NCBI GenBank assembly: GCA_016937175.1
Contig: JAFGWL010000026.1
Coordinates: 1-60,246 of the forward strand
Source: Candidatus Mcinerneyibacteriota bacterium
GTDB taxonomy: Bacteria; Macinerneyibacteriota; Macinerneyibacteria; Macinerneyibacteriales; DSCS01
Direction: 5' to 3'
DNA length: 60,246 bases
In this document: positions 1 to 60,246 of the stretch, piece after piece
Layout of the letters: each line of letters opens with the position of its first letter
How positions within the stretch are numbered: position 1 is the stretch's first letter
Made by a program: the position numbers and the translations under genes
The notes under the pieces: generated by a model
What the model was told of the DNA's origin: nothing
Databases searched by the model: none
Seen by the model: the letters and a program-made list of their open reading frames with translations, nothing else

Positions 1-294
1 GGAGATCCCGGCCGATTCGAGGACCCGGCAGGCTCCTTCCGAGATCAGGCCGGCATAAACGTAACCGGGGCAAGCTTTGACGAGGAGAAGGGCACCGCCC
101 CGTCCCACCACAGTATCGCCGATCCAGGCGCCGGCAGTTTCATCCCTGAACTTTTCCATAAAGGAGTAAAGGGGCAGGATCCCCCTTTTGTCCGATTCAT
201 AAAGGGTCTTCCCGTCACGGATGGCTATAAAACGGCGGCCGTCACACCCGAGAAGGCCTTTCAAAAGGCTTTTCTCTTTGAAATCACCCTCCAA
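1..294 (-). CDS. DUF1893 family protein, 3' part cut by window edge
   Basis: The reading frame is open from a TTG at 294 to base 1 (98 codons) and runs off the window. The translation contains the DUF1893 hallmarks: a short N-terminal segment, an 'IAIRDGKTLYESDKRGI' strand-turn region, 'GRGGALLLVKA' and 'VYAGLISEGA'. DUF1893 proteins are small cytosolic proteins of unknown function. I chose TTG as the start because an AGGAGG Shine-Dalgarno lies 5 bases upstream of it. There is no ATG in frame before the domain. The start overlaps the end of the upstream flavoprotein gene by 11 bases, so the two are probably co-translated and share the promoter at 887-915. Family assignment is from remembered sequence patterns. 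Confidence 0.72.
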   Translation of the reverse strand, partial: MEGDFKEKSLLKGLLGCDGRRFIAIRDGKTLYESDKRGILPLYSFMEKFRDETAGAWIGDTVVGRGGALLLVKACPGYVYAGLISEGACRVLESAGIS

Positions 295-868
295 GGCCGC
301 CTCCTGTCTTTTCCAGAAGCCAGATAAAGTTCTCAGCAAGATGATCCATAGTGGCCATCCCTTCGGCATCATCCAGGACCTCCCCGATCTCGCGTCCCAC
401 CCCGAGATTCCAATAGGTCGATCCCGGGACGATTATCCCCGAGATAAGAAAAAAATGGTTGATGGTATCAAAGGCATGGATCCCCCCGCCCCTTCTGACA
501 GCGATCACTGCCGCTCCTATCTTACGGTTGAGGAACCGTCCGTTGGCGCCGCTGACACGCCCGGCCCTGTCGATAAAGGCCTTCATCTCGGCGGGGACAT
601 CAGCGTAGTAGGTGGGCGCGCCCAGGATCAGCCCGTCAGCCTCTTTCAGTTTCGGGATAAGGGCATTGAGCCCGTCATCCAGGATACACGTCTCATTCCG
701 GAGTTTTCTGCAGGTGTCGCAGGCCCGGCATCCCTTTATGTCTTTGCCTCCTATATGGATGATCTCGGTTGAGATCCCTTTCTTTTCCATATGGCCCATG
801 ACCCGGCTCATCATCAGGTAGGTATTCCCCTTTTCCCGGGGGCTGCTGTTGATCCCGACAACTTTCAT
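284..868 (-). CDS. Iron-sulfur flavoprotein / NADPH-dependent FMN reductase family
   Basis: This 194-residue flavodoxin-fold protein starts with 'KVVGINSSPREKGNT', the FMN phosphate-binding loop of the multimeric flavodoxin (WrbA/ISF) group. It continues with 'GCRACDTCRK' and a further Cys in 'NETCILDD', the compact cysteine cluster that binds a 4Fe-4S centre in archaeal-type iron-sulfur flavoproteins. 'GAPTYYADVPAEMKAFIDR' is the conserved mid-domain signature. The likely role is electron transfer or reduction of quinones or oxidised substrates in the cytosol. The ATG at 868 is preferred over an upstream in-frame start because AGGAGG lies 3 bases before it and the protein then begins at the first beta strand. 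A good promoter (887-915) lies just upstream. It overlaps the DUF1893 gene by 11 bases. Confidence 0.85.
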   Translation of the reverse strand: MKVVGINSSPREKGNTYLMMSRVMGHMEKKGISTEIIHIGGKDIKGCRACDTCRKLRNETCILDDGLNALIPKLKEADGLILGAPTYYADVPAEMKAFIDRAGRVSGANGRFLNRKIGAAVIAVRRGGGIHAFDTINHFFLISGIIVPGSTYWNLGVGREIGEVLDDAEGMATMDHLAENFIWLLEKTGGGLGG

Positions 869-886
869 ACTCCTCCTTTTTCCCTG

Positions 887-915
887 ATTATAAGGGAAAT
901 TCCGCTTTCTCTCAA
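887..915 (-). promoter_or_regulatory. Promoter for the flavoprotein gene
   Basis: On the minus strand TTGAGA (910-915) is separated by 17 bases from a perfect TATAAT (887-892), 18 bases upstream of the ATG at 868. It lies back to back with the plus-strand promoter at 937-964. Confidence 0.7.
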
Positions 916-936
916 CTTGTTTCTCCCAAGTCGCCC

Positions 937-964
937 TTGACGGAAAAAAAGATGAGCCTATACT
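937..964 (+). promoter_or_regulatory. Promoter for the TIGR03546-TIGR03545 operon
   Basis: TTGACG (937-942), 16-base spacer, TATACT (959-964). The -35 box sits on the TTG codon that could otherwise be taken as an upstream start of the following gene, which supports the ATG at 988 as the true start. Confidence 0.68.
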
Positions 965-987
965 CAAAGATGACGAAAGGAGACCTT

Positions 988-1521
988 ATGAATTTTCTCT
1001 TTAAGATACTTAAAGCGCTCAACTCCAACCAGCGCCCCGGAGAGATCGCCGCTGCTGCGAGCTTTGCTTTTCTGCTGGCTCTTATCCCCGGAGGAAATCT
1101 TCTGTGGATCTTCCTCTTCGGCCTGACCTTTTTTCTTAAAGTCAATCTGGCGGTACAGATGGGGCTTCTGATCCTCCTGAAGACCGCCGCTCCCCTGGCT
1201 GACCCCGTTCTCCATTCCCTGGGCTATTTTGTCCTGACCCTCCCTTTCCTCCAGGGTTTTTTTACGACTCTCCAAAATGCTCCTCTCCTTCCCTTTGCAA
1301 AACTGAACAACACGCTGGTAACCGGAGGGCTGGTAGCGGGCATCCTCCTCTGGGCCCCGCTTTTTTTCCTTTTCTCTTCTCTTGTCCGGCGTTACCGTGA
1401 AGGTTTTTTGCGGGCCATCAGAAACACTAAGGTCTACAAGGCCCTGTTAAAACTCCCTCTTATCACAAAACTTCAAAAGATATCCCGGGCTGTCTCAGGC
1501 CTGCCGGGCCGTATCCGCTAA
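988..1521 (+). CDS. TIGR03546 family (DUF2062-like) integral membrane protein
   Basis: A 177-residue protein with three to four hydrophobic segments (after the 'KALNSNQRPGEIA' N-terminal motif, and at 'PLADPVLHSLGYFVLT' and 'GLVAGILLWAPLFFLF'). The 'LNSN..PGEIA' start, the 'DPVLHSLG' motif and the partner gene downstream match TIGR03546, an uncharacterised inner-membrane family that is usually encoded next to TIGR03545. The ATG at 988 has an AAAGGAGA ribosome site 5 bases upstream; longer starts overlap the -35 box. The partner gene begins 6 bases after the stop. Function is unknown. Because both families are restricted to bacteria with outer membranes (family knowledge), an envelope role is a reasonable inference. 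Confidence 0.82.
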   Translation: MNFLFKILKALNSNQRPGEIAAAASFAFLLALIPGGNLLWIFLFGLTFFLKVNLAVQMGLLILLKTAAPLADPVLHSLGYFVLTLPFLQGFFTTLQNAPLLPFAKLNNTLVTGGLVAGILLWAPLFFLFSSLVRRYREGFLRAIRNTKVYKALLKLPLITKLQKISRAVSGLPGRIR

Positions 1522-1527
1522 GGAGGC

Positions 1528-3510
1528 ATGATGAAAAAGAAAATCCCCTCTCTCTGGGCATCCATAGACTCCCCCGAAGCTTTGGAGAAAAAGATCCTGC
1601 GCCATCTTCAGCTTCCCGGAGACAAGGATTTCGCCGCGGGGCTCTTCATAAGCGATGAGGAGGGCTCCTTTTCCCTGAAAAAGGAGATCTCCCCGTCTGA
1701 GCTCAAAAGGGTCATGAAACTGGATAAAACCGTCACAAGTGCACGTGGGAGTATCCGGACAGGGAAGCTCCTTCTTTTCGGCCTGATCTTCGGAGCTCTT
1801 ATCCTCTTTAACATCTTCTTTAAAGACAGGCTCATCGAACGGGTCATGGAAAACAGCCTTGAGATGGTCTTCAAAGCCAAAGTGGAGATCACAGGCCTCC
1901 GGGCTTCTCTCCTCAAAGGGTCCCTCTCTTTTAACGCCCTGGCCATCGGAGACAAGGACCATCCCATGACTAATCTGGTGGAAACAGGCCCTGTCATCAT
2001 CGACATCAAAACATGGCAGCTTCTGAGAAAAAAATTCATCCTCGAGGAGGCCTCTGTCAAGGCACTGGCGTGGGGAACACCCCGGAAGAGTTCTGCTGCC
2101 CTCCTGCCCCAGGCCCCTTCGTCTGAAACCCCCAAAGAAAAGCTCCTTGAAAAAGCTATGGACACCGAAGCGCTCACCAAAGCCCTTCTTCCTGACCTTA
2201 CAGCTCCCCGTCTTGCAGAGGAGTACAAGGCTTCACTGAAAGAAGCCAATGAAAAATGGACAGATAAGGCTTCTGAACTAAACACGGCCTGGGAATCCCT
2301 TCGGGAGGATTACAAAGCCCTGGAGTCCATGGATATTTCCGCTGTCAAAGGCGTCTCTGAAGCCAAAGAGCTTCTGGACAAAGCCTCGTCGGCTTCACAA
2401 AACCTCAAAAAAGGGCGTGAGCTTCTTCAGTCTGCCTCAGAGGAGTTCAACACCGACAAAGAGAGACTTCTCTCGATGAAATCGGATCTGGAAGCAGCGG
2501 TCAGAAACGATGCACGGCAAGTCCTGGCTCTGACCGGCAAAGGCGGGCCCACCCTCCTGTTCAACCGGGCGGCAGAAGAGATCATCCGGCAGAAGACAGG
2601 AAAATTCTCGGACCTGGCCCGCACTCTTTTCCGGAACAGAAACAAGGTCTCTTCCGCAAAGGGCGAAAAGACTCATCCCGAGCCTCCGCCCAGGCCTCTG
2701 AAAGAAAGAAAAGGGCTTGATATCCTCTTCCCTGTCACCTTTTATCCCACCATCCTGGCACGACATATAGGGATCGACATCCGGGACGGGAACCGAAAGG
2801 TCACCGGTTCCGTCAACGAACTTTCCACCCACCCCGCTCAATGGAAAAACCCCATCTCGTTCACATACAGCGACACAACGGAGGCCCGGACAGTCCGGGC
2901 ACAGGGAAAAATAGATATCCGCGATATGGCCCCGCCGGATGTACGCCTCTCTTTTCAAGGGACAGGGCTGACACTCACCCTTGACTCCCCCTCTTCCTCC
3001 CTTCCTGCCCTCAAAAAGATCCGGGCGGTATACAGGGCTGACGGCACCATCGCCCTGGCCGATGAGTCCACCCTTTCGGGGCGTTTTCTCTTTACCGTGA
3101 CGAGTCTTGACCTTCATGCCGACGAATCGTCCGACACCACTCAAAAACGGCTTTTCGATGTCCTGAAAGGCTCCACCCCTTTTACGGTGACGGTACAGGC
3201 CGTAGCAAGCCCTTCAGGAGAGACGCTCCTCTCTCTTTCCACATCCCTCGCCGATGTCCTGCGCCGGGCTGTCTCTGAAGAGGCCTCCCGTGAACTCGCC
3301 CGGGAACAGGAAAAAGTGGAACAGGAGATCAAAAAGCAGATGAGTGGCCTCCTTGGAGAAGGAGACGAAGAGATGGCTCTCTTCCAGGGGCAAGAGTCTT
3401 TTCTGGGAGAAAAAGACAAGGAGCTCCTCGCCTCCCGCGAGGCCCTGGACAGGATAACCGCAGAACTTAAGAAAAAAGCGGCCGGTTCGATCCTGCCCTT
3501 CAGCCTTTGA
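1528..3510 (+). CDS. TIGR03545 family envelope protein (AsmA-like architecture)
   Basis: 660 residues. A cytosolic N-terminal stretch of about 78 residues is followed by one membrane helix (about 80-98, 'LLLFGLIFGALILFNIFF') and a long periplasmic part. Directly after the helix comes a segment around 105-155 ('KAKVEITGLRASLLKGSLSF') whose pattern resembles the N-terminal strand of AsmA-type lipid-transport proteins. Residues about 190-390 are Ala/Lys/Glu-rich and probably coiled coil, and 395-600 look beta-rich. The C-terminus is again helical and charged. It fits TIGR03545, an uncharacterised family found with TIGR03546 in diderm bacteria. AGGAGG overlaps the stop of the preceding gene; ATG at 1528 or 1531 are both possible. 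A lipid-bridge function is my inference only. Confidence 0.8.
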   Translation: MMKKKIPSLWASIDSPEALEKKILRHLQLPGDKDFAAGLFISDEEGSFSLKKEISPSELKRVMKLDKTVTSARGSIRTGKLLLFGLIFGALILFNIFFKDRLIERVMENSLEMVFKAKVEITGLRASLLKGSLSFNALAIGDKDHPMTNLVETGPVIIDIKTWQLLRKKFILEEASVKALAWGTPRKSSAALLPQAPSSETPKEKLLEKAMDTEALTKALLPDLTAPRLAEEYKASLKEANEKWTDKASELNTAWESLREDYKALESMDISAVKGVSEAKELLDKASSASQNLKKGRELLQSASEEFNTDKERLLSMKSDLEAAVRNDARQVLALTGKGGPTLLFNRAAEEIIRQKTGKFSDLARTLFRNRNKVSSAKGEKTHPEPPPRPLKERKGLDILFPVTFYPTILARHIGIDIRDGNRKVTGSVNELSTHPAQWKNPISFTYSDTTEARTVRAQGKIDIRDMAPPDVRLSFQGTGLTLTLDSPSSSLPALKKIRAVYRADGTIALADESTLSGRFLFTVTSLDLHADESSDTTQKRLFDVLKGSTPFTVTVQAVASPSGETLLSLSTSLADVLRRAVSEEASRELAREQEKVEQEIKKQMSGLLGEGDEEMALFQGQESFLGEKDKELLASREALDRITAELKKKAAGSILPFSL

Positions 3511-3518
3511 AGAAGAGA

Positions 3519-5219
3519 TCAGGAATTCTCGTGATAGATCTCACGGTAAAGAGAGGGGCGGGACATCAGCTCTTCATGGTTCCCCGATTCAGCGATATGC
3601 CCCTCTTCGAGGAGATAGATCCTGTCGACGATGCCTGCTGTCTTGGGACGGTGAGTCACCAGGACCAGGGTCTGATGGGGGATGCCTGCGAAGAGGTCCT
3701 CCCAGAGATGCATCTCTGTCTCAGCATCCAGGGCTGATGTGATATCATCCAGGACCAAAAGCGGAGGCTGATGGTAGAGAGCCCTGGCCAGGGCCAGGCG
3801 CTGTTTCTGTCCGCCGGACAAGGTCTTTCCCTTGGGGCCTACCACTGTCTCCAGGCCTAACCCGAACTTTTCCATCTCTTTTCCCAATTGTGAGATATGG
3901 AGTGAATATTCCAGGCGCTCTTTATCAGGCTCTTCTCCCATAAGGATATTATTACGGATAGTATCTGTGAATATGACAGGCTGCTGAGAAGCATAACCAG
4001 CCAGGAGCCTGTACTCTTCCGCCTTCAAACAGGAGATATCCCGGCCGTCGACGGTCATGCTCCCTGATGTAGGCCGGATGATCCCCGCCAGGATCAGGCT
4101 CAGAAAACTTTTGCCGCTGCCGAGTTTCCCCATAAGGGCGATCTTTACACCTTTACGGATCTCAAGTGAGATCTCTTTAAGGATGTCATGTCCTTCATAA
4201 GTAAATCCCACATCATCCAGGCGGATCTGACGTTCGAAGGAAGCCTTCCCGGACCCGCCGGCTTCGGGTGAACGCATCTCCTCCAGAGCGCTGATCCGCG
4301 TGCTTGAGACGGCGGCGCTCTTCCCCCGGACGAAGAGATTCCCGATGTCAAGGACAGGATGAGTCAGGTTTTTGATCAGAGCGAGAAAGGCTACGAGTGT
4401 CCCAAGGGTTATGGATCCCTGTATCTTCATGAGGCCGCCGATCAGGAGGACGATGATGGTGCTGATGGTGTGAAGGGACATGTATATCCCGCGCAGTCCC
4501 ACATCAAGGCGGACTACTTTCAGTTCCCTGGTTTTTCTCCGGCGTACCAACTCATGGAAATATTCTGTGATCTGCTCTTCGCGGTTAAAAGATTTGACAA
4601 TCGAGATCCCGCTCATGGTAGAATGGATATAGTCATTGGTCTCAGAAATCGCCTTCTGAAGTCTGTTGAAGGCCCGATGGAATGTCTTGTCGAAAATTGC
4701 CATGAATATCGTCATGGTCATCAGGCTGATCACCGTATAGAGGGTCAAAAGCGGAGACATAAGAAGCAGCATACCCACGGTGAAGAAAAATATCAGTACA
4801 GCATCCAGGCCCCGAAAGACCCCTGAGGAGAGAAACCAGGTAAGCTTCTCGGCATCATCGGAAAGGCGGGTGACGATCTCGCCGGTGTTCATCTTCTGAA
4901 AAGTCAGGCGTCCGGTGCGAAGCAGGTTCCGGAAGGCTCTCCGCCGGATAGTCCATTGGAAACGCATATTCATCATGGCTCTGTTGGCCTGAAAGTAGCT
5001 GTAGATAATGAAACGGGCCGCACTGAGGATCACGATCCCCGAAATAAAGACCCCGATCTCCGTCACGGGCATCTTCGTCTCCAGGGCATCCACCACGAGC
5101 TTGTAGTAATAGGGGATCGCCGTCCGGAGGACAGCTGAGACCACTGTAATAAACAAAAGGAAGAAAAAGCGCCCCTTATGACGGGACCATTCCAGGATCA
5201 TCCTCTCTTTGAACGTCAT
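3519..5219 (-). CDS. ABC exporter half-transporter, degenerate Walker-B subunit
   Basis: 566 residues: six-helix exporter membrane domain (about 1-310) and a C-terminal ATPase. Walker A is 'GKLGSGKS', the signature is a canonical 'LSGGQ', and the switch His is in 'VTHRPKTAG'. Walker B reads 'LLVLDDITSALD', so the usual catalytic Glu is Asp. In heterodimeric exporters such as TM287/288 and LmrCD this Asp marks the non-catalytic ATP site (family knowledge). The partner gene ends 4 bases inside this start (ATGA overlap), so the two subunits are translationally coupled and almost certainly pair. Substrate cannot be told; such pairs export lipids, drugs or peptides. Its stop is only 8 bases from the convergent TIGR03545 stop, with no visible terminator. 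Confidence 0.93.
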   Translation of the reverse strand: MTFKERMILEWSRHKGRFFFLLFITVVSAVLRTAIPYYYKLVVDALETKMPVTEIGVFISGIVILSAARFIIYSYFQANRAMMNMRFQWTIRRRAFRNLLRTGRLTFQKMNTGEIVTRLSDDAEKLTWFLSSGVFRGLDAVLIFFFTVGMLLLMSPLLTLYTVISLMTMTIFMAIFDKTFHRAFNRLQKAISETNDYIHSTMSGISIVKSFNREEQITEYFHELVRRRKTRELKVVRLDVGLRGIYMSLHTISTIIVLLIGGLMKIQGSITLGTLVAFLALIKNLTHPVLDIGNLFVRGKSAAVSSTRISALEEMRSPEAGGSGKASFERQIRLDDVGFTYEGHDILKEISLEIRKGVKIALMGKLGSGKSFLSLILAGIIRPTSGSMTVDGRDISCLKAEEYRLLAGYASQQPVIFTDTIRNNILMGEEPDKERLEYSLHISQLGKEMEKFGLGLETVVGPKGKTLSGGQKQRLALARALYHQPPLLVLDDITSALDAETEMHLWEDLFAGIPHQTLVLVTHRPKTAGIVDRIYLLEEGHIAESGNHEELMSRPSLYREIYHENS

Positions 5220-6952
5220 GAGAACACCTCTCCCTGCTCCTCGATGAGAAGCTGATTGCGGCAGAGGCGATGGTAGACCCCCTCCTTCGCCACAAGCTCT
5301 TCATGGGTCCCCTCCTCGGCGATCTTTCCGCCGTGGATCACCAGGATACGGTCGGCGTCCATGACTGTACTCAGACGATGGGCCACCACCAGGGAAGTCT
5401 TGCCCTTCATGAGCAGGCGGATAGCCTTATCAAGCATCTTCTCCGTATGGGGGTCGATGGAAGAAGTGGCTTCATCCATGAGGATGAGGTCCGCTTTTTT
5501 CACCATGGCCCGGGCGATGGAAAGGAGCTGACGCTCCCCTACAGAGAGATTACCCCCTTCTTCATGGAGGTCCGTCTCATAGCCTTGAGGCAAACGGGAG
5601 ATAAAGCGGTCTATCCCTATCTTCTTACAGATCGAGGAGACTTCTTCTTTGGAGATGGCTTTGTCGAAAAGACGAAGGTTGTCCAGGACGGTGGCCGGGA
5701 AGAGATAGAAGTCCTGTTCGATGAGCGCGATATCCTGTCGCAGAGAGCGGATTTCAAGGTCTTTGATGTTGACTCCGTCGATGGAGATCTCCCCTCTCTC
5801 GATATCATAAAAGCGCAATAGGAGCTTGATGATGGTGCTTTTCCCCCCTCCTGTCTCTCCCACAAGAGCCCACTTCTCTCCTGCTGGGATCTCGAAGGAT
5901 ACATCCTCCAAAACCGGCTCTCCCTCTTTATAAGCAAAAGAGACATGGGAAAAGGTGACCCCCCGGGTCATAGCAGCCAGCTCCTGTCTACCGCTCCGGA
6001 TATGGACAGGAGTATTGTGAAGTTCATAGACACGGGAAAACGCAGCGAAGGAACGCTGGATCTGGGAGACCTGTTCGGAGATACCTATCAGAGGGAAAAA
6101 GAACATCCTCACATATTCGATAAACATGATCAAAGCCCCGTAGGTGAGCACCCCTTTGAGGATCATGGGAGCCCCGCTTTTTAAGATCATCGCAATGATG
6201 ATCTCCTGGAGCATGAAGAGGAAATTAAAAAAGGTGATCCACCCGAACTCGGCGTTTCTTTCGTATCTGTATTTGTCTCTGTTGTCTTTGTCAAAGCGTT
6301 CGAAAAAGAGGTCCTCTTTTCCGTAGGATTTGATGATATCCAGCCCGGTCAGGTATTCGGTGATCTTGGATGTGATCTCTGCCATAAGCCTGCGGACTTT
6401 TTTGAACATGGGATAGATGAACTTCTGCAAAAGGAAGATAAGCCCTATGACCAGGGGAAGCGGATAGATGATAAGCATGGCCATAGAGGCATTTGTCCTG
6501 AACATGATGATACCCATGAAAAGAAGCATGAAAAAACTCTGGAGGACGGTCACCAGGGCGATCACGAAGAAAAAGCGTACCTTTTCTGCATCGCCTTCTA
6601 CCCGTGTCACCAGTTTCCCCGGAGAAACCGATGTAAAATGGTGATAATCCCAGTCCAGCACTTTTTTAAAAGAATCTGTCTTAAGGCGGATGAGGATATC
6701 CTGGCCCAAAGCTTCCAAAACGACAGTCATCAGATACATGGAGGCCACATAGAGCGCAAAGATGAGGATGTAACTTACCATGGTCACGGTCAGGTTCGCC
6801 GTATCGCCGGTCTGGATCCCGTTGTCGATGACATTCATCATGAAGACAGGAAGGACAGACGTCAGATAGGAGTTCCCTACAAGCAGGAGAAATCCAAAGA
6901 TAAAACGCCATTTAAAAGGCGCAATATAGCGCATAAAAAGATATCGGACCAT
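5216..6952 (-). CDS. ABC exporter half-transporter, catalytic-site subunit with altered signature
   Basis: 578 residues: membrane domain (about 1-320) and ATPase. Walker A is 'GETGGGKST', Walker B is 'LILMDEATSSID' with the catalytic Glu, and the switch His is in 'VVAHRLSTV'. The signature is 'LSVGE' instead of LSGGQ. Combined with the partner's Asp in Walker B, the degenerate ATP site is formed by the partner's Walker motifs and this subunit's altered signature, while the other site is fully canonical. That is the expected arrangement of a heterodimeric exporter. No Shine-Dalgarno precedes the ATG, and the promoter -10 box is only about 10 bases upstream, so the transcript is probably leaderless or nearly so. 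Confidence 0.93.
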   Translation of the reverse strand: MVRYLFMRYIAPFKWRFIFGFLLLVGNSYLTSVLPVFMMNVIDNGIQTGDTANLTVTMVSYILIFALYVASMYLMTVVLEALGQDILIRLKTDSFKKVLDWDYHHFTSVSPGKLVTRVEGDAEKVRFFFVIALVTVLQSFFMLLFMGIIMFRTNASMAMLIIYPLPLVIGLIFLLQKFIYPMFKKVRRLMAEITSKITEYLTGLDIIKSYGKEDLFFERFDKDNRDKYRYERNAEFGWITFFNFLFMLQEIIIAMILKSGAPMILKGVLTYGALIMFIEYVRMFFFPLIGISEQVSQIQRSFAAFSRVYELHNTPVHIRSGRQELAAMTRGVTFSHVSFAYKEGEPVLEDVSFEIPAGEKWALVGETGGGKSTIIKLLLRFYDIERGEISIDGVNIKDLEIRSLRQDIALIEQDFYLFPATVLDNLRLFDKAISKEEVSSICKKIGIDRFISRLPQGYETDLHEEGGNLSVGERQLLSIARAMVKKADLILMDEATSSIDPHTEKMLDKAIRLLMKGKTSLVVAHRLSTVMDADRILVIHGGKIAEEGTHEELVAKEGVYHRLCRNQLLIEEQGEVFS

Positions 6953-6961
6953 AGCGGATGG

Positions 6962-6989
6962 ATATTATACGGTTTACGAAATAAGTCAA
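6962..6989 (-). promoter_or_regulatory. Promoter for the ABC exporter pair, very short leader
   Basis: Minus-strand TTGACT (6984-6989) with either TAATAT (6962-6967, 16-base spacer) or TATAAT (6964-6969, 14-base spacer). The ATG at 6952 lies 9-11 bases after the -10 box and has no ribosome site, so transcription would begin within a few bases of the start codon. Confidence 0.5.
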
Positions 6990-7001
6990 GAAAAAAGGAG
7001 A

Positions 7002-7295
7002 TTATTTCTCTTTTTTCTCCTCCTTTTCCATTTTTCCCATAAACTCCCTGATCTTTCGCTCTTCCCAGTCTTTCCCGAGGATACCGTTGAACCCGAAGAC
7101 AGACATCCCGTGTGAAAAGAGGCCGATCCCCCAGAAGAGAGTCACCCAATAGAACCAGAAGTCTCTGGGAGAAGTCGCTACATCGATGATCAGGAGGATG
7201 ACATTGACCATGAGAAACGAAAGAAGGTGTTGGTAAAACCCCTTCAGGTCATCCACGCGTTTTTTAGCCAGTTCGAACCTTTCTTCCTGCTTCAT
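7002..7295 (-). CDS. 2TM domain protein
   Basis: 97 residues: a charged amphipathic N-terminus ('FELAKKRVDDLKGFYQHL'), two membrane helices (about 24-41 and 46-66) and a Lys/Glu-rich C-terminal helix. The 'AKKRV..LK.FY.HL..F' pattern followed by a Trp/Phe-rich loop is that of the 2TM domain family, found alone or attached to histidine kinases; its function is unknown. The start has an AGGAG-like site ('aggagtccc' region on the minus strand). It lies 12 bases after pepD, so it is probably the second gene of that operon. The exporter pair downstream has its own promoter in the 49-base gap. Confidence 0.75.
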   Translation of the reverse strand: MKQEERFELAKKRVDDLKGFYQHLLSFLMVNVILLIIDVATSPRDFWFYWVTLFWGIGLFSHGMSVFGFNGILGKDWEERKIREFMGKMEKEEKKEK

Positions 7296-7307
7296 GGGAC
7301 TCCTTTC

Positions 7308-8771
7308 TTACCGTGCACTTTCCCGGGCCAGTGACTCGAGAAGTGCAACCAGATATTTTTTCAGCCTTGCCAGGCTGGCAATATTCATCTTTTCGTCGGG
7401 AGAATGAGGGTTTTCAATATCGGGACCCAGAGATATCATCTCCATGTCAGAGAATTTGCTTCCTATGATCCCGCACTCCAAACCGGCGTGGATGGACTTT
7501 ACTTGAGGGGCTTTCCCGAAGAGCTCCTGATAAAGCGCTACACACCGCTTGAGCAGGCCCGAGTCGGTGTCAGGCTCCCACGGAGGATACCCCTCCCCCG
7601 TCAGTGGCGTGGCCCCCCACTGTGTCCCCAGGGTGACGATCCTCTCTGTGAGTTCGTCCAATTTTTCCGGTGAAGAACTACGCAGGCTCAGAAGGATCTC
7701 TACACGGTCTTCCGAAGAAGAGAGGACAGCTACATTGTCCGAGGTCTCCACGAGCCCCTTCATCTCGGGATGAAGGGAAAAAACCCCGTCGGGAAGAGAT
7801 TTAAGGAGTTTAAAGAGAGCACGGGCCTTGTCATCCATGAGAAGTGTGTCTTCAGGGCCTTCGCTCTCTTCTTCCACGCGGCAGCTGATCTTCTTTTCTG
7901 CCTTCCTCCACTTATCTTCCTGCCTGCGGCAGGCCTCGCCCAAGGCTTTTATCACCCTCTCTTTTTTTGACTTCTCCACAGCAAGAAGACAACCCGCTTC
8001 ACGGGGAATAGCATTGTGTGCCGAACCTCCTGAAAGGCTCAAAAGATGGAATCCTTCTGTAAAGAGAGGTTCGATGATCTCTGCAAGTATCTTGTTGGCG
8101 TTGCCGCGTCCCTTGTCGATATCCATCCCTGAATGCCCCCCTGACAGCCCCCCTACGTTGACCGAGAGAAGAACCTCCTTCTCTTTATCCATACGCAGGG
8201 CTCTGTCTGCGGGATAGGTAAGGAGGATATCCCTTCCGCCTGCGCAGCCGATGATAAACTCTCCCTCTGTCTCAGAATCCAGGTTGATGAGCACTCTCCC
8301 GGCGAGAGAACCGGGATCCAGGGACCGGGCTCCATTGAGCCCGGTCTCTTCGTCGACGGTGAAGAGGAGTTCCAGAGGAGGCCGGACAAGAGCGGGGTCG
8401 GTAGCCACATCCATGGCCAGTGCCATGGCGATCCCGTTGTCCGCTCCCAGGGTAGTCCCGCAGCTTTTCAGCCATCCCTCCTCTTCGATGACCCGGATGG
8501 GGTCTTTCGAGAAATCGTGAAGAGAATCTGGGGTCTTTTCACAGACCATATCAAGATGTCCCTGAAGGATAACGAATGGAGCTCCTTCGGATCCGGAAGA
8601 CGCCGGAACGGAGATGATGACGTTCCCCGTTTTGTCCCGTTTGGCCTCTAAACCGTTCTGAAGAGCCCATTCCTTCATCCACCGGCCTATGGCCTCTTCT
8701 TTTTTCGAACAGCGGGGAACCGCTGATATCTCTTTGAAGTATTTTATTGTCTTTTCAATTGTCTTATCCAT
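7308..8771 (-). CDS. pepD: Aminoacyl-histidine dipeptidase (M20 family)
   Basis: 487 residues, the usual PepD length. Metal ligands and catalytic residues can be read in order: His/Asp in 'GHLDM', Asp in 'LGADNG', Glu-Glu in 'VDEETG', Asp in 'LDSETEG' and the final His in 'NPHSPDE'. The lid domain contains 'GLSGGHSGMDI' and 'GRGNANKIL'. The enzyme is a cytosolic zinc dipeptidase of broad specificity (carnosine, Xaa-His and other dipeptides) that completes peptide breakdown. The start ATG at 8771 follows a GGAGGC site. A consensus promoter lies at 8792-8819. It is followed at 12 bases by the 2TM gene. Confidence 0.94.
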   Translation of the reverse strand: MDKTIEKTIKYFKEISAVPRCSKKEEAIGRWMKEWALQNGLEAKRDKTGNVIISVPASSGSEGAPFVILQGHLDMVCEKTPDSLHDFSKDPIRVIEEEGWLKSCGTTLGADNGIAMALAMDVATDPALVRPPLELLFTVDEETGLNGARSLDPGSLAGRVLINLDSETEGEFIIGCAGGRDILLTYPADRALRMDKEKEVLLSVNVGGLSGGHSGMDIDKGRGNANKILAEIIEPLFTEGFHLLSLSGGSAHNAIPREAGCLLAVEKSKKERVIKALGEACRRQEDKWRKAEKKISCRVEEESEGPEDTLLMDDKARALFKLLKSLPDGVFSLHPEMKGLVETSDNVAVLSSSEDRVEILLSLRSSSPEKLDELTERIVTLGTQWGATPLTGEGYPPWEPDTDSGLLKRCVALYQELFGKAPQVKSIHAGLECGIIGSKFSDMEMISLGPDIENPHSPDEKMNIASLARLKKYLVALLESLARESAR

Positions 8772-8791
8772 AACGCCTCCGTTTTTCCTTC

Positions 8792-8819
8792 ATCATACCA
8801 GAAATGAGGAGAGGGTCAA
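8792..8819 (-). promoter_or_regulatory. pepD promoter
   Basis: Minus-strand TTGACC (8814-8819), 16-base spacer, TATGAT (8792-8797), ending 20 bases before the pepD ATG. Divergent from the tRNA-Ala promoter. Confidence 0.7.
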
Positions 8820-8842
8820 CGGAAGAAAAAAGCTCTTCTCAC

Positions 8843-8870
8843 TTGATTTTTTTTTAAAAACTCCTATTAT
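8843..8870 (+). promoter_or_regulatory. tRNA-Ala promoter
   Basis: TTGATT (8843-8848), 16-base spacer, TATTAT (8865-8870). The predicted transcript start is only a few bases before the mature tRNA 5' end at 8880. Confidence 0.65.
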
Positions 8871-8879
8871 TTTTCCCAT

Positions 8880-8952
8880 GGGGCTGTAGCTCAGCTGGGA
8901 GAGCGGTTGGTTCGCAATCAACAGGCCAGGGGTTCGAGCCCCCTCAGCTCCA
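8880..8952 (+). tRNA. tRNA-Ala, anticodon CGC
   Basis: A complete cloverleaf can be folded: a 7-bp acceptor stem (GGGGCTG with CAGCTCC), D arm GCTC/GAGC, anticodon stem GTTGG/TCAAC with loop TTCGCAA, T arm AGGGG/CCCCT with loop TTCGAGC, and discriminator A. Anticodon CGC reads the alanine codon GCG. The acceptor stem has the G3-U70 wobble pair that specifies alanine, confirming identity independently of the anticodon. The 3' CCA is not encoded. No clear terminator follows before the xpt promoter. Confidence 0.97.
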
Positions 8953-8991
8953 TCTCCTTTTTCTTCGCTCTCCTGAAAGGTCATATTTGGC

Positions 8992-9019
8992 TTGCAATGG
9001 CCTCTCAATACGATATGAT
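8992..9019 (+). promoter_or_regulatory. Promoter of the xpt-nucleoside transporter operon
   Basis: TTGCAA (8992-8997), 16-base spacer, TATGAT (9014-9019). It leaves a leader of about 40 bases before the xpt ATG. The leader can form two mutually exclusive stems: GGAC (9033-9036) with GTCC (9041-9044), or CCCGG (9030-9034) with CCGGG (9054-9058). The second would lie right beside the weak GAAGGTG ribosome site. Confidence 0.6.
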
Positions 9020-9065
9020 GAAACAAATCCCCGGACGGGTGTCCACTTAAAGACCGGGAAGGTGT

Positions 9066-9638
9066 ATGGAAGCTCTTAAAAAAAAAATCTTGGAGAAGGG
9101 AATCGTCGTCGACGAACATACGCTGAAGGTCGACAGTTTTCTCAACCACCAGCTGGACACCTCTCTCATCTCCTCTATGGCCGAAGAGCTCATCCGGCGT
9201 TTTGCCGGAACCCCCGTCCACCGCATCCTGACTATTGAATCCTCAGGGATCCCTCTGGCTTTTATGATGGGCTACTTTCTTCACATCCCCGTCGTCTTTG
9301 CTAAAAAGACGAAACCCTCTACTTTCACTTCAAGTCTCTATTCTGCCGAAAGCTATTCTTTTACAAGAAAAAGCCCCTATACCATGTCTGTCTCCCGGGA
9401 TTTTCTGCCCCGGGGAGAAGAAGTCCTGATCGTCGATGACTTCCTTGCCGGCGGGAACGCTGTTTCCGCGCTCATCGAGATCATCCGGAAAGCAGACAGC
9501 CGGCCTGCAGGGGTAGCTATTGCTGTTGAAAAAGGTTTTCAGGGAGGAGGCGACTCGTTAAGAGAGGCCGGGATCCATGTGGAATCTCTGGCGATCATCG
9601 AGTCGCTGGCCAACGGTGTCATTCAATTTCGAACGTAA
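9066..9638 (+). CDS. xpt: Xanthine phosphoribosyltransferase
   Basis: 190 residues, the normal Xpt length. It starts 'MEALKKKILEKGIV' and carries the PRPP-binding loop 'VLIVDDFLAGGNA', in which the acidic pair and Gly-rich turn bind the ribose phosphate. The C-terminal 'EKGFQGGGDSLREAGIHVESLA' is typical of the family. The cytosolic enzyme converts xanthine plus PRPP into XMP in purine salvage. It is the first gene of a five-gene operon (15 bases to the next) whose other members import nucleosides, so import and salvage are co-expressed. No classical purine riboswitch core is visible in the short leader. Confidence 0.95.
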   Translation: MEALKKKILEKGIVVDEHTLKVDSFLNHQLDTSLISSMAEELIRRFAGTPVHRILTIESSGIPLAFMMGYFLHIPVVFAKKTKPSTFTSSLYSAESYSFTRKSPYTMSVSRDFLPRGEEVLIVDDFLAGGNAVSALIEIIRKADSRPAGVAIAVEKGFQGGGDSLREAGIHVESLAIIESLANGVIQFRT

Positions 9639-9653
9639 CAAAGGAGGATAACC

Positions 9654-10739
9654 ATGCGTAAATTATGGCTTTTTGCACTTGTCCCCCTGCTTGCAGCGGC
9701 TCTTCTTGCCGGTTGCAGCGGGAAGACGGGTGTATCCAAAGAGATGGTGGCGGGGTTCATCTATATCGGCCCTGTCGGTGACCACGGATGGACCTACGCC
9801 CAGGATAAGGGACGGGTCATGGTGGAAGAAAAACTGGGGATCAGGACCATCTACAAAGAGTCCGTCCCTGAAGGTCCTGAAGTAAAAGATGTCATCCGAA
9901 ACATGATCGACCAGGGAGCAAAGATCATTTTCGCCGGCAGTTTCGGATACATGGATTATGTGGAAGAGGTCTCGAAAGAGTATCCCGACATCAAATTCCT
10001 CCACTGCTCCGGCTACAAGATGACCGACAACATGGGAAACTATTTCGGCCGGATGTACCAGGCCCGTTTCCTTTCCGGCCTCGTAGCAGGTATGAAGACC
10101 AGAACCGGCAAGATCGGATATGTCGCCGCTTTTGAGATCCCCGAAGTCATCCGCGGGATCAATGCTTTCACCCTGGGCGTCCGCGCAGTAAACCCCGAAG
10201 CGAAAGTCTATGTCCGCTGGACCCATACCTGGTATGACCCCGGAAAAGAGACAGAAGCCGCCAAGGCTCTCCTGGATGAGAATTGTGACGTCATCGCTCA
10301 GCATCAGGATACAGCCGGCCCTCAGCAGGCCGCTGAAGCCAAAGGCGCCTATTCCATCGGATACAACTCCGATATGGCTTCCATGGCTCCCAACGCCTAT
10401 ATGACTGCTCCTGTCTGGAACTGGGGACCCTATTTCATCGACCAGATCAAGAAAGCTATGGACGGCACATGGACTCCTACAAGCTACTGGGGAGGCCTGG
10501 AAGACGGGATCGTCGACCTGGCTCCACTCACAGCCAACGCCCCTGAAGGATCCCAGGAAAAGGTCGATGAGATGCGCGCCAGGATCGTATCCGGCGAGTT
10601 CCATGTCTTTGGAGGCCCTTTAAAAGACCAGAAAGGTGTCATCCGTGTGAAAAAAGGCGAAGTCATGACCGACTCTGAGATGCTCAGCATGGGTTGGTTC
10701 GTTGAGGGCGTCGTCGGGAAGATCGATACAGGAAAATGA
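9654..10739 (+). CDS. BMP-family nucleoside-binding lipoprotein
   Basis: 361 residues with a lipoprotein signal peptide ending in the lipobox 'LLAGC' (acylated Cys at about 21). The BMP domain follows: 'GFIYIGPVGDHGWTYAQDKG' at the start, 'GSFGYMDYVEEV', 'GRMYQARFLSGLVAG', and 'QHQDTAGPQQAAE' in the ligand cleft. It is related to PnrA/TmpC of treponemes and Med/BMP proteins, which deliver purine nucleosides (or riboflavin, in RfuA) to an ABC permease. The xpt neighbour favours purine nucleosides. A strong AGGAGG precedes the ATG. The end overlaps the ATPase gene by 4 bases. Confidence 0.93.
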   Translation: MRKLWLFALVPLLAAALLAGCSGKTGVSKEMVAGFIYIGPVGDHGWTYAQDKGRVMVEEKLGIRTIYKESVPEGPEVKDVIRNMIDQGAKIIFAGSFGYMDYVEEVSKEYPDIKFLHCSGYKMTDNMGNYFGRMYQARFLSGLVAGMKTRTGKIGYVAAFEIPEVIRGINAFTLGVRAVNPEAKVYVRWTHTWYDPGKETEAAKALLDENCDVIAQHQDTAGPQQAAEAKGAYSIGYNSDMASMAPNAYMTAPVWNWGPYFIDQIKKAMDGTWTPTSYWGGLEDGIVDLAPLTANAPEGSQEKVDEMRARIVSGEFHVFGGPLKDQKGVIRVKKGEVMTDSEMLSMGWFVEGVVGKIDTGK

Positions 10740-12280
10740 GTCACTCTTCCCCTCCGTCAGAGACTCTCATCAAGACAAAAAACCTGACCAAGCGTTTCGG
10801 CCGGGTCCTGGCCAATGACGCTATCAATTTCAAGGTCAAACGGGGGGAGATCTATGCTCTTCTCGGCGAGAACGGCGCCGGGAAGAGCACTCTTATGAAC
10901 ATGCTCTCGGGCGTCTATACCCCGGATGAGGGAGAGATCCGGGTCCACGGGAAAAAGGTCTTTTTCAGATCCCCGGAAGACTCCATCCGCTGCGGGATCG
11001 GCATGATCTATCAGCATTTCAAACTCATCGAGGTCATGACGGCCCTGGAGAACATCATCATCGGACACAGGGAAAACCTCTTTGTCACAACGCCTAAAAT
11101 CCGCAGGAGAGTTCTTGAGATCGCCCGCCGCTACGGCCTCCCTCTGGACCCTGACAAAAAGGTCTATGACATGTCTGTGGGAGAGAAACAGACGGTGGAG
11201 ATCATGAAAGTCCTTTACCGCGGCGCTGACATCCTGATCCTGGATGAGCCCACGGCTGTTCTTACGCCCCAGGAGATCAAAAACCTTTTCGCCATTCTCC
11301 GCCGCATGAAGGAAGAGGGTTGCGGAGTCATCATCATCACCCATAAACTCCATGAAGTCATGGAGATCAGCGACTGGGTGACAGTCCTTCGAAAAGGCCA
11401 GAATGTGGGAAGCGTCAAGACATCGGAGACCTCTTACAAACAACTGGCCGATCTTATGGTAGGGCGCTCCGTGGACCTTTCCATCGAGCACGTCCATATT
11501 GAAGAAAAGACTCCTGTCCTTGAAGTCAGAGGTCTGACCCTGACCGACCATGAACATGTGAAGAAGATCGATTCTGTCTCCTTCACTCTCTTCTCCGGAG
11601 AGGTCCTGGGCGTCGCCGGGATCTCCGGAAGCGGCCAGAAGGAGCTCTGTGAAGCTCTGGCCGGGCTCTATCCTGTCCATGCGGGAGAGATCTTCTATAA
11701 AGGGGAGGATATCGTCGGCCTCTCCTCACGCGAGATCATAGACAAAGGGATCACCATGAGTTTTATCCCGGAAGACCGCCTGGGAATGGGCCTCGTGGCT
11801 TCCATGGACCTGACGGACAATGTCATCCTTAAAGATTATTACCGGTCCCCCGGCCCCTTTGTGGACCGGAGATCAGCACAGGAAAAAACAATCAAAATCA
11901 TCGAAGATTTCAATATTCAGACCCCCGGCCCCCATCACCCTGTCAAGCTTCTGTCGGGAGGGAATATCCAGAAAGTCCTGCTGGGGCGGGAGATCATGTC
12001 ACGCCCCCATCTTCTTATCACAGCCTACCCTACCAGGGGGTTGGATATAGCCTCCTCTTACCTGATCTACGATTATATCAATCGTGAAAAGAAAAAGGGG
12101 ACCCCTATCCTCTATGTGGGTGAAGACCTCGATGTCCTCCTGGAGCTCTGTGACCGGATCATGGTCCTCTGCGACGGGAAAGTCACCGGAGTGGTGGATA
12201 CAGACGAGACGACGAAAGAGACCCTGGGACTGCTCATGGCCGGAGAGACCCTTGAATCCATAGAGAGGATGAATGCATGA
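10736..12280 (+). CDS. Nucleoside ABC transporter ATPase, two ATPase domains
   Basis: 514 residues comprising two tandem ATPase domains like NupO/RbsA. The first has Walker A 'GENGAGKST', signature 'MSVGEKQ' and Walker B 'ILILDEPTAVLTP'. The second has the degenerate loop 'GISGSGQKE', a canonical 'LSGGNIQKV' signature and 'LLITAYPTRGLD'. A weakened second Walker A is normal in this family. It energises import through the two permeases encoded next. It starts within the stop of the lipoprotein gene (ATGA) and ends overlapping the first permease, so the cassette is translationally coupled. Confidence 0.95.
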   Translation: MSHSSPPSETLIKTKNLTKRFGRVLANDAINFKVKRGEIYALLGENGAGKSTLMNMLSGVYTPDEGEIRVHGKKVFFRSPEDSIRCGIGMIYQHFKLIEVMTALENIIIGHRENLFVTTPKIRRRVLEIARRYGLPLDPDKKVYDMSVGEKQTVEIMKVLYRGADILILDEPTAVLTPQEIKNLFAILRRMKEEGCGVIIITHKLHEVMEISDWVTVLRKGQNVGSVKTSETSYKQLADLMVGRSVDLSIEHVHIEEKTPVLEVRGLTLTDHEHVKKIDSVSFTLFSGEVLGVAGISGSGQKELCEALAGLYPVHAGEIFYKGEDIVGLSSREIIDKGITMSFIPEDRLGMGLVASMDLTDNVILKDYYRSPGPFVDRRSAQEKTIKIIEDFNIQTPGPHHPVKLLSGGNIQKVLLGREIMSRPHLLITAYPTRGLDIASSYLIYDYINREKKKGTPILYVGEDLDVLLELCDRIMVLCDGKVTGVVDTDETTKETLGLLMAGETLESIERMNA

Positions 12281-13344
12281 TCCAGATCGTGAAAAAGGGA
12301 GAGACCTCCAAAAAGAAAAAGATCCTGATCCATATATCCGCCCTCTTCTTCGCCCTCCTCACCGCCTCCCTCTTTATCCTCCTCATGGGCCACAGCCCCC
12401 TGAAGGTCTATCTCTCAATGATACAGGGAGCCTTCGGGACCTCCTACCGCCTATCAGAGACCATCGTCAAGACGATCCCTCTGGTCATTACTTCGCTCGG
12501 CATCGCGCTGGCCTTCAGGATGAAATTCTGGAATATCGGGGCTGAGGGCCAGATCATCATGGGAGCCTTCGGAGCGTCCTGGTTCGCACTTTCTTACCCC
12601 CATCTGCCCTCCTGGATCCTTCTTCCCCTTATGGCTCTGGGCGGCCTTATCGGTGGCGGACTCTGGGCTCTTATCCCCGCTTTCTTCCGGGCCCGCTTCA
12701 GGACGAATGAGACGATCTTCACCCTTATGCTGAACTACATCGCCCTGAAATGGATCACCTATCTTCAAAACGGCCCCTGGAAAGACCCGGGAGCCCTCGG
12801 GTTCCCGAAAATACCCAACTTTCACGAGCATGCTGTCCTCCCCCGTCTTTTCGGGATCCATATCGGATGGCTCATCGCTCTGATCCTTGTGGCCCTCTCT
12901 GCCCTCTTTATCAACAGGACTAAAAAAGGCTATGAGATCCAGGTCATCGGAGAAAGCGAAAACACCGCCCGTTATGCGGGAATCAACGTCCCGGGCACCA
13001 TTCTGACCACCATATTCTTAAGCGGTGCTCTCTGCGGGCTCACAGGGATGATCGAAGCCTCTGCCATCAATAAGACCCTTTCAGTGGAGATCACCGGCGG
13101 GGTGGGTTATACGGCAATCATCACAGCCTGGCTGGCCAACCTTAAAGAGCCCCTCATCATCGTCGTCTCTTTCCTTTTCGCCGCCATGATACAGGGCAGC
13201 TCTTACATCCAGATGGCATTTCAGATCCCCCAGTCAGCCGCCGAGATACTCCAGGGGCTCATCCTCTTTTTTGTCCTCGGCAGCGAGTTTTTCATCCGCT
13301 ATCGGATCCATATACGGCGCAACCCTGTCAAAGGAGTATCCTGA
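12277..13344 (+). CDS. Nucleoside ABC transporter permease 1
   Basis: 355 residues with about nine hydrophobic segments. The conserved permease core of the BPD_transp_2 family is present: 'FRMKFWNIGAEGQIIMGAFGA' after the first helices, then 'GESENTARYAGIN' in the coupling loop. The sequence corresponds to the NupP/YufP position of nucleoside importers: it is the longer of two permeases and begins with a cytosolic basic N-terminus. It shares a TGATG junction with the second permease, with which it forms the heterodimeric membrane channel. Confidence 0.94.
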   Translation: MIQIVKKGETSKKKKILIHISALFFALLTASLFILLMGHSPLKVYLSMIQGAFGTSYRLSETIVKTIPLVITSLGIALAFRMKFWNIGAEGQIIMGAFGASWFALSYPHLPSWILLPLMALGGLIGGGLWALIPAFFRARFRTNETIFTLMLNYIALKWITYLQNGPWKDPGALGFPKIPNFHEHAVLPRLFGIHIGWLIALILVALSALFINRTKKGYEIQVIGESENTARYAGINVPGTILTTIFLSGALCGLTGMIEASAINKTLSVEITGGVGYTAIITAWLANLKEPLIIVVSFLFAAMIQGSSYIQMAFQIPQSAAEILQGLILFFVLGSEFFIRYRIHIRRNPVKGVS

Positions 13345-14273
13345 TGCTTGCTTCATTCCTTCATGCCGCTGTCATAGCCGGAACCCCGCTCTCCTTTGCA
13401 ATCCTGGGAGAGATCCTTACTGAACGGGCGGGCAAACTCAACCTCGGGGTGGAAGGCCTGATGCTTATGGGAGCCGTCATCGGATTCAAGACCGCACTGC
13501 TTACCTCTAATCCCTTTCTCGCCTTGTGCGGAGCCGCCCTGGCGGGGGCTGCCGGCGCCCTGATCTTTGCCTTTTTAACTGTGACTCTGCGGTCCAACCA
13601 GGTGGTCACAGGCCTGGCCCTCACCATCTTCGGGACAGGCTTTGCAAGTTTTGTCGGGCAAGGACTGGCTGGTTTTGTGACCCCCGAACAGGTCAAATCC
13701 TTTTTTCACCCGCTTCCCCTTCCCCTGCTGAGCCGCATCCCCTTTCTGGGAGAAGTCCTCTTCGATCACAGTATCTTTGTCTACGCGGGGTACCTTGTCG
13801 TCATCGCAGCTTACTTCTATCTCTATAAGACGCGTTTCGGCCTGAATCTGCGTGCGGTGGGAGAAAATACAGCCGCCGCTGACGCCGCGGGGATCAATAT
13901 TACCAAATACAAGTTTGTCCATATTCTGGCGGGAGGAATCCTGGCCGGCCTGGGAGGGGCTTTCCTCTCACTCGTCTACGTGCCTACCTGGCAGGATAAC
14001 ATCACCACCGGCCGGGGATGGATCGCCGTGGCGCTGGTCATCTTCTGCAAATGGAACCCCATCCGGATCTTTATCGGAGCGTTTCTGTTCGGAGGATTGG
14101 ACATCATCGGCTTCCGCCTCCAGGGCCTCAATATCCATATCTCTCAATACTTTTTTGATATGCTGCCCTATATCGTTACAGTCCTCATCCTCATCATGAT
14201 GTCTGTAAAAGATTCTAAAGAGAGTTCTCCCCCGGCGGAACTGGGACGCCCCTATTTCAGAGAAGACAAATAG
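13344..14273 (+). CDS. Nucleoside ABC transporter permease 2
   Basis: 309 residues, BPD_transp_2 family, with 'LTERAGKLNLGVEGLMLMGAV' near the N-terminus and the coupling-helix motif 'LRAVGENTAAADAAGIN'. It corresponds to NupQ/YufQ and pairs with the previous permease. It is the last gene of the xpt operon. Its stop lies 3 bases from the stop of the convergent DUF1622 gene, and I see no terminator between them. Confidence 0.94.
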   Translation: MLASFLHAAVIAGTPLSFAILGEILTERAGKLNLGVEGLMLMGAVIGFKTALLTSNPFLALCGAALAGAAGALIFAFLTVTLRSNQVVTGLALTIFGTGFASFVGQGLAGFVTPEQVKSFFHPLPLPLLSRIPFLGEVLFDHSIFVYAGYLVVIAAYFYLYKTRFGLNLRAVGENTAAADAAGINITKYKFVHILAGGILAGLGGAFLSLVYVPTWQDNITTGRGWIAVALVIFCKWNPIRIFIGAFLFGGLDIIGFRLQGLNIHISQYFFDMLPYIVTVLILIMMSVKDSKESSPPAELGRPYFREDK

Positions 14274-14276
14274 AGC

Positions 14277-14642
14277 CTATGTCTCCTTGTTACCGGCGCT
14301 TTCGATCTGGCTGATCTTCTCCACATCTTTAAGGAGAAAGTAGTTAAGTACAGTCCTCAGGGCGATGATCGCCGCCAATTTCCCGATATCGTTCCAGGAA
14401 GGAGCCAATATCGTCCGGACGATGCTGGCTCCGATGAGAAAACTAAGAGCCAGAGAGAAGGAGTTGCCCATCTCCATCCGGACCATGCCGATAATGTTGA
14501 TCATCCTCAATGATTTCTTCAGAAGGACTTTAAAGTAGAGGATAAAGGCCTTCGTGATCCCGGCCAGGATAGTAAATACGGCGCAGAGTTGAGCAAAGGT
14601 CGAGACAGACATGACGGTGACTCTGATCATCTCACTGATCAT
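14277..14642 (-). CDS. DUF1622 family membrane protein
   Basis: 121 residues with three predicted membrane helices and the DUF1622 core 'LALSFLIGASIVRTILAP' followed by 'DIGKLAAIIALRTVLNYFL'. Function is unknown; the family is a small inner-membrane protein. It overlaps the end of the WYL regulator gene by 11 bases and is the last gene of the minus-strand signalling block. Its product could be a target of that regulator, but nothing in the sequence proves it. Confidence 0.8.
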   Translation of the reverse strand: MISEMIRVTVMSVSTFAQLCAVFTILAGITKAFILYFKVLLKKSLRMINIIGMVRMEMGNSFSLALSFLIGASIVRTILAPSWNDIGKLAAIIALRTVLNYFLLKDVEKISQIESAGNKET

Positions 14643-15501
14643 AAGGAGCCTCCTCCTGGTATATTTTCTGCATCGTCCTGGCTTTTTCCAGGAAATAGCT
14701 CCTCAGCTCAGGGGGAGCCAGAACACAGGCTTCGTCTAAAAAGGAAGCAAGATAGACTTTAGCCTTCTTGATCGAAGATTCCAGAACCAGGACATTCCCA
14801 TCACGTTTCAAAACACGGGGCTGGTTGAGGAATTTGACATTGTCAAAGAGATAGAGCCCGTTATTGGTAAAGCGGACGGTAACCGTCTCCCCGTAGGAAA
14901 GGAAGGGGTCAAAATGTTTTTTGACTTCATCGGCTTTGGCCTTGTCAAAGTGTTCCTGTTTCTCTTTTAGAAGACGGGTCGGGATGATATTGGATAAGCG
15001 GTAGTTCCGGTAGTCTTTGTGGGTCACACACCACCCGAAGATGTAATTGAACTCCTGCTCCCGGTCTGTCACTACCGTATAAGGTTCCATAATACGTATC
15101 CCGTCTCTGTACCGGAAGGCCATCTTGACCTTCTTTTTGACCGCTTTCTCCACGAGAGAGAGTCTTTCAGCGAAGACCACACGCTCTCTTTTGAAAGAAG
15201 CCATATTGGAATAGGACATGATCAGATTCCGGAAATAGCCCGCTTTGTTGGAAAAGAGACCCGTATGATTTTCCATGAGAAACTCAAAAAGGTTCTGTCC
15301 CTCCCTGTTCAATTTGAACTGGAGAGTCTTCCCCTCTCCCCCGGGGAGGCCCCACCCCTCCTGAAACTGGTCATAGAGTCCCAGGAAAACGTCATTGCAC
15401 AGTCTGTTGAGGGAGATACCAAAAAGACTCACATCCCTGAGGAGAACCGAATGGACAAGATTAGGGATCTTGGTCTTTATCTTATATTCGTCATTGATCA
15501 T
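14632..15501 (-). CDS. WYL-domain transcriptional regulator
   Basis: 289 residues. The central part (about 118-180) is a WYL domain: 'KMAFRYRDGIRIMEPYTVV', 'FGWCVTHKDYRNYRLSNI' with the Arg-rich strand that binds ligands or nucleic acid ends. A C-terminal WCX-like extension follows ('VTVRFTNNGLYLFDN...'). The N-terminal 60 residues are short and helical and may be a ribbon-helix-helix-type DNA-binding part, but I cannot identify a clear helix-turn-helix. WYL proteins are ligand-responsive regulators. It overlaps the hybrid kinase gene by 11 bases, which couples its synthesis to that kinase. Confidence 0.8.
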   Translation of the reverse strand: MINDEYKIKTKIPNLVHSVLLRDVSLFGISLNRLCNDVFLGLYDQFQEGWGLPGGEGKTLQFKLNREGQNLFEFLMENHTGLFSNKAGYFRNLIMSYSNMASFKRERVVFAERLSLVEKAVKKKVKMAFRYRDGIRIMEPYTVVTDREQEFNYIFGWCVTHKDYRNYRLSNIIPTRLLKEKQEHFDKAKADEVKKHFDPFLSYGETVTVRFTNNGLYLFDNVKFLNQPRVLKRDGNVLVLESSIKKAKVYLASFLDEACVLAPPELRSYFLEKARTMQKIYQEEAPYDQ

Positions 15502-18500
15502 GCAAAGCCTTTTTCATGTTATCGATCAAGCGCCGGATCTCTTCATCGTTATAGTCATCAGCCAGACGTTTCAGTTCACACACCAGGTCTTTCAGAAAGC
15601 CCCCCCCCTTTTTTAAAGAGTCTATCTCATCAGCCAATTCGTGGATCTTTTCCGGATAAAAAGCATGAAGTTCCTCTTCCATCCGGCCCAGAATAAGGAT
15701 CAGGCGCTCTTTTTCTTCCTGTTTTATCCTGGCCGCATCAAAGAGAGCCCATCGGACCGGAGTATCCCCTTTCGGCGATATCCCTCTGTCGCGTGCCACC
15801 TGGTTGATCTTCCTGTAAAAACTCTCCTTATCGATGGGTTTTGAAATATAGTCGTCACATCCGGCGGCCAGGAAACGTTCTTCATCTCCTTTGATGGCGT
15901 AGGCTGTCAGGGCGATCACCCACAAGCTGTTAAAGGCCGGATCTTTGCGTATCTGCCTGATGGTCTCCATCCCGTCCATCACCGGCATCTGGATATCCAG
16001 AAGAAGGACATCATACTTTTTCTTTTCCAGTGCTTTTAAGACCTCCACTCCGTTGGAAACGATGGTAAACTCATGCCCCATCCTTTTCAGGAGGACGCTG
16101 ATCAGCTTCTGGTTCATGATATTGTCTTCAGCGACGAGGACAGAAAGAGAACCCTCCCCCCCTGTCTTCACATATTCAGCCGGTATAGCTTCAAGGAGAA
16201 GGTCGGCTTTATGCAGCATCTCTCTGATTTTATCCCTGTCTATTTCAGGCCCATGGAGAAGCCGGTCCGTCTCTTTGTAGACTTCGTAAAGCTCTGTCAT
16301 CCCGTAATTACCCGTGAAACCTTTCATATCATGGATCAGCTTGCAGAACTCCTCTCCCGTCCCGCTTTCATTGAAAACAGCATTGACCCGCTCCATCTTC
16401 TCGGGCAATTTGCTGATCCCGTCCTGAAGAAGCTTTTGCATCTCGGGGTCTCCGTCGTTTGCATCAAACCACTCCCGGACCATACTTTTCCCCCGGATGT
16501 TCCGTCTTTTAAAATATTGGTTGATGAAATCCACCAGGCTTTTGCCTGTCTCGGGAGTCTTTCTGAAAATATTCAGACACTTCTCATTCAGCCTTTTCAT
16601 ATCCTCATCGGTGAGGTCTTTGGCTGTCATGATGATCACCGGGATATCCTCCCGTTTCAACTTATCTCTCAGGAGTCCCAGGAATTCAAAACCGTCCAGC
16701 CCGGGCATCATCAGATCCAGGAGGATAAGGTCCGGGATGATCCCTTTCTTCAGGTCCTGAAGGGCCGCCTGGGCATTGTCGAAAATAAAGACATTGTACT
16801 GCTGGGCGTGGAGCAGGTTCTTGTAGAGGGCCAAAAGGTCCTTGTCGTCATCGATGACAAAGATGTTCTTGACATCTCCGTTGATATATAGAGCTGACTT
16901 GATCCTCTTCATGAAGGTCCGTTCTTCTACAGGTTTTCGGATATAATCGAAAACACCGTAGTTGATCGTCTCTTCCAGTCCGTCCATGATAGAGCAGACG
17001 ACGACGGGTATGTGTGATGTCCTGGCATCAGACTTGAGGATATCATTGATCTGATATCCGTTCAGCCCCTCCATCTTCAAGTCGAGGAGGACGATCTCCG
17101 CTTCCGATTCGGCCACAAGACGGGCCACGTCAGGGGTGTTGGCCAGAACAACCGGGGTAAAACCCGTCCTGTTCAACAGATTTTTAATGATAGTGATATC
17201 GTTTTCGTCATTATCGATGAGAGCGATCTTCGTCCTGGCAGGATCATAGCGGTAGAGAGCGTATGATTCGTCTGAAAGGTGTCTCTCCGGCTCTTTGACT
17301 TCAGGAAGGTTCAGGCGGACGATAAACTCCGTTCCCTTCTCCGGCTCGCTTCTCACGGCGATCTCCCCGCCCATCTTTTCCACAAGTTTTTTGGTGATAG
17401 CAAGCCCCAGGCCGGTTCCCCCGAATTCCCGGGTGGTCGAGACATCTCCTTGTTTAAAAGCGCTGAAAATGATCTTCTGCTTTTCACGGGAGATCCCTAT
17501 GCCTGTATCTTTGACGCTGATCACCGCGATCCCGCTTTCATAACGGCATGTCATGATGATAGTCCCTTTTCGGGTGAATTTCACGGCATTGCTTACCAGG
17601 TTCATGATGACCTGATTGATCTTATGCTCGTCGCCGAAGACATATTCGGGCAGAGAAGGGTCTATATCCAGATGAAGTGAAATATTCTTCTCATTGGCTT
17701 TGACAAGAAAGAGGTTGCGGATCTCCTGGAGAAGGTAAGTCAGCGAAAAGTTGATCTTCTCCAGCTCCACTTTCCCCGCTTCTATCTTTGAAAAGTCGAG
17801 GATATCGTTGATGAGGTTCAAAAGGTTTTTCCCTGATCGGCTGATGATCTCCAGCATCTCCCTCTTTTCATGATTCTGCTCCATCTCCAGAAGGATCCCT
17901 GTGAACCCGAGGATGGAATTCATAGGGGTGCGGATCTCGTGGCTCATATTGGCCAGGAATACGCTTTTAGCCCTGTTGGCTGCTTCAGCTGAATCCCTGG
18001 CTTTCATAAGCTCGATTCTGGCCCTGGTCCTTTCGGAGATATCCCTGGCTATAAAGACGATGCCTTCTGTCTGTCCCGCTTTGATGATCTTGGACATGGA
18101 GAGCGAGACCGGGACCATTGTATTTTCGATATAAAACGAAGTCTCATGGTCCTTCACCGGAGTCTGGGTGTGAAGGATCATCTTCCATAGCTCGAAAAAA
18201 GACTCACGCTCTTTGCCTTCAGGGATAAGGGTGAAGACAGACGTACCCAGTATATTCTCTTCAGCCGTCCGGAGAAGTTCTGTGGCGGCTTTGTTGGTAT
18301 TGGCGATCGTCCCGTCGGGCAGAAGAAGAAAAAGGCCGTCGGTCATGGCATCGACGATACTCTCTCCCGTGGTCCGGGGAGTCAGGAGGAACAGGTCATA
18401 TTTCCAGATCCCGTAAGCGATAAAAACAGTCCCCAGGATAAAAGAGGCGGTGAACAGCTCAGGTATCCGCACCCCGGCCATATAGACAAGATTGGTGATA

Positions 18501-19051
18501 TAGGCAAACAAAACAGGAATACTGAAACTGATGAGGATGAATTTGGCCTGTTTCTTCTTGCGCCTGTCCCTCACCCTGAGATAGAAACGAAGACAGATAA
18601 GGATAGTCACGGTAAGAAGGATGAAGGCCCAGAAGAGAAGAAAGCGATTGGGGATCCCGTAGGTCCATCCCCAATATCGCCGGATGGGAATGCTCCCTTC
18701 ACGGAGATCGACGATATTGATAGCTGTAAAAAAGAGAGCCGGCACATAGAGGGAAAAAAGGAACGACTTCCTCTGTATCCAGGAAAAGTGCTCCGTGATG
18801 ATCAGGACAAAGTGGACGATGACAGCAATGAGGAAAGGCCAGGCCCCTCCGGTCCTGCGCCAAAGAAGCGCTTCTGCGGCCGTTTCGGAGTTGCGCAGCA
18901 TAAATTCGGTAAATCCGGCATAGGCCGCCATGAGACAGAAGACCAGAAAGATCCTGTTGGCCCGGCCGTGAGAATTTTTACTGTAGACAAACCCTCCGAG
19001 AAAGAGCGCCACCAGAAAAGAGAGCAACGAGGGAATCGCAAAGGGATTCAT
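15491..19051 (-). CDS. Hybrid sensor histidine kinase with 7TM sensor, three receivers and Hpt
   Basis: 1186 residues. Order: seven-helix membrane sensor (1-225), PAS (230-340), HisKA with phospho-acceptor His371 in 'MSHEIRTPMN', HATPase ('NLVSNAVKF', 'GGTGLGLAI', 455-585), receiver 1 (607-715, Asp657), receiver 2 (728-845, Asp779), Hpt domain (about 855-955, His907 in 'HDMKGF'), receiver 3 (970-1090, Asp1019) and a helical tail of about 85 residues. The membrane module resembles the 7TM histidine-kinase N-terminal domain. Phosphate can therefore relay from His371 through a receiver to His907 and on to another receiver. The HD-GYP response regulator 17 bases upstream and the WYL regulator overlapping its end are the probable output partners. 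Confidence 0.94.
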   Translation of the reverse strand: MNPFAIPSLLSFLVALFLGGFVYSKNSHGRANRIFLVFCLMAAYAGFTEFMLRNSETAAEALLWRRTGGAWPFLIAVIVHFVLIITEHFSWIQRKSFLFSLYVPALFFTAINIVDLREGSIPIRRYWGWTYGIPNRFLLFWAFILLTVTILICLRFYLRVRDRRKKKQAKFILISFSIPVLFAYITNLVYMAGVRIPELFTASFILGTVFIAYGIWKYDLFLLTPRTTGESIVDAMTDGLFLLLPDGTIANTNKAATELLRTAEENILGTSVFTLIPEGKERESFFELWKMILHTQTPVKDHETSFYIENTMVPVSLSMSKIIKAGQTEGIVFIARDISERTRARIELMKARDSAEAANRAKSVFLANMSHEIRTPMNSILGFTGILLEMEQNHEKREMLEIISRSGKNLLNLINDILDFSKIEAGKVELEKINFSLTYLLQEIRNLFLVKANEKNISLHLDIDPSLPEYVFGDEHKINQVIMNLVSNAVKFTRKGTIIMTCRYESGIAVISVKDTGIGISREKQKIIFSAFKQGDVSTTREFGGTGLGLAITKKLVEKMGGEIAVRSEPEKGTEFIVRLNLPEVKEPERHLSDESYALYRYDPARTKIALIDNDENDITIIKNLLNRTGFTPVVLANTPDVARLVAESEAEIVLLDLKMEGLNGYQINDILKSDARTSHIPVVVCSIMDGLEETINYGVFDYIRKPVEERTFMKRIKSALYINGDVKNIFVIDDDKDLLALYKNLLHAQQYNVFIFDNAQAALQDLKKGIIPDLILLDLMMPGLDGFEFLGLLRDKLKREDIPVIIMTAKDLTDEDMKRLNEKCLNIFRKTPETGKSLVDFINQYFKRRNIRGKSMVREWFDANDGDPEMQKLLQDGISKLPEKMERVNAVFNESGTGEEFCKLIHDMKGFTGNYGMTELYEVYKETDRLLHGPEIDRDKIREMLHKADLLLEAIPAEYVKTGGEGSLSVLVAEDNIMNQKLISVLLKRMGHEFTIVSNGVEVLKALEKKKYDVLLLDIQMPVMDGMETIRQIRKDPAFNSLWVIALTAYAIKGDEERFLAAGCDDYISKPIDKESFYRKINQVARDRGISPKGDTPVRWALFDAARIKQEEKERLILILGRMEEELHAFYPEKIHELADEIDSLKKGGGFLKDLVCELKRLADDYNDEEIRRLIDNMKKALHDQ

Positions 19052-19068
19052 TTTGTCCTCTATCTTTC

Positions 19069-20154
19069 TCAGGCCCCGGTAAAGGGTTCTCCTGCTTCAT
19101 AGGATTCTTTTTTTACTTCCAGAAGCCGTTCCCTGCAATTTTCGTAGATCTCTACAAGTCTCGGTTCGAATTGCTTCCCTTTTTGGGAGAGTATCATGGC
19201 ATCCGCCTGATTATCCCCGTAGATATCTTTGTAGACCCGTTTTGTGGTCAGGGCGTCATAGACATCGGCCAGGGCTACAATACGGGCCTCCAGAGGGATC
19301 TCCTCGCCTTTCAGCCCTTCCAGGTAGCCCTTCCCGTCCCACCGTTCATGATGATAGAGGACGATGTTTCTGGCCATGGGATCTATTCCCTCTCCTTCTA
19401 GCATCTTGGCCCCGATGAGGACGTGTTTTTTTATCTGCTCGAACTCTTCGTTAGTATAATCCCCCGGCTTTTTCAGCAATTCCTGGGGAATCCCTACTTT
19501 CCCGATATCGTGGAGGGAAGAGTAGATCTTGATCCTTTTGACAAAATCGTGGCTGCACCCGTATTCTTCTGCGAAAAACTCCGCATAACGGCTCACTCTC
19601 CGGATATGGTTCCCTGTATCGATATCATTGAAAAGGTTGACATTTTCCAGAGCCGTGACCATGGCCAGAGTCAGCTTCTCCAGTTTTTCCGTCTTCTGGT
19701 CTACCAGATAGTGAAGATGTTTCTCTTCATCCTCAAGCATCTGGTTTTTCATCTTCAGGTCATCAGACATCTTTTTCAGGGTGATCTGTGCCTTGATGCG
19801 GGAAAGAAGCTCATTTTTATTGAAAGGTTTGGAAATATAATCCACCCCGCCCATCTCGAAGGCCTTCATCTTGCTCTCGATATCGTTGAGGGCAGTAAGG
19901 AAGATAATGGGTATATCTGCATGATTCTCTTTGATGTGACGGGCTGTCTCAAACCCGTTCATCACCGGCATCATGACATCCAGAAGGATCAGGTCGGGTT
20001 TCTGCCTGTCTGATTTGTTCAGCAGCTCCAGTAATGCAACTCCGTCATTGGAGGTAATCACCTGGTAAGAGGTATGGCTTCTGATAATGTTAGCCAGGAG
20101 ACGTCTGTTTTCAAGGAGATCATCAACAACGGCAATCAACCCTTCAAACTCCAT
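19069..20154 (-). CDS. Response regulator with HD-GYP phosphodiesterase domain
   Basis: 361 residues: receiver (1-125; 'VVDD', phospho-acceptor Asp in 'LILLDVMMPVMNG', Lys in 'SKPF'), a coiled linker (130-165), then an HD-GYP domain with 'SLHDIGKVGIP', 'HVLIGAKML' and 'HHERWDGKGYLEGLKGEEIPL'. Such proteins usually hydrolyse cyclic di-GMP. The GYP motif itself reads GYL here, while the HD pair and the other His residues are present, so activity is likely but its specificity is uncertain. It heads the signalling block; the hybrid kinase follows after 17 bases. Confidence 0.93.
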   Translation of the reverse strand: MEFEGLIAVVDDLLENRRLLANIIRSHTSYQVITSNDGVALLELLNKSDRQKPDLILLDVMMPVMNGFETARHIKENHADIPIIFLTALNDIESKMKAFEMGGVDYISKPFNKNELLSRIKAQITLKKMSDDLKMKNQMLEDEEKHLHYLVDQKTEKLEKLTLAMVTALENVNLFNDIDTGNHIRRVSRYAEFFAEEYGCSHDFVKRIKIYSSLHDIGKVGIPQELLKKPGDYTNEEFEQIKKHVLIGAKMLEGEGIDPMARNIVLYHHERWDGKGYLEGLKGEEIPLEARIVALADVYDALTTKRVYKDIYGDNQADAMILSQKGKQFEPRLVEIYENCRERLLEVKKESYEAGEPFTGA

Positions 20155-20200
20155 GTGACATCATCTTTCTCCCCAATCTGACTTAACACCCATTCTGTTA

Positions 20201-20229
20201 ATTATAACAAGGGTGAAATCTCAATTCAA
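20201..20229 (-). promoter_or_regulatory. Promoter of the HD-GYP/kinase/WYL block
   Basis: Minus-strand TTGAAT (20224-20229), 17-base spacer, TATAAT (20201-20206), about 46 bases before the ATG at 20154. The ribosome site in between is weak. Confidence 0.6.
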
Positions 20230-20243
20230 GGAGATTACTTTTT

Positions 20244-20483
20244 TTATGGAATTATTTGAAAAGGGATGGTTTTTTGAAGGTCTCTGAGAAAACGTCTGGC
20301 TTTGGCCTCTTCTTCACGGGGGATCAGGAGCCGGACGCGTTTGTCGTTTTCATCGACCCGCATAAAAAAAAGCCCCTCTTCGGCTTCCAGATAAGCTTTC
20401 AGAGGGGCCACATATGACATCTCGGCAGAGAGGAAGATCTCGGCCTCTCCGCGGTATAAGTCCTTATTGCTGTTTTTGCTCAT
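20244..20483 (-). CDS. Small conserved-type protein after secG (DUF4911-like)
   Basis: 79 residues, no membrane segment, mixed alpha/beta, beginning 'MSKNSNKDLYRGEAEIFLS' and containing 'YVAPLKAYLEAEEGLFFMRVDEND' and 'VRLLIPREEEAKARRFLRDL'. The length and pattern resemble DUF4911, a short protein of unknown function; this assignment is tentative. It overlaps the end of secG by 20 bases and is the last gene of the large minus-strand run, so it is translated from the same message. Confidence 0.6.
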   Translation of the reverse strand: MSKNSNKDLYRGEAEIFLSAEMSYVAPLKAYLEAEEGLFFMRVDENDKRVRLLIPREEEAKARRFLRDLQKTIPFQIIP

Positions 20484-20811
20484 CGCCCTGGGGTGCTTCA
20501 GGCAACGCTTCTTCTCCGGTTTGAGGCGCAGGCTGGACCTCTTCCTGTTTCACATCTTCCTTTAAAAGTGACTTGCTCTTTTTTGCCGATGTGATTTTAG
20601 CAATAGACAATGATGTGATCACGAAAATAATCGCAAGGATCGTCGTGGTTTTCGTCAGAAAACTCTGGCCGCCTGTGGCTGAAAACATGGAGTCTCCGCC
20701 GCCGCCGCCGAACATACCGCCCAGGCCTCCGCTTTCCCCTTCCTGAAGAAGGATGATCAGCGTCAGCAGGATTGCGATGATGATATGAAAGACAATTAAA
20801 ACAGTAAGCAT
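20464..20811 (-). CDS. secG: Preprotein translocase subunit SecG
   Basis: 115 residues: two membrane helices (about 2-22 and 54-72) separated by the Gly-rich loop 'ESGGLGGMFGGGGGDSMFSATG', which is diagnostic for SecG. An unusually acidic, Gln/Pro-rich cytosolic tail follows. It is an auxiliary subunit of the SecYEG channel. It lies 12 bases after pgk; the common gap-pgk-tpiA-secG order is seen here without tpiA. Confidence 0.95.
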   Translation of the reverse strand: MLTVLIVFHIIIAILLTLIILLQEGESGGLGGMFGGGGGDSMFSATGGQSFLTKTTTILAIIFVITSLSIAKITSAKKSKSLLKEDVKQEEVQPAPQTGEEALPEAPQGDEQKQQ

Positions 20812-20823
20812 GTTACACCTCCA

Positions 20824-23657
<2,834 letters not shown>

Positions 23658-23661
<4 letters not shown>

Positions 23662-24356
23662 CGCCCCCCCTCCCGGGAAAGCGCCTTCATCTCACTCTCA
23701 CTCAGGGGAGCCAGCTCCCCTGTTTTCAGTTCTCCCAACTTTACATCACCGTAACGGGTCCTTTTCAGTTTCAACACTTTGCCGCCGATCCTCCTGACCA
23801 TTCTCCGGATCTCCCTTTTCCGTCCCGTATGAAGGTGAAACAGATATTTTTTGTCCCTGAGGATCTCCACGGCATCGCATAGGAGCGTCTCCCCTTCATC
23901 GACGACCCCCCGGCAGAGCAGGGCTGTCTCGGGAATGGTCAGATCCCGGTCGAGGGTGACTTCGTAGCTTCGGGAGACTTCAAAACTGGGATGGCTGTAG
24001 CGCTGCACCAGGCCGCCGTCATTGGTGAGGATAAGAAGCCCCTCGCTCTCTTTGTCCAGGCGTCCGATATACCGGAGGTAGGAATATTCTTCTCCCAGGT
24101 AGTCATAGATGGTTTTATTGTGCTTGTCGCTGTGAGAACAGACGAAACCCGTCGGTTTGTAGAACTTGTAATAGGCTTTACGTAAAGGGGCAATCTCTTT
24201 TCCCTCCACGCGGATATCTTCATCGCCTCTGACCAGGCAGGGATGTTCTGTTACACGGGCCCCGTTTACCGTCACCTTGCCTTCGGCGATGAGGTCGTCT
24301 GCCTTCCGGCGTGAACAGTATCCTGTTTCGGCAATATATTTGGACAATCTTTTCAT
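23658..24356 (-). CDS. rluB: Pseudouridine synthase, RsuA/RluB family
   Basis: 232 residues: N-terminal S4 RNA-binding domain (1-48, 'RLSKYIAETGYCSRRKADDLI') and the catalytic domain with Asp in 'YIGRLDKESEGLLILTNDG'. 'HTGRKREIRRM' is the family C-terminal motif. The enzyme isomerises a uridine of ribosomal RNA; RluB (23S) is the commonest assignment next to scpAB in many bacteria, but RsuA or RluF cannot be excluded by motif alone. It overlaps scpB by 4 bases. Confidence 0.9.
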
Positions 24357-24889
24357 TCTATCATCTTTTTTACGTCGCTGATCTCGGGGAGTTCCTCCAG
24401 GGAGTTCATCCCGAAATATTCCAGGAATTTCCCGGTGGTCCCGTAGAGCAGCGGCCGCCCCGGCGTCTCCTTCTGTCCTACAACCTTGATCAGTTCAAGC
24501 TCCAGGAGCTTGTTAAGGATGTAAGAGACGTTGACACTGCGGATCATTTCGATCTCCACCCTGGTGACAGGTTGATTGTAAGCGATGATAGCCAAAGTCT
24601 CAAGGACAGATTTTGAAAGGCGGAAGGTCTTTTTCATATTGTAGAGTTCCTCGATGAAACGTCCGAATTCGGGAGATGTCCGGAACTCGAAACCTCCGTT
24701 GAGGTAAAAGATACGAAATCCTCTTTGATCCCGTTCATACTCCTCATTCAGGAAACGGACCGCCTCTTCAATATCCTTCTCTTTGACAGCCTCTTCTCCG
24801 AGGATCTCCCTTATGCGCTTCGCCGTCAAGGGTTCCCGGGCCGAAAATATCAAAGCTTCGATAACTGGTTTTGCGTCTTGTATATCCAT
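24353..24889 (-). CDS. scpB: Segregation and condensation protein B
   Basis: 178 residues made of two winged-helix units. Characteristic segments are 'EALIFSAREPLTAKRIREIL', 'SVLETLAIIAYNQPVTRVEIE' and 'GRPLLYGTTGKFLEYFG'. ScpB dimers bind ScpA and, with SMC, form the chromosome condensation complex. It overlaps scpA by 40 bases, an unusually long overlap implying obligatory coupled translation. It is followed by the pseudouridine synthase, the classical order. Confidence 0.96.
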   Translation of the reverse strand: MDIQDAKPVIEALIFSAREPLTAKRIREILGEEAVKEKDIEEAVRFLNEEYERDQRGFRIFYLNGGFEFRTSPEFGRFIEELYNMKKTFRLSKSVLETLAIIAYNQPVTRVEIEMIRSVNVSYILNKLLELELIKVVGQKETPGRPLLYGTTGKFLEYFGMNSLEELPEISDVKKMIE

Positions 24890-25584
24890 ATTTCTCCAAA
24901 CACCTCATTCTGCATGATCTTAATCTCTTTCAAACGGGCCAGCTCCAGAACCGCCAGCACGTAGACGACCATCTCCAGTTTATTCCGTGACATCTGCAGC
25001 AGTTCACTCACACGAAGAGGCTCCCCGCCCAGGATCCATTCCTGTATGGAACGGATCTTGTCCTCGACTTTATAATCTTCTTTGACCACTTCATGAAACG
25101 TTACATTGTTCACTCGCTCCATCAGGTCATGAAAGGCATCCAGAAGTTCATAAAAGGACGTGTCAAAGAGGAGCTCCCGGCTGACATACATGGCCATCTC
25201 TTTGCTCACATCCCTACGGTAGGTCTCGGCCATGGCGGCTTCCTTCTCTTCCAGGATCCCGGCAATGGCCTTAAAGGTCTTGTATTCGATAAGCTGGCTT
25301 ACAAGATCCCTCCTGGGGTCTTCCACATCTATTTCATCCTCGGAGACCGTTTCGGCAGGGAGCAGCATTTTCGATTTGATATACATAAGAGTCGCCGCCA
25401 TGACCATAAATTCTGTGGCGATATCCATATCCATCTTGGACATCATATCCAGATAGGTGATATATTGAGCGGTGATAACGGATATCTTGATGTCGTAAAT
25501 ATCCATTTTATTCTCTTTGATCAGGTAAAGCAGGAGGTCCAGGGGGCCTTCAAAGACCTCAAGTTTGATATTCAGTTTATCCAT
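24850..25584 (-). CDS. scpA: Segregation and condensation protein A
   Basis: 244 residues: the kleisin N-terminal domain starts 'LEVFEGPLDLLLYLIKENKMDIYDI', followed by 'YLDMMSKMDMDIATEFMVMAATLMYIKS'. The C-terminal winged helix includes 'VSELLQMSRNKLEMVVYVLAVLELARL'. ScpA bridges the SMC heads. The start is 8 bases inside the receiver gene upstream. Confidence 0.96.
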   Translation of the reverse strand: MDKLNIKLEVFEGPLDLLLYLIKENKMDIYDIKISVITAQYITYLDMMSKMDMDIATEFMVMAATLMYIKSKMLLPAETVSEDEIDVEDPRRDLVSQLIEYKTFKAIAGILEEKEAAMAETYRRDVSKEMAMYVSRELLFDTSFYELLDAFHDLMERVNNVTFHEVVKEDYKVEDKIRSIQEWILGGEPLRVSELLQMSRNKLEMVVYVLAVLELARLKEIKIMQNEVFGEIWIYKTQNQLSKL

Positions 25585-25924
25585 TGTTTTTCAGTATTTC
25601 CAGAATATCCCCGACATTGAAGGGCTTATGAAGGACTTTTTTGAAAAGCGCCAGGTCTTGGGGATCAAAGTGTGATTCGGGCCATCCGGACATCAGATAG
25701 GCCTCCGGACCCTTTCCCTCTTCGCGGACCTCTTTCATAAAAGCGATGCCGTCCTCCTCTTTCAGGGAGTAATCGACAAAGATCATGTCATATCCCCCGC
25801 CGCGGAGCAGTTCTCTGGCTTCCCGGACAGAACTTGCCACATCACAGCCGGCTCCGCCCATTTCACAGATATCCCTGAACAGGTCTCCGATGAAGGCTTC
25901 ATCATCGACGATCAGAACTCTCAT
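25577..25924 (-). CDS. Stand-alone receiver (CheY-like) protein
   Basis: 115 residues from the ATG at 25924, which overlaps the ispF stop. It is a single receiver domain with acidic pocket 'IVDDE', phospho-acceptor Asp in 'MIFVDYSLKEEDG', Ser at the switch position ('YLMSGWP') and the invariant Lys in 'LHKPF'. There is no output domain. Its partner kinase is not adjacent. Its place between ispF and scpA, overlapped at both ends, is unusual and ties its expression to chromosome-segregation genes. Confidence 0.9.
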   Translation of the reverse strand: MRVLIVDDEAFIGDLFRDICEMGGAGCDVASSVREARELLRGGGYDMIFVDYSLKEEDGIAFMKEVREEGKGPEAYLMSGWPESHFDPQDLALFKKVLHKPFNVGDILEILKNNG

Positions 25925-26400
25925 AGTCCCCCCTTTGTGATAAGTACTGTAGCCAGAACAGCGATCCCCTCTCCCCGTCCGATAAATCCCATCCCTTCGT
26001 TGGTCTTCCCTTTGACCGAGACCTGAGAAGAGCTTACACCGCACAGGGAAGCGATCCTTCCCCTCATCTCCTGGACATAAGAAGCGATCTTCGGCTCCTC
26101 AGCCAAGATCACGAGGTCGATGTTCTCCACAGTCCAGGGCGGAGCGATCATCTCCATGGCCTTCTCCAGGAGGATGGTGCTCCTTATCCCTGCATATTCA
26201 GGATCGGTATCGGGGAAATTTCCCCCGATATCCCCTCTTCCCGCAGCTCCCAGAAGCGCGTCGATCAAAGCATGGAGGACGGCATCGGCATCTGAATGTC
26301 CCTCCAGGGCTTTATGAAAAGGGATGAAGACCCCTCCCAAAAAGACCCCGTCCCCTTCTGTAAAGCGGTGTGAATCGTAACCGAGCCCGGTCCTTATCAT
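25921..26400 (-). CDS. ispF: 2-C-methyl-D-erythritol 2,4-cyclodiphosphate synthase
   Basis: 159 residues from the ATG at 26400, giving the standard N-terminus 'IRTGLGYDSHRF'; a longer frame would start inside ispD. Metal-binding Asp/His of 'GYDSHRF' and 'GHSDADAVLHALIDALLGA', the 'GDIGGNFPDTDP' loop and the C-terminal 'VKGKTNEGMGFIGRGEGIAV' are intact. It forms the cyclic intermediate of the MEP isoprenoid pathway. It follows ispD with an ATGA overlap. Confidence 0.97.
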   Translation of the reverse strand: MIRTGLGYDSHRFTEGDGVFLGGVFIPFHKALEGHSDADAVLHALIDALLGAAGRGDIGGNFPDTDPEYAGIRSTILLEKAMEMIAPPWTVENIDLVILAEEPKIASYVQEMRGRIASLCGVSSSQVSVKGKTNEGMGFIGRGEGIAVLATVLITKGGL

Positions 26401-27083
26401 AATCCCTTCGCTTCGCATAATTTTTCCGCCCACATGAGGTCTGCAGGTGTGGTGATCTTGATATTGTCCTCTTCTCCGAGTATAGTAAAGACGGCGAGAT
26501 TTTTCAATTCAAAAAGGAGAGAATCGTCTGTGACACCCCTGCCTCTATACTCTCGGTGAAGTGCTTTTAAGAGAGGAAAATGAAAAAACTGGGGAGTCTG
26601 GGCCCTTCTCAAACGGCCCCGTTCCGGGGTCCGGATGACATAGCCGTTCTCGACTTCTTTGACTGTATCTGTCACGGGAATCACCGGGATCACAGCTTCA
26701 TGAGCCTCAAGGGCCTTTAGCCCCCTCTCCAGAAGAGACGCCCCGGCCAGAGGACGCACAGCGTCGTGAATGATAATAAAGTCAGGCTCCGGCATGGACT
26801 CCAAGGCTCTGTAGACAGTCTCCTGCCTTGTCTCTCCTGCCGGAGTCATCCTGACTTCCGACTCCAGTCCCCATTCTCTGAAAAGGGAGACTGCGTAACC
26901 CCAATCTTCTTCAGGAATCCCTGCATAGAGGGCATCACACCAATCTCTGTCCCGGAAGAGGAGGAGGGAACGGATCAGGAGAGGGATTCCCCTGAGAGGG
27001 AGGAATTGCTTTTTTACTGTTCCGCCGTAACGCTCTCCCCGCCCCCCGGCCACCACAAGGGCTGCGATGCGCCCTTTTTCCAT
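26397..27083 (-). CDS. ispD: 2-C-methyl-D-erythritol 4-phosphate cytidylyltransferase
   Basis: 228 residues with the nucleotidyltransferase start 'ALVVAGGRGERYGGTVKKQFLPL' (Gly-rich loop, Arg and Lys for CTP), 'IIHDAVRPL' for metal binding, 'IPVTDTVKEV' and 'RRAQTPQFF'. It attaches CMP to methylerythritol phosphate in the MEP pathway. Its ATG overlaps the radA stop by one base (TGATG). Confidence 0.96.
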   Translation of the reverse strand: MEKGRIAALVVAGGRGERYGGTVKKQFLPLRGIPLLIRSLLLFRDRDWCDALYAGIPEEDWGYAVSLFREWGLESEVRMTPAGETRQETVYRALESMPEPDFIIIHDAVRPLAGASLLERGLKALEAHEAVIPVIPVTDTVKEVENGYVIRTPERGRLRRAQTPQFFHFPLLKALHREYRGRGVTDDSLLFELKNLAVFTILGEEDNIKITTPADLMWAEKLCEAKGL

Positions 27084-28435
27084 CAGGGGAACGCCTTTCC
27101 GGCCAATTCATGAATGGTCGTGCAGGGAATGATCTCCAACTCTTTTTTGTTCAGGCTTTCGGCTTTACCGGGGACAAAGGCGCGCCTGAACCCCAGTTTG
27201 GCCGCCTCCTCGATCCTCTTCTCCAGAAAGGGGATATTCCTGATCTCTCCGGAAAGGCCTACTTCACCCATGAAAAGGTCCCGCCGGTCGAGTTCCTTGT
27301 TCTTAAGAGAAGAGAGGACGGCCATGGCCACAGCCAGCCCGATGGAGGGTTCCTGAGCCCGAAACCCGCCTACGATATTGAGAAAGACATCCTGCTGGCC
27401 AAGATGGAAATTGAGCCGTTTTTCCAGTACTGCCAGGATGATGTTCATCAAACGTGTATCTATCCCGTTGGCGACTCTCTGGGGCATGGCATAGACAGAA
27501 CGTGACGTTAGGGCCTGGATCTCAAGGAAAATGGGCCGGATCCCCTCCATGACCGATCCCATGACACTGCCGGACAAAAAGGGGCTTTCTTCTATGAAAA
27601 AGGATGAGGGATTGAGCACTTCCCGGAGTCCCTCTTTTTCCATGGTAAAGACCCCGATCTCCTGGGTGGAACCGTAACGGTTCTTTTTGGCTCTGAGGAC
27701 CCGCCAGAAATTCTTGTCATCTCCTTCGAGAAGAAGGACCACATCGACCATATGCTCCATGAACATGGGGCCGGCTACATTCCCCGACTTGGTCACATGG
27801 CCTATGACCAGGATAGTCTTGCCGTGCCGCTGTGCTGCTTCCCGGAGGCGGAACATGGCATTCCTGATCTGAGAGACCGTCCCGGGTACGGCATCAAGGT
27901 CTGTATCATAGACTGTCTGGATCGAATCTATGACAACAAGGTCGGTTTCCTCTGAAATGATCATCGTCAGGATCTCATCCAGCCTCTCTTCATTGGAGAC
28001 GAGGATCCCCTCATGGATGCCCAGCCTGTCGGCCCGGTCCTTGATCTGGATGCTGCTCTCTTCTGCGCTGAAATAGAGGACCCGGCCTCCTCTCTCCTGA
28101 AGACCGTGACAGATCTGAAGCGTCAGGGTGGATTTGCCGATTCCCGGGCCTCCCGACAGGAGTAGAATGCTTTTTTGGAAGATCCCTCCCCCGGTGACCC
28201 GGTCGAACTCACCGATTCCCGTCAAAAGACGCGAGGCCCGGCTTCCGGCTTCCAGATCCCCCAGAGAGACCGCTGTCTGCGGGGCAGGCCCTTTCCTCAC
28301 AGAGGGCCTGTTTTTGGCCTGGATCTCTTCCTCAAAAGAGTCCCAGGCGCCGCATTCGGGACAACGTCCCATCCACCGGGGTGAGGATTTTCCGCATTGA
28401 CTGCAGACAAAAATATGTTTTTCCTTCGAAGCCAT
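27083..28435 (-). CDS. radA: DNA repair protein RadA
   Basis: 450 residues: N-terminal zinc finger ('VCSQCG' and 'CPECGAW'), RecA-like ATPase with Walker A 'GGPGIGKST', the RadA-specific 'KNRYG' motif, and a C-terminal Lon-protease-like domain ('VGGFRAQEPSIGLAVAMAV', 'FMGEVGLSGEIR'). It promotes branch migration in recombination. The ATG at 28435 is preferred because the residues before it come from an unsupported TTG start. It is 2 bases after the MlaD gene. Confidence 0.96.
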   Translation of the reverse strand: MASKEKHIFVCSQCGKSSPRWMGRCPECGAWDSFEEEIQAKNRPSVRKGPAPQTAVSLGDLEAGSRASRLLTGIGEFDRVTGGGIFQKSILLLSGGPGIGKSTLTLQICHGLQERGGRVLYFSAEESSIQIKDRADRLGIHEGILVSNEERLDEILTMIISEETDLVVIDSIQTVYDTDLDAVPGTVSQIRNAMFRLREAAQRHGKTILVIGHVTKSGNVAGPMFMEHMVDVVLLLEGDDKNFWRVLRAKKNRYGSTQEIGVFTMEKEGLREVLNPSSFFIEESPFLSGSVMGSVMEGIRPIFLEIQALTSRSVYAMPQRVANGIDTRLMNIILAVLEKRLNFHLGQQDVFLNIVGGFRAQEPSIGLAVAMAVLSSLKNKELDRRDLFMGEVGLSGEIRNIPFLEKRIEEAAKLGFRRAFVPGKAESLNKKELEIIPCTTIHELAGKAFP

Positions 28436-28437
28436 GA

Positions 28438-29364
28438 TCAAAATACCGAAAACTTAAAATATTTTCTCGGGTTTTTCTTGATATCTTCAAGGAGAAGTTT
28501 CAATTCTTCCGATGCTTCGTTGATATTCTCATAGAGCTCTTCTTCGCCCATAAGCCGTCCCACACTACCCTCTTTTTCCTGAATTTTCCGGTTGATCTCT
28601 GCCATGAGAGTGGAGAGTTCGTCAAGGCTTCTGCTGAAATCTTCCAGGTTGGTGATAATGGCGTCGATCTTCTCTCCCTTGCCTGCAAATCCCTGCTCGA
28701 GTTCTCCTGATACCTTCTCCATATGGGCGGCCACCCGGGGAAGAGACCGGGCTGACTGGTTCACCGCAGTAGTCGCTTCAAGGATATTTTTCCTGTTCTC
28801 CCTGAGAATCGTGTCGGCAGTGTTCATGGCAGCGGTCACGCTTTCCAGGGCTCCCATAAAGATGTCGATACTGTCCGTGCTGATCAGCCGGCTCAGTTGT
28901 GACATGATCTGATCCAGATTATTAGCGATCTCATTTCCCTTGACAAAAAGCTCTTCTGTGCTCATGGGATCGATTCCGACCACAGTGCTGTTATCCGGAA
29001 GCATGGGTTCTGAAATGGTCCCCGGGGAGATCTCCACATACTTTTCCCCCAGAAGTCCCAGGGTATTGATATAAAAACGGGAATCTTCCCTGAGACGGAT
29101 ATCCTCCCGGATCCACAACCGGACCATCACATGGAGAGTCCCCTTTTGGTCATAGACCATTTGGACATCGTCCACAGTTCCTACATTGACTCCTGCCAGG
29201 CGGACGGGAGCGTTCTCCTCCAGCCCGTTGGTGAAATTAAAGCTTACGAAGATATTATACCCTTTGCTGAAAAATTTGAACTCTCCGAAAAGCAAAAAAA
29301 TGGCGAATAAGACAATGACCCCGCTGGCGACGAATATCCCCCATTTGACTTCTTTGCCTGCCAT
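28438..29364 (-). CDS. MlaD-family lipid transport protein
   Basis: 308 residues: one N-terminal membrane helix (about 9-27), the MCE/MlaD domain ('VSFNFTNGLEENAPVRLAGVNVGTV', 'VRLWIREDIRLREDSRFYINTLGLLGEKYVEI', 35-120), then a long helical region with coiled-coil character. It is the periplasmic substrate-carrying ring subunit of an Mla-type transporter between inner and outer membrane. The ATPase gene lies 16 bases upstream. Outer-membrane partner MlaA is not in the window. Confidence 0.92.
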   Translation of the reverse strand: MAGKEVKWGIFVASGVIVLFAIFLLFGEFKFFSKGYNIFVSFNFTNGLEENAPVRLAGVNVGTVDDVQMVYDQKGTLHVMVRLWIREDIRLREDSRFYINTLGLLGEKYVEISPGTISEPMLPDNSTVVGIDPMSTEELFVKGNEIANNLDQIMSQLSRLISTDSIDIFMGALESVTAAMNTADTILRENRKNILEATTAVNQSARSLPRVAAHMEKVSGELEQGFAGKGEKIDAIITNLEDFSRSLDELSTLMAEINRKIQEKEGSVGRLMGEEELYENINEASEELKLLLEDIKKNPRKYFKFSVF

Positions 29365-29380
29365 CCGCCCTCCTTTCCTC

Positions 29381-30142
29381 TCACTGCCCGAACTGTATCG
29401 GGCCTTTGTTCTCCCTTTGAATAAACTGTTGCAGGACAGGGTTTTTCTCCTGATTCATCCGGGCAACACTCCCGTTAAAAATGATCTTTCCGTCATAAAG
29501 CATGCAGACCTCATCCGAAATATGCGCCACCGACTGCATATCATGGGTGACTACCACGGAGGTCAGTCCCAGTTCTCTGTTCAGGGTCAGGATCAAATCA
29601 TCGATGACGGCAGACATGACGGGATCCAGCCCTGTGGTGGGTTCATCATAGAGGATATACCTTGGATTATGGACAATAGCCCTGGCCAGGGCCACCCGCT
29701 TTTTCATCCCGCCGCTCAGCTCCGACGGCTTAAGCGACTCCACATGGGCCATCCCCACGAGCTCAAGGGTCTCGGCGGCTTTTTTCTGCAAAATTCTTTT
29801 ATCATAATGATGATGCCGGCCTCCTTCCCAGACCAGGGGGAAAACGACATTTTCCCAGACAGTCAGTGAGTCGAAGAGAGCCCCGCCCTGGAAAAGATAG
29901 CTGAACTTCGACCGGCAAAGGCGCATGGCCTCGTCATCCAGGTCCCCCAGCACCTCTCCATCCACAGATACCTCCCCCTCATCCGGCTTGTGAAGCCCCA
30001 CAACATGCTTCAGCAGGACACTTTTCCCGCATCCGCTCTGGCCGATGATCGTAGTGACCTTCCCCTCTTCTATCGTCAGGGAAACCCCTTTGAGGACGGC
30101 TTTCCCGTTAAAACTTTTGTAAAGATTCCTGATCTCTATCAT
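29381..30142 (-). CDS. mlaF: Mla-type lipid ABC transporter ATPase
   Basis: 253 residues: Walker A 'GQSGCGKSVLLKHVVGL', signature 'LSGGMKKRVALARAI', Walker B 'YILYDEPTTGLDPV', and switch His in 'VVTHDMQSV'. The 'GMKKR' signature variant is diagnostic for MlaF. It drives the MlaE permease, which is encoded 6 bases upstream. Confidence 0.95.
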   Translation of the reverse strand: MIEIRNLYKSFNGKAVLKGVSLTIEEGKVTTIIGQSGCGKSVLLKHVVGLHKPDEGEVSVDGEVLGDLDDEAMRLCRSKFSYLFQGGALFDSLTVWENVVFPLVWEGGRHHHYDKRILQKKAAETLELVGMAHVESLKPSELSGGMKKRVALARAIVHNPRYILYDEPTTGLDPVMSAVIDDLILTLNRELGLTSVVVTHDMQSVAHISDEVCMLYDGKIIFNGSVARMNQEKNPVLQQFIQRENKGPIQFGQ

Positions 30143-30148
30143 CGTCTC

Positions 30149-30901
30149 TCACCCGAAGAAGAGGGCGGTGAGAAAATAATCCGCCACAAGGATGAGGATA
30201 GAGGCGACCACAACAGCATTGGTCGTCGCCTTTCCCACACCTTCGGCTCCGCCCTGCGTAAAGTAACCGAAATAACTTCCTACAACGACAATGATCTGTG
30301 AAAAGGCCATGCTTTTGATAAGGCCTGAAAGGATATCCACAGAGTCAAGATAAAACCTGATATTGTCAATATATTTGAGTATATGTATATGCAGGATCTT
30401 CCCCGCCACAAGATAAGAGCCCGCGATGGCGATGGCGTCTGCAAAGACGGTGAGCATGGGGATCATGACCAGCGCAGCCAAAAGACGTGGCGCCACAAGA
30501 TAATTGAGAGGGTTGACAGACATGACTTCCAGGGCATCGATCTGTTCGGAGATACGCATGGTCCCCACTTCCGCGGCGATTCCCGAGCTGAGCCGTCCTG
30601 CCAGGATCATGGCCGCAAAGACAGGCCCCAGTTCACGGCAGACAGCCACGGCTACGATCCCTCCCACATACATCTCTGCTCCAAACGTGCGGAGTTCATA
30701 GATAAGCTGATAGGACATAATGATCCCCATGAACGCCGAAACGAGGATGATAATAGGCAGAGAACGGACGCTGATCTCATAGAGGTCCTTGAACATGTGG
30801 GGAAATGGGGGAAACGGAAAAAAAGAGCGATAGGAACGGTCCACGAAGAGAGAGAACCTTCCTACATTTTCCGCAGCCCCCAGCAAGCTTTTTTTAATCA
30901 T
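30149..30901 (-). CDS. mlaE: Mla-type lipid ABC transporter permease
   Basis: About 250 residues with the MlaE domain: 'MFKDLYEISVRSLPIIILVSAFMG' then 'GGIVAVAVCRELGPVFAAMILAGR' and 'IDALEVMSVNPLNYLVAPR'. I place the start at the ATG at 30901, because the promoter at 30908-30935 would begin transcription there; an in-frame ATG at 30919 lies inside the promoter -10/spacer region. No Shine-Dalgarno precedes 30901, so the message appears leaderless. It is the first gene of the fifteen-gene minus-strand run. Confidence 0.9.
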   Translation of the reverse strand: MIKKSLLGAAENVGRFSLFVDRSYRSFFPFPPFPHMFKDLYEISVRSLPIIILVSAFMGIIMSYQLIYELRTFGAEMYVGGIVAVAVCRELGPVFAAMILAGRLSSGIAAEVGTMRISEQIDALEVMSVNPLNYLVAPRLLAALVMIPMLTVFADAIAIAGSYLVAGKILHIHILKYIDNIRFYLDSVDILSGLIKSMAFSQIIVVVGSYFGYFTQGGAEGVGKATTNAVVVASILILVADYFLTALFFG

Positions 30902-30907
30902 AGCCTG

Positions 30908-30935
30908 ATGATAAATCATCCCCGCAAAAAGTCAA
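30908..30935 (-). promoter_or_regulatory. Promoter of the mlaE-led superoperon, predicted leaderless
   Basis: Minus-strand TTGACT (30930-30935), 16-base spacer, TATCAT (30908-30913). Six bases separate the -10 box from the ATG at 30901, the spacing expected for a leaderless transcript. Confidence 0.6.
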
Positions 30936-30953
30936 CTTCAACTTGATTGAAGT
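30935..30953. promoter_or_regulatory. Inverted repeat between divergent promoters, candidate operator
   Basis: Perfect 7-base arms ACTTCAA (30935-30941) and TTGAAGT (30947-30953) around a 5-base centre. It touches the mlaE -35 box and covers the plus-strand -35 box (30943-30948), so a bound dimer could control both directions. Confidence 0.45.
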
Positions 30954-30971
30954 CAATGAACGGAGTATAAT
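30943..30971 (+). promoter_or_regulatory. Promoter of the small membrane protein gene, predicted leaderless
   Basis: TTGATT (30943-30948), 17-base spacer, perfect TATAAT (30966-30971). Again exactly six bases separate the -10 box from the ATG at 30978, and there is no ribosome site. Confidence 0.62.
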
Positions 30972-30977
30972 CGATTT

Positions 30978-31277
30978 ATGAATGATATCATCGTGGCTAC
31001 CTTCGGAAAGAATTCTCTTCTTTTTCTCATCCTGACGGTTTTCGGGCTTCTTGTGCTGAAGCTTCATGTCGCCGGCGAGACCGGAGCCACCCCTCTCCGG
31101 CAACTTTTCTTGACTCTCCTTCCCTTCGGCACGGTTCGGGCTGCTTTTCGTGAGTTCTCAAAAGGCAAAGCCCTCTTCATCCTCCTGTTCACACTGGCGG
31201 CCTGGGCTCTTATCCTCTTTTTCCTCTATGCTCACATCCAGTACAGGAGTTTTCTTCATCAGCTCTCGATCTCATAA
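30978..31277 (+). CDS. Small two-helix membrane protein of unknown function
   Basis: 99 residues: short polar N-terminus, a helix at about 13-31, an amphipathic cytosolic loop with 'PLRQLFLTLLPFGTVRAAFREFSKGKA', a second helix at about 68-86, and a short tail. I do not recognise a family. No other Met lies near the start, and the promoter geometry supports the ATG at 30978. It diverges from mlaE across a shared palindrome, which hints at an envelope-related role, but this is inference only. Confidence 0.6.
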   Translation: MNDIIVATFGKNSLLFLILTVFGLLVLKLHVAGETGATPLRQLFLTLLPFGTVRAAFREFSKGKALFILLFTLAAWALILFFLYAHIQYRSFLHQLSIS

Positions 31278-31344
31278 CCCTTCCGTCATCAATATTTATT
31301 GATTTTCCCCCTCTTCTATGCTATTCTCTAAGTGGAGTAAGAAT

Positions 31345-32475
31345 ATGGCTAAAAAAAACAGTGAATTTTTAAACACCGTCATTATTTCCGGCAAGGAATA
31401 TCAGATCAAGACCGTAGTAGACCGCTATAACACCATGCGCTCCAAGATCATCCATAAGGGGAAGATCATCTCCGAAAAGACTCTTAAACTGGAAAACTCA
31501 AAAGACGAGAAGAGCCTTATCCCCTATATCGAAAAACTCCATCGCGATTTTATCCATGAACTCTCCATTCTCAACAATATCAATGAGGAAGAAGAAAACA
31601 AGCAAAACATCAAGTTCATCCTCTTTCTCGGAGCTGTCTATTTTACCAAGGGCCTTCTCGAGGAGGCCAGGGAGATCTTCAAAAAAGCGTTGAAATGGGA
31701 CAGCAACTGTGTCGAAGCCTACAATTACCTCGGGGTCATCTATTTGAAATCGGGAAACGTCCCCCAGGCTATCGATTACTTAAAAAAAGCCGCGGCCATG
31801 GCCCCCGACATCCCTGAGACAAAGATCAAACTCATCGACGCTTACATCGAACTGGACAATCTCAAAAAGGTCGAAGAAGAGCTGACACGCCTTTACAAAC
31901 GTCAGCCCGATTACCATTACGTCTATTGGTATTTTGTCCTGATCAATCTGAAGAAGCTCCTTTCAGGCCAGTATAAAGACAACGAGGATATCAAGCTTCT
32001 GGAAAAGATCATCGAATGGATGAAAAAGGGGCATGAACTGGCGGGCGAATTCATCGACAAAGAGCTCTTTGAAAAGGCCTACATCGATATCAACGCAAGG
32101 CAGTACGAATCTGCTTATAAAAGCATTAAAGAGCTCATCGAAGAGTGTAAAAACACCTATTTCAATAAAGAGATCGACCATTTTCATATTTTTCTTATGA
32201 AGTATAAAAAAGAGAAGGACCCTGCGCTTCTCAAAGAGACTCTGGATACCTTTTCAGAGATGCTGAAAAACGACCCTTCCAACAAGATCCTTCTGAACAA
32301 GGTGGGGATCCTCCGGTTCCTTGCCGGACAGGAAGAGCTGGCCCGGGCCAGGGATTATTTCAAAGACTCCCTGACATCGGATCCCACGTACAGCTTTGCC
32401 CGGAAAAACCTCAACCTGACCCGTAATGCCATCCGCAATGTGGACAATCTGATCTTCGACTTTTTAAAACAATAA
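31345..32475 (+). CDS. Tetratricopeptide repeat protein
   Basis: 376 residues from the ATG at 31345, which has a GTGGAG site 9 bases upstream; an earlier in-frame ATG at 31318 lacks one. The N-terminal 70 residues ('EYQIKTVVDRYNTMRSKIIHKGKIISEKTL') are an unrecognised small domain. TPR units follow around 100-200 ('FLGAVYFTKGLLEEAREIFKKALKWD', 'AYNYLGVIYLKSGNVPQAIDYLKKA') and again around 300-365. There is no signal peptide, so it is cytosolic and probably a scaffold for protein contacts. Lys-rich codon use makes it more AT-rich than its neighbours. A strong hairpin terminator follows directly. Confidence 0.82.
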   Translation: MAKKNSEFLNTVIISGKEYQIKTVVDRYNTMRSKIIHKGKIISEKTLKLENSKDEKSLIPYIEKLHRDFIHELSILNNINEEEENKQNIKFILFLGAVYFTKGLLEEAREIFKKALKWDSNCVEAYNYLGVIYLKSGNVPQAIDYLKKAAAMAPDIPETKIKLIDAYIELDNLKKVEEELTRLYKRQPDYHYVYWYFVLINLKKLLSGQYKDNEDIKLLEKIIEWMKKGHELAGEFIDKELFEKAYIDINARQYESAYKSIKELIEECKNTYFNKEIDHFHIFLMKYKKEKDPALLKETLDTFSEMLKNDPSNKILLNKVGILRFLAGQEELARARDYFKDSLTSDPTYSFARKNLNLTRNAIRNVDNLIFDFLKQ

Positions 32476-32500
32476 AAAAAGGGCGCCTGAAGCGCCCTTT
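32474..32500. terminator. Bidirectional rho-independent terminator
   Basis: Stem GGGCGC (32481-32486), loop CTGAA, GCGCCC (32492-32497). The seven A bases at 32474-32480 give a T-tract for the minus-strand aminotransferase; the plus-strand tail is TTT only. It separates the convergent TPR and aminotransferase genes. Confidence 0.85.
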
Positions 32501-32522
32501 CGATCAATTTGACAGAAGGGTT

Positions 32523-33602
32523 TCAAAGTCCCAGGATTTCTTCGATGTTGTCCAGATAGGTCTTGATATCTTCCTGAGTCCTCTCGGCCATATGGGCCAC
32601 ACGGAAAGAGTTGTTCTTCATCTTTCCATACCCGTTGGAGAAGACATAGCCGCGTTTTCTGAGTTCCTTGGACAAGGCGCCCAGGTCGGCTTCTTTGGTG
32701 TTCTTGATGGTGGTAACTGTCCGTGATGCGATCTTCTCATCTTTGATGAAGAGTTCAAAATGCTTTTCAGCCCAGGACCTGACAAAACGCATGTTCTCCT
32801 CATGGCGTTTGAAGACATTCTCCAGCCCTGTCTTAAAGATCCTGTCCAAAGAGACATTCAGAGCATAGAGATGTGAGATGCTGGGTGTCGATGGATACTG
32901 ATGAGGTTTGTCTACGGCGTATTTGTAGAGCTGGACAAGGTCGAAATAATAACCCCTGTTTTCCACTGTACGGGCTCTGTCAATAGCCTTTTGGGAGACA
33001 GAACAGACGGAAAGTCCCGGAGGCACACCCAGAGCCTTCTGTGAGGAAGAGATCAGGATATCGATCCCCAGCTTGTCTGCTTCGATCTTCGCCCCGCCCA
33101 GAGAGGAGACGGCATCTACAAGCCAGACCACTTCAGGGTACTTTTTCATCACTTCAGCGATCTCATAGACCGGGTTCATGATCCCTGTGGATGTCTCATT
33201 ATGCGTCAAAGCCATGACATCATATTTGCCTGTGGAAAGATACTCATCGACAAGCTCAGGGGTTATGGGGTTTCCCCATTCCACTTCATGCTTATCGGCG
33301 GGGACATTGTTCCCCTCTGCGATCTCATACCAACGGTTCCCGAAGGCGCCTACGGAGAAGACAATAGCTCTCTTCTTTGTACAGCTTCTGATGGAGCCCT
33401 CCATAAGGCCGGTCCCCGATGATGTGGAGAAGATAATGGGATTGTCGGTGAACATGAGTTTCTGCATCTTTTCGGCGCATCCCCCCTGAAGTTCCACACA
33501 GTCAGCAGCCCTGTGGGAGATCATAGGGCGGGACATGGCCTGAAGGACTTCATCAGCGACATCTACCGGCCCCGGGATGAACAACTTCTGCTTTTTATCC
33601 AT
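32523..33602 (-). CDS. Class V aminotransferase (alanine-glyoxylate / serine-pyruvate type)
   Basis: 359 residues, PLP fold type I. Landmarks are the N-terminal 'FIPGPVDVADEVLQAMSRPMISHR', cofactor-binding 'STSSGTGLMEGSIRSC', Asp in 'WLVDAVSSLGG', Schiff-base Lys in 'ISSSQKALGVPPGLS' and the C-terminal substrate Arg in 'FRVAHM'. Members exchange amino groups between alanine or serine and glyoxylate, pyruvate or similar acids; the exact substrate cannot be read from motifs. It has its own promoter, an AAGGAGG site and a terminator, so it is monocistronic. Confidence 0.92.
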   Translation of the reverse strand: MDKKQKLFIPGPVDVADEVLQAMSRPMISHRAADCVELQGGCAEKMQKLMFTDNPIIFSTSSGTGLMEGSIRSCTKKRAIVFSVGAFGNRWYEIAEGNNVPADKHEVEWGNPITPELVDEYLSTGKYDVMALTHNETSTGIMNPVYEIAEVMKKYPEVVWLVDAVSSLGGAKIEADKLGIDILISSSQKALGVPPGLSVCSVSQKAIDRARTVENRGYYFDLVQLYKYAVDKPHQYPSTPSISHLYALNVSLDRIFKTGLENVFKRHEENMRFVRSWAEKHFELFIKDEKIASRTVTTIKNTKEADLGALSKELRKRGYVFSNGYGKMKNNSFRVAHMAERTQEDIKTYLDNIEEILGL

Positions 33603-33632
33603 ATAAACCTCCTTGTTTCCTCGATTTTCTTC

Positions 33633-33660
33633 ATACTACTGAGGTTAAAATTTTTGTCAA
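33633..33660 (-). promoter_or_regulatory. Aminotransferase promoter
   Basis: Minus-strand TTGACA (33655-33660), 16-base spacer, TAGTAT (33633-33638), about 30 bases before the ATG at 33602. Confidence 0.6.
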
Positions 33661-33672
33661 ATGAAATCGTTT

Positions 33673-34911
33673 CTACCCGTTTTTTACCCAGGAGACCAGC
33701 TCTTTCCATGTGGGCTTTTTCCCGTAACTGAGAAGCCCGATCCGGTAGATGCGTCCGGCAAGCCATATTTCGATGAAGATAGTCACCAGGAGCAGCCCTA
33801 TGGAGAGTCCGATTTGAAGAGGCGGCACTTCGCTGATCCCGATCCTCATAAGCATGAGTGAGGAGAGGAAGGGAACCAGGGAGATCCCCACTGAAAACGA
33901 AGACGAGGGATCCTGGCTTACGCCCATAAGGAAGATCATGGGGAGGACACAGACGAGGATCGCCGGGGTCATGGCGTTCTGAGCATCCTGCATATTGGAA
34001 AACATGGCTCCGATGATCCCGAAGATCAGGGCGAAGACAAGGAAACCCATGAGGAAGTAGAGGATGAAAAAGATGAAAAGAGAGGGATTAAGAGAACCCA
34101 GAAGTGCCTTGACCACCACTTGAGACCCCGGGACAGCCTGCTTGAGCAAGGCAATCCCCATGAGGGCCATCACTGTCCAAATGAGATACTGGAAGACACC
34201 GGCGACAGCTGTACCGCTGAGTTTTCCCGCCATGATCCCCGAGGGTTTCACATGGGAGACCAACACTTCGGCCACCCGGTTGTTTTTGTCTTCAATCGTG
34301 GACCTGAGCATCTGGGGAGCCCAGGAAAGGACTGACATATAGATGAGAAAGACAAGCAAATAGGCAATACCAAAGGAGATCTCCGCGCTCTTCTTTCTGG
34401 CCCCTTCTTCTTTGGTTACCTCGAAGGTCTTGGCGTTGGCCGAGGCCAGAAGGCTACTTATCTCCTCCTCTGACAGGCCGCGGTCTGAAAATTTCCTGAT
34501 CTGGATGATCCGGGAGATCACATTCTCGATAAGAGAGATCCTCTGGGAATCGCTGATGGTCTCTGAATAATACTCGAATGTATACTCGTCGAACAGGTCT
34601 TCCGGAAAATAGAGGAAGTTTTTGATCTCTTTCTGCCTTAGGGCTGTAATGGCCTCCTCCTTATCCCCTGTCCAAGGAGTCATCTTCATAGTGGCGGGGA
34701 GACGGCTTTCCAGAAGCGGGATGACTTGTGCGGTCTCGTCGATATAGTGATATTCCCTTACTTTTTCCATATTTTTCTTCTGGGTGATAAAAACGATCCC
34801 GAAAAAGAGGATGATGATCAGCGGTGTCAGGATAGTCCCCAGGATGAAGGATTTCGACTTGACCATATGCCAGAACTCTTTTTTAAAGACAATAAACCAT
34901 TTATTTTTCAT
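33673..34911 (-). CDS. ABC-2 type permease (NatB-like)
   Basis: 412 residues. N-terminal helix ('SFILGTILTPLIIILFFGIVFI'), a large extracytoplasmic domain (about 45-190) and five more helices. 'YMSVLSWAPQMLRSTIEDKNNRVAEVLVSHVKPSGIMAGKL' is the conserved region of sodium-efflux-type ABC-2 permeases. It pairs with the ATPase gene that overlaps it by 11 bases. Na+ or drug export is the family expectation; substrate not determinable. It ends the seven-gene operon that begins at 41531. Confidence 0.9.
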   Translation of the reverse strand: MKNKWFIVFKKEFWHMVKSKSFILGTILTPLIIILFFGIVFITQKKNMEKVREYHYIDETAQVIPLLESRLPATMKMTPWTGDKEEAITALRQKEIKNFLYFPEDLFDEYTFEYYSETISDSQRISLIENVISRIIQIRKFSDRGLSEEEISSLLASANAKTFEVTKEEGARKKSAEISFGIAYLLVFLIYMSVLSWAPQMLRSTIEDKNNRVAEVLVSHVKPSGIMAGKLSGTAVAGVFQYLIWTVMALMGIALLKQAVPGSQVVVKALLGSLNPSLFIFFILYFLMGFLVFALIFGIIGAMFSNMQDAQNAMTPAILVCVLPMIFLMGVSQDPSSSFSVGISLVPFLSSLMLMRIGISEVPPLQIGLSIGLLLVTIFIEIWLAGRIYRIGLLSYGKKPTWKELVSWVKNG

Positions 34912-35791
34912 TTTCGTCCCCTTTTGCTCCCACAGCTTCCAGAAAGATCGATTTCAGGCTCGGCAGGTCAACACGAAATTCCGAGAGGTCGAGTCTGGCC
35001 GCCACAGTCCTCAGGTAGTCGGGATAGTCTTCACGTTTTTTCAGGACTACTTCGGCATAGGTCCCGTAATCATCCACAGACTCCTCCATCCCGTTGCGCA
35101 GGAAACGCCCGTCGCCTGAATAGCGGATAAATATGTTCATCTTCCCGTACTCTTCCTTCACACGGCTCATCTCTCCGTCGACGACCTTCTTCCCCTTGTC
35201 TATGATGATCACATGATTGCAGATATTTTCCGCATGTTCCATAATATGAGTGGAGAAGAGGACAGTGGTGCCGCGACGCATAAGCGAGACGATCTCATCT
35301 TTGAAAAGCTGGATATTGAGGGGGTCCAGCCCGGAGAAGGGTTCATCTAAAATCAGAAAGCGGGGAGTATTCATCGCTGTGATAATAAACTGGACTTTTT
35401 GCTGCATTCCCTTGGAGAGGGCTTCCACCTTTTTGTCTTTCCACTCTCCCAAATCGAAGTGTTCAAGCCACTCCCCGGCATTGGCCCTGATCTCTTTTCT
35501 GGACATCCCCTTGATCTGTCCGAAAAAGTCTATGGTCTCAGCGACCGTCATCTTGGGGTAAAGCCCCCGTTCCTCGGGAAGATAGGAGACTTCACTGTTC
35601 TTGAAAAAACGTTTGATCTCCCCCTGTTCGGGATAATAGATCTCCATGATCATTCTGAGGGTGGTGGTCTTCCCGGCTCCGTTACGGCCCAGGATCCCGT
35701 AGATCTTCCCCTCTTCCAGCAAGAAAGAGAGGTCTTTCACTGCATGGAATGATCCGTAATACTTATTGACACGCTCCAGTTGTAAAAGCAT
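34901..35791 (-). CDS. ABC transporter ATPase (NatA-like)
   Basis: 296 residues: Walker A 'GRNGAGKTTTLRMI', Q-loop region 'YLPEERGLYPKMTV', signature 'LSKGMQQKVQFI', Walker B 'FLILDEPFSGLDPL', and switch His in 'FSTHIMEHAENI'. The 'LSKGMQQK' signature and 'PEERGLY' are characteristic of NatA-type ATPases. It has the C-terminal DUF4162-like extension. An AAGGAGG site precedes the ATG. It energises the ABC-2 permease encoded next. Confidence 0.94.
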   Translation of the reverse strand: MLLQLERVNKYYGSFHAVKDLSFLLEEGKIYGILGRNGAGKTTTLRMIMEIYYPEQGEIKRFFKNSEVSYLPEERGLYPKMTVAETIDFFGQIKGMSRKEIRANAGEWLEHFDLGEWKDKKVEALSKGMQQKVQFIITAMNTPRFLILDEPFSGLDPLNIQLFKDEIVSLMRRGTTVLFSTHIMEHAENICNHVIIIDKGKKVVDGEMSRVKEEYGKMNIFIRYSGDGRFLRNGMEESVDDYGTYAEVVLKKREDYPDYLRTVAARLDLSEFRVDLPSLKSIFLEAVGAKGDENEK

Positions 35792-35820
35792 GGCTCCTCC
35801 TTGGCTTGGTGCAATCGGAT

Positions 35821-36717
35821 CTAATTCTTCTTTTTTATCAGGTTTTTAATATAGCGTAAAGCCAACCCGGTGGAAAGGAGAATAATCCCCGAAAAATAGA
35901 GCCATTGAATGGTGCTGAAGACCGAATGGGAGAACTGGATCCCGAACACCGTAAGGATCAGGTCGATGACGGCATAAAAGAGAAATCCCAGAAAAAGGGC
36001 GTTTTTATGTGAAGGGAACAAGCGGGCTCCGGTCCAATGGAGGAGGACGATAAAACCCACAAGAAGGGCAAAGACAAAAAGGATCATGAGGAAGATCAGG
36101 ACCGGGATGCCGATGATGGTGACCACCAGGAGGATCATGGCCACAGGAAGCAGGATGTAAAAACCCAATCCGATGAAAAAGTATTTCAGCGCATAGGAGC
36201 TCATGTCTTCCACAAAGATTTTTATCCGTGACCCAACGAGAAAATTCACGATCAGGACCATGATAAAAAGGATGATATAAAAGAAGACTTTGTCGACAAG
36301 GGAGGCATAGCGATACTTTTCCACCAGGGTCCTTCCGTTGACCCTCTCCCCTTCCTCATACTGAGCTCGGGCAAGTGATGAACCGGGAAGCTGGGCATAA
36401 GCTGCAGAGATCTCATTTTCTGCCGTCAGAAGGGTAGAGTCTTTGATAAATACACTGCCTTCCACCCGTCCCTTTTCACCCATGGAAACAGTGGAATCCA
36501 CCAGAAAGAGATTGCCCCTGACAGAAGCATTCATGATACAGTTGCTTTCTTGAATAATCAGGTCTCCGGCATATTCACCGGTAACCTGCTCGCCCCCTTC
36601 CAAACCTGAGACAAGAGCAGCCGATTCTTCTGCCTTGCCTAAAATCGATTCTTCAGCTGAACCGACAACGGCGAATAAAGCCAACGCTATCACAAGAAAA
36701 ATGAGATTTCGTCTCAT
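35821..36717 (-). CDS. Bactofilin-like domain plus membrane domain protein
   Basis: 298 residues: cleavable signal peptide (about 1-21, 'AVVGSAEES'), then a beta-helical region (about 40-110) with the repetitive 'GEYAGDLIIQESNCIMNASVRGNLFLVDSTVSM' pattern of polymer-forming/bactofilin-type repeats. At least five membrane helices follow (about 143-290). So the beta-helix is exported and anchored by the helices, unlike cytosolic bactofilins. The function is unknown; an envelope scaffold is a guess. It lies 12 bases after the DHH-CBS gene. Confidence 0.75.
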   Translation of the reverse strand: MRRNLIFLVIALALFAVVGSAEESILGKAEESAALVSGLEGGEQVTGEYAGDLIIQESNCIMNASVRGNLFLVDSTVSMGEKGRVEGSVFIKDSTLLTAENEISAAYAQLPGSSLARAQYEEGERVNGRTLVEKYRYASLVDKVFFYIILFIMVLIVNFLVGSRIKIFVEDMSSYALKYFFIGLGFYILLPVAMILLVVTIIGIPVLIFLMILFVFALLVGFIVLLHWTGARLFPSHKNALFLGFLFYAVIDLILTVFGIQFSHSVFSTIQWLYFSGIILLSTGLALRYIKNLIKKKN

Positions 36718-36729
36718 TCTAAGCCTCCT

Positions 36730-38016
36730 TTACCGGGCGTGAAGGTAGTGAACTACGTCTGAAGGCGTGATCACACCTACCATTTTATCCCCTTCTGTCA
36801 CTATGATAAGAGACACATTCTCTCTGAAAAATGTTTCTCTCACCTGGTCTGCAGGAGTGTTCTGATCCAAAAAGAGGAGCCTTTTATCCATAATGCCTTT
36901 GACAGGGATATGGAGCTGTTTTTTACTCCGCATCTGCATGATCTTCTCTTTGGAGACCCAGCCTGTGATCCGGCCTTCTCCGTCTTCAACAGGAACATTA
37001 CGGTAATGGCTGTAGATGATCTTTTCGATGACCTCCCCAAGCTTCTCATCCTCTTTCAGGGTAAAGACCGGACGGGACATGATATCAAAAGCCCTGACTC
37101 CCGGGACGGCTTTCTCTTCAAGAATCGAGACCAGCTTCTCTTTGGCCTCACGGACAGATATGTTTATCAGTGTGGCTGAAGCCGATTTGATATGTCCGCC
37201 TCCTCCGAAAAAGGCCATTATCTCATTCATATTGAGGTCCTCACCGGAAGTCTTTCCCACCATATGTGTTTTTCTGCCCATCCCCACGATGGCAAAAGAG
37301 GTCTGAAGCTCCTCTCTTACATGAAGGCGCTGGAGGATGTCTGAAATTCCCCCTACTATCTCGTCCAGGTCCGCTGTAGCGATGTGGATGGGCAATCCGT
37401 TGATGGTGTAGGATTCCATGGAGGATTTGAGCATCACCTGCAGTCTCTGCTGAAGGGGATTGAACTCCCTGTTTAGAAACGCAAGGATATTTTCAGGGCG
37501 GGCGCCCCTTTTCATGAGTTCCGCCGCCACTGCTACATCTCTGTCTGTGGTGGTGGAATAGGTGAGCGCTCCGGTATCTTCATAGATCCCCAGGAGAAAA
37601 AGGGAAGCTTCCACCGGATTGATATGAATTTCTTTTTCCAGGAGTCTTTCCACAAGGAGGGTCGTCACGGCACCTGTGGACTCTACCCAGGACTCGTCGC
37701 CGGAGATATCCCCTCCCGGGTGATGGTCAAAGATCACGATCCGGGCCCTTGTCTTGTCGAGGAAATCAGCAAAACGTCCCAGCCTCTGCCGGCGCCTGGT
37801 ATCCACCATGACGATCTCGGTGATCTCATTGAGGTCCCTGAAACGAGAGAATTTCTCTATGGTGAAATATTTATAGTGCATTTTCAGAAAAAGGGCTACA
37901 TTATCTCTTTTTTTCCCCAGGCTAAGCATGATTCCGTCTCCATAGAGCTTTCTGGCTGCTGCCATCCCGGCCAAAGAGTCGAAATCCATCCCTTCATGAC
38001 TGATGATGACCCTCAT
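36730..38016 (-). CDS. DHH phosphoesterase with tandem CBS domains
   Basis: 428 residues: DHH domain (1-160, 'HEGMDFDSLAG', 'VDTRRRQRLG', 'FDHHPGGD'), DHHA1 domain ('FGGGGHIKSASA', about 200-300) and two CBS motifs (about 310-428, 'DIMSRPVFTLKEDEKL' and 'GIMDKRLLFLDQNTPA'). The same modules precede the polymerase domain in A-adding tRNA nucleotidyltransferases, but no nucleotidyltransferase domain follows here. It is probably a manganese-dependent nanoRNase or cyclic-dinucleotide/pyrophosphate hydrolase under adenosine-nucleotide control through the CBS pair. It starts one base after the polA stop. Confidence 0.9.
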   Translation of the reverse strand: MRVIISHEGMDFDSLAGMAAARKLYGDGIMLSLGKKRDNVALFLKMHYKYFTIEKFSRFRDLNEITEIVMVDTRRRQRLGRFADFLDKTRARIVIFDHHPGGDISGDESWVESTGAVTTLLVERLLEKEIHINPVEASLFLLGIYEDTGALTYSTTTDRDVAVAAELMKRGARPENILAFLNREFNPLQQRLQVMLKSSMESYTINGLPIHIATADLDEIVGGISDILQRLHVREELQTSFAIVGMGRKTHMVGKTSGEDLNMNEIMAFFGGGGHIKSASATLINISVREAKEKLVSILEEKAVPGVRAFDIMSRPVFTLKEDEKLGEVIEKIIYSHYRNVPVEDGEGRITGWVSKEKIMQMRSKKQLHIPVKGIMDKRLLFLDQNTPADQVRETFFRENVSLIIVTEGDKMVGVITPSDVVHYLHAR

Positions 38017-38017
38017 A

Positions 38018-40486
38018 TCAGTGGGCTTCCTCCCAATCCTTACCCGAAGAGATCTCCACCTTCATGGGGACAGAGAGCCTGAACGGAGAGGATTCCATGA
38101 TCTCTTTGATCAAGGGGATCATTCTCTCTAAAGCCTTCTCTTTCACTTCAAAGAGCAGTTCATCATGGATCTGAAGAAGTAGGCGCACCCGGTCATCACG
38201 GATCCACCTGTCATGGACACGGATCATCACCTCCTTGATGATATCGGCAGCACTTCCCTGAATGGGCGTATTCACGGCGATACGTTCAGCTGCTTCCCGC
38301 ATCATGCGGTTTTTCCCCTGGAGGCCGGGCACACGTCTCCTCCGTCCCGAAAGGACTTCGACCCAGCCGTTCTGTCTGGCTCCCTCAACGGTCCTGTCAA
38401 TAAATGCTCTGACTCCGGAGAAACGTTCAAAATAGCGCCCGATGAGCTCTTCAGCCTCCCCGAGGGGAATACCAAGCTGAGAGGCAAGGCTGAAGGCTGA
38501 CTGGCCGTAGATAATGCCGAAGTTCACAGCTTTGGCCCGGTGACGCATCTCGGGATCGGCTGTTCCGAAGAGACGCCGTGCCGTCTCACTGTGAATATCG
38601 CCCCCTTCTCTGAAAATGGAAATGAGGTTCTCATCCCCGGAGTAGTGGGCCATGATACGGAGCTCCATCTGGGAATAGTCCGCAGAGACCAGCTGATATC
38701 CGGAATCGGCGATAAAAAGCTGTCTCATACGCTTGCCCCATTCCCCGTAGATGGGAATATTCTGAAGGTTGGGATTTTTCGAAGAGAGCCGTCCTGTGGC
38801 TGTCCCGCAATAGTCCAATGTGGAATGAAGACGCCCTTTCCCATCCACCGCTTCCAGGTAGGGAAGGATATAGGTAGAAAGGATCTTTTGGATCTTCCGG
38901 TATTCCAGGAGCATCTCCCCCACAGGGTGGACAGAGGCGACTTTCTGGAGGACTGACTCGTCTGTGGCATAGCCCGTTTTTGTCTTTTTCAGGCGCCCCG
39001 GTATTTTAAGAGCCATCTTTTCAAAAAGGACTTCTCCCAGCTGTTTAGGCGACCTGATATTGAACTCTTCACCGCATTCGCGGTAGATCTCCTTCTCTTT
39101 AGCAGCCGTTGCCTCTTCCAGCTCCTTTCTATAGGCCTCCAGAAGATCCAGGTCGATTCTGACACCGTGTTCTTCCATGGAGCTGATGACAGCGGGAAGC
39201 CGTAGTTCGTTTTTCTCCAGATAACTCCAGACCCCTCTCTCTTCAAGCAGGGACCGGGCCCGGGTGAAGTAATCACGCAGCTCTCTGACATTCCTGATGG
39301 AGCGCTTGGCATAAAAATCATCAGCTGTTGAGAATGTCTCAGAATCATGGGCCCAATAGTCCACAAGACGGAGGTCTCTGATTTCGCAGGCCGTCTCATG
39401 TTCTTTGAGAAATGAGTGGGCATCATAGACCCAGAGAAGAAGCCCGGGCCGGTTCAAAAAACAGGGATCACCGGTGACCCGGTAGCAGGACTCTCCCTCC
39501 GGAGTTGTCAGATGGTAGCCATCCTCCTGCTCCATCAGAAGATATTCTCCCGACTCCGCGTCAAAGGGACCCTCTTCGTAGACAGCTTCCCGGAGGGGGG
39601 CCGGGGCGGAGACAGGCTTTTCCCCGATGTATTTCATCAGGGAAAGAAATCTCTGCTGGTTAAAATAGTCTCTGACAACTTCCGGGTCGTAAGCCGGAAA
39701 CCGCGCCTCTTCAAAATCAAGCTCCACAGGGATATGCCGGTTGATCACCACAAGCTTTTTTGATAAAAGGAGCATCTCCTCCTGTTCGGTGACCTGTTCT
39801 CTGGCCCTGGGATTGGCGATATCGCCTGACTTTCTGATAATGGTCTCGACATCACCCAAAGCCCTGATAAGATTTTTGGCCCCCTTGGGCCCGATCCCTT
39901 TTACGCCGGGGATATTGTCGGCGCTGTCTCCCATGAGAGCCAGATAGTCCGTAAAGTGGCGCAGGGGAAACCCAAACTCCTCTTCAAACACCTTTTTGTC
40001 ATAACGTTTGTCTTCCCGCGGCCCGCTTCTCACCACAGTGACGTGGGTGTCAATGAGCTGGAGAAGGTCTTTATCCGGGGTATAGACTACGACTTCACAT
40101 CCGCCCTGTGCTTTCACCTTTTCAGCAATGGTTCCGATGATATCATCCGCTTCATGGCCGGGGATCTCCATACGTTTGATCCGGGCCAGGTCAAGAAAAG
40201 ATTTGATATTTTTGATCTGAAGGCTCAGTTCGTCAGGCATAGGCTTGCGGTTGGCTTTATAATCTGCGAAGAGTTCATGGTTGTCCGTCTTCCCCCTGGA
40301 ATCGAAGACTACATAGAGAAAATCGGGACGATGCGTTTCAAGAAGGCCGAAAAGTTTACGCAGAAAGCCGTACAGGGCCCCCACGGGTTCACCCCGTGGA
40401 TTGGTCAGGTTCTGGCGCTGAAAAGCATAAAAGGCCTGATAGGCCAGAGCATTTCCATCGATCAGAAAAAAACATTCCTGCTTCAT
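38018..40486 (-). CDS. polA: DNA polymerase I with 5' nuclease and degenerate 3'-5' exonuclease domain
   Basis: 822 residues, about 100 shorter than the E. coli enzyme. The 5' nuclease (1-290; 'LIDGNALAYQAFYAF', 'HEADDIIG', 'GDSADNIPGVKGIGPKGA') is intact. The middle (about 295-415) has no DxE exo I motif and only weak echoes of exo II/III ('WVYDAHSFL', 'VDYWAHDSET'), so proofreading is probably lost. The polymerase (420-822) has motif A 'DYSQMELR' (Asp603), motif B 'RAKAVNFGIIYG' (Arg650, Lys652... Tyr660) and motif C 'IHDEL' (Asp775). It serves Okazaki fragment maturation and repair. Its start overlaps the repeat protein's stop by 4 bases. Confidence 0.95.
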   Translation of the reverse strand: MKQECFFLIDGNALAYQAFYAFQRQNLTNPRGEPVGALYGFLRKLFGLLETHRPDFLYVVFDSRGKTDNHELFADYKANRKPMPDELSLQIKNIKSFLDLARIKRMEIPGHEADDIIGTIAEKVKAQGGCEVVVYTPDKDLLQLIDTHVTVVRSGPREDKRYDKKVFEEEFGFPLRHFTDYLALMGDSADNIPGVKGIGPKGAKNLIRALGDVETIIRKSGDIANPRAREQVTEQEEMLLLSKKLVVINRHIPVELDFEEARFPAYDPEVVRDYFNQQRFLSLMKYIGEKPVSAPAPLREAVYEEGPFDAESGEYLLMEQEDGYHLTTPEGESCYRVTGDPCFLNRPGLLLWVYDAHSFLKEHETACEIRDLRLVDYWAHDSETFSTADDFYAKRSIRNVRELRDYFTRARSLLEERGVWSYLEKNELRLPAVISSMEEHGVRIDLDLLEAYRKELEEATAAKEKEIYRECGEEFNIRSPKQLGEVLFEKMALKIPGRLKKTKTGYATDESVLQKVASVHPVGEMLLEYRKIQKILSTYILPYLEAVDGKGRLHSTLDYCGTATGRLSSKNPNLQNIPIYGEWGKRMRQLFIADSGYQLVSADYSQMELRIMAHYSGDENLISIFREGGDIHSETARRLFGTADPEMRHRAKAVNFGIIYGQSAFSLASQLGIPLGEAEELIGRYFERFSGVRAFIDRTVEGARQNGWVEVLSGRRRRVPGLQGKNRMMREAAERIAVNTPIQGSAADIIKEVMIRVHDRWIRDDRVRLLLQIHDELLFEVKEKALERMIPLIKEIMESSPFRLSVPMKVEISSGKDWEEAH

Positions 40487-41043
40487 CGGGGATCCTCCCT
40501 GAGGGCCTCTTCCACAGCCCTTTTCCAGCTCCCGTAGCGCCGGTAAGCTCGGGTATAGAGAGTCGGGTCGTCTTTGTAGACTGCTCTCCGAAGAGGGTTT
40601 TCAAGATAATGCCGGACAGCATCCAGAAGCTTCTCGTCGTTTAACCGGCTGACGGCCTCCCCGCATCCCGCTGCCCGCAGAGCCCCTTTCCAGGAGCCGA
40701 ACAACCTCCGGGCCGCTGCATAGAAACGGGGATCCTCTTTGTAGACAAGACTCAGCTCTCCGGGGCTTTTGGACTGAAGGGCCTCAATGATCCCTTCGGA
40801 AGTCCACGTTTCACTCCGTTTTCGCCCTTTCCGCCCGTTTCGGTACTCTTCGTCCGGGTTCAGGCCGCACTGTTCCAGAGCGTTTTTCCAGTGCCCGAAG
40901 TGCTTTTTTCTGACGGCGGCATTGAAAAGCCTGGGGTTGACCCTGCGGACCGCCGCCGGGGCAAGAGAGGCTCCGTTATCTTTCAAAATCCTGATCTCTT
41001 CACAGATCTTGTCTCTATCCCAGCGGATATTTCTTTTCAGCAC
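40483..41043 (-). CDS. Protein of three homeodomain-like (HNH-associated-type) repeats
   Basis: 186 residues in which one motif recurs three times: 'FNAAVRKKHFGHWKNALEQCGL' (ending near 61), 'FYAAARRLFGSWKGALRAAGC' (near 126) and 'LYTRAYRRYGSWKRAVEEAL' (near 182). Each is preceded by a helix starting with Trp or Leu plus charged residues. The 'lfGSWk.AL..AG' signature is that of the homing-endonuclease-associated homeodomain-like repeat, but no nuclease domain is attached here. It is strongly basic and probably binds DNA. The start is a GTG with an AAGGTAAG site. Its stop overlaps the polA start, so its amount would follow polA. Confidence 0.78.
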   Translation of the reverse strand: MLKRNIRWDRDKICEEIRILKDNGASLAPAAVRRVNPRLFNAAVRKKHFGHWKNALEQCGLNPDEEYRNGRKGRKRSETWTSEGIIEALQSKSPGELSLVYKEDPRFYAAARRLFGSWKGALRAAGCGEAVSRLNDEKLLDAVRHYLENPLRRAVYKDDPTLYTRAYRRYGSWKRAVEEALREDPR

Positions 41044-41048
41044 AAATC

Positions 41049-41531
41049 TTACCTTTTATAACCGATTTTTCGCAAAAAAGCATGCCTTATCTCGATATCC
41101 TTATCAGTTTCCCTCCCGGCGGGCTTTTTCCCGTCGATCACGCCGATGATCCCCCGCCCTTCACCGTGCTCAGCTACAAGGACAGTCAGAGGGTTGGCTG
41201 TGGCGGCAAAGATCGAACAGACTTCAGGGACTTGTTTGACAGCGGTAAGGCAGTTGATGGGAAAAGCTTCTTTGATGATGATAAGAAAGGCGTGGCCTGC
41301 CCCGATCCGTTCCAGGTTTTCCGCCGCCTTTCGGCGCAAACCGGGATCATTCCCGTCATGGCGGACCAGACAGGGCCCGCTGGCCTCGTTGAAGGCCAGT
41401 CCGAAGCGGATCCCCGGAGCAGACTGGACAAGGGCTTCATAAAGGTCTTCTACTGTCTTGATAAAATGCGCCTGCCCCAGGATAATATTCTCATCTTCTT
41501 CTTTTTGAAGCTCCACTTTTCTTATTTCCAT
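41049..41531 (-). CDS. Adenosine-specific kinase family protein
   Basis: 160 residues from the ATG at 41531 (GGGAGAGGGT site). The sequence follows the PF04008 family closely: 'ILGQAHFIKTVEDLYEALVQSAPGI', 'GLAFNEASGPCLVRHDGND', 'IGAGHAFLIIIKEAFPINCLTAVK' and 'VCSIFAATANPLTVLVAE'. The family was named from a crystal structure with bound adenosine/phosphate; its physiological role is not well established. A purine connection fits the xpt operon elsewhere in the window. It is the first gene of a seven-gene operon. Confidence 0.9.
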   Translation of the reverse strand: MEIRKVELQKEEDENIILGQAHFIKTVEDLYEALVQSAPGIRFGLAFNEASGPCLVRHDGNDPGLRRKAAENLERIGAGHAFLIIIKEAFPINCLTAVKQVPEVCSIFAATANPLTVLVAEHGEGRGIIGVIDGKKPAGRETDKDIEIRHAFLRKIGYKR

Positions 41532-41561
41532 ACCCTCTCCCTTTTTTTGAAACTTTAACCC

Positions 41562-41589
41562 ATTATAGAGCAATTTAGTCAAAGGTCAA
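41562..41589 (-). promoter_or_regulatory. Promoter of the adenosine kinase-polA-NatAB operon
   Basis: Minus-strand TTGACC (41584-41589), 16-base spacer, perfect TATAAT (41562-41567), 30 bases before the ATG at 41531. Confidence 0.75.
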
Positions 41590-41612
41590 GATACCCGGAA
41601 GGGAAAAGAATC

Positions 41613-41640
41613 TTGACAAAAACCCCCTTGCTCTTAAAAT
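41613..41640 (+). promoter_or_regulatory. Promoter of the STAS/AAA+ gene
   Basis: TTGACA (41613-41618), 16-base spacer, TAAAAT (41635-41640), about 20 bases before the ATG; an AAGGGAGG ribosome site lies between. Divergent from the polA operon promoter. Confidence 0.75.
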
Positions 41641-41660
41641 TAAGAGAAAGGGAGGTTTAG

Positions 41661-43967
41661 ATGCAAAAACTATTTGAAATCAATGGAATCGGGATACATC
41701 TTACAGCCCAATCTTCTGATTCTCTGGGCCGGACCGGTTTCCTCACCATAGAAGGTTCCGTTTCCCCGAACAATATCCAAAGTTTTGAAGCAGCCCTGAA
41801 AAAGATCAAGACCTTCAATATCTCCATAACAGTCATCGATTTCAGCAAAGTATCCTCCTTCTGCGAAGAAGCATGGGCTCTGATCAGACAGCACAAGGAA
41901 AACCTTGCGCGCCCCGAAGAGGACATCCTCCTTCTCAGGATGCCTCCTACTCTCTTTGAACAGTTCCACGCCCAGGGGTACGACGATCTACTCAGGCATT
42001 TCCGTGCTTTCGGAGACCTGGACCGCTTTATGGTCTCCCGAGGGAGAAAAGGCGAAGAAGCTTCCTCTGAAGAGCAAGCCGGCCTTTCCAGGGAAGAAGA
42101 GCCTGCCCCTGATGAGAAAGAACAGCCGGAGGCAGAGACTCCGACCCCTTTCTCCCATGAAGAGACAGAAGAGGTCATCTCCGAAGAGCCTTACGGAGAG
42201 GCTGAAGAGGAGCTCATCGATGAACCCTCTTCCACTGTCCTGCAGGAGCGCTTTCCCCTGAACGAGAGCCGTGAAGTCTTCGAAGAGACGGAGATACCGG
42301 AACTCCCCGAAGAGGATATCGAAGAGGCCCTCCCTTCCCGTACTTTTGAGACAGAAACCATCCCCGAAAAGATGATCGCCATCCGCGGAAAACTGCGTTC
42401 TTTATTTGAAAACAAGATCTACGAGTGGAAAAGCCTGGGTTATGACACTTCTTATCTGGACGGCTATCTGGATAAAAACCTGGACGAAGCGAAAAAAGCC
42501 TTTGCTCTCTACTCGAAAAATCTAGCCGATTGCCGCGAAATGGAAGCGGCCGCTGACATGATCGAAAACCCTGCTTTAAAAAAGAGCCTTCTTCTAACAA
42601 AATCCCTTTTGAAAAAACCCATGGAGATAGACAAGGCCCGGGAATCCTTTTCTGGGCTCCTCAAAGAAGCCGAGCAACTGGACCATGATGCTTTCCTGCC
42701 CCTGGCCGATTATCAGTTCGATAATTTCATCAAAGGAAACAACAAGGATACCGTCGAGATGGTCCGCCATCTTGTCCACCACCTGGATTCCTACGACAGG
42801 CCTCTTCTCATCCATGGTTCCAACGGAACGGGAAAGACTCATATTCTTAATGCCATAGGAAATACCATCCGCCTTCAGACTTCACGCTCTGTCAACTATA
42901 TCCCGGCCAACAGTTTTATCGTGGAACTGGAAAACATGCGGGAGCAGGGACGTCTTCACCTCTTCAGAAAACGCTACATGTCCTGCGAGGTCCTTCTTTT
43001 CGATGATGTTCATCTCCTTGAGGATGCCTCTCCGGCAGCCCATGAGTTTCGTTTTCTCATGGATTCCCTGGCCCGGCAGTCCAAACTGCTCATCATGGCA
43101 TCGGTCCTTAAGGCTGATGACTTCAGGTTCGTGAGCAAAGACCTTCAGTCCCGCCTCAAAAGCGCTATCCACCTGACCATGGCACCTCCCGACGAGCTGA
43201 CTCTTACGCAGATCCTGGAAAAGCGTATGTCGGAGCTCAAGATCGACTCTGAAAAAGGAGTCCCCCGCTATCTGGCCCAGATGGCACCCGGAGATATCAG
43301 AAAGGCTTTCGGACTTCTCGAGACGCTTCATCTCTATGCCAAGACTTACCATGAAAGCATCAGCTATGAGCTGGTACGCGAGTTGACCTCCTCTTCCCTC
43401 TCCTATGAAGAGATCCGCCAGATGACGCCCCCCTCTCCCCCCCAGGAGACTATCCTGCCGGAACATGAAGGATCTTTCACTAAAGAGGAGGAGACGAACA
43501 TAGAAGAAGAAGGGCCTTTTGCCGAGGAGTTCGATGAAGAGGCTTCCTACCCCTCAGAGACCCAGGACGGGAAAGAACCTCTCGCCGAAGGGATCGAACA
43601 CAGGCCTGAAGACGACATCCCTGAGTTCCTTCCTGAAGAGGGTGAAGGAGTAAAGCCTGTTCAGGCAGAAGATGAAGAACCCTCAGATCTTCTCCCCGGC
43701 GAGGAGCGCCTCTCAGGGACAGAGCCTGAAACTATCCCGGATGTTGAAGAAGAACCTGTGAGCGGAGAAGAAATCCAGCTCTCCAGCGAGGAAGAAGAGA
43801 CGCCTCTGGCCAACGAAGAGGCCTCTTTCGAAGATGACGAGTCAGACCCCTTCGCCGGGCTGGACGACCAGGAAGAGGAAGAGCAGATGAGCGATGTCAC
43901 GGATGATTCGGACCTGGACCTCTGGGATGAAGTAGACGAAAACGAAGACGACCCCTTCGCTCTGTAA
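41661..43967 (+). CDS. STAS domain fused to DnaA-type AAA+ ATPase with acidic linkers
   Basis: 768 residues with an unusual order. Residues 1-125 form a STAS-like domain ('GFLTIEGSV', 'VIDFSKVSSFCEEAWALI'). 130-230 is a very acidic linker. 235-345 is helical ('LRSLFENKIYEWKSLGYD'). 346-575 is a DnaA-type AAA+ core: Walker A 'GSNGTGKTH' (Lys392), Walker B 'LLFDDVHLL' (Asp448-Asp449), arginine-finger region 'LQSRLKSAIH' (Arg498) and sensor 2 'GDIRKAFGLL' (Arg547). 596-768 is an extremely Glu/Asp-rich tail. The DnaA DNA-binding domain IV is absent, so it is not the initiator. It could be a replication- or cell-polarity-linked switch in which a STAS partner and ATP control assembly. It has its own promoter. 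Confidence 0.85.
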   Translation: MQKLFEINGIGIHLTAQSSDSLGRTGFLTIEGSVSPNNIQSFEAALKKIKTFNISITVIDFSKVSSFCEEAWALIRQHKENLARPEEDILLLRMPPTLFEQFHAQGYDDLLRHFRAFGDLDRFMVSRGRKGEEASSEEQAGLSREEEPAPDEKEQPEAETPTPFSHEETEEVISEEPYGEAEEELIDEPSSTVLQERFPLNESREVFEETEIPELPEEDIEEALPSRTFETETIPEKMIAIRGKLRSLFENKIYEWKSLGYDTSYLDGYLDKNLDEAKKAFALYSKNLADCREMEAAADMIENPALKKSLLLTKSLLKKPMEIDKARESFSGLLKEAEQLDHDAFLPLADYQFDNFIKGNNKDTVEMVRHLVHHLDSYDRPLLIHGSNGTGKTHILNAIGNTIRLQTSRSVNYIPANSFIVELENMREQGRLHLFRKRYMSCEVLLFDDVHLLEDASPAAHEFRFLMDSLARQSKLLIMASVLKADDFRFVSKDLQSRLKSAIHLTMAPPDELTLTQILEKRMSELKIDSEKGVPRYLAQMAPGDIRKAFGLLETLHLYAKTYHESISYELVRELTSSSLSYEEIRQMTPPSPPQETILPEHEGSFTKEEETNIEEEGPFAEEFDEEASYPSETQDGKEPLAEGIEHRPEDDIPEFLPEEGEGVKPVQAEDEEPSDLLPGEERLSGTEPETIPDVEEEPVSGEEIQLSSEEEETPLANEEASFEDDESDPFAGLDDQEEEEQMSDVTDDSDLDLWDEVDENEDDPFAL

Positions 43968-43982
43968 AAAGAAAGGAAGACT

Positions 43983-44498
43983 ATGGTTACTCAACGGCAG
44001 AAAATCCGGCGTTTTACATCCCTCGGGATCTTTACCAGCCTTGTCATCATCATGACACTTTTTGCACGCATCCCAATGCCGCAGATCAAGGGATATATCA
44101 ACCTCGGGGATTCCATGATCCTTTTGGGAACACTCTTTTTCGGGGGAGTCTTCGGAGCGGTCATAGGCTCTTTCGGATCAGCTTTAGCTGACGTGATCGG
44201 CGGATATCCCAACTTCGCCATCTTTACCTTTATCATCAAGGGGATCGAGCCCCTTATCTTTGCACTGCTGATCCGTGCGGGACAGAAGAGAGATTATTCC
44301 ATCCCCCGCCTCCTTTACGGAGCCACTTTCGCCATGCTCTGGATGGTAGCCGGTTATTTCTGGGTGGAATACTTTATGTTCGGGGCCCCGGCTGCTTTCG
44401 CTGAAGTCCCCGGCAATATCATCCAGGCAGCGGGATCCATCTTTATCAGTGTCGGCCTCTATAATATTGTGCGCAACACCGTAAAGGCTTCAGCTTAA
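43983..44498 (+). CDS. ECF transporter S component
   Basis: 171 residues with about six hydrophobic segments. 'TSLGIFTSLVIIMTLFARIPMPQIKGYINLGDSMILLGTLFFGG' followed by 'GSFGSALADVIGG' is the pattern of vitamin-specific S components. 'KGIEPLIFALLI' is the usual later motif. Such proteins bind a vitamin or precursor in the membrane and use a shared EcfAAT module, which is not in the window. The ligand cannot be told. It lies 15 bases after the STAS/AAA+ gene and its stop codon overlaps the clpC stop. Confidence 0.85.
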   Translation: MVTQRQKIRRFTSLGIFTSLVIIMTLFARIPMPQIKGYINLGDSMILLGTLFFGGVFGAVIGSFGSALADVIGGYPNFAIFTFIIKGIEPLIFALLIRAGQKRDYSIPRLLYGATFAMLWMVAGYFWVEYFMFGAPAAFAEVPGNIIQAAGSIFISVGLYNIVRNTVKASA

Positions 44499-46933
44499 TC
44501 TTTCTTTTGAGGGGCTTTCTTGAGAGAGACAAGCCCCTTTTCTTCATCCAGCGCGATATGGTCTCCTTTTTGGAAACGCCCTGAGAGGACCTCTCTTGAG
44601 AGGGCTGCTGTCACGTCCTGTTGCAAAAGGCGCTTGAGCGGCCTGGCTCCCATGGTAGGGTCATACCCTTTATCCACCATAAGACTGAGAAATTCATCTG
44701 TATACTCAAGTGTGATCCCCTGGTTTTTCAACCTTTCAGCGATCCGTTGCAACTGAAGGATGACGATCTCTCTGATCTCCTCTCTGGAGAGAGGAGTAAA
44801 GAGGACCATCTCATCGACACGGTTTAAAAACTCCGGCTTAAAGTACTGGTGAAGAAGGCCCCGGATGATCCCGTTCAGGTCCTCCATGGCCGCTTCGGCT
44901 GATCCGTTTTCCTCTGCTGTAAGCCGGTCAGAGATATGCTGGGCTCCTATATTCGACGTCATGATGATGATGGTGTTGCGGAAATTGACATTCCTCCCTT
45001 TTCCGTCGGTAAGACGGCCTTCATCGAAAAGCTGGAGGAGGATATTCATTACATCCGGATGAGCCTTTTCTATCTCATCCAGAAGGATGACAGAAAAAGG
45101 TTTCCGTCTGACGAGCTCTGTCAGCTGCCCCCCTTCTGCATTGCCCACATATCCCGGAGGGGATCCTATAAGCCTGGCAACTGCATGCTTTTCCATATAT
45201 TCAGACATATCTATGCGGATAAGCAGGGATTCATCTCCGTAGAGAAACTCGGTGAGGGCTTTAGAGACTTCTGTCTTCCCTACCCCTGTGGGGCCCAAAA
45301 AGAGGAAGACACCGGCGGGTTTGTCGGGGTCGGAGAGCCCTGCCCGCGATGTCCTGACGACTTCGCTCACTTTCCTGATGGCCTCCTGTTGTCCCACCAC
45401 ACGTTTATGAAGCCATGATTCCATCTCCAGGAACCGGGCAGATTCTTCAGCCGTCAGACGGTTCACGGGGATCCCCGTCCAGCGGGAGATGATACGGGCC
45501 ACATCATCCTGGCGAACCACATTATCCCTCTGTTCCCTGGCCCGCTTGTCTTCCCACTCCTCTTTCACTTCTTTCAGCTTTTGTTCCAGCTGTTTCTCTT
45601 CTACCCCGAGATGGGCTACTTTCTCATAATCCCCGTCGTTGAAAGCCGACTCCTTCTCTCGCCGGATGGAATCAAGTTTCCGCTCAAGCTGATGGAGCTC
45701 CTCGGGAGTCTTAAACGCATTAAGCCGCACCATGGCAGCAGCTTCATCGATGAGATCGACAGCCTTGTCGGGAAGATGTCTGTCTGAGATATAGCGGGCC
45801 GAGAGAAAGACAGCTGACTCAAGCGCATCGTCTGTGATATGGACCCGGTGAAATGTCTCATACTTCTCCTTGATCCCTTTAAGGATCCGGACAGCATCTT
45901 CCAGATCCGGCTCTTCTACAAAGATAGGCTGAAACCGGCGCTCCAGGGCCGGGTCTTTTTCAATATAAGTGCGGTACTCCTCCACGGTGGTAGCTCCGAT
46001 ACACTGTATATCACCCCGGGCGAGAACGGGTTTGAGGATATTGGCGGCATCCATGGCGCCTCCGCTCCGCCCGGCCCCGATAATGGTATGGATCTCATCG
46101 ATGAAGAGGATGATCTCCCGGCGTTCTTTTATGATCTCAAGGACCTTTTTCAAGCGCTCTTCGAACTCACCCATATATTTGGCTCCGGCCAGAAGAGCAG
46201 CCATATCCAAAGAGAGGATCTTTTTTTCCCGGAGGACTTCCGGAACATCGTTTTCCACCACACGAAGGGCCAACCCCTCGACAATAGCGGTCTTTCCAAC
46301 TCCGGCATCACCGATAAGGACAGGATTGTTTTTCATCCTTCTGGAGAGGATATGGATAAGTCTTTCGATCTCCTTCTCCCTTCCGATGACCGGATCCAGT
46401 TTATTCTGCCGCGCTCTGGAGATGAGGTCGATAGAGTAGCGGTTCAGATACTCATCCTGTTCACTGATCTGAGCTCCCTCCTTCTGGCTCATGCGTGTAT
46501 ATTCCCGGACTTTCTGGCGCGCCAGCTCAAGGTCTGCCCCCAGGCTTTTCAAGACCCGGTAGGAGACATTTTCAGATTCACGCAAGATCCCCAGAAAGAG
46601 ATGTTCCGGGCCTACATACTGATGTCCCATCTCATTGGCCTCTTCAAAAGCCAAACGAAGGATCATCTTGACGCCGGGAGTGAGGTTGTCCCCCTCTGTC
46701 CCCGGCTGCTGCCGTCCCGGCTGAAGAAAGCGCTCCAGCTCTCCGGATACCGCTTCATCGGAGATATTAAGAGCAGCCAGAACCTTTTCCAGGACTTTTC
46801 CTTTATGATCCAGGAGCGCCAGGAGAAGGTGTTCTGCCCCGATAAAATTGTTGTTATATTGCCGGGCGTACGAACCGGCCTGATAGACCGCTTCACGGGC
46901 CCGGTCACTGAAGGTATCGAATATATTCATCAT
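44495..46933 (-). CDS. clpC: ATP-dependent Clp protease ATPase subunit ClpC
   Basis: About 812 residues; the start is ATG at 46933 or 46930 after an AAGGGGGC site (a GTG at 46948 is less likely). Two N-terminal repeats ('FSDRAREAVYQAGSYARQYNNN', 'ANEMGHQYVGPEHLFLGIL') are followed by AAA1 (Walker A 'GDAGVGKTAIVEG'), a short middle domain containing a UVR-like segment ('LERKLDSIRREKESAFNDGDYEKVA') and AAA2 ('GPTGVGKTEVSKAL'). The short middle domain distinguishes ClpC from ClpB. It unfolds substrates for ClpP. Last gene of the serS operon. Confidence 0.93.
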   Translation of the reverse strand: MMNIFDTFSDRAREAVYQAGSYARQYNNNFIGAEHLLLALLDHKGKVLEKVLAALNISDEAVSGELERFLQPGRQQPGTEGDNLTPGVKMILRLAFEEANEMGHQYVGPEHLFLGILRESENVSYRVLKSLGADLELARQKVREYTRMSQKEGAQISEQDEYLNRYSIDLISRARQNKLDPVIGREKEIERLIHILSRRMKNNPVLIGDAGVGKTAIVEGLALRVVENDVPEVLREKKILSLDMAALLAGAKYMGEFEERLKKVLEIIKERREIILFIDEIHTIIGAGRSGGAMDAANILKPVLARGDIQCIGATTVEEYRTYIEKDPALERRFQPIFVEEPDLEDAVRILKGIKEKYETFHRVHITDDALESAVFLSARYISDRHLPDKAVDLIDEAAAMVRLNAFKTPEELHQLERKLDSIRREKESAFNDGDYEKVAHLGVEEKQLEQKLKEVKEEWEDKRAREQRDNVVRQDDVARIISRWTGIPVNRLTAEESARFLEMESWLHKRVVGQQEAIRKVSEVVRTSRAGLSDPDKPAGVFLFLGPTGVGKTEVSKALTEFLYGDESLLIRIDMSEYMEKHAVARLIGSPPGYVGNAEGGQLTELVRRKPFSVILLDEIEKAHPDVMNILLQLFDEGRLTDGKGRNVNFRNTIIIMTSNIGAQHISDRLTAEENGSAEAAMEDLNGIIRGLLHQYFKPEFLNRVDEMVLFTPLSREEIREIVILQLQRIAERLKNQGITLEYTDEFLSLMVDKGYDPTMGARPLKRLLQQDVTAALSREVLSGRFQKGDHIALDEEKGLVSLKKAPQKKD

Positions 46934-46978
46934 AACGCCCCCTTTCACATTATGAACAAAAAGAAAGCGCTCCGGTTC

Positions 46979-49729
46979 CTAAAAAGGAAGAGAAGTCCCG
47001 ATCTCGAAGAAAGTTCCCTGGTTGTCCGGATCTTCCAGGTCCCAGGCATATCCGCCGCCCAGGGTCATAAAACCGGTATTGACCCGTCCCAGGATACCCG
47101 CAGTGGCCACAGATCCGTCAGCTTCAAGTCGTCCCTGATCGAAAAAAGCCGTATCGATAAAGAGAGCCCCTTCCACGAAGCTGTAATTGTAGCGGACTTC
47201 TGCGCTCAGGGCTCCGATAAGCCGGCTGGGGATATCAGCTTCCAGCCCCCGGATACTTACCCTCTTATCGTACCGGAACCCCGTAAAAGGCTCCTGAAAA
47301 GAGTGGTTTTCACTTCGGATACGGGGAAGGTCCTGAGGGGCCGGCTCACCCCATTGTTTGTGCACTTCTCCGTAAAGAAACAAGACAAAGGGTGAAAGTC
47401 GGCGTACAAGATAGGCATCACAATTCAAGTAAGTGGAGAGGTCCCTTTTCCCGGCAAAGGGAGCGGAAAAGGCGATTCCTCCGTGGATCCCCGTTTCATG
47501 ATAGGGAAAGATCAGGCGTGGATGGCTGTTGTGATAGATATAGGAAAAATAGAGATAGGGGTCACTGTAATCCCGGGGGATCTGATCCTCATCCCCGGCA
47601 AAAGAGTCCCCGTTGAGGATATCTGACTTCCTGTAGCCTCCCCCCGCTTCAAAGATATGCGTTATATACCGGTTGTGGGGATGATCCAAAGGAAGGGAAA
47701 GTGATAACCGGCCTCCGCTGATGCGCTGGCGGAGTTCTTCGGACAGATAGTCTTCGGTGCTGTCTCCGTGAGACCAGGCTGCAATATCGATATTGAAAAC
47801 GTTTCTCTTGTTGGAGTAGGCGATATTATAGAAGACATCTTCCCAGTTGGAATCATCTATCCCCGCAAATGCCTGGAGACTATGCCACCCCATGGGTTCT
47901 GAGAGGACTGTCATAAAACCCGGATAGATCTCTTCGTCCATATAGAAGGGAAGCAGGCTGATCAGGCGAAGGTTGCTGAAAGGGCGATAAGCCCCGTTAT
48001 AGACACCTTCGCCGTCGGCTTCCTGCGTCAGAGAAGCCCGGGGCTTGATCTTCATCCAGGCCGGTCGGGTCACATCCCGGGTCAAATCGGGATCTCTGTT
48101 GGGGTCGATAAGACAAGCGCTCATGGAAGAGCGCTCCTGGGATGTAATACAGATCAGGCCCTCCTCTGCCCACTGGACAGGCTTGAGGTATCCTCTCTGC
48201 CTTGTGACTTGCCGGAGAGAGGGTTCTTTTTTCTCCAGTCGGAAGAGCGATCCCCTCTCTCTGTCATCCATGCCGAAGATGACAGAATTCTCATCCGGGG
48301 ATATCACCGGAGAAAAAGGACGCCCTGACAAGGGGAAGAGCTCCGCTGTCTCTGAGGCTATATCGTACAGAAAGAGGTAAAACCTCTTTTCTGCAGGATG
48401 AAAGAGGGCCGCCGCCAGGGTCTTGCCCGACCCTGAAAGGTCATAGAGCTCTTCTCCTGAAAGAGGCGAAAAGAGAGTCTGTGCTTCGCCTCTCCCCTCT
48501 TTGCGGGCGATCAGAGCGGTGCCCTCTCCGGTATTCCGGAGATAGTATAGCGTCCCACTCAGAAAAACCGGGTCAAAAGCCCGCTCATGACGTGTAAGAG
48601 GCTCTTCTTTATGTCCCTTCTTCGGTAAAAAATAGATGTCGCTGTAGAGAGAGCCGTGTTTTCCACGGATGGTCTTTCCGTAGTAATATCCCTGATCTGC
48701 CGGAAAAGTCTTCCCGAAAAAGGATTTCTCTGTAATCGTCTTCACCTTCATGGCCTCCGGGTCGACCAGATACAGGGCCCGGACGGGTTCTTTGCTTTTC
48801 CGTATCCCGTCGATGATAAAGGAACCGTCCTCCTCTCTGCTGACCGCTGCCAGGACATCGAAAGCGGGAAGAGCCATAGGCTTTGAGATCGACGGAAGGC
48901 TTTCGAGCTGTTCACTCTTCTCCCGGTAATACTTTTCCATGGCCTTTCGCCACCTTTTCGTATAATCCTTGTAGGATTCACCAAAAGTCTCCTCAAACGC
49001 TTTTTTGAATATGAAAGTCTTGAAAAAATCTCTTCTTTTGAACAACACCCCGAATTCAGAAGCCTTCTCAGGGTGTTCGGCGTAGAGGTAGCGGATCTGA
49101 GAAAAACCCTTGGCATAGAGAAGGGGCCCGTCATCAGGCGTGATCCCCCATGTCTTCCAGGAGCCGTGCAGAGCGGCATTTTCCAGCCACCTCTCCCCCC
49201 TCATAAGTCCCCAGGGTTCCAAAGCGAAGAACTGGGCATACCCCTCATGGACCGTCAGGGGGACATCCAGGGAAGGGCCGAAAATATTTGTCCAGGACCG
49301 TGTGTTCTCAAAGATGAGGGCATGGACCATCTCATGAGCGATGACCTTTTCCAGCCATGGCTGGGCTCCTGTGAAATGGTCCAGGTAACGGGACGGTGTT
49401 ACCCAGACGAAAAAATATCCATAGGGCAGGGTAGCCCCGTTGGCGATATCATCCACATCGGAGATGAAGATGGGGTACTTCTTCTTAAAAGAGAGCCCCA
49501 GATTCTTCTGATGCATAGCATAGACCTGCTCGCTGATCCGGCCCGCCTGACGGGCCGCCTCTTCAAGGCCGTTGCTGTAGACGATCTTAAAGTTCGCCGT
49601 CTCATAGATACGCCAGGTGAGTTCGGGATGGTTCCGCTGGTTAAACAACGAAAACGTACCCAAGCTGAAGGCCGCGCCTCCTGCCGTCAAGAGGATGACC
49701 ATGAAGGAGAGGACTCTTTTCGCGACCAT
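46979..49729 (-). CDS. Secreted gluzincin peptidase-like / beta-propeller / outer-membrane barrel protein
   Basis: 916 residues in one chain. Signal peptide (1-22); a metallopeptidase domain (35-275) with 'HEMVH' (His132, Glu133, His136) and a downstream Glu162 in 'VHEGYAQFF', the ligand order of peptidase-MA-like gluzincins. Residues about 285-555 have TolB/WD40-like repeats ('PFSPVISPDENSVIFGMDDRERGSLFRLEK'). The C-terminal 300 residues alternate as membrane strands, contain an Omp85-like 'RGLEADIPSRLIGALSAEVRY' stretch and end in Phe. So the C-terminus is probably inserted in the outer membrane by BAM, with the enzyme in the periplasm or outside. Function unknown; an assembly or maturation protease is possible. 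Confidence 0.8.
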   Translation of the reverse strand: MVAKRVLSFMVILLTAGGAAFSLGTFSLFNQRNHPELTWRIYETANFKIVYSNGLEEAARQAGRISEQVYAMHQKNLGLSFKKKYPIFISDVDDIANGATLPYGYFFVWVTPSRYLDHFTGAQPWLEKVIAHEMVHALIFENTRSWTNIFGPSLDVPLTVHEGYAQFFALEPWGLMRGERWLENAALHGSWKTWGITPDDGPLLYAKGFSQIRYLYAEHPEKASEFGVLFKRRDFFKTFIFKKAFEETFGESYKDYTKRWRKAMEKYYREKSEQLESLPSISKPMALPAFDVLAAVSREEDGSFIIDGIRKSKEPVRALYLVDPEAMKVKTITEKSFFGKTFPADQGYYYGKTIRGKHGSLYSDIYFLPKKGHKEEPLTRHERAFDPVFLSGTLYYLRNTGEGTALIARKEGRGEAQTLFSPLSGEELYDLSGSGKTLAAALFHPAEKRFYLFLYDIASETAELFPLSGRPFSPVISPDENSVIFGMDDRERGSLFRLEKKEPSLRQVTRQRGYLKPVQWAEEGLICITSQERSSMSACLIDPNRDPDLTRDVTRPAWMKIKPRASLTQEADGEGVYNGAYRPFSNLRLISLLPFYMDEEIYPGFMTVLSEPMGWHSLQAFAGIDDSNWEDVFYNIAYSNKRNVFNIDIAAWSHGDSTEDYLSEELRQRISGGRLSLSLPLDHPHNRYITHIFEAGGGYRKSDILNGDSFAGDEDQIPRDYSDPYLYFSYIYHNSHPRLIFPYHETGIHGGIAFSAPFAGKRDLSTYLNCDAYLVRRLSPFVLFLYGEVHKQWGEPAPQDLPRIRSENHSFQEPFTGFRYDKRVSIRGLEADIPSRLIGALSAEVRYNYSFVEGALFIDTAFFDQGRLEADGSVATAGILGRVNTGFMTLGGGYAWDLEDPDNQGTFFEIGTSLPF

Positions 49730-49751
49730 AAGGCTCCCTTTCTGTTTTTTT

Positions 49752-51479
49752 TTAATATGCCTGCAGTTCGTTCAGGGCCTGCCGGGTAAAGCCCACGATC
49801 TCCCGGACATAGTCTCGGTTGAAATGGAACTGAAGTCCGGCCGTCTCATAAAGTTTTTCCACCGGACAGGAATACCCCAGGGCGAGAAAAGCGTCATACT
49901 CTTTAAGCGTCGCTTCTTTTCCCTTTGTCTTATAATTCCTGTAGAGCGCCAGGGCTCCCAGCTGGGCCATTCCGTATTCGATATAATAAAAGGGAGCCTC
50001 AAAGATATGAAGCTGATACATCCAGCTGACGATCTTCTCCTTTTCCAACCCGCTCCAGTCGACCCCGGGGTTGAAGCGCTCCATAAGGCCGGCGAAATAG
50101 GCGTCCCTCTCCTCTGCTGTATGGCCCGGATGAGTGTAGATCCATTGCTGGAAGGCATCCACGATCATACACCAGGGGAGAAACTTCAATGCTCCTTCCA
50201 GCTGATCGCGCCTGGCTTTGTTCAAGTCAGAGGGATCACTATAGAAATGTCCCCAATAATCCATGGTCAAAAATTCCATTCCCATGGAGGCCAGTTCTGC
50301 CACTTCGCTGGGTGTATGAAGATAGGGGGTAATAGTAATATCCCTTGTGGCAAACGTGTGCATGGCATGGCCCGATTCATGAAGAAGGGTCACTACATCC
50401 CTGTGAAGCCCCACGGCGTTCATAAAGATAAAGGGGGCCTTTGTCTCAGCCAGAGGATAATTATACCCTCCCGGAGCTTTACCTTTTCTGTTCTCCAGGT
50501 CGAGAAGGCCGCTGTTTTTCATCATCTCCAGTTGAGCAGCATACCCTTCTTTCACATCTTTCAGAATGCGGATGGCTCCGTTGATGAGCTCTTCCGAATC
50601 CCCGAAGGGTTTCAGAGTCTTGCCGTCCAGGTCGACTGCTGTATCCCAGGGACGGACAGATTCCACTTCCAGAGCCTCGCGGCGTTCTTGGTTGAGTTCC
50701 CTTAAAAAAGGGATGACCTCGTGTTCCACAGCATCGTGAAACGCCATGATATCTTCAGGTGTATAGGAAAAACGCCCCAGCTCACGATGTTTATAATCCC
50801 GGTAGTTTTCAAAACCGGCGTTATGAGCCTGCCTGATCCGGACTTCTTTGAGCTGGTCGAAGAGGTTGTCTAATTCCTCCTTTGCCGAACCCAGAGTCTC
50901 CATCCTCAGCCGCCAGGCTTTTTCACGGGTCTTCCTGTCTGGGTCCTTAAGATAGACACCCAGCTGGGAGAGGGTCTTCTCTTCGCCGTCGAAGGAAGCG
51001 GTAAGCCTGGAGTTGATTGCTCCGTATTTGGTGGAGAGTCCCGATTCCTTCACCTGAAGGGGAATGTTCTCTTCACGGTAGAGCTCCATATCATTGGCGA
51101 TGATCCTTTGAAGATGTCCGAACTTTTCCTGAGGAAGGCTTCTGAAATGCTTGTTGTCGTAGATCTTCTTTTTAAACTCAAAATCATAAGGCTTCATCTG
51201 CGAGACGACAGAGGCGTAGAAAGTATGAAAAGCCTTCCCCTTCTCTTCATTGTCGGCAAAGCGCGTCATATCTATATAGCGCCGGGCTGCCTCTTCATGG
51301 ACGATATTCTCCAGTTCTCCGTATTTTTCGATAAATCCCAGGAGCTCCTTCTCAGAGTTCAGAGACTCCTCCTTCATCGCCTCGAGCAAAGGCTTCACTT
51401 CATCCCAGGAAGAGATGTCCAGGGTTTCGCTGAAATAAGAGCGTTGGGGTTTTTTTATTTTTTTATCGGTGACGATCAT
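49752..51479 (-). CDS. pepF: M3 family oligoendopeptidase
   Basis: 575 residues, the standard PepF length. Zinc motif 'HESGHAMHTF' with Glu ligand region 'PSEVAELASMGMEFL' downstream, and the substrate-binding 'YIEYGMAQLGALALYRNY' near the C-terminus. It is a cytosolic oligopeptide-cutting enzyme. It lies 3 bases after serS and 22 bases before the barrel metallopeptidase; with pepD it suggests peptide use. Gene symbol is by family resemblance. Confidence 0.92.
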   Translation of the reverse strand: MIVTDKKIKKPQRSYFSETLDISSWDEVKPLLEAMKEESLNSEKELLGFIEKYGELENIVHEEAARRYIDMTRFADNEEKGKAFHTFYASVVSQMKPYDFEFKKKIYDNKHFRSLPQEKFGHLQRIIANDMELYREENIPLQVKESGLSTKYGAINSRLTASFDGEEKTLSQLGVYLKDPDRKTREKAWRLRMETLGSAKEELDNLFDQLKEVRIRQAHNAGFENYRDYKHRELGRFSYTPEDIMAFHDAVEHEVIPFLRELNQERREALEVESVRPWDTAVDLDGKTLKPFGDSEELINGAIRILKDVKEGYAAQLEMMKNSGLLDLENRKGKAPGGYNYPLAETKAPFIFMNAVGLHRDVVTLLHESGHAMHTFATRDITITPYLHTPSEVAELASMGMEFLTMDYWGHFYSDPSDLNKARRDQLEGALKFLPWCMIVDAFQQWIYTHPGHTAEERDAYFAGLMERFNPGVDWSGLEKEKIVSWMYQLHIFEAPFYYIEYGMAQLGALALYRNYKTKGKEATLKEYDAFLALGYSCPVEKLYETAGLQFHFNRDYVREIVGFTRQALNELQAY

Positions 51480-51482
51480 GAT

Positions 51483-52769
51483 TCATTCCTTTCCTTTGAG
51501 AATGCTTTTGGTTCCGTTCATATAAGGCTGCAGGACTTCAGGTATACTCACAGACCCATCGGCTTCCTGATAGTTCTCTACAAGGGCTATTAGAAGGCGG
51601 CCCACAGCCAGAGCTGATCCGTTGAGGGTATGGACAAATTCATTTTTCCCCGATTCATTCTTAAAACGGATCCCGGCACGCCGGGCCTGGAAATCTTCAA
51701 AATTCGTGCAGGAGGAGACTTCCCTGTAACGCCCCTGGGACGGGATCCATGCTTCAATATCATAGGTCTTGGCTGAGGAAAAGCTCATATCTCCGGTGCA
51801 GAGAAGAAGGACCTGGTAGGGGATCTTCAAAGCTTCCAGGACAGCTTCGGCGTCACTGACCAGAGACTCAAGCTCCCGGTAGGAATTCTCAGGACGGACG
51901 AATTTGACCAGCTCGACTTTGTGGAACTGATGCTGCCGCAGGATTCCCCGGACGTCCTTGCCGTGAGAAAATTTCTCCCTTCGGAAACATGGTGTATGCG
52001 AGGTCACTTTGACCGGCAGAGAATCAAGAGGAAGGATCTCCCCGGCAAAAAGGTTAGTCAGAGGGACTTCTGCCGTAGGGATGAGGAAGAGGTCGTCTTC
52101 TTCGAGCCGGTAGAGGTCCTCTTCGAATTTAGGCAGCTGTCCGGTCCCTGTCATGGCATCACGGTTGACCATAAAAGGGACACTGTATTCCACATACCCG
52201 TGCTGCCGGGTGTGAAGATCAAGCATGAAATTAATCAGCGCCCTCTCCAGCAAAGCCAGTTCATGGCGTTTGTAGTGAAAACGGGCCTGGGCGACTTTGG
52301 CCCCTCTCTCAAGGTCAAGGCTTGAATCCTTTTCTCCGAGAGAGACATGGTCCTGAACAGGAAAATCGAATTTCCGCACCTCGCCCCGGTCCCTTACTAC
52401 CAGGTTCTCCTCTTCCCCTTTTCCGTCGGGGACAGAGGGGTCGGGGATATTGGGCAAAGAAAGGAGTATGGTATTCATCTCCTCTTCCATTCGGGCGATG
52501 AGAGCATCCTTTTCCTTTATGGTGTCACCGATCCCGCTGACCTGACTCATGATCGCGTCTGTCTCTTTTCCCTCTTTTTTGAGTTGGCCGATCTTCCTGG
52601 ATGCTTCATTACGCTCACGTTTAAGCTCTTCTGTGGCGGTGATGGCGTCGCGCCTTTCTCTATCCAGCTCGATCAGTTTACGGATCTGAGGAGTAAAGTC
52701 TTCGTTTTTCCTTTTAAGCCCGTCTATGACTGCCTCGGGCTCTTTGACAATTCTTTTGATATCAATCAT
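51483..52769 (-). CDS. serS: Serine-tRNA ligase
   Basis: 428 residues: N-terminal coiled-coil arm (about 25-105, 'LDRERRDAITATEELKRERNEASRKI') and the class II catalytic core. Motif 2 is 'CFRREKFSHGKDVRGILRQHQFHKVELVKF'-like (read at about 270-300), and motif 3 is 'LAVGRLLIALVENYQ' with 'IPEVLQPYM'. It charges tRNA-Ser. AGGAGGA precedes the ATG. No T-box leader fits in the 131-base divergent region. First gene of the operon that ends in clpC. Confidence 0.97.
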   Translation of the reverse strand: MIDIKRIVKEPEAVIDGLKRKNEDFTPQIRKLIELDRERRDAITATEELKRERNEASRKIGQLKKEGKETDAIMSQVSGIGDTIKEKDALIARMEEEMNTILLSLPNIPDPSVPDGKGEEENLVVRDRGEVRKFDFPVQDHVSLGEKDSSLDLERGAKVAQARFHYKRHELALLERALINFMLDLHTRQHGYVEYSVPFMVNRDAMTGTGQLPKFEEDLYRLEEDDLFLIPTAEVPLTNLFAGEILPLDSLPVKVTSHTPCFRREKFSHGKDVRGILRQHQFHKVELVKFVRPENSYRELESLVSDAEAVLEALKIPYQVLLLCTGDMSFSSAKTYDIEAWIPSQGRYREVSSCTNFEDFQARRAGIRFKNESGKNEFVHTLNGSALAVGRLLIALVENYQEADGSVSIPEVLQPYMNGTKSILKGKE

Positions 52770-52842
52770 AATATTAATCCTCCTCCTGTTCTTTTATCAT
52801 AAAAACCCCCTTTGAGCAAGGAGAAAGAAAAGCGTAATTTAC

Positions 52843-52870
52843 TTGATTTTTTATAATTTCGCTTTATAAT
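52843..52870 (+). promoter_or_regulatory. Promoter of the small outer-membrane barrel gene
   Basis: TTGATT (52843-52848), 16-base spacer, perfect TATAAT (52865-52870), 31 bases before the ATG at 52902; AAGGAGG ribosome site between. Confidence 0.75.
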
Positions 52871-52901
52871 AACTAGAATTGGTAAAGCCAAGGAGGTTGT
52901 T

Positions 52902-53390
52902 ATGAAAAAGTGGTTTATTGTGGCAGTCATTCTACTTTGCGGGGCCGGCATGGCCCGGGGAGCGTCTAATCTGGCTCTTTCCCGCGCCTCAGTCAAAGCC
53001 GGGTATAATTTCGATTTCGAGCAGCTCGTCATCGGTGCCGATTTAAATATGGGGACCCTGGCCAGAGACCTCTACCTCGTCCCCCAGCTTGAGTTCTCTC
53101 TCGGCGGCGACTACAGTGTCTTTTCCATCGACGGGACCCTTCAGTACTATTTCCCTACGACGGGCACTATTCGTCCCTACGCGGGGGGCGGATTGGGTTT
53201 CCGGACGGTCAGCTGGGATTTCGGCAACGGGCTGGACGGTTCAGATACCGATTTTGTCCTGTGTGCCCTGGGCGGTGCCGATTTTGATATCGGCAATCCC
53301 CGCATGCATCTTTTTACCGATCTGAAGATCCGTTTCATGGGCTGGGGCTCCGATATGGGCCTTTGGGTCGGGCTCTCTTTCGCCCTGTAG
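52902..53390 (+). CDS. Small outer-membrane beta-barrel protein
   Basis: 162 residues with signal peptide (cut after about 'ARGA', residue 21). The rest shows alternating strands typical of an eight-stranded barrel, with 'PYAGGGLGFRTVSW' and 'LGGADFDIG' and a short hydrophobic end 'GLWVGLSFAL'. It resembles OprF/OmpA-type or surface antigen barrels but has no peptidoglycan-binding part. A strong single-gene promoter and a terminator fit an abundant porin-like envelope protein. Function unknown. Confidence 0.78.
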   Translation: MKKWFIVAVILLCGAGMARGASNLALSRASVKAGYNFDFEQLVIGADLNMGTLARDLYLVPQLEFSLGGDYSVFSIDGTLQYYFPTTGTIRPYAGGGLGFRTVSWDFGNGLDGSDTDFVLCALGGADFDIGNPRMHLFTDLKIRFMGWGSDMGLWVGLSFAL

Positions 53391-53402
53391 AAAATCTTTG
53401 AC

Positions 53403-53430
53403 TTGAGAGAGGGGAGTGCCCCTCTCTCAA
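53403..53430. terminator. Bidirectional terminator overlapping the gpmI stop
   Basis: Perfect 12-base stem (TTGAGAGAGGGG, 53403-53414; loop AGTG; complementary arm 53419-53430). The gpmI stop codon (53427-53429) lies inside the stem. The plus-strand tail is CTCTTTTC; the minus side has AAAGATTTTC. Confidence 0.8.
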
Positions 53431-54995
53431 CTCTTTTCAATAAGGTTTTGACCGTTCATCTCCGGCGGGATTTCAAGTCCCATTATCGTCAGAAGTGTCG
53501 GAGCCAGGTCGGCAAGCTTTCCTCCCTCTTTCAGACGTATCTTCCCTTTCTGAAGACCTTCACGCCGTGAGATGAGACTGAGCCAGACGGGATTTGTCGT
53601 ATGGGCGGTCTGGGCTTCTCCAGTCTCGGGGTCGACCATCTGTTCAGCATTTCCGTGATCCGCAGTCAGAAGGACCACACCGTCTTTTTCCAGAGCTTTT
53701 TGAACCACCTGCCCCACAGCCTCATCCACCACATGACAGGCTTTCACAGCAGCTTCGAAGACCCCGGTGTGTCCCACCATATCGGGATTGGCATAATTGA
53801 GGATGATCACATCGAAAGCCTCCCTTTCCAGAGCTTCCAGGACTTTTCGGGTCACTTCTGGAGCTGACATCTCCGGCTGAAGGTCATAAGTAGACACTTT
53901 CGGCGAGTCCACAAGGATCCGCTTTTCCCCGGGAAAGACGATATCCTGCTGTCCGTTAAAGAAAAAGGTCACATGAGCATATTTTTCTGTCTCAGCAATA
54001 CGAAGTTGTGTCTTTCCTGCCTGAGAAAGGACCTCCCCCAGGAGATGGTCCATCTTAATGAGAGGAAACGCCACAGCTACCCCGGCCCGTTCAGAATTTG
54101 TCATCCCCTCATAGTATTCTGTCGTGGCCAGAAAAAAAAGCTTTTTGAAATCAAGAACAGGAAAAGCATCAAAGGTGTCCTCAATAAATGCTTTTGTGAT
54201 CTCCCTGGCCCGGTCAAAACGATAATTGAAAAAGACAATCCCGTCTCCATCCCCTACGGGGATAAAATCCTTTAATATACGGGGTGTGATGAATTCATCG
54301 GTCTCCCCCTCCTCATAAGCGTCGGCTATGGCAGCTGCCGCTGAGTCATAGGGCCCTTTGCGGCTTTCCCCGCGGGCAAGAAGGTCATAAAACAGCCTGA
54401 CCCGTTCCCAACGGTTATCCCGGTCCATGGCATAGTAGCGGCCGGTGACTGAAGCGATGAATCCCAGCTGCTCCCTGTCTATGGACTCTTCCAGAGGAGT
54501 GATATAATCCATGGCCGACTGCGGCGGGGTGTCTCGCCCGTCAGTGATTACATGGACAGCGATCCGGGAGGCTTCGATCCCCTTCTGTCGGAACGCGCGA
54601 AGGTAGGCGAGGAGATGATCCGAATGAGCATGGACCCCCTGGTCCTGGACCAATCCGAAGATGTGTACCTTCCCGCCGGACGCAGCCACATGGGCGCCCA
54701 AACGGTCAAGAGCAGGGTTCTCCGGGAAGTTTCCTTCCCTGATCGATTTATTGATACGGACAAGATTCTGATAAACCACCCGGCCGGCCCCCATATTCAG
54801 ATGCCCTACTTCTGAAGAGCCTTGATAACCTTCAGGGAGGCCCACCGCGTTCCCCGAAGTATCGATCAGGGCAGCAGGATACTCCTTAATAAAGCGTTCA
54901 TGGAAACGGGGATGGCATTGGGCTATGGCATTGTCTTTTGCCGAAGGGTTGTGTCCCCACCCATCCCTGATAATAAGCATATATGGTTTTTTCAT
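53427..54995 (-). CDS. gpmI: 2,3-bisphosphoglycerate-independent phosphoglycerate mutase
   Basis: 522 residues, alkaline-phosphatase fold. 'LIIRDGWGHNP' with the metal Asp, the phosphorylated Ser in 'GSSEVGHLNMGAGRVVYQ', 'HAHSDHLLAY', 'HVITDGRDTPPQSA' and the metal-binding 'YANPDMVGHTG' and 'LTADHGNAEQM' are all present. It interconverts 3- and 2-phosphoglycerate using manganese. It is monocistronic with its own promoter and terminator, apart from gapA-pgk. Confidence 0.97.
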   Translation of the reverse strand: MKKPYMLIIRDGWGHNPSAKDNAIAQCHPRFHERFIKEYPAALIDTSGNAVGLPEGYQGSSEVGHLNMGAGRVVYQNLVRINKSIREGNFPENPALDRLGAHVAASGGKVHIFGLVQDQGVHAHSDHLLAYLRAFRQKGIEASRIAVHVITDGRDTPPQSAMDYITPLEESIDREQLGFIASVTGRYYAMDRDNRWERVRLFYDLLARGESRKGPYDSAAAAIADAYEEGETDEFITPRILKDFIPVGDGDGIVFFNYRFDRAREITKAFIEDTFDAFPVLDFKKLFFLATTEYYEGMTNSERAGVAVAFPLIKMDHLLGEVLSQAGKTQLRIAETEKYAHVTFFFNGQQDIVFPGEKRILVDSPKVSTYDLQPEMSAPEVTRKVLEALEREAFDVIILNYANPDMVGHTGVFEAAVKACHVVDEAVGQVVQKALEKDGVVLLTADHGNAEQMVDPETGEAQTAHTTNPVWLSLISRREGLQKGKIRLKEGGKLADLAPTLLTIMGLEIPPEMNGQNLIEKS

Positions 54996-55015
54996 ATCCC
55001 TTCCTTTCGCCCTGT

Positions 55016-55044
55016 ATTATAGAGGATAAGAAGGGGGACGGCAA
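55016..55044 (-). promoter_or_regulatory. gpmI promoter
   Basis: Minus-strand TTGCCG (55039-55044), 17-base spacer, perfect TATAAT (55016-55021), 20 bases before the ATG at 54995. Confidence 0.6.
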
Positions 55045-55069
55045 GGGAGTGTGGCAAAGAGAAAAAAAT

Positions 55070-55822
55070 CTACAATTCCCTGATATCCAGTATTTCCCCG
55101 TCAGGGAAAAAATCGAGGAAGAGGATCTCCTTGATCTTTTCAGCTACTTCCTCAGGTTTTTTGAGAGCCCCTGACTTATGAAATTCGATGAACTTTCCCA
55201 CATAGATGAAATTCTCACGGGGTTGTTTTCTGATATGCTGCTGCATATCCGTATCGACGATTCCCGGAGAAAGGCTCAGTATCTTGACCCGCTCTGCTTC
55301 TTTACGCTCTTTCTGCTCTTCGGCAAAGACGCGGCTGGCCATATCAAGCCCGGCTTTGGAGGAACAGTAGGAAGACCAACCGTAATAGGGATGTTTCCCC
55401 GCTCCCGATGAGATATTCAGGATCCTTTTTTCACAATCCAGGATCTGAGATTGCCGGACAAATTCATTCATCAGGATGAGGGGTGCTGAAAGGTTGACAT
55501 TGACGGCGTTTCCGATCTTCTCCGACTCGATCTTTCCAAGAGGGCCCACAGGAGAGAGAACCGCAGCATTGTTGATCAATCCCACAAACTCCGGCTCTTC
55601 AATATGGGAAAAAATCGTCTCCATCAATCCCGGGAGTCCCTCGAGCCTCGAGAGGTCGTATGGATAAGTGACGATCCCCCCCACTTTCTCCTCGATCTCT
55701 TCAGCCAGGTCGTCCAGACGTGTCCTGGCGATACAGTGGAGGACAAAGTTCCCGTAGGCCAGAGAGTGGACAAGGGCCCGGCCCACACCGCGGGAAGCTC
55801 CGGTGATAATGACATGCTTCAT
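55070..55822 (-). CDS. Short-chain dehydrogenase/reductase (benzil/sepiapterin reductase-like)
   Basis: 250 residues: N-terminal cofactor loop 'ITGASRGVGRAL', 'LINNAAVLSP', catalytic Ser in 'ILNISSGAGKHPY', and Tyr/Lys in 'YCSSKAGLDM' (YxxxK). The C-terminal 'KSGALKKPEEVAEKI' with 'DGEILDI' matches the YueD-like benzil reductase/sepiapterin reductase group. NADPH is the likely cofactor (Arg in 'ARTRLDD'). Third gene of the acyP-sigma operon, 3 bases after the sigma gene. Confidence 0.88.
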   Translation of the reverse strand: MKHVIITGASRGVGRALVHSLAYGNFVLHCIARTRLDDLAEEIEEKVGGIVTYPYDLSRLEGLPGLMETIFSHIEEPEFVGLINNAAVLSPVGPLGKIESEKIGNAVNVNLSAPLILMNEFVRQSQILDCEKRILNISSGAGKHPYYGWSSYCSSKAGLDMASRVFAEEQKERKEAERVKILSLSPGIVDTDMQQHIRKQPRENFIYVGKFIEFHKSGALKKPEEVAEKIKEILFLDFFPDGEILDIREL

Positions 55823-55825
55823 ACT

Positions 55826-56785
55826 CTACTCCTTTTTCAGTTTGTTGGCCAGCTTCTTGAGTGCGTTCTTTTCGATCTGGGAGACGCGCTGTTTGGAGAT
55901 CCCCAGAATATCTCCTATCTCCCTGAGAGAGATGACCTCTTCTCCGTAGATCCCGTATCGATAATCCAAAATGGCCCGTTCCCGTTCATTGAGTTCTGTC
56001 AATGCCTGGAGAAGGCGCTGATGGACAGCGTTTTTCATCAGCATTTCTTCTGACTCGTCCTCTACAGAGACATTCTCCGTCCCGTTCCCCGGTGAATCCG
56101 CCTCTTCTTCCAACTGAAGAGGACGGTAGAAGAGCGATGAGAGCACCATGAGGGAATAGGAATCCACATTGAGCTCTTTTTTCAGCTCCTCTTCACTGAC
56201 CTGGGAATTGGTCGAGTTTTTGTGGTTTACGATCTTTTTATATCTTAAGTACTTATGGAAAACCCGGTCGGAGAATTTCAAGATCGATGTGTTCTTGTAA
56301 AGGTACTCCTGGATATAGTGTTTGATCCAATAGGCGGCATAAGTGGCAAAGCGGTTTTCACGGCTTGGGTCGAACTTTTCGATGGCGATCATCAGGCCTA
56401 TATTCCCCTCTTCGATAAGGTCCAGAAGCATGGACTTATTATCCCTGTTGATATATTTCCGGGCGATATTGATGACCAGGCGCAGATTCGTTTTGATGAG
56501 AAGGTTCCTCATCCCCCTGTCGGGGTGCCTGTGGTATTGGGTAAAGGCCTTTTTCTCCTCTTCTTCTCCCAGGAGAGGATAATTGTTCACTTCGGCCATA
56601 TAATGATCCAGCGCATCCAGTCCAGCCCTTGTGAGCCCTGTTTTTGCCGTATCATAGGCGGCATTGAAGACTGCCTGAAAGCATTCCGGAGGCACTCCCA
56701 TCTCATTGATGATATCCGGGATCTCATCCACGGAATAATTACGGTACTCCTGCTGAAGGAGCTTCATATACGCTTTACAATCCAT
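55826..56785 (-). CDS. Alternative sigma-70 family factor, RpoH-like
   Basis: 319 residues: region 1.2 (57-88, 'DALDHYMAEVNNYPLLGEEEE'), region 2 (92-165, 'LLDLIEEGNIGLMIAIEKFDP'), region 3 (about 170-225) and region 4 (255-315) with helix-turn-helix 'LREIGDILGISKQRVSQIEKNA'. Region 2.4 reads 'YWIKHYIQEYLYKNTSILKFS', which follows the RpoH pattern (WIK..I.EY...N..I.K) rather than that of a primary sigma factor; a leading segment of about 55 residues is unlike both. Heat-shock or envelope-stress control is therefore likely, but not proven. Encoded 4 bases after acyP. Confidence 0.88.
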   Translation of the reverse strand: MDCKAYMKLLQQEYRNYSVDEIPDIINEMGVPPECFQAVFNAAYDTAKTGLTRAGLDALDHYMAEVNNYPLLGEEEEKKAFTQYHRHPDRGMRNLLIKTNLRLVINIARKYINRDNKSMLLDLIEEGNIGLMIAIEKFDPSRENRFATYAAYWIKHYIQEYLYKNTSILKFSDRVFHKYLRYKKIVNHKNSTNSQVSEEELKKELNVDSYSLMVLSSLFYRPLQLEEEADSPGNGTENVSVEDESEEMLMKNAVHQRLLQALTELNERERAILDYRYGIYGEEVISLREIGDILGISKQRVSQIEKNALKKLANKLKKE

Positions 56786-56789
56786 AATC

Positions 56790-57077
56790 CTAATATCTTA
56801 CCTCAAAGGAGCCCGACTCCGGATTATCGGGGATGATATCTGTCTCGGCCTTAGTGACCAGGGCAAATGAGGGGCCTTTTATGACGAGACGGGTAAACTC
56901 CTCGATGGCCCCGGGCGTTCCGTAGGCCCTGACCAGGAGAGAACCGTCAGGGAGATTTTTCACAAATCCCCGGATTCCCAGTCTTTGGGCATGGCGGACA
57001 CAAAAGTAGCGGAAACCCACTCCCTGAACCCGTCCTGAGATCACCATCTGTCGTCCTGTCGTCTCCATTTTCCCCAC
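56790..57077 (-). CDS. acyP: Acylphosphatase
   Basis: 95 residues (or 92 from the second ATG at 57068). Signature 'GRVQGVGFRYF' with the phosphate-binding Arg and 'GFVKNLPDGSLLV' with the catalytic Asn are present. It hydrolyses acyl phosphates such as acetyl phosphate and 1,3-bisphosphoglycerate. First gene of an operon with the sigma factor and SDR. Operator-like palindrome and promoter lie upstream. Confidence 0.93.
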   Translation of the reverse strand: MGKMETTGRQMVISGRVQGVGFRYFCVRHAQRLGIRGFVKNLPDGSLLVRAYGTPGAIEEFTRLVIKGPSFALVTKAETDIIPDNPESGSFEVRY

Positions 57078-57095
57078 CTTTTCGACAACATTCTC

Positions 57096-57124
57096 ATTAT
57101 AACACAGAGAAAATTGTCTGACAA
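57096..57124 (-). promoter_or_regulatory. Promoter of the acyP-sigma-SDR operon
   Basis: Minus-strand TTGTCA (57119-57124), 17-base spacer, perfect TATAAT (57096-57101), about 20 bases before the ATG. Confidence 0.62.
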
Positions 57125-57127
57125 TTT
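57111..57127. promoter_or_regulatory. Perfect palindrome over the acyP -35 box, candidate operator
   Basis: AAATTGTC-T-GACAATTT, 8-base arms with a single central base, covering the minus-strand -35 element (57119-57124). A dimeric repressor bound here would block the sigma-factor operon. The tRNA-Asn promoter begins 22 bases away. Confidence 0.5.
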
Positions 57128-57149
57128 AAAACATTTTCTTTATTTCCCC

Positions 57150-57177
57150 TTGACAAAAAAGAGTTTGTGCCTAAGAT
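57150..57177 (+). promoter_or_regulatory. tRNA-Asn promoter
   Basis: TTGACA (57150-57155), 16-base spacer, TAAGAT (57172-57177), 16 bases before the tRNA. Confidence 0.62.
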
Positions 57178-57193
57178 AGACAGGCGTTCTTAC

Positions 57194-57265
57194 TCCTCCG
57201 TAGCTCAACGGTAGAGCAACCGGCTGTTAACCGGTTTGTTGCTGGTTCGAGTCCGGCCGGGGGAG
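57194..57265 (+). tRNA. tRNA-Asn, anticodon GTT
   Basis: Cloverleaf: acceptor TCCTCCG/CGGGGGA, D arm GCTC/GAGC, anticodon stem ACCGG/CCGGT with loop CTGTTAA, T arm GCTGG/CCGGC with loop TTCGAGT, discriminator G. Anticodon GTT reads asparagine codons. CCA is not encoded. A strong terminator follows 5 bases later. Confidence 0.96.
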
Positions 57266-57270
57266 CTTAA

Positions 57271-57299
57271 AGCCCTGCTGAAAGCAGGGCTTTTTTTTT
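57271..57299 (+). terminator. Rho-independent terminator of tRNA-Asn
   Basis: Nine-base stem AGCCCTGCT / AGCAGGGCT with a GAA loop (57271-57291), directly followed by a run of nine T (57291-57299). Confidence 0.92.
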
Positions 57300-57379
57300 G
57301 CCCCTGACCAGCTGTTTCACACATCTTATCTTTACATCATCATATTGCATAGATTACAAGGCTGGCTTCTTCACAACAT

Positions 57380-58129
57380 TTACTTGCCAGTCCTCTTTTT
57401 CCTACACAAAACCATCATCTCGATATCATCCGGTTCAAGTGGCTGCCTGTTGAACTCCCCCGGCCTGCATCCGCAAATCTCTACATCCCCGAATCCTGCT
57501 ATTTCGCATAACATTTTTATCTCAGACGGGATATAGACTCTTTGGATATCTTTAAACCTTTCCCCATCATAGTGCTCCTCATACCAGTCATCCGGTAATC
57601 GCCAGTGAACCGATCCCTGAAGGTAATCAAAACTTTTTGCTTTTATCATTTCTCCTCTATATTTTTTTAAGCCGTTGTATGTTGTCAGAATCAGCTTCGC
57701 TCCAAAAGCCAAGTACCCATAAATCGCCTTGAGTACGCTTAAATCCTTTTGCCAGCCAAGCGTCCCCAATCCGGATTCACAGATACAGATCGCTCCATCG
57801 AATGCTTCAACACGACCGTTCAGCAATTCTGATAACCTGAGAATGTCTCCTTCAACGAGAGTGAGCTTGATATTGTTCTCCTCAGCCCTTTTTCTTGCTT
57901 CATCAAGCATCTTTGATGAGATATCAACACCGGTAACGGCGATTCCTGATTTGGCTAATACGATTGAGTGTCTCCCCGCTCCGCAACCGATATCAAGGAT
58001 CGATGAACCAATCGAGATCCCAAGTTCCTTGATAATGAATTCAACCTCCTGTCCGGTTCCCGGCAGAAATTGTCGATCGATGGCTTCCAGGCTTTCAGAG
58101 GCAAATCTCTCATTTTTCCAGGGATTCAT
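57380..58129 (-). CDS. Class I SAM-dependent methyltransferase
   Basis: 249 residues: SAM-binding motif I 'ILDIGCGAGRHSIVLAKSG', motif II 'VTGVDISSKMLDEARKRAEE', 'VEGDILRL' and 'LTTYNGLKKYRGE'. The C-terminus ends 'CRPGEFNRQPLEPDDIEMMVLCRKK'. Its substrate cannot be told. The gene and its flanks (57300-58200) are clearly more AT-rich and less codon-biased than neighbours, suggesting a separate origin. A TTGACA lies upstream (minus strand, 58199-58204) but without a good -10. No close functional partner. Confidence 0.85.
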   Translation of the reverse strand: MNPWKNERFASESLEAIDRQFLPGTGQEVEFIIKELGISIGSSILDIGCGAGRHSIVLAKSGIAVTGVDISSKMLDEARKRAEENNIKLTLVEGDILRLSELLNGRVEAFDGAICICESGLGTLGWQKDLSVLKAIYGYLAFGAKLILTTYNGLKKYRGEMIKAKSFDYLQGSVHWRLPDDWYEEHYDGERFKDIQRVYIPSEIKMLCEIAGFGDVEICGCRPGEFNRQPLEPDDIEMMVLCRKKRTGK

Positions 58130-58219
58130 AATCGGCTGGATTTCCTTTCATCTTTTAATATTCTATTTACTGCTAATTAAAAATTATTTTGATTCCCTGT
58201 CAATGAAAGATCATAAAGA

Positions 58220-60246
58220 TTAATCCATCTTCTTCTCATCCAGCAGCCGGCGGACGCTTCTCAATAACTCTTCGGGGCCGTAAGGTTTCTGGATCAGGCT
58301 CAATCCTTTGTGAAGGATGAAATCAGTATGGATAGCATTCTTGCTGTAACCGCTGGTAAAGAGGACTGGGATGTCGGGATTCTTTTTTCTGACTTCTTCC
58401 CAGACTTCATACCCGTTTTTTTGTGGCATGACCACATCGAGGAGAAGGAGCGAGACAGCTTCGCTGTGTTTATTGAATATCTCCAATGCCTCTTCCCCGT
58501 TCTGAGCACTCAGGACTTTATAACCGGCCTCTGTCAGAACGTTCACGGCCATTTTCCGGACGGCCGAGTCGTCTTCAGCTACAAGAAGAGTCTCGTCACC
58601 TCCTGTGACAAGCCCCTGGATGAGCGGACCCACAGAAGCGGCTTTTCTCTCCGTCAGTGGCAGGTAGACTTTGAAGGTAGAGCCACGTCCGGGCTCGCTG
58701 TAGGCTGTGATCATCCCCTGATGCTGTTTGACGATCCCGAAGACAGTCGAAAGCCCCAGCCCCGTTCCCTTTCCCTCACTTTTTGTGGTAAAAAAGGGTT
58801 CAAAGACCATCTCCAAAGTCTCCTTGTCCATTCCCACTCCTGTATCCGTTACACTGAGAAGGACAAATCGTCCAGGGGTGGCCCAGAGATGATGGGAACA
58901 GTATTCGGTGTCGATAAGGACATTCTGGGTCTCCAGGGTCAGCGTCCCTCCGTCGGGCATGGCATCCCGGGCATTGACCACCAGGTTCATCAGGACCTGT
59001 TCCAGCATGGCACTGTCGGCATAGACAGATCCCAGGTGAGCTCCGGGGATCCACTCCAAACGGATATGCTCTCCGATGATCCTTTGCAGCATGTTGAGAA
59101 GGTTCTTTACCAGTTCGTTGAGTTGAAGGACCCGGGGCTCCATGACTTGCCGGCGGCTGAAGGCCAGAAGCTGTTTTGTCAGGGCCGAAGCCCGTTCGGC
59201 TCCCTTTATGATCTCTTTTATATATTCAGCTGACTTATCCCCTTCGTGAGAACGCCCTGCCAGAAGCTGAGCATAGCCCAGAACCACCTGGAGGATATTG
59301 TTGAAGTCGTGGGCGATCCCTCCGGCCAGGTGCCCTACAGCCTCCATCTTATGAGCCTGTCTGTACTCTTCTTCCAAAGCCAGCTCCCGTGTCACATCCT
59401 GTTTCACCGCCACGTAACTGGTAATGGCACCGTCTTCCCCTATGATAGGAGAGATGACGCTCTTTTCCGTGAAAAGTGTCCCGTCTCTTTTCTTATTCAC
59501 CATCATCCCCTGCCAGGTCTTTCCGTGGGTCAGGGCATCCCACATGGCCTCATAAAATTCGCGGTCTCGGGTTCCTCCCTTTAAGAAGGAGGGTTTTCTC
59601 CCCAGGGCCTCGCGGGCTGTATACCCGGTGACTGTTTCAAAGGCGGGATTCACATACTGGATGAATCCCTCCCGGTCGGTGATCATAATGCTTTCCCCGG
59701 CTTGTTCTATGGCCCTGAGGAGCAGCGCGTGTTTATTCTCCTCTTCTTTTCGTTTTGTTATATCCCGTGTGACACCGATTAGCGTAGCAGGAACTCCTTT
59801 TTTGTCTTTTGCAAAGGAAGCGGAGATCTCCGTCCAGATCAAAGAACCGTCTTTCCTTTTCTGGGGGCACGTGAAGACATACTGTCCTGATTCGAACCCG
59901 CCGGCTTCGGCAGCTCTATAGATCTTTTCCATGGAGGATTTGAGCATATCCCCGGGTATATGGTCTTCTACTTTTACATTCAGGGCCTCTTCTGAAGTAT
60001 ATCCGAACATCCGCAGAGCAGCAGGAGAAACATAGGTATAACGCTTCTCTTTTAAATCATAGGTCCAGACCACATCCGAGGCATTTTCTGCCACCAGTTT
60101 GTATTTTTCCTTTTCGTCTTCAAGTTTCCGTTCCAAACTCTTTTTTCTCCAGCTTTCCAGAAAGACCAAGGCCATAACGACAAAGGCCGGGGGATAGAGG
60201 AGGAGGACCAGGGGCCCGACCCGCCGGGCTATTTCCCAGCCCCTCC
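58220..60246 (-). CDS. Hybrid sensor histidine kinase, N-terminus cut by window edge
   Basis: The frame stays open to base 60246, so the start is outside. The extra N-terminal codons encode a membrane helix ('PLVLLLYPPAFVVMALVFL'), which an internal start at 60175 would truncate. Counted from that internal Met: two PAS domains (about 25-145 and 150-265), HisKA with His289 in 'GGIAHDFNNIL', HATPase ('NLVVNARDAM', 'GTGLGLSTV') and a receiver (527-650, Asp580 in 'LLLLDVVMP'). It is a membrane-anchored kinase with an intramolecular receiver and probably senses redox or small ligands by PAS. The gene lies 90 bases upstream of the methyltransferase. Confidence 0.93.
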   Translation of the reverse strand, partial: RGWEIARRVGPLVLLLYPPAFVVMALVFLESWRKKSLERKLEDEKEKYKLVAENASDVVWTYDLKEKRYTYVSPAALRMFGYTSEEALNVKVEDHIPGDMLKSSMEKIYRAAEAGGFESGQYVFTCPQKRKDGSLIWTEISASFAKDKKGVPATLIGVTRDITKRKEEENKHALLLRAIEQAGESIMITDREGFIQYVNPAFETVTGYTAREALGRKPSFLKGGTRDREFYEAMWDALTHGKTWQGMMVNKKRDGTLFTEKSVISPIIGEDGAITSYVAVKQDVTRELALEEEYRQAHKMEAVGHLAGGIAHDFNNILQVVLGYAQLLAGRSHEGDKSAEYIKEIIKGAERASALTKQLLAFSRRQVMEPRVLQLNELVKNLLNMLQRIIGEHIRLEWIPGAHLGSVYADSAMLEQVLMNLVVNARDAMPDGGTLTLETQNVLIDTEYCSHHLWATPGRFVLLSVTDTGVGMDKETLEMVFEPFFTTKSEGKGTGLGLSTVFGIVKQHQGMITAYSEPGRGSTFKVYLPLTERKAASVGPLIQGLVTGGDETLLVAEDDSAVRKMAVNVLTEAGYKVLSAQNGEEALEIFNKHSEAVSLLLLDVVMPQKNGYEVWEEVRKKNPDIPVLFTSGYSKNAIHTDFILHKGLSLIQKPYGPEELLRSVRRLLDEKKMD

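Follow-up and report, generated by a model that had tools for sequence, protein, structure and literature searches.

DnaA-type AAA+ modules are viewed as replication machines; the examples are DnaA and Hda, to which the DnaC/DnaI loaders are close. Hda, a clamp-binding protein that stimulates hydrolysis of DnaA-bound ATP, offers a precedent for such a module lacking domain IV. STAS domains serve as docking domains in SulP or MlaB, and the same fold is found in the anti-sigma-factor antagonists SpoIIAA, RsbV and RsfB. PATAN (DUF4388) proteins have already been reported near MglA/MglB (PMC4316618), in a paper whose main text, by term search, does not mention DnaA.

Here we analyze a 60,246-nucleotide stretch of a Candidatus Mcinerneyibacteriota contig (JAFGWL010000026.1; hereafter the window), in which a single gene joins a STAS domain to a DnaA-type AAA+ ATPase. 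Homology between a helical segment of this protein and proteins encoded beside mglA and DUF4388 genes suggests a rare and rebuilt relative of widespread and unstudied mglA-linked DnaA-like ATPases, in which the DnaA engine has been reused for cell signalling. We found no paper on an mglA-linked DnaA-like protein in a literature with few subscription journals. Literature pairing a STAS domain with DnaA likewise gave nothing related, in agreement with an earlier note, made from the sequence, that knew of no characterised protein with this domain order.

Gene and domain architecture

The window gene (Table 1) starts with ATG behind a GGGAGG Shine-Dalgarno sequence, and its sigma-70-like promoter comes from a consensus scan that returned 2 sites in the region against 1.4 expected by chance. 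A sister genome of the same genus (G001) encodes a 781-residue orthologue with identical domain order, and polA, an HNH-repeat gene, an adenosine-specific kinase gene, the ECF gene and clpC are neighbors common to both loci, which excludes an assembly or frame artefact. Spacers diverge between the two proteins while the domains and the C-terminal tip are kept. The linker is 36% Asp plus Glu over residues 127-225; the tail, described earlier as 170 residues of Glu/Asp, is indeed acidic but measures 179 residues in whole, at 39% Asp plus Glu.

Table 1. Features of the window gene and its downstream neighbor, in window coordinates; identities are to the G001 orthologue.
Feature	Residues	Coordinates	Strand	Identity	Basis or remark
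Sigma-70-like promoter, TTGACA-16-TAAAAT, 11/12 consensus		41613..41640	+		Consensus scan
Whole gene, 768 aa plus stop	1-768	41661..43967	+	66%	ORF; orthologue in G001
STAS domain, Glu69 at phosphoacceptor position	1-126	41661..42038	+	66%	Pfam, AF2 + Foldseek, hhalign
Acidic linker	127-232	42039..42356	+	43%	
Conserved four-helix segment	233-345	42357..42695	+	85%	Profiles, hhalign, AF2
DnaA domain III AAA+ module	346-589	42696..43427	+	84%	Pfam/NCBIfam, AF2 + Foldseek
Walker A, GSNGTGKT	386-393	42816..42839	+		
Acidic tail, poorly conserved	590-742	43428..43886	+	32%	
Conserved C-terminal tip (last 26)	743-768	43887..43964	+	81%	
ECF-type transporter S component gene, 15 nt past the window gene's stop		43983..44498	+		Adjacency kept in G001

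In both genomes the gene sits between polA/adenosine kinase and the ECF transporter/clpC, and it is probably co-transcribed with the downstream S component gene. No kinase, phosphatase or sigma gene lies beside it. The upstream gene, on the opposite strand, encodes an adenosine-specific kinase family protein (41049-41582; PF04008, E 4.9e-70), and between it and polA lies a gene for a protein with three HNH_repeat (PF18780) units (40483-41043), kept in G001, in which no nuclease domain was found.

The STAS-helical-AAA+ order was seen only in these two species of one genus, where the GTDB phylum of the window genome counts three species in the set examined; a spirochaete origin of the window finds no support. 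Scanning contigs with two peptide patterns drawn from the alignment of window protein and orthologue recovered only G001 and a single weak match of DnaA type, and tblastn searches of plasmids and phages gave matches to the DnaA AAA+ part only.

A DnaA-type AAA+ module without domain IV

The sole confident Pfam match in the window protein is Bac_DnaA, at residues 350-502 (E 1.5e-23). The NCBIfam DnaA profile TIGR00362 aligns to residues 349-589 and ends at profile position 347 of 437, the start of domain IV; the DNA-binding helix-turn-helix of that domain is absent, with no Pfam match beyond residue 579. An AF2 model of residues 226-600, built from 26 sequences, reached a mean pLDDT of 88.7, and Foldseek placed domain III of the B. 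subtilis and T. maritima DnaA proteins as the nearest solved folds (TMt 0.85-0.89), followed by Hda. Together, domain searches and structure prediction bear out the proposal that a STAS domain is joined to a DnaA-type AAA+ ATPase lacking domain IV. As in DnaA domain III, the AAA+ fold has a pair of helices separating Walker A from Walker B, and it keeps both Walker motifs, an Arg finger and sensor 2. Unlike DnaA, the protein has a STAS N-terminus, an acidic linker and tail, and no detected domain IV, and it scores 150 bits with TIGR00362 against a cut-off of 343.9. Hda/HdaA shares the DnaA-type AAA+ module without domain IV, but the window protein is about three times longer, with STAS domain, helical segment and acidic tail in addition, and falls far under the Hda cut-off (TIGR03420, 84 bits versus 195).

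The AAA+ motifs had been called complete, which holds only in part. Walker A Lys392, Walker B Asp448/Asp449, Arg498 and sensor 2 Arg547 are kept, whereas the sensor-1 Asp is replaced by Val482 and the box-VII Arg by Asp494. Both replacements occur in window protein and orthologue alike, while the two residues are present in 8/8 canonical DnaAs aligned. From the alignment and our own numbering, we take the E. coli counterparts to be Arg285 (Arg498), Arg334 (Arg547), Asp269 (Val482) and Arg281 (Asp494). Roles have been described for E. coli Asp269 in sensor 1 and Arg281 in box VII, the latter being used in DnaA-DnaA contacts (PMC5742627). With both residues replaced, tight ATP binding of the DnaA kind is not to be assumed, and loss of the sensor-1 Asp suggests a nucleotide affinity weaker than that of DnaA.

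In the window genome (1.88 Mb, 71 contigs), sampled through searches and the reading of stretches, a true 444-aa dnaA lies on another contig (C10) and a DnaC-like gene on C2; the sample contained no further Hda-like gene. A hand alignment suggests that the conserved Arg of the E. coli B-motif (Arg245) has no counterpart in this true DnaA (L001, G000:C10). Loss of this ssDNA-binding Arg was therefore dropped as a sign of a non-DNA role.

The STAS domain

Searched at full length, the window protein gave no Pfam STAS match. Residues 1-126 alone matched STAS as the sole family (E 0.0097; 0.051 for the orthologue), with a score of 16.1 bits that lies under the cut-off of 22.6. An AF2 model of these residues from two sequences is of medium confidence (pLDDT 68.5), and its top Foldseek matches in the PDB are the anti-sigma-factor antagonists RsfB (E 1e-5), SpoIIAA and TM1442, with STAS domains of SulP and of the MlaFEDB complex also among the matches. 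With a canonical STAS protein of the window genome, hhalign gives an ungapped alignment of 91 residues (E 1.1e-5). We accept the STAS fold of the N-terminus on the strength of these matches.

Control by phosphorylation, also proposed earlier, fares less well. In the ungapped alignment with the genome's own STAS protein, the position of SpoIIAA Ser58 is occupied by Glu69 (Asp in the orthologue) and that of Asp57 by Cys68. Thus the domain resembles SpoIIAA, RsbV and RsfB in fold but, unlike them, lacks the phosphoacceptor Ser and is fused to an AAA+ protein, and the Glu/Asp at the Ser position makes phospho-switching of the SpoIIAA type unlikely.

The helical segment and its relatives

The segment between linker and AAA+ module is conserved between window protein and orthologue about as well as the AAA+ core itself, and AF2 predicts helices with per-block pLDDT mostly of 84-98. 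In a domain-wide search, a profile of the two proteins retrieved ordinary DnaAs and G107 proteins matched from the helical segment on, and also reached G243. The homology is reciprocal: the window helical profile finds the G243/G107b proteins at iE 8e-4, a helical profile built without the window sequences finds the window protein at iE 6.5e-8 and its orthologue at 7e-9, and hhalign between the profiles gives E 1.6e-9. In at least three other phyla the segment adjoins a DnaA-type AAA+ module, in the order AAA-helical-AAA in G107 (two copies), G243 and G063, and in the order AAA-helical, with one AAA+ domain, in G131 and G268. It is present in 10/10 genomes of the G131 phylum and 104/200 of the G063 phylum. 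Across a domain-wide sample, 8/290 genomes carry it beside a DnaA-type module or, in G204, beside mglA on the same contig. Two further weak matches to the helical model were set aside, as G211 probably encodes a TPR-like protein and the G009 match looks SMC/RecN-like.

Phylogeny of the AAA+ domains places the window pair on a very long branch (about 4.5), not joined to the tandem proteins. A clade of the window AAA+ with the second domains of the tandem proteins (p-AU 0.058) is neither rejected nor shown, and grouping it with canonical DnaA is mildly rejected (p-AU 0.025).

The single-AAA+ members in G131 and G268 (L075:9333-10712 and L074:9893-11305) lack much of the second Walker A-B helix, the initiator-specific motif, as would suit a protein that acts without single-stranded DNA.

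Association with mglA and DUF4388

We read closely 30 loci of relatives (20 and 10 from two phyla, around the best matches). A DUF4388 gene lies downstream of the DnaA-like gene in 30/30, and mglA lies upstream in 26/30, two of the other four seeming to be cut by a contig end. The wider clusters include cheA, cheB, cheC, cheD, cheR, roadblock and TPR genes. The genomic setting of the relatives resembles that of described MglA-MglB polarity modules with PATAN (DUF4388). Most of the 30 relatives end in a C-terminal WDWP..DRLIEE-type motif; the window tip is only loosely alike, having one Trp and acidic residues in common with it and no clear alignment. MglA was found in 8/8 sampled carriers of the family versus 110/290 genomes overall, a co-occurrence that is suggestive, with p only ~0.02 when counted by phylum.

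The window gene itself is not flanked by mglA or DUF4388. That the mglA flank belongs to the relatives and not to the window gene counts against placing its product in this pathway. On another contig (C29), the window genome does encode MglA, roadblock and DUF4388 proteins together, the MglA sharing 57% identity with its G268 counterpart, and it has two further DUF4388 proteins. A genome of the same order (G002) has mglA-roadblock-DUF4388 as well, and no homologue of the window protein was detected there, likewise a point against, though that genome is 88% complete. Separately, genes for PilB/GspE (with MshEN) and PilC/GspF in the window genome are immediately preceded by one for a 209-residue STAS protein (L123:5300-8899, G000:C6).

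Compared with the mglA-linked DnaA-like proteins, then, the window protein shares a homologous four-helix segment on a DnaA-type AAA+ module and a genome with MglA, roadblock and DUF4388 proteins. It differs in that a STAS domain replaces the first AAA+ domain, in its long acidic linker and tail, and in a gene that lies outside an mgl cluster.

Functional assignment

Homology of the helical segment to proteins flanked by mglA and DUF4388 is the basis for assigning the window protein to the mgl-linked family. We judge the chances to be about even that it is a non-replicative DnaA-type ATPase and a divergent member of the four-helix-segment family, and give similar weight to its working in the MglA/DUF4388 polarity pathway, probably as a scaffold or effector. 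A broader proposal, that a whole class of DnaA-derived ATPases acts off DNA in Ras-like MglA polarity systems, as assembly factors or effectors, with the window protein as its branch in which STAS took the place of one ATPase module, is somewhat more tentative. In such a scheme the AAA+ module would bind ATP and assemble head to tail through Arg498. The STAS domain, in the place of the tandem relatives' first AAA+ domain, would be a constitutive docking domain and not a phospho-switch. Helical segment and acidic C-terminal tip could then touch partners in surface signalling or polarity that works through MglA/MglB/DUF4388 (PATAN), a pathway that may govern type IV pilus-like machinery.

The main rival is a regulator of replication initiation, Hda-like or dominant-negative, that inserts into DnaA filaments via domain III under STAS control. 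Such a role would suit a module whose sequence and fold come closest to those of DnaA domain III and Hda, with Walker A/B, Arg finger and sensor 2 kept, in a genome whose sampled part shows no other Hda-like gene. Yet the relatives with the helical segment have mglA, DUF4388 and che genes around them, grouping with canonical DnaA is mildly rejected, and an Asp takes the place of the box-VII Arg of DnaA-DnaA contacts (Arg281; PMC5742627), so we consider this role unlikely. The related suggestion in the earlier note, that the protein rivals DnaA, may hold but is not favored, since the helical-segment relatives adjoin mglA and DUF4388.

That note also raised an anti-anti-sigma-like switch, in which the STAS domain would capture a kinase of the RsbW/SpoIIAB type and the AAA+ oligomer would cluster it. 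Antagonists of anti-sigma factors are the top fold matches, and the genome has a SpoIIAB/RsbW-like ATPase beside a canonical STAS gene; this switch is nonetheless improbable given the Glu (Asp in the orthologue) at the phosphoacceptor position and the lack of adjacent kinase, phosphatase and sigma genes. Less probable again is a regulator of the downstream ECF transporter, or of another membrane complex, that docks through STAS. The close spacing conserved in G001 and the SulP and MlaFEDB matches speak for such docking, but the adjacency comes from two genomes of one genus only and the mglA-linked relatives of the helical segment are left unexplained. We know of no ECF module that uses such a protein.

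If the assignment to an MglA-linked, non-replicative family is correct, the filament engine of DnaA has been reused for spatial signalling. A DnaA family tied to MglA operons in several phyla would mean that this engine also works in cell polarity or surface signalling. The broader family seems to be undescribed, and is a more important result than the STAS-DnaA form itself; its helical segment, C-terminal motif and conserved operon offer handles for testing. Annotation calls for care, as tandem members may be misnamed 'replication initiator DnaA': those of G107, G243 and G063 (L041, L043 and L076) score 515-633 bits with TIGR00362, over the whole-protein cut-off of 343.9.

Proteins of up to 1999 residues that combine an MshEN-like domain, long helical repeats and a DnaA-type AAA+ module (L046:4925-10921, L047:5416-9339, L045:4128-6572) look like a further case in which the DnaA module serves something other than initiation.
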